From positions 1 to 33,429 of the forward strand of contig CAMBBW010000008.1 of assembly GCA_945863425.1 (NCBI GenBank): 33,429 bases of DNA, in the 5' to 3' direction. Below are positions 1 through 33,429 of this stretch, piece by piece. Positions within the stretch are counted from its first letter, which is position 1. Each line of letters begins with the position of its first letter. The stretch is from Lishizhenia tianjinensis. GTDB lineage: Bacteria > Bacteroidota > Bacteroidia > Flavobacteriales_D > Crocinitomicaceae. A program made the translations under genes and the position numbers. The notes below the pieces were generated by a model, which did not search any database, was not told the DNA's origin, and worked only from the letters and a program-made list of their open reading frames with translations.

Positions 1-668
1 CAATACCTTGAATCAATTAAAAACGGTGCACACCCTGCATCCACGTAAGCATAACCAAAATGAGCACCTTGACCACAATCGCCTGTAGCAAAATCCAAAG
101 TAACTGTTTGTCCAACATATGCAGACACATCAACTCCGATCGTAATCCAAGGTTTATATTGAACACCTCCGCAATTTTGAAATCCGGAACCCGGACCTGC
201 AGCGACATAGTAATTGGTACAAGGTATTACTTGTCCATTTTGATTTAATAATTTTGCTTCAAAACGAGGTTGGTCTGCGGGACCATGAGTAGGGTCCTCT
301 AATACAACAGCATATTTATATATGATCAATGTATTGGCCGGTGTAATAGTAAAGTTGTAACGTAATCTTTCAGCACCAAACCCACTCAAATCATTTCCTA
401 GTCGTGCAGAAAATATGCTTCCAGGAGCAACAACTGGTATTTGACCACAAGAATTTGGGTCAAACCCTGCACCTGTCATTATCGTGTGTTGACCAGCAAC
501 TATTCCGTTTGTTGGCGTATTAATTGCACAACAGCTGCCTGTTTGTCCAATCCAATTTTGAAACGTGCCACTTTCAAAGTCCGCATTATCGCATCCATTT
601 TGGGCACAAAGATTTCCAACGCAATAAAACAACAATAAAAAACAAAAAAAAGGTGGCTTTTTAGTCAT
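1..668 (-). CDS. N-terminal part of a secreted surface protein, truncated at the left window edge (probable T9SS cargo/adhesin-like)
   Basis: Continuous open minus-strand frame from ATG at 668 to the window edge: MTKKPPFFCFLLLFYCVGNLCAQNGCDNADFESGTFQNWIGQTGSCC...GYAYVDAGCAPFLIDSRY. It has a signal-peptide-like N-terminus. It is absent from the ORF track because no stop lies inside the window. Confidence 0.82.
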   Translation of the reverse strand, partial: MTKKPPFFCFLLLFYCVGNLCAQNGCDNADFESGTFQNWIGQTGSCCAINTPTNGIVAGQHTIMTGAGFDPNSCGQIPVVAPGSIFSARLGNDLSGFGAERLRYNFTITPANTLIIYKYAVVLEDPTHGPADQPRFEAKLLNQNGQVIPCTNYYVAAGPGSGFQNCGGVQYKPWITIGVDVSAYVGQTVTLDFATGDCGQGAHFGYAYVDAGCAPFLIDSRY

Positions 669-686
669 AATATCAGTTTAGTGAAC

Positions 687-694
687 CAAAGATA
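687..694 (-). promoter_or_regulatory. Bacteroidota-type -7 box (TATCTTTG) upstream of the secreted-protein gene
   Basis: Minus-strand TATCTTTG matches TAnnTTTG, about 19 nt upstream of the ATG at 668. No clear -33 element. Confidence 0.45.
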
Positions 695-751
695 TGTTAA
701 AAAACGAAAAATAAAAATTATCTATTAAATAAACTTCGAGTATTTACAATA

Positions 752-1933
752 TTACATCATTTCTATTACTCCGGCTGCACCTTGCCCCGTCCCGACGCAC
801 ATGCTAACAATACCGTATTTTTGGTTTCTTTTCTTTAATTCATTGATTAGTTGAACAGTAAGTTTAGCGCCCGTACAACCCAAAGGATGTCCCAAAGCAA
901 TTGCACCACCATTCACATTCACAATTTCCGGATTGAGGTTTAATTCCCTAATAACAGCCAATGATTGAGAGGCAAATGCTTCATTGAGTTCGATTAAATT
1001 TATATCATTCAAGGATAAGCCTGCTTGTTTCAACGCCTTTGGAATTGCTTCAACTGGGCCAATTCCCATAATACGGGGCTCAACTCCCACTACAGCATAA
1101 GATTTCAATCGAGCAATTGGTTCAATATTCAATACTTTCATCATTTTTTCAGACATAACCAACACAAAAGCAGCTCCATCGGAAGTTTGAGAAGAATTGC
1201 CAGCAGTTACAGAACCGTCAACAGCAAATACCGGTTTTAAATGAAGTAATCCTTCCAGCGAACTTGGTCTAGGGCCTTCATCAGTATCAATAATGTATGT
1301 TTTACTTTGTCTTTTTTCATTTTTATCCAAAAAAACATGTTCCACTTCAATGGGTACAATATCATTTACAAATCGGCCTGCTTGAATTGCTTTTAATGCT
1401 TTCTCGTGTGAATGAAGGGAGAAAACATCTTGATCTTCTCGTGAAACGTTGTATTGCTTTGCAACTGCTTCCGCCGTTAATCCCATTCCCCAATAATAGG
1501 ATGGATTTTCTTTTGCTACTTTTGGATTTGGTACGATTCTCCACCCCCCCATTGCCATAACCGACATAGATTCAACACCACCTGCAATGATACAATCAGC
1601 CATTCCGGATTCAATTTTTGCTTGAGCCAATGCAATTGTTTCCAACCCAGAAGAACAATAACGATTCACCGTCATTCCAGGTACTTTATCTGTTTTTAGG
1701 CCAATAAGAGAAACCATTCTACCCAAATTTAGACCTTGCTCAGCCTCAGGAGTTGCATTTCCAACAATGACATCATCAATTTGATGGGCCTCCAATGCAG
1801 GAACTGATTGAATTAAATGTTCGATAACACGTGCGGCTAAATCATCCGGTCTAAAAAATCGGAATCCGCCTTTTCCTGCTTTTCCGACAGCTGACCGATA
1901 GCCAGCGACAATATATGCCCTATTCATACTCAT
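752..1933 (-). CDS. fadA: Acetyl-CoA acyltransferase (thiolase)
   Basis: 393 aa; thiolase motifs [52 protein letters not shown]. Confidence 0.95.
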
Positions 1934-2559
1934 TTTTTTAATTTTGCCTTGAGGAATTCATACATTATTGGAAGCACGGAAAGGCCTATAATTCCCAAAC
2001 AAACTAAATCTATGTGTTTACGAATCCATTCAACCTCACCTAATAAATAACCGGCTGAACACAATCCAAATACCCATAAAAATCCACCCATTAAATCATA
2101 CAAGAAAAAAACTCTGTACTTCATTTTTCCAACTCCAGCAGCAAAAGGAGCAAATGTTCTAACAAAAGGGACAAAACGAGCCATAATGATCGCTTTAACG
2201 CCGTTTTTCTTAAAAAACAATTCTGTTTGATCTAGGTACTCTTGTTTTACTAATTTTCTATTCTTAATCTTCCATGACAGAACGCCCAATCCAATTTTTC
2301 TTCCTACCCAATAATTACAGTTGTCGCCCAACACGGCAGCAAAATAGAGTAATATTAACAAGGTTGAAAAATCCAAGTGTCCCGTTTTAGCAAACAATCC
2401 GGCAGTGAAAAGCAATGAGTCTCCAGGTAAAAAAGGCATAACAACAAAACCTGTTTCAATGAAAATAACTAAAAATAAAATCAAATAAATAGTTGTTCCA
2501 TACTGTTGAAACAACCAATCAAAATCTAATTCTAAAATGTGTTTAAATAATTCAACCAT
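1930..2559 (-). CDS. DedA family (VTT domain) membrane protein
   Basis: 209 aa; FIETGFVVMPFLPGDSLLFTAG and ARFVPFVRTFAPFAAGVGKM are DedA hallmarks. 4-nt ATGA overlap with the thiolase gene. Confidence 0.93.
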   Translation of the reverse strand: MVELFKHILELDFDWLFQQYGTTIYLILFLVIFIETGFVVMPFLPGDSLLFTAGLFAKTGHLDFSTLLILLYFAAVLGDNCNYWVGRKIGLGVLSWKIKNRKLVKQEYLDQTELFFKKNGVKAIIMARFVPFVRTFAPFAAGVGKMKYRVFFLYDLMGGFLWVFGLCSAGYLLGEVEWIRKHIDLVCLGIIGLSVLPIMYEFLKAKLKK

Positions 2560-2561
2560 AA

Positions 2562-4979
2562 CTAATTTCTTAAAATTTTACCGTTTTTAACCAGACCCTC
2601 CAGGCGTTCGAGTGTTTTGCGTTGCCCACACAATTCGACAAAAGCTTTACGTTCCAAATCTAATAAGTATTGCTCAGAAACCTTTGTGTTTTCAGATAAA
2701 TCACCTCCACACAAAACATACCCCAATTTTTCTGAAATCAAGGCATCGTGTTCAGAAATATAATTTCCGCTTAACATCGTGTTTGCTCCTACGTAAACAA
2801 TCCCCAAGCCCTCTTGTCCAACAACCGTAATGTTTTTCGATCGTTTATTTGGTGTATAACCCGCTAATGCAAGTTCTAAACAAGCTTCTTTTGCTCGTGT
2901 TAATTGCAATTCTCTATTCATAATTACCTCATCAATACCTTGGCGTAAATAACCAAGATCAAAAGCTTCATAAGCTGAGGTGGAAACCTTCGCTTGGCCA
3001 ATAGTTAGAAATCGCTCCCGCAATCGATTTATTTTTATATCTCCCTCCATAAGCTCATCTGACAACCGTTTAGCAAATTCCTTTGAGCCGCCACCACCGG
3101 GAATTAACCCAACGCCAAATTCCACTAAACCCATATACAGTTCAGCGTGTGCCACTACTTTATCAGCATGCATAGATAATTCGCACCCTCCACCTAGTGC
3201 CATGTTATGGGGGGCAACCACTACTGGAATATTGGAATACCGTACGCGCATCATGGTGTCTTGAAAAGCTTTTACCGCAAAGTTCAATTCGTCAAACTCT
3301 TGTTCGATAGCCATCATAAAAATCATTCCCACATTTGCTCCTGCTGAAAAGTGTTGTCCGTTATTAGAAATAACTAATCCTCGATAATCTTTTTCGGCTA
3401 AATCAATTGCTTTGTTAATCCCTTGAATAACTCCCCCACCAATTGTGTTCATTTTAGTGTGAAACTCCAAGTTTAAAACACCATCCCCTAAATCGATAAT
3501 CGTTGTATCCGCATTGCCCCATACTTTATTTTCTGTTCGTAAATTTTCTAAGGAAACAAGATTCTCTGAACCGGGAATTACCACATATTCCTTTTCGGAG
3601 ATCGAGTAAAAATAGTGTAGACCATTGAGTGTTTTGTAAAATTGAGTGTTTCCTAAGGACTTCATTTCAATAACCCAATCTGCTGGAACCTTACCGTTGG
3701 CCTGAATTAATTCAATTCCGCGGTCAAAGCCAATAACATCCCACGTTTCAAAAGGGCCTAATTCCCAACCAAATCCTGCCTTCAGGGCGTGATCTATTCG
3801 ATAAATATCATCTGTAATTTCGGGAATCCGCTGAGAGACATATGCAAACAAACCAGCAAATAATTTACGGTAAAATTCACCTGCTTTATCTTTTCCTGAG
3901 AATAATAGTTGCGTCCGTTGCTTCAAATCATCCATTGATCGAGCCAGTTCAAGTGTCGGGAATTTCACTTTTTGAGCTAGTTTGTATTCTAAGGTTTTTA
4001 AATCGAGTGCGTGAATTTCGCTTTTGCCCTCGGCTGTTTTTACTTTTTTATAAAATCCCTGATCGGTTTTAGACCCCAACCAACTGTTTGACATCATGTT
4101 GGAAATATAACCAGGCAACTGAAACAATTCGTTTTCCTCGTCGTGTGGGCAATTTGCTTTTATTCCATTTGCAACATGTACCAACGTGTCCAAGCCAACC
4201 ACATCACACGTTCTAAACGTAGCTGATTTGGGTCTGCCTATAATTGTTCCGGATAATTTATCCACCTCTTCCACCGTCAATCCCAATTCTTCCACCGTGT
4301 GAAACAAAGACATGATGGAATAAACTCCAACACGATTGGCAATAAAAGCAGGCGTATCTTTACACAAAACCGTCTTTTTTCCCAAAAAACGAGTACCGAA
4401 ATCAAGCAAAAACTTAATGATTTCGGAATTAGTTTCAGGTGAAGGAATGATCTCCAGTAATTGAAGATACCGAGGCGGGTTAAAAAAATGTGTTCCACAA
4501 AAATGTGCTTTGAAATCCGCGGATCTACCTTCCAACATCAAATGAATAGGGATTCCTGATGTATTGGTTGATATGATAGTTCCTGGTTTCCGAAAAGCTT
4601 CTACCTGTTCAAACAGTTGTTTTTTTATATCTAATCGTTCAACAACCACTTCAATTATCCAATCACATGTAGCAATTTTGGGTAAATCATCCTCCAGATT
4701 TCCTGTTTCGATTCTTGCTATAAATTCTTTTTTATAGATGGGTGACGGATTAGATTTTACTGCGGAATCTAAAGCGGAATTAACAATTCTGTTTCTTACC
4801 AACTTTGATTCTAGCGTAACTCCTTTGGCTTTTTCGGATGTATTTAATTCTGTCGGGGCGATGTCCAATAACAAAACCTCACAACCGATATTGGCAAAAT
4901 GACAGGCAATGCGCGACCCCATTATTCCGGAACCTAGTACGGCAACTTTTCTAATAAATCTATTCATATTATTTTCCAT
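2562..4979 (-). CDS. fadB: 3-hydroxyacyl-CoA dehydrogenase / enoyl-CoA hydratase bifunctional protein
   Basis: 805 aa; N-terminal Rossmann VAVLGSGIMGSRIACHFANIG, HFFNPP, C-terminal crotonase ALGGGCELSMHADKVVAH. Start may be the downstream ATG (MNRF) near 4967. Confidence 0.94.
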   Translation of the reverse strand: MENNMNRFIRKVAVLGSGIMGSRIACHFANIGCEVLLLDIAPTELNTSEKAKGVTLESKLVRNRIVNSALDSAVKSNPSPIYKKEFIARIETGNLEDDLPKIATCDWIIEVVVERLDIKKQLFEQVEAFRKPGTIISTNTSGIPIHLMLEGRSADFKAHFCGTHFFNPPRYLQLLEIIPSPETNSEIIKFLLDFGTRFLGKKTVLCKDTPAFIANRVGVYSIMSLFHTVEELGLTVEEVDKLSGTIIGRPKSATFRTCDVVGLDTLVHVANGIKANCPHDEENELFQLPGYISNMMSNSWLGSKTDQGFYKKVKTAEGKSEIHALDLKTLEYKLAQKVKFPTLELARSMDDLKQRTQLLFSGKDKAGEFYRKLFAGLFAYVSQRIPEITDDIYRIDHALKAGFGWELGPFETWDVIGFDRGIELIQANGKVPADWVIEMKSLGNTQFYKTLNGLHYFYSISEKEYVVIPGSENLVSLENLRTENKVWGNADTTIIDLGDGVLNLEFHTKMNTIGGGVIQGINKAIDLAEKDYRGLVISNNGQHFSAGANVGMIFMMAIEQEFDELNFAVKAFQDTMMRVRYSNIPVVVAPHNMALGGGCELSMHADKVVAHAELYMGLVEFGVGLIPGGGGSKEFAKRLSDELMEGDIKINRLRERFLTIGQAKVSTSAYEAFDLGYLRQGIDEVIMNRELQLTRAKEACLELALAGYTPNKRSKNITVVGQEGLGIVYVGANTMLSGNYISEHDALISEKLGYVLCGGDLSENTKVSEQYLLDLERKAFVELCGQRKTLERLEGLVKNGKILRN

Positions 4980-5415
4980 CTAAATTAACTACCCCATCAA
5001 TCACCTGATCAAGAATATTCATGGTATTAAAAAAACCCTCCAAATCCTTTTTTGGTATGTTTTCATTCAATCTTTCATTAAACTCTCGTAAAAAATCACG
5101 CACTAAATTTCGTTTTAATAAGCCTTCTGGAGTCAAGAAAATTAGGACTTTCCGTTTATCTATTTCAGAAATTACTCGTTTTATCCAACCCTGGTCTTCC
5201 ATTGACCTTATCGTGCGCGAAAGAGAAGTTGGTTCCATCCCCATGCGTGGACCCAAGGTTGTACTTGGTGATCCTTCCCTGTCGATGTGCATCAAAATAA
5301 ACCCCGTAGAAATTGTTAAGCCATGAGAATTTGCGCGCTGGTTATACAACCTGTAAATCCTATGCCAAGCATGACGAATCCTACCATCAATTAAATCTTT
5401 ATCTTTATCCTTCAT
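4969..5415 (-). CDS. MarR family transcriptional regulator
   Basis: About 148 aa winged-helix MarR-type protein (STTLGPRMGMEPTSLSRTIRSMEDQGWIKR). The listed start at 5418 is TTG; the first ATG is at 5415. Confidence 0.9.
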   Translation of the reverse strand: MKDKDKDLIDGRIRHAWHRIYRLYNQRANSHGLTISTGFILMHIDREGSPSTTLGPRMGMEPTSLSRTIRSMEDQGWIKRVISEIDKRKVLIFLTPEGLLKRNLVRDFLREFNERLNENIPKKDLEGFFNTMNILDQVIDGVVNLDGK

Positions 5416-5420
5416 CAAAA

Positions 5421-5428
5421 CAAAGATA
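5421..5428 (-). promoter_or_regulatory. -7 box (TATCTTTG) for marR
   Basis: Minus-strand TATCTTTG matches TAnnTTTG and lies 6 nt upstream of the ATG at 5415. Confidence 0.5.
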
Positions 5429-5435
5429 TAAATTA

Positions 5436-5449
5436 TTATGCGCGCATAA
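5436..5449. promoter_or_regulatory. 14-bp perfect palindrome TTATGCGCGCATAA, candidate MarR operator
   Basis: The sequence equals its own reverse complement. It lies just upstream of marR, in the divergent marR / histidine kinase intergenic region. Confidence 0.65.
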
Positions 5450-5462
5450 CTTAAAAAAATTG

Positions 5463-5470
5463 TAATTTTG
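5463..5470 (+). promoter_or_regulatory. -7 box (TAATTTTG) for the histidine kinase operon
   Basis: TAATTTTG matches TAnnTTTG, 33 nt upstream of the ATG at 5504. Confidence 0.4.
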
Positions 5471-5503
5471 TTTGATTAATTATCTCATAGCTCTACTAGC
5501 CCA

Positions 5504-7138
5504 ATGAAGCAAATACGTGTAAACATCGTTGTTATTTTACTAGCAGTTTCTGTATTATCATTGTTTATTATCCAAGCTTTTCAGGTTGTTCAGTTATATG
5601 AACGGAAGCTGATACAATTCAATAACAACCTTAAAACCACTCTAGAACGCATAGCTATAAGACATGAAAAAGCAGAAGACATAAGACGTTACATGCGCCT
5701 GGCAAACAATGACTTCAGCTCTCAATACAAAGATATTTTAAAACAGGAATTTAAGAACTTAATTCCCAAAAATGAAACCGTTTCAATAGCAGACACCATT
5801 ATTTACGAGGGGGGGAAAAAATTAAGTTACTTAATAATCAAAGGAAAAGCAGTTGATTCCTTATCCGGACTAATAACGGAACAAAAAGTGTATGCGCGAG
5901 ATGTTAGGGAGTTAAAAGAGTTGTTTGATAAAAACAACAATCCTCTGCCCACTAACGATTCCATGAAAATTGCCATTCAATTGGACGAGCAGGTATTACA
6001 ACAAGTATTTAAAAAAGCGCGCTTTGTAAACGACATGATGGTGCAAGCATTTCGAGAAAATGTATATGCGGACCAGAGTAAACGCATTGATATTGCCTTT
6101 TTGGATTCCGTGATTCGGAATGAATTAGCAGGAGATGATTTACCTCAAAAATATCGTTTTGCCGTTGGTGATAATTCTAAAAAAGTTTTCCGATTTCCAA
6201 ATAAATCTTCTACATATGATACTTCAATAAATATTATTGCGTGTGGAAAAACCATTTTATTTCCAAGTAATATCATTGATGAAAACATTTATTTGTACTT
6301 ATCTTTTCCATCAAAAAAAACTTTCTTGATTCAGGAAATGCAAAATTCTCTCATCGTGACTTTAATACTCGTTGTTTTTATTATCATCTCCTTAATTATA
6401 ATGTTTAAAACCATTTTAGCACAAAAACGATTGTCAGAAATGAAAAGTGATTTTATTTCGAACATGACACATGAATTTAAAACACCCATTTCAACCATTT
6501 CTTTGGCTTGTGAGGCTATGGGAGATCCGGACATGTTAGATAAAGAAATGAATGCTGCCGTTGCACCGTATGTAAATATGATTAATCAAGAAAATAAAAG
6601 GCTGGGCATTCTCGTAGAAAGCATCTTGCAAAGCGCCGTAATTGAAAAAGGTGAAATCAGATACAAACATGACACCCTAAACTTAGAGCAATTAATTGAA
6701 GACCAAGTAGAAAACGCGCGCTTCAGATTAAAAGGCTTAAATGGTAAAATCACTTTTACTGGGAGTGATGAGTTGATTGAATTTGTTGCGGACAAATTGC
6801 ACGTTTCAAACATCGTTTCAAACCTCATCGATAACGCAATTAAATATAGCAAAGATCGACCAGAAATTAGTGTTAATTTGAGTTCTGACAATAAACATGT
6901 TTATTTAAGCGTTACTGACAATGGAATAGGTATTAAAAAGGAGCATTTACCAAAACTATTTGATAAACTTTTTAGGGTTCCGACTGGTAATATTCATAAC
7001 GTAAAAGGATTTGGATTAGGGCTTAGCTACGTAAAAGCAATTTGCGACCACTACAAATGGGAAGTAACAGTAAAAAGTACATTTGGGGAGGGTAGTACAT
7101 TTGTTATTGTTTTTAAAAATAAAGGGAGAATACAATGA
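5504..7138 (+). CDS. Two-component sensor histidine kinase
   Basis: 544 aa; two TM segments, H-box MTHEFKTPISTISL, N-box NLIDNAIKYS, G-box GFGLGLSYVKAI. Confidence 0.95.
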   Translation: MKQIRVNIVVILLAVSVLSLFIIQAFQVVQLYERKLIQFNNNLKTTLERIAIRHEKAEDIRRYMRLANNDFSSQYKDILKQEFKNLIPKNETVSIADTIIYEGGKKLSYLIIKGKAVDSLSGLITEQKVYARDVRELKELFDKNNNPLPTNDSMKIAIQLDEQVLQQVFKKARFVNDMMVQAFRENVYADQSKRIDIAFLDSVIRNELAGDDLPQKYRFAVGDNSKKVFRFPNKSSTYDTSINIIACGKTILFPSNIIDENIYLYLSFPSKKTFLIQEMQNSLIVTLILVVFIIISLIIMFKTILAQKRLSEMKSDFISNMTHEFKTPISTISLACEAMGDPDMLDKEMNAAVAPYVNMINQENKRLGILVESILQSAVIEKGEIRYKHDTLNLEQLIEDQVENARFRLKGLNGKITFTGSDELIEFVADKLHVSNIVSNLIDNAIKYSKDRPEISVNLSSDNKHVYLSVTDNGIGIKKEHLPKLFDKLFRVPTGNIHNVKGFGLGLSYVKAICDHYKWEVTVKSTFGEGSTFVIVFKNKGRIQ

Positions 7139-7824
7139 GTAAAAAAATTTCAGTTTTATTAGCCGAAGATGATGAAAATCTAGGTCAATTATTATTCACC
7201 TATTTACAAAACAAGGGGTTTCAAGTTATATTAACCCGAAATGGAAAAGCCGCATACGAGCGATTTACAAAAGACTCATTTGATTTTTGCGTTTTTGATG
7301 TGATGATGCCGGAAATGGATGGTTTCACATTGGCAAAAGAAATTAGAGAAGTAGATAAAAAAGTGCCCATCTTATTTTTAACCGCCAAGGCGATGAAGGA
7401 GGATAAATTGCATGGATTTGATGTGGGTGCAGACGATTACCTAACAAAACCCTTCTCCATGGAGGAGCTTTTAGCAAGAATGAATGTTATTCTTAAGCGT
7501 GTAATGCCAGAACAAATTGATGTGAACTCACAAATGTATATCGGTAAAATTAAATATGAACCAGAATTACGCATTCTTCATGTTATCGATGGGGCAAAAA
7601 AACTAACGACCAAAGAAAATGATTTACTCCTTTTATTGGTGAAAAACCAAAATGAAATTCTAGATAGGCAAGCCACACTAAGAGCCGTTTGGGGAGATGA
7701 TAATTATTTCAATGGGCGCAGCATGGATGTTTACATTGCGAAATTGCGGAAATTGCTAAAAGAAGATCAAAACATTGAGATCATGAACATTCATGGGAAA
7801 GGCTTTAAATTATTGATTAAATAA
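7135..7824 (+). CDS. Response regulator, receiver plus winged-helix (OmpR/PhoB type)
   Basis: 229 aa; VLLAEDDENLG, FDVMMPEMDG, KPFSMEELLAR, C-terminal winged-helix DNA-binding domain. Overlaps the kinase by 4 nt. Confidence 0.95.
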   Translation: MSKKISVLLAEDDENLGQLLFTYLQNKGFQVILTRNGKAAYERFTKDSFDFCVFDVMMPEMDGFTLAKEIREVDKKVPILFLTAKAMKEDKLHGFDVGADDYLTKPFSMEELLARMNVILKRVMPEQIDVNSQMYIGKIKYEPELRILHVIDGAKKLTTKENDLLLLLVKNQNEILDRQATLRAVWGDDNYFNGRSMDVYIAKLRKLLKEDQNIEIMNIHGKGFKLLIK

Positions 7825-7842
7825 ATTCGCTCCTCCACTCAA

Positions 7843-9300
7843 ATGCAAGGAAAATTTCTGAGCACTTTATTGCTTTCCTTAGTATTAAATCTTTTAATAA
7901 AACCGATTTCTCTGTTTGGTATTGATGCTGCGGTTCAAAACCGAGTTGGCGCAACCGAATACGGGTTGTATTTTTCACTTCTGAATCTTTCCGTATTATT
8001 TAATATTCTAATTGATTTGGGGATAAACAATTATACCATCCGAACAATGGCCCAAGATCCATTTGCAGCAACCAAACACGTTGGGCGAATTATGGTTTTG
8101 CGCGGAATACTTTTTCTTGTTTATTCCGTTTTTACACTGTGTATTGCTGTTTTCATTGGATATCATGGATATGAACTTCATTTAATGGGTGTTTTGATTT
8201 TTAATCAATTACTGATCATGTTCACTGCCTATGCACGAAGTTTTTTTTCTGGATTACATTACTTTAAAACGGATGCTATATTGTCTGTTTTAGATCGGTT
8301 TTTATTGATTTTTATTTGTGGCGTTGTTTTGTATACAAGTTTTTTTACTGCCGAATTTCAAATTGAATGGTATATATGGATACAAACAATTTGCTATGCA
8401 ATCACCCTGCTTGTTGCACTTTTTTTACTTTCACGAATAATTCATCTGAATCATTTTACATTTGACCGAAAATTCTCCGCAACTGTAATTAAACAAAGTC
8501 TGCCTTATGCAGCCTTAATTTTACTAATGCTATTATACACGCGGTCTGACTCCGTAATTTTGGAACGATTGCATGAAACGGGAAGATTCGAAGCCGGTGT
8601 TTATGCCCAAGGATTTCGATTGCTTGATGCGCTATACATGTTTGGAATGGTGTTCGCGGGTCTTCTTTTTCCGATGTTTTCTCGTTTATTAAAACAATCG
8701 AACAAAGAAATTATTCCCTTGTTGCAAACTAGCGGAAACCTACTAATTGGCGGATGCAGCGTGTTAATAATTGCGCTCTATTTCAATGCCGAATTGGTTC
8801 TCGGTTGGATTTACGAAAACAACGTCTATTATTCCGCTCAATCTTTCCGTTGGCTCATGCTTGGTTTTTTTGGAATTAGCTTGAATTTTATTTTTGGAAC
8901 CCTTCTCTCTGCCAATGGAAATTTTAAAGAACTCAATTACTTAGCCGCCGCTGCTGTTTTTTTCAATATTGGCATGAACCTTTTTATGGCGCCGCTTTAT
9001 GGCTCTACAGGAATTGGAGTTACCTTTTTTATCACTCAACTTACTGTGGCAATCGCTCAATTATTTATAGCTAAAGAAAAAATTGGGTTTCGTTTCATCC
9101 CTAAATTTATTGGGGTACACCTCATACTAATTGCAACGTTAGTGCTAATTGGCTTGCTTATATCATCGTCAGAAATGCTATTTATTGTACAACTAATACT
9201 GGGAGGGATTTTATTATTGGCCCTTCGAATAATTGACATCAAGGAATTGAAATTGATGTTTCTCCCGTCAAAAGCAACAAAAAACAATATTTCAGCGTAA
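7843..9300 (+). CDS. Polysaccharide flippase / oligosaccharide translocase-like integral membrane protein (MATE/MOP superfamily)
   Basis: 485 aa, many TM helices; N-terminal pattern AVQNRVGATEYGLYFSLLNLSVLFNILIDLGI typical of Wzx-type flippases. 18 nt downstream of the response regulator. Confidence 0.85.
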   Translation: MQGKFLSTLLLSLVLNLLIKPISLFGIDAAVQNRVGATEYGLYFSLLNLSVLFNILIDLGINNYTIRTMAQDPFAATKHVGRIMVLRGILFLVYSVFTLCIAVFIGYHGYELHLMGVLIFNQLLIMFTAYARSFFSGLHYFKTDAILSVLDRFLLIFICGVVLYTSFFTAEFQIEWYIWIQTICYAITLLVALFLLSRIIHLNHFTFDRKFSATVIKQSLPYAALILLMLLYTRSDSVILERLHETGRFEAGVYAQGFRLLDALYMFGMVFAGLLFPMFSRLLKQSNKEIIPLLQTSGNLLIGGCSVLIIALYFNAELVLGWIYENNVYYSAQSFRWLMLGFFGISLNFIFGTLLSANGNFKELNYLAAAAVFFNIGMNLFMAPLYGSTGIGVTFFITQLTVAIAQLFIAKEKIGFRFIPKFIGVHLILIATLVLIGLLISSSEMLFIVQLILGGILLLALRIIDIKELKLMFLPSKATKNNISA

Positions 9301-9357
9301 ACACCGTTAAAAAAACGGTTTGATTCTCTAACTTAGCGCGCGAAAACTATTCAACCT

Positions 9358-10350
9358 ATGCCACAATTACCAACGGATTTAGCTGAAAACAGAAACGATT
9401 TCATTCAATTCATCTGGCTTAACCGAAAATTCATCTTATTATTTACTGGAGCTGCCACCGTGCTTTCCATTGTTGTATCTCTCTTAATCAAGCCACTCTA
9501 TTTATCTACGGCCATTGTTTTTCCTGCAGCATCCTCAACTGTTTCTTTCTCAGAACAACGAAACGCAAAAACAGCTTCCATGGATTTTGGAGAAGAAGAA
9601 CAAGCCGAACAATTGGTACAAATTCTACAATCTTCAAAAATTAGAGACCGTATAGTTTCTAAGTTCAAACTAATGGAACATTATGACATTGATCCAACTG
9701 ATCAAAACAAATACTACAAATTAGTTAAACAATATGATGGTCATTTTACGTTTACTCGCACCCGATTTGGCTCTATTAAAATTGATGTATTAGACAAAGA
9801 CCCAAAACTAGCAGCAACAATGGCAAATAGCATTGTAGAATTAATTGACTCCGTTAAAAATGAAATGGTTTCACAACGTACAATTCCCGCATATGAAATC
9901 AATAAAAGAAAAAAGCAGCAATTAGAAAAGGAAATTGAAACAATGAACATTGAATTAGATACCCTTTCCGCCATAGGGGTAATGTCTTTTCAAAGTCGTT
10001 CTGGACTCTTTGAAGCTTACGTTGGAGCCACGGGAAATGACCGATCTGACATGAAAGAAAAAATTGATATGAATATCAAGTACGGATCAAAATACGACGG
10101 ATTAGAAAGACTTAGAAATGAAAAAATATCCAAACTTGAAGAATTTCAAATTGCATACGAACAAGCAGAATCCGATGCTAACACAAAGTTCAACCATAAA
10201 TTTGTGGTAGAATATGCTGTAGTTGCTGACAAAAAAGATCAGCCCAAACGCTTAATTATTGTATTAGTGGGCGCCATAGGTGCTCTTGTCTTTTCGTTAT
10301 TTATTTTATTAGTTCAGCAACGCTTTAAAGAATTGAAAGCCTTGAAATAA
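9358..10350 (+). CDS. Wzz-type chain-length determinant-like protein
   Basis: 330 aa; N- and C-terminal TM helices flanking a coiled-coil-rich region; PLYLSTAIVFPAASS motif. No kinase domain. Confidence 0.78.
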   Translation: MPQLPTDLAENRNDFIQFIWLNRKFILLFTGAATVLSIVVSLLIKPLYLSTAIVFPAASSTVSFSEQRNAKTASMDFGEEEQAEQLVQILQSSKIRDRIVSKFKLMEHYDIDPTDQNKYYKLVKQYDGHFTFTRTRFGSIKIDVLDKDPKLAATMANSIVELIDSVKNEMVSQRTIPAYEINKRKKQQLEKEIETMNIELDTLSAIGVMSFQSRSGLFEAYVGATGNDRSDMKEKIDMNIKYGSKYDGLERLRNEKISKLEEFQIAYEQAESDANTKFNHKFVVEYAVVADKKDQPKRLIIVLVGAIGALVFSLFILLVQQRFKELKALK

Positions 10351-11786
10351 TGACATTGTTGAAAAACGCTTTATTTCCTGTTATTTCGCTTGTAGTCTTT
10401 CTACTTTTACTTTCTGTTTTCATTTGGGAAGATTTGTATTGGCTTAGCTTGTTTCCGTTCGGTTTACTTGGAATTTACGGCGCTATTTATCACACCAAAA
10501 CCGTTTTTTTGAGTTTGGTTTTTTTGACTCCACTGTCCATAAACATTGAAGAATATACTGACGGCTTTGGCTTGTTTATTCCAACCGAGCCATTCTTTTT
10601 TGGGTTGATGCTTTTGGTTATCTTTTTCGAACTGCGCAAAAAAACTATTCCACGTTATATTTGGAATCATCCGATTGTTTTAGCGGCGGGATTTTATATG
10701 CTGATACTCATTTTAGCCACGATTACGAGTAGTCACCCCATCGTTTCAATAAAATTCTTATTGGCTAAAATTTGGTTCATGATTCCATTACTGTTGGCCG
10801 CACCACTATTCTTTCAAGATAAAAAAACAATCCATTGGTTTATTTTCCTTTTTGTTTTAGGGACCGCTCTTGTTACAATATACACCTTAATACATCATAG
10901 CATCTATAATTTTGGTGAAAAAGAAGGACATTGGGTGATGTATCCTTTTTTCAAAGACCATACTATTTACGGCGCAATTTTAGCTTTAGTTTTGCCATTA
11001 GCCATTAGTTTATTTTTTCTCAAAAACACCAATCCATTGGAGAAAACCGGATTAATCGTTCTGATTGGTGTTTTATTGGTGGGATTATTTTTCTCCTACA
11101 CTAGGGCGGCTTGGCTCAGTGTTTTTGGGGCATTATTCGTTTGGTTACTAATTTACCTCCGAATTAATTTCAAGTATTTACTTACTGTGGCAGCAATTGC
11201 ACTTATTGGAACCTTTACTTTTTGGGATCAAATCCAAATGGAGTTGGCACGTAATGAGGAAGTACATACCACAGAAGAATTTGGAACCCGCCTGCAAAGT
11301 GCTGCAAATGTATCAACAGACGCTTCCAATTTAGAACGAATTAACCGGTGGGCATGCGCGATTGAAATGTTTAAGCAACGGCCGCTACTTGGTTTTGGGC
11401 CTGGTACATACACTTTTGAGTATGCTCAATTCCAAGAACCGAAAAACTTAACGATAATCTCCACTAATTTTGGCGACCAAGGTAATGCGCACAGTGAATA
11501 CCTTGGCGCACTTTCTGAAACAGGAATTCTAGGTTTTCTTGCCTTTAGTGTTTTAGTTTCAACATTATTTTTTAGTGGAATTCACTTGTATTACAAAATA
11601 GATAAACAAGATAGGGCAACTCGAGCGATTGTTTTGAGCTGCATTTTAGGGCTTAGCACTTATTTTATACATGGGTTTCTAAATAATTACTTAGACACAG
11701 ACAAGGCATCTATTCCGATTTGGGGAATTTGCGCCATTTTTATCGCCCTGAATCATAATCAAATTGAATCTAAAGAAGTAATGTAA
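10350..11786 (+). CDS. O-antigen ligase / polymerase-like (Wzy/WaaL family) membrane protein
   Basis: 478 aa, multi-TM; GFGPGTYTFEYAQFQ and NAHSEYLGALSETGILGFLAF match the Wzy_C family. TAATG overlap with the preceding gene. Confidence 0.85.
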   Translation: MTLLKNALFPVISLVVFLLLLSVFIWEDLYWLSLFPFGLLGIYGAIYHTKTVFLSLVFLTPLSINIEEYTDGFGLFIPTEPFFFGLMLLVIFFELRKKTIPRYIWNHPIVLAAGFYMLILILATITSSHPIVSIKFLLAKIWFMIPLLLAAPLFFQDKKTIHWFIFLFVLGTALVTIYTLIHHSIYNFGEKEGHWVMYPFFKDHTIYGAILALVLPLAISLFFLKNTNPLEKTGLIVLIGVLLVGLFFSYTRAAWLSVFGALFVWLLIYLRINFKYLLTVAAIALIGTFTFWDQIQMELARNEEVHTTEEFGTRLQSAANVSTDASNLERINRWACAIEMFKQRPLLGFGPGTYTFEYAQFQEPKNLTIISTNFGDQGNAHSEYLGALSETGILGFLAFSVLVSTLFFSGIHLYYKIDKQDRATRAIVLSCILGLSTYFIHGFLNNYLDTDKASIPIWGICAIFIALNHNQIESKEVM

Positions 11787-11811
11787 TTCGATTTTTTGTG
11801 GCTTTTTGGTT

Positions 11812-12255
11812 TTACTTAAAAAACAACCGACCATTAATCCATTCAGGGTCTAAAATTGCCTCTTGTTTCCGATAAAAATTTAAAGCTGGTTCGTTCCATT
11901 CCAACACTTGCCAATCCATACGCTTTACCCCTAATTCCTTTGCCTTTTGAACCGTTTTTCGAAACAATTGCTCCCCAATTCCTTGTTTTCTTGTTTCTGG
12001 AATCACAAAGAAATCTTCCAAATACAAACATTTCCCCTTCCATGTAGAATATGAAATATAGTATAACGAAAAACCAATTATTTGGCCGTTCTCTTCGGCA
12101 ACAAAAGCATGACAAATTTTGTCTTCAAACAGATCTTTACGAAGTTGTTCGGGTGTATTAGTTACTTGTTCTGGCGCTTTTTCATACACCGCCAAGGCAT
12201 ATATTAAATCAAAAATAGCCTTCTCGTCTCCGGGTGATGACTCTCTAATTTGCAT
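11812..12255 (-). CDS. GNAT family N-acetyltransferase
   Basis: 147 aa; MQIRESSPGDEKAIFDLI, YLEDFFVIPETRKQGIGEQLF, EWNEPALNFYRK. Starts inside the sprA stop (TAATG). Confidence 0.92.
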   Translation of the reverse strand: MQIRESSPGDEKAIFDLIYALAVYEKAPEQVTNTPEQLRKDLFEDKICHAFVAEENGQIIGFSLYYISYSTWKGKCLYLEDFFVIPETRKQGIGEQLFRKTVQKAKELGVKRMDWQVLEWNEPALNFYRKQEAILDPEWINGRLFFK

Positions 12256-15200
12256 TATTGTACTCCAGCAAGGTTGAATCTTAATTTAAACCCTGTGCTT
12301 AAGTTTTGAGTTGGATAAGCTGTTGCAATCTTTGGCGTATTCAACACTTGATCATAATAAAACTGCAAAGTTAAATTTTGGGACAAATTATAATCTGCAG
12401 AGGCTTTAATTGAAATCACACGCTGACCAGCTGTCGCTTGATTTGTTGTTTCAACAACTTTTCGAATAACTGTTAAATTATCTCTAAAAGAAAAATCAAA
12501 ACGTATGTTTACATCACTTGCAGGAACGCGTTGAATAGGGAGTTTTACTTTGGAGAATTTATAACCGGTTCCAATAATCATTTCATTTCCTAAGACTTCT
12601 GTCACCTGATTATTATTCAAAGAAAGGGTTGCGCTTCGGTCCTTTTTATACTCAAACTTCGTTATTAATCCCTGCCCTTTGATATTCCACGTAGCATCAA
12701 ATCCAATTAAGGGAGAGAACCGTTCCGTTATAACCACATTTTGAACTTGCATTCCAGAAATGAAGTTGTTATTAATATCCCGTGCACTAGCGTTTCCGTT
12801 TGCGTCTAATTCTGCATTTAAATTGGTTTGCATGCCATTTACACTAACTGTTGAACTGTACCCGTGTTTAATTACAAAATTCTTCACGTATTTCTTTGCA
12901 AATGCATATTTTGTTAATCCATTATAATTAATAGACCAATTTGGAAGTGGCATATTTTTAATTGGATTAATTGTTTGATTATTTACATTCGTCTTGCTAT
13001 AAGCCGTTAAAAAGGATCCTAAGACCACTTCTTGTTGACTTCCAGAATACCCGGTGTAATATCCAGACCCATTAATTGAAGAGGAATTTGAGTTTTGCTG
13101 ACCCAACAAAGTAGACACAGACTCTCGATTGGCGAGTAGGGTATTGAATGTTTCGGAACTAAAATCACGGGCATTAATTAATGCAAATGCAGAACCAATT
13201 GTGAGGTTAGAATACGTTAATGTAGATGTCTGAACCCTGCTTTGGCTTTCAAATTGAGTGCTTGTACTATTCCAACGATAAAACTCAGAAGAATTATTGC
13301 TGTAATTTCTATTTAAAGTCATCTCAATAATCACATCTTTTAATGGTTCCAAATTAGCGCGTAAATTCAAATTAGCGGAATGTGTGGTAGTAAATGCTTT
13401 ATTTAAATTACTGTTTTGTACCAGCCAGTTATTATTAGTGGCAAGGGCAGATATATCGTAATTATTTGCTCTACCCAAAATATCATATCCTTGTTTACCA
13501 AACACAAAACTGGTTAACCCAAATGTATTACTATTCATACCCAGATTTCTAGTTTCTTGGTTATACCCAGGCAATAGGGTTCCATCACTTAGGGCATAAG
13601 TACCAGATACATTTCTTACGGTCATTAGTATACGAGAACCCGCTGCCAATATAACATTTGGTTTTTCTTTGGCTTTTTCTGCTTGTCGTTTCTTGCGCTG
13701 ATCTCTTTTCTTTTTACGTAAGTATTTTTTCTTTTCTTTTGGTGTCATTTTAGCCAACATTTCGGCTTCTTTCTTTTGATCTTCTTTTGCTTTTTCTTCT
13801 TTCTTTTGGTCATTTTGATTAGGCTTACCATCTTTACCGTCACCATTTGAATCCTTTACATTGAGCTTACCGCGAGCTGCTTTACCACCGGCCAAAACCC
13901 GCTTAAAGAAAGGCACCTTGTTGTATAGATTTACAAAATTGGCTTGACCTGTAAAATTAATCGTTCGGTTATTTTGAATTGTATTTCCAAACTCAGATTG
14001 TCCTAACGGAGAACGTTGCCAATTAAATGTTCCTGCATATTTTCCATTTAAACTCAACCAATCTGTTAGAGGAAACTTATCCAACGGTAGGTTGGCGCTA
14101 ATTGAATAATTATGGGTGTAATCCATTGTTCTACCAAAAGTTCCAATTTGTGAACGCAGTGTATCCACGTATTCACGGTATCCGGCTGGATCTAGTTTTC
14201 GATCTACTCGGCTATTTCCTTCTTCGAAAATCGCACGGTTAGTAGCGCTAAAAGTGGTTTTAATGTTCTTCGTTAAATCATATCCAACATTATATCCCCT
14301 CACCCAATCAAATCGCTTTAAAAACACCGGTGCAAATTCATAATCTGGCACCAAGTTATTTCTTATTTGACGTTCATTATATATTCTTGATATATCATTC
14401 GTAAACGTAATGTTTTTAGGCATATAAAACACGTTGGTTTCCTTCACCAATTTTAGCCATTTTGATTTTTGAACGGGTTTCCATTTTTTGAAAGGCTCCC
14501 ATGGCTTTGAAGCAAACGTATAGTTGTAATTTAATGCTCCTGTATATGTTTTGGTTTTGTCAAAATTGATATTAAAATCACGGCGCATCACTTCCGAAAA
14601 AGCATAGTTAGCAGACCAATTGTTGATTTTCCAGAATCCCGGTTTTGCTCCTGCTTTTGCTTCTTTTCTGACATTTGAAAAGTTGTATGATCTTCTTTCT
14701 GTGAAATCTTGTCCCAACTTCGATTTTTCTCTTCGCGTTGCCAAATCATAATCGCGCAATTTGACATCTGGGTTAAATGGATCGTATTCCGGATTAATAA
14801 TACCCAACGAATAGCCATAGAAAAACGGTAAAGACAGACGGGCTTTTTTTCCAAAGAACTGTCCCACTTGAACAGTAGTATTAAGATCTAATCCTATTTT
14901 TTCATTTCGTTGACGCTCTTGAACACGACTTTCAATCGTTCCCCAGTTGATTCCTGAATAATTTCCTGATGCTGAAACGGTAGCAACATCAGCAATTTGC
15001 ATACGCATTTGTCCAATTGCGGCATCTCCTCCTTCGCTTACAAAATCAGTCAATCTAAGCTCATTCACCCAAACAATTGCACATTCTGCATCTCCGTTAT
15101 CCGGTTTCCAAATATTATTTGGATCGTTTTTGAGCGGATTGCGCACCCCAATCATAATCGTTTTCAATCCTTGGAAGTTGGGATTACCCTTCACTTTAAT

Positions 15201-18200
15201 TTTTCTATTTGGGTTTTTGGGATCCAAATCAGAATACTCAACCACATAAGAAACGCCTGCCGCGCCATTTTCAATCTTTTGATTCCGTTCTTTTTTTAGA
15301 TTTAAAAAGTCATCAAAAACAATTTCCACATTGTTATTAGTAGGCCATATATCGTCTGCCACGGTAGAATACCAAGGCGTTACATCCATTGGAAGTTCGT
15401 ATTCGTAATAGTTCTCCGCAAAGTCCGTACCCAACCTAACAAACATGGTTAAGTCTTTGTTTTTCAATGTATTTGCTTTGATTTCTTCCGCATGAACAAA
15501 CATTTTTAATTTTTTGTACGTTCTTACGTCAAATTGAACATTTTTATAGGCTGCACGAGCATCTCCATCTTGTAAACCACAAATTTCCATGGACAAAGAC
15601 TGTTCGTTTAATTGTCTTTGATACACTTGCGATGGATCTATTTCTCGCGTAATTCCTGGTGGAATTTCATATTTAACTGGCGAACGTTGGTCGTTTTCTT
15701 CCACGTTTACAGCACCAATATTGAAAGTGGTTAAATTAGGATCCGTTTGCACGCTCAAACCTGGTTGATTCAAATCCAAAAGATACCTTCTCCATTCACC
15801 TCTTAATAACTCCAATCGAGCAAAACGTAATACAACTTCTTCATCAAAATCTTTAAGGAACATCCTCATGAAGCGGATTGAACGGAAATCTTGAATTCCA
15901 TTAACTCGTTTTTCGTATCCAACTAAAGGAACTTTAAATTGGTACCATTTTTCTGTTTTGTTTCCATTTTGATACGTTTGAACATTAGTAATAAAATTCT
16001 TGCCCACTTGCATTTCGGATGGCCGCAAACTTAATTTATATTGGAAATAGCTTTCTGTTTCAGATAAATTATTATCTTGATTGATGTCTTCGATATCAGG
16101 CTGATTCGTTGCTTGGGTTGGGTATCCATCCACATTGGCTGTATCAGACATTTCACGTGTGGGAGAATTTCCCTCCATGCCATTGTACTTTTTATATCGT
16201 TCTAAAATAGTTGCTGTTTGGACATCATAATTATCATCCAAATAATAATTATAATTATCATTGGAGACGTCCGCTAGAATTTTATCTTTTGTAGCTTGAG
16301 ATAAATCTGGGGTGTTTTGTACCCAAGTCACAAAGTCTTGGTAGGCAACGTTCTCCTCAACTGATTTCCAACCATCAATACCAACATCTTGATTCAATCG
16401 AGAAGCAGGATCAGTATCAAAAGCATTAACGACCACTTGTTGCGTAGAGATTTTGGACCAAGCGGTTGTATCTAAATTGTCTGTTATGGATGTTCCTAAA
16501 GGAGGCAGCCCATTTTCAAAACTTTTTCTAGAATCAGGTAAAATGTCTTCAGAAATGTTACCCAAGTTGATGTAAAAATCTCCTCCGGTATGCACGGAAT
16601 TTGGGTTAGCATTTTCAGCGTCATCGTTAAAAGGATCCAACACCCAAAACTGAATAAACTCAATGTTTGCCAACTCAAAATCATTCGTAGTTAATGAGCG
16701 CATTACACCACCCCATCGATTTTCGGGATTGGTAAATGTTCCATCCGGATTTATCGTGCTTGACTTGTCGTAATTGTACATTCCCCGCTCTTTCGGATAA
16801 AAAGCTAAATCAAGAATTGGAATGTTTGGTATTGATCCATATTGCATTTGTAGGTTCGGGAAAATATCCACCTGATTGACTAGCCTCATTCTACTATCGG
16901 CTAACATTTGTGGATTCTGCTTAATATGTTGGGGAGTCAATGAGTTTCCTTGATAGAAAACAGGGTCAATTACATACCAAGATAATTTGGCTCGTTTATA
17001 TCCAGCAGCAAGCGTCTTTGTTTGGGCCTCTGGAAATAAATCTGGCTGACCTTGTGGTACAGAAGCCATTCTCCAAGAAGAAAACTGACGCAAATCAATT
17101 GCACTTTGTGACGCTTCAAAATCATCAACATAAGACGTTCCTTCTTTGTTTATTGCTCTAGGTTGGCCCGGAATTAATCGCGCTACCTCACCGGTAAATG
17201 ATAAGGTTGACATTGCACTCGTTGAAATACCCGGTAAAAAATCTACTAGTTTTGTCAAGAAGGGCAAATTTGTTTTGAATGCTAAATCTACTCCTATCAT
17301 GGTGTTTTTAAACGGCTCGTTGCCAATATCTACCTTTTGAGTAACCGGTCGCTCAAGCATCCGCAAAGCAGTAGCACCAACATTAAACTTATCACTCAAT
17401 CGATAACTATATCTACCGCCAATCATTGATCTTGCTTGGAAACCAAACACAGAATTACTTTCAATTGAGATTTTTATTGGGGTATTAGACTCTAAAATTC
17501 CAGTATTCAATATTTTTACCCGCCCCAAATTATAGTCTACAGAATAATCCAATCCCTCGGTTAATTTTATTCCACCAGCCGTTACGGTTACTGCGCCTTG
17601 CGGAACATTAAGTGCATTCAGTGGAATATCCGAAGTAATTGAAGATTGGTATTCCCCTTTAAATGAAAATCTATTTTTAGCTGGAATTTGTTGAGCGGCA
17701 GTTATTGTTGAATCATACAATTCTGTATAAATAACTTGATCAATTAACGTTGGTGCTATTCCTGCTGCAACTAATTTGGATTGAAGCGTTTTTCCGAAAG
17801 GTTCAATCGTTGAAAAATAGATACGTCCATTTTTTTTATTGATAGTTCCACCATTTTCCATCTTATTTCCTGTTATTGTAAAAGGAACAAAATCGAAAAC
17901 TCCATCTGTAAATGGTTGATTATTTTGATTCAATTTGTCCATTTCCAATAGCGTAACGATTTGACGATCGTCAACACCAGTCATAGGAAAATAAGGTACA
18001 TTCACCGAAGTCTCTCTATTGTTATAAAGTATATCAATTTTGAACCCTGTCTGATCTACCTGAAAAGCACCGATGGAATAAACATTTTTCATCATCAAAT
18101 CCCATACTTTATTTCTCGGATTTGTAATGGTTGGTTTTAATAATTTTAACACCAGCGCTTCTTGTCCTTGAGCTCCATCTGTTGAAAGTTCACCTACTTG

Positions 18201-19592
18201 AAACGTTTCACCATTGTAAGTGTATTCGTATGCAACCGCTAAAACCTCATCATTATTTAGCGGGGTATTTAATGAGACATATCCCAATAATGCATTGTAC
18301 GTATATTCTTGTTCGGTTAATTTGCGCGCATTTTCAACTTTTTCATAATGCACTGCTTGCGTAAATGGCCCTGGAGCTGTCACCTGTGTTGCGAGCGAGG
18401 TTACTGCATTTTGAAAAGCACGAATCTGTGGTTGAGAAGAGGCCCATTGATACAAATTATTTGATTCATTGTCTGGCCTAATTTCTGTTGCATATCCGCC
18501 AGGGCTTCCTTGACAATTAGCTGGTTTTGCCTCTCCCAAATCAGCGAAAGCAACAATGTTTCTTGTGTTTTCCGTGTTATTCGTTCGATTGGTTAACCAA
18601 ACTTCAATTCGGGTAATATATGCTGTGGAACTAACAACAGGAAGGGTTGCCATCGCTTCATCATAATGATCGTGATGGTATAAATTTAAAAAGTAATGTC
18701 TATTTGCTTCGTATTTATCTGCACCCAACTCAAATTTTTGCACTTGAGATTTTCCAGTAATATTAATTTCTTGTCTTTTTCCTTTCGAAGTGGCAGCAAA
18801 CAAATCCCAATAAGAACGACCAAATTTTAATTGGGCCTTGGCTCCAAACAAGGTGGAAGATCCTTGAATCAATGAAGTTGGAGAATCAAAGGTAATTTGT
18901 CCTAAAGCTATTTTTTGTAAAATTTGATCTTCATTGCCCGTGTGTTCTAATTTTGAAATATTATCAAAATCAAAAGCAGCTTGGGTATTATAACTGGTAT
19001 TTATTTTCAGTTTAGAACCTATTTGTCCAACTAAATTCATTTGAATTTGCTGGTTAAAATCAAAACGGGTTATCTGTCTTTGTCTCAGCGGTAAGATTGG
19101 ATTATCATATCTAGAATAATTGGCGCCAAGCGAAACTTCCACCTGACCTTGGGGTCTTAACACAATTTCATTTCCACCAAAAAAGTCTGCAAACAATTTA
19201 CTACCCACTTTAATAGGTAACTCAAAGGGGCGGCCTTTTTCTGTTTGTTCTTCAATCTTTTTTTGCCAATTTAATGTTGTTGATTTTTTACGTTCATATT
19301 CCAAATACTCTTCTAAGGTCATCATAGAAGGATATCGATAATACAAACCATTACTCATCCGTTCTGTAAAAATGTATTGTCCTGTAACGGGATCATAAAC
19401 CACCGTTTGTTCCACAGAACTTGGATCACCAAAATCAAAACTTTGCGGTGTGTTTAATGTTGGGTCTAGTGGGTTGGAAATTGGAAATTGTAATGTGGTG
19501 TCTTGTGCCAAAAAACCAAAACCTACGAAAATAAAGTGTGATAAAACCAACCACTTTTCAAACGAAATATTTTTAATTTTTATCCGGTTCAA
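12255..19592 (-). CDS. sprA: Cell surface protein SprA, type IX secretion outer-membrane translocon
   Basis: 2445 aa with signal peptide; large beta-rich protein with SprA-characteristic segments (e.g. MSNGLYYRYPSMMTLEEYLEYERKKS). Located directly downstream of ruvA. Confidence 0.95.
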   Translation of the reverse strand: MNRIKIKNISFEKWLVLSHFIFVGFGFLAQDTTLQFPISNPLDPTLNTPQSFDFGDPSSVEQTVVYDPVTGQYIFTERMSNGLYYRYPSMMTLEEYLEYERKKSTTLNWQKKIEEQTEKGRPFELPIKVGSKLFADFFGGNEIVLRPQGQVEVSLGANYSRYDNPILPLRQRQITRFDFNQQIQMNLVGQIGSKLKINTSYNTQAAFDFDNISKLEHTGNEDQILQKIALGQITFDSPTSLIQGSSTLFGAKAQLKFGRSYWDLFAATSKGKRQEINITGKSQVQKFELGADKYEANRHYFLNLYHHDHYDEAMATLPVVSSTAYITRIEVWLTNRTNNTENTRNIVAFADLGEAKPANCQGSPGGYATEIRPDNESNNLYQWASSQPQIRAFQNAVTSLATQVTAPGPFTQAVHYEKVENARKLTEQEYTYNALLGYVSLNTPLNNDEVLAVAYEYTYNGETFQVGELSTDGAQGQEALVLKLLKPTITNPRNKVWDLMMKNVYSIGAFQVDQTGFKIDILYNNRETSVNVPYFPMTGVDDRQIVTLLEMDKLNQNNQPFTDGVFDFVPFTITGNKMENGGTINKKNGRIYFSTIEPFGKTLQSKLVAAGIAPTLIDQVIYTELYDSTITAAQQIPAKNRFSFKGEYQSSITSDIPLNALNVPQGAVTVTAGGIKLTEGLDYSVDYNLGRVKILNTGILESNTPIKISIESNSVFGFQARSMIGGRYSYRLSDKFNVGATALRMLERPVTQKVDIGNEPFKNTMIGVDLAFKTNLPFLTKLVDFLPGISTSAMSTLSFTGEVARLIPGQPRAINKEGTSYVDDFEASQSAIDLRQFSSWRMASVPQGQPDLFPEAQTKTLAAGYKRAKLSWYVIDPVFYQGNSLTPQHIKQNPQMLADSRMRLVNQVDIFPNLQMQYGSIPNIPILDLAFYPKERGMYNYDKSSTINPDGTFTNPENRWGGVMRSLTTNDFELANIEFIQFWVLDPFNDDAENANPNSVHTGGDFYINLGNISEDILPDSRKSFENGLPPLGTSITDNLDTTAWSKISTQQVVVNAFDTDPASRLNQDVGIDGWKSVEENVAYQDFVTWVQNTPDLSQATKDKILADVSNDNYNYYLDDNYDVQTATILERYKKYNGMEGNSPTREMSDTANVDGYPTQATNQPDIEDINQDNNLSETESYFQYKLSLRPSEMQVGKNFITNVQTYQNGNKTEKWYQFKVPLVGYEKRVNGIQDFRSIRFMRMFLKDFDEEVVLRFARLELLRGEWRRYLLDLNQPGLSVQTDPNLTTFNIGAVNVEENDQRSPVKYEIPPGITREIDPSQVYQRQLNEQSLSMEICGLQDGDARAAYKNVQFDVRTYKKLKMFVHAEEIKANTLKNKDLTMFVRLGTDFAENYYEYELPMDVTPWYSTVADDIWPTNNNVEIVFDDFLNLKKERNQKIENGAAGVSYVVEYSDLDPKNPNRKIKVKGNPNFQGLKTIMIGVRNPLKNDPNNIWKPDNGDAECAIVWVNELRLTDFVSEGGDAAIGQMRMQIADVATVSASGNYSGINWGTIESRVQERQRNEKIGLDLNTTVQVGQFFGKKARLSLPFFYGYSLGIINPEYDPFNPDVKLRDYDLATRREKSKLGQDFTERRSYNFSNVRKEAKAGAKPGFWKINNWSANYAFSEVMRRDFNINFDKTKTYTGALNYNYTFASKPWEPFKKWKPVQKSKWLKLVKETNVFYMPKNITFTNDISRIYNERQIRNNLVPDYEFAPVFLKRFDWVRGYNVGYDLTKNIKTTFSATNRAIFEEGNSRVDRKLDPAGYREYVDTLRSQIGTFGRTMDYTHNYSISANLPLDKFPLTDWLSLNGKYAGTFNWQRSPLGQSEFGNTIQNNRTINFTGQANFVNLYNKVPFFKRVLAGGKAARGKLNVKDSNGDGKDGKPNQNDQKKEEKAKEDQKKEAEMLAKMTPKEKKKYLRKKKRDQRKKRQAEKAKEKPNVILAAGSRILMTVRNVSGTYALSDGTLLPGYNQETRNLGMNSNTFGLTSFVFGKQGYDILGRANNYDISALATNNNWLVQNSNLNKAFTTTHSANLNLRANLEPLKDVIIEMTLNRNYSNNSSEFYRWNSTSTQFESQSRVQTSTLTYSNLTIGSAFALINARDFSSETFNTLLANRESVSTLLGQQNSNSSSINGSGYYTGYSGSQQEVVLGSFLTAYSKTNVNNQTINPIKNMPLPNWSINYNGLTKYAFAKKYVKNFVIKHGYSSTVSVNGMQTNLNAELDANGNASARDINNNFISGMQVQNVVITERFSPLIGFDATWNIKGQGLITKFEYKKDRSATLSLNNNQVTEVLGNEMIIGTGYKFSKVKLPIQRVPASDVNIRFDFSFRDNLTVIRKVVETTNQATAGQRVISIKASADYNLSQNLTLQFYYDQVLNTPKIATAYPTQNLSTGFKLRFNLAGVQ

Positions 19593-19594
19593 TG

Positions 19595-20170
19595 TTACAA
19601 TAATTTTAATGCTCCTTTAATTAATTCTTCCACGGATTCTTGACCTGTAACCAATTTATCCAACACTTTATCCGCAGATTTTTTATCAAAACCTAAAGAA
19701 ACTAAAGCGTTTAACGCATCAAATCTAATTGTATTGTGACTAAAAGCTATATTTTCACTCGCAACGCTCAATTTTAACACTTTATCCTTTAAATCAATAA
19801 TAACTCGTTGGGCCGTTTTAGCACCGATGCCTTTTATACTTTGTATCGTTCTAACATCTTCTGTCTGAATTGCATTAGCAACTTCGTCGGGAGTCAATGA
19901 AGACAGCATGATCATGGCTGTATTTGGGCCAATTCCTGAAACGCTCACTAAATGATTAAACATTTCACGTTCTTCTTTAGTATGAAAACCATACAACAAA
20001 TGAGCGTCTTCTCGAACAATTAATTTGGTAAAAACCTTGACAGCTTCTTCTGTACCAAGTGCTGAAAATGTGTTTAATGATATTCGAACCTCATACCCAA
20101 CACCTGCGCAATCTACCACAATTTCAGTGGGTGTTTTTTCAATAAGGCGTCCTGTTAATTGTCCTATCAT
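19595..20170 (-). CDS. ruvA: Holliday junction branch migration protein RuvA
   Basis: 191 aa; MIGQLTGRLIEKTPTEIVVDCAGVGYEV, SVSGIGPNTAMIML, IKGIGAKTAQRVIIDLKDK. Confidence 0.98.
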   Translation of the reverse strand: MIGQLTGRLIEKTPTEIVVDCAGVGYEVRISLNTFSALGTEEAVKVFTKLIVREDAHLLYGFHTKEEREMFNHLVSVSGIGPNTAMIMLSSLTPDEVANAIQTEDVRTIQSIKGIGAKTAQRVIIDLKDKVLKLSVASENIAFSHNTIRFDALNALVSLGFDKKSADKVLDKLVTGQESVEELIKGALKLL

Positions 20171-20172
20171 AT

Positions 20173-22437
20173 TTATTTGTTTTGAGCGTCAATTACAGCT
20201 ACTTTAACCATGTTCACAATTTCTCGAACCGAACTACCCAGCTGAAGAATATGAATCGGTTTCTTTAATCCAATTAAAATGGGTCCTATTGCATCCGCAT
20301 CTGTTGTTTGTTGTAAAAGCTTATATGCGATATTTCCAGCTGAAAGATTAGGGAAAATCAACGTGTTTACTTCTTTATTAGCCAAATGCGAAAAGGCAAA
20401 TTTTTCATTCATCATTTCTTTATTCAAAGCAAAATTGGCTTGCATTTCTCCGTCCACAATTAAGGATGGGTGATTTTCATGTAAAATCTGAACAGCCTTA
20501 GCCATTTTTTCAGAATCATCGCCTGGTGAAGAGCCAAAGTTGGAATAACTTAACAAGGCTATACGCGGAGTCATTTTTAATTTACGGATTGTTTTGGCAA
20601 CATTTACCGTTATTTCCGCAATTTGCTCTGCCGTTGGATTTAAATTTACCGTGGTGTCTGCTAAAAATAATGGTCCCTTTTTAGTAATGAGAATATACAT
20701 TCCCGCTACCAAATTCACGTCTTTTTGTAATCCAATAGTTTGAAGAGCCGGCTTTATGGATGATCGATAGCTTCTTGTTGCCCCCGTAATCATTGCGTCT
20801 GCATCCCCTTGATCGACCATCATAGAACCAAAATAATTGCGTTCTCTCATAATTTGAAGCGCTTCAAATTCGGTGAATCCTTTTCGTTTTCGTTTTTCGA
20901 AAAACGCTTTACCATACACGGCGCGTCTTGTTTCTTCTTCTTCCGATTTCGGATCTACAATTGTTTTTTCAGGCAAATCAATACCGTATTCTTCAATCAG
21001 TGCTTCAATGCGTTTTTTCTTGCCGAGTAAAATAGGAAACGCACACCCTTCTTCAAACGCTACTTGTGCAGCCTTCAATGTTTTAACGTTGTCCCCTTCG
21101 GCGTAAACGACTTTTTTAGGGTTTGATTGTGCTTTTGTAGTGATATTACGAATGAGCTTATTATCGAGGCCTAATCGGCTTTTTAAAATTGACTCATATT
21201 CATCCCAATCTAAAATTGGATTTTTTGCTACACCAGAATCCATCGCTGCTTTTGCAACCGCCGGGGCCACATAATGAATCAAACGCGGATCTAATGGCTT
21301 TGGAATGATTTGTTCACGACCAAACGAAATATTCTTTTCTCCATAAGCTTGAATTACTTCTTCTGGAATCGTTTCCTTTGCCAGAGCAGCTATTGCTTTA
21401 ACAGCTGCAAGTTTCATTTCCTCATTAATTGTTGTTGCTCGAACGTCTAAAGCACCTCTAAATATAAATGGAAAACCAAGCACATTATTTACCTGATTAG
21501 GGTGGTCAGAGCGGCCTGTTGCTAAAATAATATCTTTCCGAACAGAGGTAGCGTCCTTATAGGAAATTTCAGGTTCCGGATTGGCTAAAGCAAATACAAT
21601 TGGATCGTTTGCCATTACAGCAATCATTTCCTTTGACACTAAACCAGCGCGAGACAATCCGAGAAAAACATCGGCGTCTTTGAATGCGTCTTCAAATGAA
21701 ATAACATTTTCGTGTGTGGCAAAAAACTGTTTGTAATCATCCAAATTGGTGCGCTTTTTAGAAAGTAGACCTTTTGAATCGAACATGAAGATGTTCGATA
21801 GTTTTGCCCCTAAAGAATGATATAATTTTGCGCAAGACATAGCAGAAGGCCCAGCTCCAGAAACAACGATTTTCACATCATCAATTTTTTTACCCGCTAA
21901 TTCTAGTGCATTTAAAAGTGCTGCAGAAGAAATAATAGCCGTGCCGTGTTGATCATCATGCATAATCGGAATATCTAATTCCTCCTTTAATCGTCTTTCT
22001 ATTTCAAATGCTTCAGGTGCCTTTATGTCTTCCAAATTAATTCCTCCAAAAGTAGGAGCAATCGCCTTTACCGTTTGGATAAATAATTCAGGATCCCTTG
22101 CGTCGATTTCAATATCGAAAACATCAATGTCAGCAAAAATTTTAAACAACAGTCCCTTTCCCTCCATTACAGGTTTTGATGCCTCAGGACCAATATCACC
22201 CAAACCTAAAACCGCTGTTCCATTGGTGATTACTGCAACCAAGTTTGACTTACTCGTGTATTTATATACATCCTCTTTATTTTCGGCTATTTTCAAACAA
22301 GGTTCTGCTACACCCGGTGAATAAGCAAGTGACAAATCTCGTTGAGAGGCATATGGTTTTGTGGGAACTACTTCTATTTTTCCTGGTTTACCCATTGAGT
22401 GGTAATCCAGCGCTTCTTGTTTTCTAACTTTTGACAT
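20173..22437 (-). CDS. maeB: NADP-dependent malic enzyme with C-terminal phosphotransacetylase-like domain
   Basis: About 754 aa; SLAYSPGVAEPCLKI, HDDQHGTAII, GAGPSAMSCAKLYHSLGA, C-terminal PTA-like domain. ATG at 22437 preferred over the alternative start at 22467. Confidence 0.94.
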   Translation of the reverse strand: MSKVRKQEALDYHSMGKPGKIEVVPTKPYASQRDLSLAYSPGVAEPCLKIAENKEDVYKYTSKSNLVAVITNGTAVLGLGDIGPEASKPVMEGKGLLFKIFADIDVFDIEIDARDPELFIQTVKAIAPTFGGINLEDIKAPEAFEIERRLKEELDIPIMHDDQHGTAIISSAALLNALELAGKKIDDVKIVVSGAGPSAMSCAKLYHSLGAKLSNIFMFDSKGLLSKKRTNLDDYKQFFATHENVISFEDAFKDADVFLGLSRAGLVSKEMIAVMANDPIVFALANPEPEISYKDATSVRKDIILATGRSDHPNQVNNVLGFPFIFRGALDVRATTINEEMKLAAVKAIAALAKETIPEEVIQAYGEKNISFGREQIIPKPLDPRLIHYVAPAVAKAAMDSGVAKNPILDWDEYESILKSRLGLDNKLIRNITTKAQSNPKKVVYAEGDNVKTLKAAQVAFEEGCAFPILLGKKKRIEALIEEYGIDLPEKTIVDPKSEEEETRRAVYGKAFFEKRKRKGFTEFEALQIMRERNYFGSMMVDQGDADAMITGATRSYRSSIKPALQTIGLQKDVNLVAGMYILITKKGPLFLADTTVNLNPTAEQIAEITVNVAKTIRKLKMTPRIALLSYSNFGSSPGDDSEKMAKAVQILHENHPSLIVDGEMQANFALNKEMMNEKFAFSHLANKEVNTLIFPNLSAGNIAYKLLQQTTDADAIGPILIGLKKPIHILQLGSSVREIVNMVKVAVIDAQNK

Positions 22438-22486
22438 TCCGTTTTTTTGTGGGTGGTAAAGATACAAAATGAATAGGATATTCTTT

Positions 22487-22508
22487 ACACTTCGAATAAG
22501 TGTTTTTT
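22487..22508 (+). other. Hairpin ACACTT-CGAAT-AAGTGT followed by a T run
   Basis: 6-bp perfect stem, 5-nt loop and T-tract, located between divergent maeB and ssb genes. Confidence 0.4.
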
Positions 22509-22747
22509 GCGCCTATCAAAAAATAAATCTCGCTTTTTTAAACTTATTTCAAACCATTCATTTATTTGATTATTTGCCTCATTTACAGAGACATAATAAA
22601 TTTAAAACATTTACAAACGAATAATAATCGACAATAAACGATTATTTACCGAATAAAGTTTTGAGGTGATGGAAACTTTGCAGAGTCAATTCGAATCAAA
22701 AACGAAAAAGGACACAACAATTTTTTCAAACCTTAATTTTTACAAAC

Positions 22748-23125
22748 ATGAATGCACTAAGAAACAAAGTGAGTTTGATCGGTAGGCTGGGCGCAAATCC
22801 AGAAGTAGTAACATTTGAAACAGGAAAAACGCTAGCCCGTTTTACGGTTGCAACAAATGAATCATACAAGTTAAATGGTGTATGGCAGGAACAAACACAA
22901 TGGCATACAATAAATGCCTGGGGGAAAGTGGCTCAACGAATGCAAAAAACGCTTCACAAGGGACAAGAAATCGTACTAGAGGGGCGGTTAGTTAATCAAA
23001 ACTATGAAACGAAAAATGGTGAAAAACGATTTGTCACCTTCGTTGAAGTAAATGAATTCTTGGTGTTAAAAGCGGCCAATGAAAAAACGTTAGAAAAAAC
23101 AACTCAAAAGACGAATAATAAATAA
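22748..23125 (+). CDS. Single-stranded DNA-binding protein paralog 1
   Basis: 125 aa OB-fold SSB; NKVSLIGRLGANPEV, QWHTINAWGKVAQRM, GQEIVLEGRLVNQNYETKNGEKRF. No acidic C-terminal tip. Confidence 0.93.
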   Translation: MNALRNKVSLIGRLGANPEVVTFETGKTLARFTVATNESYKLNGVWQEQTQWHTINAWGKVAQRMQKTLHKGQEIVLEGRLVNQNYETKNGEKRFVTFVEVNEFLVLKAANEKTLEKTTQKTNNK

Positions 23126-23136
23126 CACCAACAAAA

Positions 23137-23457
23137 ATGAATTACGTAAATCTAATAGGAAAAGCGCGATCTGCCGCACAGTTTATAGAACTTGATAATG
23201 GAAAAAAACTAGTAAAGTTCACGATGTCAACCAAAGAAACTTATTTCGACGAAAAGGGCAAATCCAAATCCAGGGACACCTGGCATACGCTAACAGCTTG
23301 GGGTAGATGGGTGAAAGTTCTTGAAGAGTTAGAATTAAAAGGGACTAACCTAGCAATCGAAGGCAAAATAGTAAGCCGGTTTTATAAAGCGGGCGGCGTT
23401 CCTAAATTAATATCAGAAATTGAAATCAACGACTTAACCTTAATCCCAAATAATTAA
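23137..23457 (+). CDS. Single-stranded DNA-binding protein paralog 2
   Basis: 106 aa OB-fold SSB; NYVNLIGKARS, DTWHTLTAWGRW, NLAIEGKIVSRFY. No acidic C-terminal tip. Confidence 0.88.
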   Translation: MNYVNLIGKARSAAQFIELDNGKKLVKFTMSTKETYFDEKGKSKSRDTWHTLTAWGRWVKVLEELELKGTNLAIEGKIVSRFYKAGGVPKLISEIEINDLTLIPNN

Positions 23458-23471
23458 TAAAACCCTCACAA

Positions 23472-23798
23472 ATGACAACAGTAAGAAATCACATCACACT
23501 CATTGGCAACATTGGTTCATCCACTCAGATAACTCGTTTTGAAAATGGTAAGAGCATTGCCCGATTTAATTTAGCAACCGATAACACCTATAGAAGTAAT
23601 AGCGGGAAATTTAAAAAAGACGTAGAGTGGCACCGCGTTTTTGCTTGGGGAAACATGGCTGAATTTATTGAAAAATATAGCGAAAAGGGTAAAAAAGTCG
23701 CCATACATGGCAGGCTTGTGAACCGCTCCTATTTATCACAATCCGGTGTTAAAAAAAGCATCACAGAAGTTGAAGTGAGGCAGATCATCGGGTTATAA
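23472..23798 (+). CDS. Single-stranded DNA-binding protein paralog 3
   Basis: 108 aa OB-fold SSB; NHITLIGNIGSSTQITRFENGK, EWHRVFAWGNMAEF, KVAIHGRLVNRSY. No acidic C-terminal tip. Confidence 0.92.
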   Translation: MTTVRNHITLIGNIGSSTQITRFENGKSIARFNLATDNTYRSNSGKFKKDVEWHRVFAWGNMAEFIEKYSEKGKKVAIHGRLVNRSYLSQSGVKKSITEVEVRQIIGL

Positions 23799-23816
23799 AA
23801 ACCAAACGATAACTCC

Positions 23817-23851
23817 AAAAAAGCAGTCTAATCAAACGGACTGCTTTTTTT
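23817..23851. terminator. Bidirectional Rho-independent terminator between the ssb cassette and lspA
   Basis: AAAAAAGCAGTC-loop-GACTGCTTTTTT, with A/T tracts on both sides suitable for either strand. Confidence 0.85.
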
Positions 23852-24476
23852 CATTGAAATAACTTCTTTGTCTAAAAAATATCAATATTACGCCAGAGGT
23901 TATAACCGCATCAGCTACATTCCATATCGCGGGAAACACTTCTTTCCCTCCCAAAACAGGAACCCAATTTGGCCAAAATGCTTGAAATTTAAACATATCA
24001 ACAACATTTCCCATTAAAAACCCGGTGTTTCGCACCTCTCTTTTAAAACCGAAACAGTCAGCGAAAACACCTGACCCTTCCATTCCATTGTAAGGCATAC
24101 AAGGATCAAAAGTGAAATACAAATCATAAAACATGGAATCAATTAAATTTCCAGTTGCACCCGCTAAGACTAATCCAATTGCAACTAAAAACTCTGTTTT
24201 TGCTCCTTTTTTCGCTTGTTTGTACCAATAAATAGAAATTCCTGTAATTGCTGCTATTCTAAATACGCTTAACGCTAGTTTATGCCATACTTTTGATCCA
24301 AATGTTGTTCCAAAGGCCATTCCCGGATTTTCAATATATTCTAATACGAACCAATCACCGAAAACAGAAACTGTCTCGCCAGGAAAAAACTGCGTTTTGA
24401 TATAAATTTTAACAAGTTGATCGACCAATAAAACCGCCAAGATAATTGACCCAACAATAACTAATTGTTTCTTCAC
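23832..24476 (-). CDS. lspA: Lipoprotein signal peptidase (signal peptidase II)
   Basis: 214 aa; four TM segments, YIENPGMAFG, GATGNLIDS, FPAIWNVADAVITSG. Confidence 0.93.
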   Translation of the reverse strand: MKKQLVIVGSIILAVLLVDQLVKIYIKTQFFPGETVSVFGDWFVLEYIENPGMAFGTTFGSKVWHKLALSVFRIAAITGISIYWYKQAKKGAKTEFLVAIGLVLAGATGNLIDSMFYDLYFTFDPCMPYNGMEGSGVFADCFGFKREVRNTGFLMGNVVDMFKFQAFWPNWVPVLGGKEVFPAIWNVADAVITSGVILIFFRQRSYFNEKKQSV

Positions 24477-24479
24477 CCT

Positions 24480-24863
24480 TTATTTGTTTTGTGCGTTTTT
24501 CGCATCAACTCCCATTGTGGCGTGAGGAACTAAACGCAGTCTTTCCTTGGGAATTAACTTTCCGGTTACACGACAAACACCATACGTTTTATTTTCAATT
24601 CGAATTAATGCGTTTTGCAGGTTTTGAATGAACTTTTCTTGGCGCGCAGCCAACTGTGCAACCTCTTCTCTTGACAATGTTTCAGAACCATCTTCCATCA
24701 TATTAAAGGTTCTACCGGTATCGTCTGTGCCATGGTCATCACTATGTGACAACGAAGCTATTAACAACGAATAATGTTCTTGTGCTTCTTTAAGCTTGTT
24801 ATTAATTAATTCTTTGAATTCAACCAATTCACTATCAGAATATTTGTTTTTTTCTTGACTCAT
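24480..24863 (-). CDS. TraR/DksA family transcriptional regulator
   Basis: 127 aa; coiled-coil, tip-like DDHGTDDTGRT, C-terminal YGVCRVTGKLIPKERLRLVPHATMGVDAK. Confidence 0.92.
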   Translation of the reverse strand: MSQEKNKYSDSELVEFKELINNKLKEAQEHYSLLIASLSHSDDHGTDDTGRTFNMMEDGSETLSREEVAQLAARQEKFIQNLQNALIRIENKTYGVCRVTGKLIPKERLRLVPHATMGVDAKNAQNK

Positions 24864-24909
24864 TCTATTTATTTTAACGATTGAAACACTTGGGCTGCCT
24901 AGTTTAGTA

Positions 24910-24917
24910 CAAATATA
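24910..24917 (-). promoter_or_regulatory. -7 box (TATATTTG) upstream of the dksA-like gene
   Basis: Minus-strand TATATTTG matches TAnnTTTG, about 47 nt upstream of the ATG. Confidence 0.4.
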
Positions 24918-24996
24918 AATTAAAAAATAGAACTTAAAACAGCTTGTAATATTGTTGTAAAAAAGAAATAACCGACAAAAAGACTAACTTCGCTCT

Positions 24997-25965
24997 ATGA
25001 TTCGGTTTTTTGTGGAATATAGGATAATTTGGTTCTTTCTTGGGCCGTTACTAATTATTATCTTTCATTTATTAAACTTCTTTTCTAATTCAATAGTTAT
25101 TCCAGAGCAGATTAATTTAGGGTTATTTGGTGACCTGGTTACGATTTCTCCTTTCCTCTCTCGTTTTCTTGCCGGAATTCTTGTATTAATAAATGCATTA
25201 AATCTGACTCGTGTTTTCAACGAAAACGAATTTCACGACAAAACGATATACTCTACTGGCTTTTTATATTGTGTACTTATTAGTTTGTTTCCTTGTTTCT
25301 ATTATTTTAATTCTATTTTATTAGTGCATGTGTTATTAATCGCTGTATTTAGAGAGACTTTATTACTCAAACAAAAAGACGGAGACCAAAAACATGTATT
25401 CAATGGGGCAATATTACTTGGGCTATGTTTCTGCATACATCCTCCAACAATAATATATATTATTCCATTTTTCATAGCTGTTTTGAATTTAAAAGTCATT
25501 CAATTCAGAGACATTTTCTTAGTAATCGTTGGCTTGTTGATTCCTTTCATTTATGTAGGTTCTTATTATTTTATAAACGAGAAGGTTATTCTAATCGATT
25601 TTTTCAATGTTCCCTCTACGTGGAAAATAATTGTTTTTGATTTACTATTTGTGCTGATAATATTAACATTTCTATTCTTACTTGCATTTGTTAGTTTGCG
25701 CTCCAATGCGATAAAATCCACACTACGTCTGCGTAAAATGATGGTTCCAGTTTGGTTTTTTTTTGTTTTTGGGATAATTATAGGTGGATATGATTTATTC
25801 TTTTTCGGACAGTTTGATCGCTTTTCATTTGTTTTAATTTCATTGCCTTTTTTCATTAATTATGCCTTAACTAGCAGACACTATCGACTTTTTGCAGGAA
25901 TTTTATTCTTTATCGCTTTGGGTTATTCATTCGTTAAATTTTTTGCTGTTCTTCCATTTGGGTAG
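24997..25965 (+). CDS. Multi-pass membrane protein of unknown function (possibly DUF6427-like)
   Basis: 322 aa, strongly hydrophobic with about 8-10 TM segments. The family name is a guess from size and neighbourhood near pur genes. Confidence 0.75.
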   Translation: MIRFFVEYRIIWFFLGPLLIIIFHLLNFFSNSIVIPEQINLGLFGDLVTISPFLSRFLAGILVLINALNLTRVFNENEFHDKTIYSTGFLYCVLISLFPCFYYFNSILLVHVLLIAVFRETLLLKQKDGDQKHVFNGAILLGLCFCIHPPTIIYIIPFFIAVLNLKVIQFRDIFLVIVGLLIPFIYVGSYYFINEKVILIDFFNVPSTWKIIVFDLLFVLIILTFLFLLAFVSLRSNAIKSTLRLRKMMVPVWFFFVFGIIIGGYDLFFFGQFDRFSFVLISLPFFINYALTSRHYRLFAGILFFIALGYSFVKFFAVLPFG

Positions 25966-26019
25966 CTATAATTTTAATTACCTTTGATTCGGTGATTTTT
26001 TTACCTAAAACTATTTAAA

Positions 26020-26703
26020 ATGAAATTTGGTGTTGTAACATTCCCTGGGTCTAATTGTGACCAAGACATGTTTGATGTGCTTCGTGAACAACTTAATCAA
26101 CAGGTAATAAAGTTATGGCACAAAGACACATCACTGCAAGGTGTAGATTTTATTATCCTTCCTGGTGGGTTTTCTTATGGTGATTATTTACGATCTGGAG
26201 CAATTGCTCGGTTTTCTCCCATCATGAACGAAGTGATTAAACACGCTCAAAGAGGCGGTTTTGTAATGGGTATTTGCAACGGATTTCAAATTCTAACAGA
26301 AACCGGACTTGTAGAGGGGGCATTATTACACAACAATAATCAACGTTTTGTTTGTAAAAACACTTTTCTGAAACCAGTATCAAATTCAGCCGCTATTTCC
26401 ATTGATCTTAAAAACAGTTCGTATAAAATACCTATCGCTCATGGTGAGGGGCGATTTTTCACGGATGAAGACACACTTAAATCACTGGAAGACAATGATC
26501 AAATTCTTTTTCAATATTGCGACGAAGGCGGGTTGGTTACAAACGAAAGTAATCCAAACGGGTCGCTAAACAATATTGCGGGAATTACCAATAAAGGCAA
26601 GAATGTTTTTGGGATGATGCCACATCCAGAGCGCGCTTCAGACCGCTTTTTAAGTAATGAAGACGGGCTATTCTTATTTAATTCTTTATTAAACAATTGC
26701 TAA
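26020..26703 (+). CDS. purQ: Phosphoribosylformylglycinamidine synthase, glutaminase subunit
   Basis: 227 aa; MKFGVVTFPGSNCDQD, PGGFSYGDYLRSGAIA, GICNGFQILTE, FGMMPHPERA. Confidence 0.97.
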   Translation: MKFGVVTFPGSNCDQDMFDVLREQLNQQVIKLWHKDTSLQGVDFIILPGGFSYGDYLRSGAIARFSPIMNEVIKHAQRGGFVMGICNGFQILTETGLVEGALLHNNNQRFVCKNTFLKPVSNSAAISIDLKNSSYKIPIAHGEGRFFTDEDTLKSLEDNDQILFQYCDEGGLVTNESNPNGSLNNIAGITNKGKNVFGMMPHPERASDRFLSNEDGLFLFNSLLNNC

Positions 26704-26718
26704 AAGACACTTTTAAAA

Positions 26719-27996
26719 ATGAGAGTATTATTGCTTGGATCTGGGGGGCGTGAACATGCAATGGCATGGAAAATTGCACAAAGCTCTATTTTGGATGCAC
26801 TATTTATTGCACCAGGAAATGCAGGAACTCGAAATTTTGGCAAAAACATAGCTCTTTCCTTAAACGATTTCAATGAAATTAAAGAGTTTGTCTTGCAAAA
26901 CCAGATTGATATGGTTGTTGTAGGGCCAGAAGAACCTTTAGTAAACGGAATTCACGACTTTTTTTTAGAAGATAACTTACTTAGAAAAATTCCAGTGATT
27001 GGACCTCAAAAGGAAGGCGCAAAATTAGAGGGAAGTAAGGATTATGCAAAAGAATTCATGGCTCGTCACTCGATTCCAACAGCTAAATATGCAAGTTTTA
27101 CAAAAGAAACACTGGAGCAAGGATTGGTGTATTTGGAAAAAATGAAAGCTCCTTATGTGCTAAAAGCAGATGGATTAGCCGCGGGAAAAGGGGTGTTGAT
27201 TTTAGAGTCTCTTGAGGACGCTAAACTTGAATTGTATACGATCTTGTCGGATAATAAATTTGGTGATGCTGGAAAAAAAGTCGTTATTGAACAGTTTTTA
27301 AGCGGTGTCGAATTGTCTGTTTTTGTGTTAACTGACGGTGATTCATTTAAAATATTGCCAGAAGCTAAGGATTACAAACGAATTGGTGAAAATGATCTCG
27401 GATTAAACACAGGTGGCATGGGTGCAGTATCCCCTGTTCCTTTTGCGCAAGGTGCTTTTCTGGATAAGGTAACCAACCAAATCATAATTCCTACAGTGAA
27501 AGGGCTAAAAAACGATAATATTCCATACAAAGGATTCATTTTCTTTGGATTGATTAATGTTAAAGGAGAACCTTATGTAATCGAATATAATTGCCGGATG
27601 GGTGATCCAGAAACAGAGGTTGTCATTCCTCGCTTAAAATCAGATATTTTAGATCTTTTCGAAGGGATAGCAACTAATACACTCTCAGAAAGAGACATTC
27701 AGTTTTTTGAACAAAGTGCAGCAACGGTCATGATGGTTTCAGGGGGATATCCAGAAACGTATAAAACCGGGTTACCAATTTATGGATTAAATAATGTTAC
27801 AGATAGCTTAGTTTTCCACGCTGGTACAGCGGCCGACGGTCCATCAATTAATACTTCCGGAGGCAGAGTGCTTTCCGTTACTTCCTATGGTAAAAACCTC
27901 GAAATTGCTTTAGCAAAATCGTATGAGAGTATACAAAAAATCACATTTGACGGTGCATACTACAGAAAAGACATTGGTTTTGACGTAGTTAAATAA
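26719..27996 (+). CDS. purD: Phosphoribosylamine-glycine ligase
   Basis: 425 aa; RVLLLGSGGREHAMAWKIAQS, GPEEPLVNG, LKADGLAAGKGV, NCRMGDPETEVV. Confidence 0.98.
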   Translation: MRVLLLGSGGREHAMAWKIAQSSILDALFIAPGNAGTRNFGKNIALSLNDFNEIKEFVLQNQIDMVVVGPEEPLVNGIHDFFLEDNLLRKIPVIGPQKEGAKLEGSKDYAKEFMARHSIPTAKYASFTKETLEQGLVYLEKMKAPYVLKADGLAAGKGVLILESLEDAKLELYTILSDNKFGDAGKKVVIEQFLSGVELSVFVLTDGDSFKILPEAKDYKRIGENDLGLNTGGMGAVSPVPFAQGAFLDKVTNQIIIPTVKGLKNDNIPYKGFIFFGLINVKGEPYVIEYNCRMGDPETEVVIPRLKSDILDLFEGIATNTLSERDIQFFEQSAATVMMVSGGYPETYKTGLPIYGLNNVTDSLVFHAGTAADGPSINTSGGRVLSVTSYGKNLEIALAKSYESIQKITFDGAYYRKDIGFDVVK

Positions 27997-28007
27997 ACCG
28001 AAATCAA

Positions 28008-29270
28008 ATGACTACCGAAAGCACAAATTTTCTAATAATATTATTTTCCCTCGCTTTTTCAGCCTTTTTCTCAGGTATGGAATTAGCATATCTTTCGTCT
28101 AATCGACTAAAAGTAGAGCTTGACAAAACAAAAGGTACGATAAGCAGTAAAATTATCGGCGTGTTTTATTCGAGTGAGTCTAATATGATCACGATGTTAT
28201 TACTGGGTAACAATATTTCACTTGTGCTCTTTGGTTTAGCTTCTTCAGAAATACTAAATCCAATTGTGGGTGGTTATATAACTAGTAATGGATTAGTTTT
28301 AATTGTTCAAACCGTTTTATCAACATTACTCGTTTTATTTGTGGCCGAATTTTTACCAAAAGCGCTTGTTCAAATAAATCCTAATCGGTTTTTACAATTA
28401 GGTTCTGGATTTCTTTTTATTTTATACGTTTTATTGTATTTACCCTCGCAGTTTATGCTGTTTATTAGCGGGTCCTTGTTGCGATTAACAGGAACAAAAC
28501 TTGAGAAAAATGAGAAAATCTTCAGTAAGGTGGATTTAGAACATTTTATACATGAGATTCATGCTAAGATTTCCTCTGAAGCCCATTTTGGGAATGAAAT
28601 TCAAATTCTTCAAAACGCCCTCGATTTTTCTAATGTTAAAGCACGTGATTGTATGATTCCTAGAACAGAAATTGTTTCTGTGGATGTAGATGACTCTATT
28701 GAGGTTTTAACAAATTTATTCATCAAAACAGGCCTGTCCAAAATTATTGTTTATCGAAACACCGTTGATAACATCATTGGTTATGTGCATTCATTTGAAA
28801 TGTTTAAAAAACCTCAATCTATTAAACAAATATTAATGCCGATATCCTTTGTGCCTGAAGCAATTCCGGGAAGTGAAATTCTTGAACAATTTACTAAACA
28901 AGCTGGGAATATTGCAGTTGTTGTGGATGAATATGGCGGGACAGCGGGCCTTATAACTATCGAGGATGTCATCGAGGAGATTTTTGGAGACATTGAAGAC
29001 GAACACGATAAAGACGACTGGTTAGAACAAAAAATAAGCGATACAGAATATCTTTTTTCAGCAAGGGTCGAGATTGATTATTTAAACAAAAAATTTGATC
29101 TAGGTTTTCCAGAATCTGAAGCATACGAAACACTTGGAGGACTGATTATACAAGAATTGGAAACGATTCCTGAAGAAGGTGAAAAAATTCAAATTAAAAA
29201 CAAGGTGATTTATGTAGAGAAAGTAAGCGATAGAAAAATCGAACTTGTACGCATAAAAATAAATCCATGA
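28008..29270 (+). CDS. Hemolysin/CorC family protein (CNNM domain plus CBS pair plus transporter-associated domain)
   Basis: 420 aa; FSAFFSGMELAYLSSNRLKVEL, RDCMIPRTEIVSVD, VVVDEYGGTAGLITIEDVIEEIFGDIEDEHD. Confidence 0.93.
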   Translation: MTTESTNFLIILFSLAFSAFFSGMELAYLSSNRLKVELDKTKGTISSKIIGVFYSSESNMITMLLLGNNISLVLFGLASSEILNPIVGGYITSNGLVLIVQTVLSTLLVLFVAEFLPKALVQINPNRFLQLGSGFLFILYVLLYLPSQFMLFISGSLLRLTGTKLEKNEKIFSKVDLEHFIHEIHAKISSEAHFGNEIQILQNALDFSNVKARDCMIPRTEIVSVDVDDSIEVLTNLFIKTGLSKIIVYRNTVDNIIGYVHSFEMFKKPQSIKQILMPISFVPEAIPGSEILEQFTKQAGNIAVVVDEYGGTAGLITIEDVIEEIFGDIEDEHDKDDWLEQKISDTEYLFSARVEIDYLNKKFDLGFPESEAYETLGGLIIQELETIPEEGEKIQIKNKVIYVEKVSDRKIELVRIKINP

Positions 29271-30115
29271 AAAATAGACTCGTACACTGTTTTCTTTTAA
29301 TGTTCGTTCTCAATCAAAACGCTCAAGCACAACATAAGAAATCTTTTCGATTAAGCCCTAAACTACAAGAAATTTCAGGTCTTGAATGTATTGGTGATAG
29401 TTTACTTTTAGCACACAACGACGGGGGAAACGAACCTATAATTTATGTGTTGAATCTATTTGGCACTATTTTAAAAGAATGTCGTGTATACAATGCGAAA
29501 AACACCGATTGGGAAGATTTGACAAAAGACAATTCAGGGAATCTATATATTGCAGATATAGGTAATAATGAAAATAAGAGAAAAAAACTTCGCGTTTTAA
29601 AATTATCTATAAATGAGATACTAACAAAAGACTCTGTTTCAGCAGAAATTTATCCTTTTTCATATCCAGAACAGACCGAATTCCCCGCACTACCAGAAAA
29701 CCGTTATTTTGATGCTGAAAGTCTTGTTTATCAAAACGATAGTTTGTGGATTTTTACTAAGTGTCGAACAACTCCATTTGACGGCAAGTGTTTTGTTTAT
29801 GCTATAGATGTCCAAAATTTATCCCGTGGCGACTGGAAAAAAACGAGTGAATTAATTCCTGGAACAAAAAGCTGGACAAAAGATTCATTCACAGCCGCAA
29901 CAAGCTATAATGAATTGTTTTTATGCTTGACATACAATAGGTTAATCTATTATTCTAAACACGGTGAAACGCTTTTAAAAACAAAATCTAAGCGTTTTAA
30001 TAAGTACAAACAAAGAGAGTCCGTTGCAGTTACTTCTACCGGGGCAATTTATATAGCAAATGAAAGAAATTGGTTACTCGGAAAACAACGATTAAGAAGG
30101 TATAAAAATGAATAA
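29267..30115 (+). CDS. Secreted beta-propeller-like protein of unknown function
   Basis: 282 aa with signal peptide (MKNRLVHCFLLMFVLNQNAQA); repeats such as DWEDLTKDNSGNLYIADIGNN. 4-nt overlap with the upstream gene. Confidence 0.75.
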   Translation: MKNRLVHCFLLMFVLNQNAQAQHKKSFRLSPKLQEISGLECIGDSLLLAHNDGGNEPIIYVLNLFGTILKECRVYNAKNTDWEDLTKDNSGNLYIADIGNNENKRKKLRVLKLSINEILTKDSVSAEIYPFSYPEQTEFPALPENRYFDAESLVYQNDSLWIFTKCRTTPFDGKCFVYAIDVQNLSRGDWKKTSELIPGTKSWTKDSFTAATSYNELFLCLTYNRLIYYSKHGETLLKTKSKRFNKYKQRESVAVTSTGAIYIANERNWLLGKQRLRRYKNE

Positions 30116-30770
30116 GCTTGACCTACTAAATTACGATACAATACTTTTCGATATGGATGGAGTACTTGTTGATTCAGAACCCCTTTGGAAGACTGCAATG
30201 CACGATGTATTTAGTTCACTAGGTTCCAGCCTATCAAAATCTGATTTTCAATTAACCGTTGGTATGAGAATCGACCACGTCATAACTTTTTGGAAAGAAA
30301 AAGAAAACTGGCAAAAACCAACTTATATAATTGAAAATCAAATAATTAACCAAATGGTTAATCTCATAAATGCAGAAGGTAAATTGTTACCCGGTGTTGA
30401 AGAGACTTTACTTTTTGTAAAAGAAAGTAAAAAAATTGGATTAGCCAGTTCTTCACCAAGAGTACTAATTGAGGCTGTATTACAGAAAACCGAAATAAAA
30501 TCATTATTTGACGGGATCTTTTCTGCAGAAAACGAAACTCATGGAAAACCGCACCCTGCTGTCTATTTGACCGCAGCGGATAACATAGGTAGTATTCCAT
30601 CTACATGTCTCGTTATTGAAGACTCCCTAAATGGAGTAATCGCTGGGAAAGCTGCAAATATGACTGTAATTTGTATTCCTGAAAAATCTCATCACCCGAA
30701 TCCAAAACTTGCTCTGGCAGACTTTCAATTTAATACAATGGAAGATTTATTGTTTTCATTAAAAAATTAG
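30108..30770 (+). CDS. HAD-IA family phosphatase (beta-phosphoglucomutase / HxpB-like)
   Basis: 220 aa; TILFDMDGVLVDSEPLW, GLASSSPRVLIEAVL, HGKPHPAVYLTAA, CLVIEDSLNGVIAGKAA. Confidence 0.93.
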   Translation: MNKLDLLNYDTILFDMDGVLVDSEPLWKTAMHDVFSSLGSSLSKSDFQLTVGMRIDHVITFWKEKENWQKPTYIIENQIINQMVNLINAEGKLLPGVEETLLFVKESKKIGLASSSPRVLIEAVLQKTEIKSLFDGIFSAENETHGKPHPAVYLTAADNIGSIPSTCLVIEDSLNGVIAGKAANMTVICIPEKSHHPNPKLALADFQFNTMEDLLFSLKN

Positions 30771-31152
30771 AATAACAATTCTTAGTATTAAATTAACATC
30801 TCGTTTTTTCTTTTTAATTCCTACACTTTTGTAAAAAATAAAATACAGAAAGCACCAATTTTTTATTGTGAAAAAACAAACAAAAACAGGCTGGTAGATT
30901 TAAAGTTTTATAAATTCTCAGCTAATTTATCTGGACAAACCTATTTAAATTAAGTAACGAACAAATAAATTAGTGCTTGCTCATGTTGAGTATATTAAGG
31001 TTTCTTTTATCATCCAAATAAACAATTTTAAAGAAACTCTACATGCCTCTAGAGTATAACGAACGACATAAATTCAGGACATAAAACAAAACGATAAGCA
31101 TTGGCAGAGAATCAACAACAATTATTACATAATTATCAAAAGAGCTGTGGTT

Positions 31153-31168
31153 TGTTCCACGTGAAACA
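31153..31168 (+). promoter_or_regulatory. parS-like site TGTTCCACGTGAAACA (ParB/Spo0J-binding consensus), abutting the mnmG stop codon
   Basis: 16-mer matches the published parS consensus TGTTNCACGTGAAACA. It ends 1 nt before the mnmG stop codon complement at 31169. Confidence 0.9.
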
Positions 31169-33037
31169 TTAACGCCCTAAATGGATTAATAAAACGGAAA
31201 TATCGCTTGGCGACACCCCCGAAATACGAGCCGCATGGCCAATAGTTGCAGGCATAATTGCAATCAACTTTTGTCTGGCTTCAATACTTATACTTTTAAT
31301 TTTTGAGTAGTCAATTGAATCAGGAATTACTAAAGACTCCAATCGATCAAGTTTTAGAGCGTGTTCCTGCTCCCGCTCTATATATCCTGTATATTTTATT
31401 TGAATTTCAGCTTGTTCAATGCTCTCAGTTAAACATTGATCTGTCAAATCCTTTAACTCTGCAGAAACAGAAATTAAATCATTCATCACAACATGCGGAC
31501 GAGCTAGAATTGTAGCTAATTTAACTTGTTGGGTTATTGGCGCACTATCTATCCCCGTTAAAAACGAATTTACAACATTAGGTGAAATTCCTGTCTTTCT
31601 AAGTATATTTAACAAAGAAGACGTCTCGTTAACTTTATGTTGAACGCGATCCAGTTCCTCAACACTATTTAAACCTAAACCTAAACCTAACTCAGTTAAA
31701 CGAACATCTGCATTATCTTGGCGTAATAAGATTCTATATTCAGCTCTGCTGGTAAACATCCGGTAAGGCTCGTCTGTGCCCTTTGTAATTAAATCATCTA
31801 TCAATACCCCGATATATGCTTCGCTTCTCTTTAAGATAAACGAAGAACTATCATTTATTTTTAAATTCGCATTAATTCCCGCCATTAAACCTTGGCAAGC
31901 AGCTTCCTCATATCCCGTTGTTCCATTAATTTGACCCGCAAAATAAAGATTTGAGATTAGCTTTGTTTCTAAGGTGTGTTTCAACTGAGTAGGGGGGAAG
32001 TAATCATATTCTATTGCATAGCCTGGTCTAAACATCTTCGCTTTTTCAAAACCAGGAATAGTTCTCATGGCGCTTAACTGTACTTCTTCCGGTAAAGAAG
32101 TGCTAAAACCATTCACATAGATTTCAACAGTATTCCATCCTTCCGGCTCAACAAATATCTGATGTCTGTCCCGGTCCGCAAATCTATTTATCTTGTCTTC
32201 AATACTTGGGCAATATCGTGGGCCTATACTTTGAATCGATCCATTAAACATAGGTGATCGATCAAAACCAGTACGTAATATATCATGAGTATTGTGACTA
32301 GTATATGTTATATGACAACTTCTTTGCTTTTTGAGTGCTTCCGTATTTGAAAAACTAAACTTAGACGGATTTAGATCACCTAATTGTTCTTCCATTAAAG
32401 CATAATTCAACGATCGACCATCAACACGAGGCGGAGTGCCTGTTTTCATTCTACCGGAAATAAAACCATAATTCAATAAATCTTCCGTTATTCCTGTTGA
32501 AGCTTTTTCGGCAACCCTACCTCCTCCAAACTGTTTTTCACCTAAATGAATTAGGCCATTTAAAAAAGTGCCATTCGTAAGAACGACCGCCTTGGCATAA
32601 ATATTTATACCTAATGCTGTTTTTATACCCTTAATCGTGCCGTTTTCTACTATTAGACCATTGCATGTGTCCTGCCAAAAATCAACATTTTTGTTTTGTT
32701 CAAGTAACAACCTCCATTCTTCAGCAAACTTCATCCGATCGTTTTGTGTTCTTGGCGACCACATAGCTGGGCCTTTTGAGCGGTTGAGCATTCTAAACTG
32801 AATAGCACTTTTATCACTTACAATACCAGAGCCACCACCAAGCGCATCAATTTCACGGACAATTTGTCCTTTTGCTACACCACCCATAGCTGGATTACAG
32901 CTCATTTGTGCAATGGTATTCATATTCATTGTAACCAACAAAACCTTACTACCCATTTTTCCAGCAGCATTTGCCGCTTCACAACCAGCGTGACCAGCAC
33001 CAACTACAATAACATCGTAAATGTCTAACATACTCAT
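31169..33037 (-). CDS. mnmG: tRNA uridine-5-carboxymethylaminomethyl(34) synthesis enzyme MnmG (GidA)
   Basis: 622 aa; [79 protein letters not shown]. The second ATG (33031) is a possible true start. Confidence 0.98.
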
Positions 33038-33053
33038 TGTTTCACGTGGAACA
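33038..33053 (-). promoter_or_regulatory. parS-like site (minus strand TGTTCCACGTGAAACA), abutting the mnmG start codon
   Basis: Plus strand TGTTTCACGTGGAACA is the reverse complement of the first site. It fills nearly all of the 17-nt ybeY-mnmG gap. Confidence 0.9.
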
Positions 33054-33054
33054 A

Positions 33055-33429
33055 TTAATTTAAATATTTGTTTTCTAACAAACGCATCATACGTTCTTCT
33101 TCTTCAGTTTTATCTTTATATCCACATAAATGAAGGACACCGTGAATCATCACACGATTTAATTCAACCATAAAATCTGTTTGAAATGTATCTGCATTTT
33201 CTCTCACTCTGTCTACCGATATAAACAAATCCCCAGAAATAACATCATCATTACAGTAATCAAATGTAATGATGTCTGTATAAAAGTCGTGATCCAAGTG
33301 TTTTTGATTTAATTCTAATAAATAACCATCAGTTACCAGAATAACTGTTACATCACCCAACTCAAAACCCTCTTCTTTAATAGCTTTCGTTAGTGATATA
33401 ATAAAAAATTCCGGCTCAAACACCGGAAT
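33055..33429 (-). CDS. ybeY: Endoribonuclease YbeY (rRNA maturation), 5' truncated by the window end
   Basis: [45 protein letters not shown]. The frame remains open to the window edge, and the listed start at 33423 is a GTG (Val) inside the open frame, so the gene probably continues beyond the window. Confidence 0.93.

Follow-up and report, generated by a model that had tools for sequence, protein, structure and literature searches.

Three tail-less single-stranded DNA-binding protein genes form a conserved accessory operon behind a presumed operator in Crocinitomicaceae

Tail-less paralogues of the bacterial single-stranded DNA-binding protein (SSB) are a known family. In Bacillus subtilis, SsbB is tail-less, and in Anabaena two truncated SSBs consisting of the OB fold only, Alr0088 and Alr7579, are found beside the canonical tailed All4779 (PMC3976300). 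Staphylococcus aureus possesses a tail-less SSB as well, SsbC (PMC5945547), while in Streptococcus pneumoniae SsbB stores imported single-stranded DNA (ssDNA), a reservoir function for which its acidic tail is dispensable (PMC3128108). The question of why many bacteria keep additional SSBs devoid of the acidic tip has been poorly answered outside Firmicutes. In this article, a cassette of three such genes, S1, S2, and S3, is described from Lishizhenia tianjinensis and its relatives. No description of the S1-S2-S3 triplet was found in open-licence papers, and a fixed three-member operon composed of old, divergent clades and equipped with a conserved operator is, as far as the searched literature shows, a new variant of the family.

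The cassette lies on the forward strand of a 33,429-nucleotide stretch of DNA, hereafter referred to as the window, and comprises SSB1 (S1, positions 22748 to 23125, 125 aa), SSB2 (S2, 23137 to 23457, 106 aa), and SSB3 (S3, 23472 to 23798, 108 aa). The original prediction, made from the sequence alone, was that of three consecutive OB-fold SSB genes encoding 106-125 aa, and this observation is confirmed as real: S1, S2, and S3 match Pfam family PF00436 with 95.5, 50.0, and 93.9 bits, respectively, all above the curated cut-off of 26 bits, and the WH...AWG core attributed to them can be read in each. The gap of 11 nt between S1 and S2 was given correctly, whereas that between S2 and S3 measures 14 nt instead of 13 nt. 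The proteins stop where the OB fold ends, with the C-termini KTTQKTNNK, LTLIPNN, and VRQIIGL just as first reported, and none of them carries the DDDxPF-like acidic-hydrophobic tip that follows a flexible linker in canonical SSBs. All three are basic, with pI values of 9.4-10.2 compared with 5.3 for the canonical SSB of the same genome. S1 extends into a short lysine-rich tail, a variable segment that might carry an interaction of its own, S2 belongs to a family-specific clade, and each paralogue keeps its own invariant residues, exemplified by GKKVAIHG and the C-terminal RQIIGL in S3. AlphaFold2 produced confident OB-fold models of S2 (pLDDT 92.4) and S3 (pLDDT 90.0), for which the top PDB matches are all SSBs with a TM of about 0.8-0.9, and a profile search with all three paralogues found the structure of B. 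subtilis SsbB (PDB 3vdy).

The operon is closed by an intrinsic terminator at positions 23817 to 23850 of the forward strand, which consists of a 13-bp stem including its A/T arms, an 8-nt loop, and a U-run, and overlaps the 3' end of the convergent lspA gene. Its folding energy of -15.8 kcal/mol (z = -6.1) bears out the strong terminator first reported after the triplet; the automated terminator scan made no call at this site, which was found by folding instead.

The source metagenome-assembled genome (MAG; 2.56 Mb, 86% complete) contains five PF00436 genes, two of which lie outside the cassette, on contigs C23 and C32. The gene on C23 adjoins a gldE-like gene and encodes a canonical SSB of 154 aa with the C-terminus DDILPF, in line with the expectation that the replicative SSB would be encoded elsewhere. 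OB-only paralogues therefore occur beside a tailed SSB in this genome, as is characteristic of SsbB-type proteins, and the cassette is neither the sole nor the universally conserved ssb locus. Some near-complete relatives keep the canonical SSB but have no cassette, and the triplet is therefore not a housekeeping set, as had been proposed. The fifth SSB gene, on C32 (G000, positions 396-845, L004), is convergent to recG and encodes a protein of 149 aa with a pI of 4.9 and the acid-rich end DESEF; similar proteins of 142-185 aa are present in most family genomes among those listed, and represent a second family-wide SSB type.

When relatives were searched without bias for PF00436 proteins, most genomes of the genus proved to contain two or three short SSB genes in a cluster, and the loci read in these relatives carry S1-S2-S3 or S1-S2, always in one order. 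The complete triplet is present at 68 of the 80 named loci and S1-S2 at 11, while the remaining locus, from Brumimicrobium aurantiacum, combines S1-S2 with a third copy that is placed beside S3 in the phylogenetic tree. At one locus (L075), the S2 protein is identical to that of the window. When 399 genomes of the order were searched with an S2 profile, matches at E <= 1e-35 were obtained in Crocinitomicaceae only, and the best matches outside the family across the class reached about 1e-29 to 2e-29; judged by these profile matches, S2 is confined to Crocinitomicaceae. The complete chromosome of Fluviicola taffensis (G138) carries S1-S2-S3 at 912.1-913.1 kb (L186), and the occurrence of the triplet in closed chromosomes indicates that it is neither an assembly artefact nor a decaying set, just as its conservation across many species excludes chance. 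Of 115 loci, 92 have a gap between S1 and S2 that does not exceed 30 nt, and in 44 the two genes overlap or abut. Counted over distinct proteins, 26 of 31 canonical SSBs end in the canonical tip, compared with none of 89 S2 or 71 S3 proteins and one of 139 proteins labelled S1, which is a misassigned canonical SSB (L197). Between the window and a related genome (G029), dN/dS amounts to 0.09 for S1, 0.02 for S2, and 0.03 for S3, with 0.02-0.11 for neighbouring genes, and other species pairs mostly give 0.01-0.13, values that point to strong purifying selection on the cassette. Rather than being unique to one strain and composed of decayed members, the triplet is thus conserved in both the genus and the family.

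Several further features were observed at these loci. At loci with S1-S2 only, the position of S3 is often taken by an ORF6N-domain gene in the same orientation; at L128, L131, L134, L138, L139, and L142, this gene (cluster c12) lies 3' of S2. In many species, two adjacent related proteins of 460-530 aa are encoded downstream of S3 and convergent to the cassette (L035, L037-L041, L049, L050, L054, and others), and the two that were tested have no Pfam match. The public MAG records behind L092, L117, L132, and L151 carry the cassette under the unlikely names Chryseobacterium, Actinomyces, Polynucleobacter, and Planktophila, and are probably mislabelled.

The cassette is found in many unrelated gene neighbourhoods across species, with flanking genes that include shikimate dehydrogenase, CreD, TonB, and histidine kinase; since these genes are unrelated and differ between species, the attempt to derive a function from them was dropped. 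Such differing surroundings, together with the frequency of divergent SSBs in phages, could speak for a set derived from phages or mobile elements, for example, SSBs for anti-defence or element replication. This origin is nevertheless highly improbable, given that the cassette resides in complete chromosomes across the family, that phage or integration genes are not consistently adjacent, that no S2 relative was confirmed among viral contigs, and that the phage matches to S2 show at most 32% identity among the matches listed.

The phylogenetic tree separates the short tail-less SSBs from canonical SSBs (support 100/99) and resolves the in-family S1 proteins as one clade (98/88), the S2 proteins as another (100/98), and a core S3 clade (99/97, or 99/87 with the Brumimicrobium copy). 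S2 and S3 are sister clades (100/88), and the pair in turn has as its sister the second short SSB found in basal genera (96/86); the alignment comprises only about 116 columns, and the deep forks are therefore uncertain. Local triplication, which the original prediction had proposed to examine by phylogeny, is supported by this tree as tandem duplication within the locus. The simplest history would involve two successive tandem duplications of an order-wide short tail-less SSB, the first giving rise to S1 and the ancestor of S2 and S3, and the second to S2 and S3. In other Flavobacteriales, the short SSB is a single-copy gene at loci L059-L064, and other families possess independent copies of it (L056, L057, and L058). 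Recent independent tandem copies of this kind, such as the three similar ones in G050 (L056), would suit a simple amplification, in which extra copies supply more of a single accessory SSB and have no distinct roles; for the cassette, this is quite improbable, considering that S1, S2, and S3 share just 29-38% pairwise identity, fall into separate old clades, and, being under strong purifying selection, each retain invariant residues of their own. Those residues, the fixed gene order with its tight coupling, and the nested presence of S1, S1-S2, and S1-S2-S3, in which S3 never occurs without S2 among the loci read, are also consistent with an obligate hetero-oligomer of the three proteins, for example, a mixed tetramer, that would bind ssDNA in different modes and be a bacterial analogue of multi-subunit SSBs. 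An obligate complex is unlikely, however, as S3 is dispensable at about one in seven loci, where only S1-S2 is present, and basal genera and other families possess versions of one or two genes, indicating that the ancestral unit worked alone.

Although the flanking genes differ, the 120 nt upstream of S1 are conserved. In the window, this region contains an operator-like direct-repeat array with a spacing of ~10.5 bp, located at positions 22603 to 22664 of the forward strand by a profile match and by alignments of upstream regions. The array reads ..TTTACAAACG AATAATAATCG ACAATAAACG ATTATTTACCG AATAAA, with CG steps at 22618, 22629, 22639, and 22650, and its consensus is TTTAAnCG nTTACAAACG AATAACAATCG ACAGTAAATG ATTAATAACCG AATAAA, in which the CG steps are 10 or 11 bp apart, followed by the conserved AACTTTGCA-GTCGA. 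Downstream of the array, the promoter-like element AAACTTTGCAGAGTC (22673 to 22687, forward strand) includes AAACTTTG, which resembles a -7 box, and then a conserved GTC; CTTTGC is nearly invariant in the family alignment of upstream regions. AAACTTTG, which matches the -7 box of Bacteroidota (TAnnTTTG) in all but one letter, may act as a -7 element. No clear -33 box is present at the usual distance from it, and the cassette promoter is presumably activator-dependent. OmpR/PhoB-type regulators use direct repeats spaced one helical turn. A scan for sigma-70 promoters gave chance-level matches only, and a match to the promoter-core pattern on contig C6 was dropped, as it sits within a coding region.

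Genomes were searched with two profiles, R1, which covers the array and the promoter, and R2, which covers the array alone. R2 has a single match in the genome of the window, at 22603-22664 (E 9.7e-16). The cassette is the best R1 site in every cassette-bearing genome searched, almost every genome has one strong array site, located at the cassette, and no strong R1 site is present in the cassette-less genomes G021, G002, G114, and G126. R2 also matches upstream of short SSBs in basal genera and two other families, sequences that had not gone into its construction (L059, E 8e-9; L057, E 8.5e-5). Weak matches of either profile (E > 0.001) away from SSB genes have unrelated genes alongside and were discarded as chance. 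The conserved array ahead of each cassette is new here.

Beyond SSB genes, the array is located just before the gene of a XerA/integron-integrase-type tyrosine recombinase in three genomes (G178:C21:17570, L249; G213:C16:68043, L243; G220:C44:1315, L244), on the 5' side of a disrupted relative in G049, and some 230 bp ahead of recQ, a helicase gene, in G198 (C3:621238-621278, L248). It is present at 4 of the 30 recombinase loci tested and is missing upstream of the majority of these recombinase relatives; as read from these matches, the link between array and recombinase is occasional, yet recurrent in one gene family. Contigs C1 and C2 of another genome (G207) contain thirteen tyrosine recombinase matches, mostly in frames of 300 aa, which are probably copies of a multiplying mobile element.

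A dedicated natural-transformation set, that is, a counterpart of Bacillus SsbB that would be induced during competence and guard imported ssDNA until its use by DprA/RecA, is a somewhat doubtful possibility. The cassette proteins are tail-less like B. subtilis SsbB, whose role in competence has been described (PMC3128108, PMC3976300), and competence genes are missing more often where the cassette is missing. Among 18 cassette-less genomes, a count from which G230 (SSB fragments at contig ends) and G322 and G330 (one short SSB each) were set aside, comEC is missing in 4, versus 2 of the 62 others (Fisher p = 0.02), and dprA in 3, versus none of 62 (p = 0.01), both tests ignoring kinship. However, three of the four comEC-less genomes in this group belong to one genus, and comEC is kept in the other 14 of the 18, with dprA likewise kept in most cassette-less genomes, such that loss of comEC and dprA tracks cassette loss weakly. 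Furthermore, no com genes adjoin the cassette at the loci read, no array match at E <= 0.02 lies at comEC or dprA in the genomes searched, and the cassette does not have the regulatory site in common with com genes that is typical of the SsbB type. On the sequence evidence, recombination in the wider sense would fit the array that is shared with recombinase and recQ genes better than competence does.

The reading that we prefer, and to which we assign about an even chance, is that of a regulated stand-alone accessory SSB operon for the bulk coating of ssDNA during recombination or DNA uptake, with no recruitment of the SSB interactome. Fixed in Crocinitomicaceae and built by repeated tandem duplication of a short, tip-less SSB present across Flavobacteriales, the operon would be switched on under a particular condition through the helically phased repeat array, the presumed site of an activator. 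The three basic tail-less OB-fold proteins, each of which is expected to bind ssDNA, would then coat it in bulk and, by analogy with other tail-less SSBs, would sequester it without recruiting the replication and repair partners of the acidic tip of canonical SSB. The likeliest setting may be ssDNA arising during recombination, either from DNA that has been taken up or from damage or mobile elements, as suggested by the same array ahead of a tyrosine recombinase or recQ gene in some relatives. In this freshwater and marine family, the triplet probably serves recombination or DNA uptake and not replication. A more specific proposal, in which S1, S2, and S3 form a complex for recombination or uptake under a so far undescribed regulator of the 10.5-bp array that also drives the integron-type recombinase and recQ in some species, is distinctly unlikely; if true, it would amount to an ssDNA-handling regulon of Bacteroidota. 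An entire family in which three tip-less SSBs are maintained in one unvarying operon with a single conserved operator, and whose member Fluviicola taffensis has a sequenced type strain, makes it possible to test the inducing signal, the partners, and whether one complex or three proteins are at work. The operator also offers an entry point to a regulon for ssDNA or recombination in Bacteroidota.

Comparison with known systems places the cassette among accessory SSBs. B. subtilis SsbB is likewise short, restricted to the OB fold, tip-less, and second to a canonical SSB, but it is a single, competence-induced gene, whereas the cassette is an operon of three divergent paralogues that has a conserved operator of a different kind and a weak link to competence. 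The Anabaena proteins Alr0088 and Alr7579 are similar in being truncated OB-only SSBs alongside a tailed SSB; they differ in being encoded by two separate genes, with no operon or conserved operator described. S. aureus has three SSBs, of which the accessory SsbB and SsbC lack the acidic tail (PMC5945547), as in the cassette-bearing genome, although these are Firmicutes proteins not described as a tandem operon and without a family-specific triplication. S. pneumoniae SsbB, which retains the acidic tail EEEELPF and for which competence induction is proven, offers a parallel as an accessory SSB that coats imported ssDNA, a role that the cassette proteins may have by analogy. The short SSBs of other Flavobacteriales (L059-L064), despite being encoded by one gene or by two to three independent copies and not including members of the S2 and S3 clades, belong to the same tail-less clade as the cassette and, in two families (L057 and L059), have the repeat array upstream.
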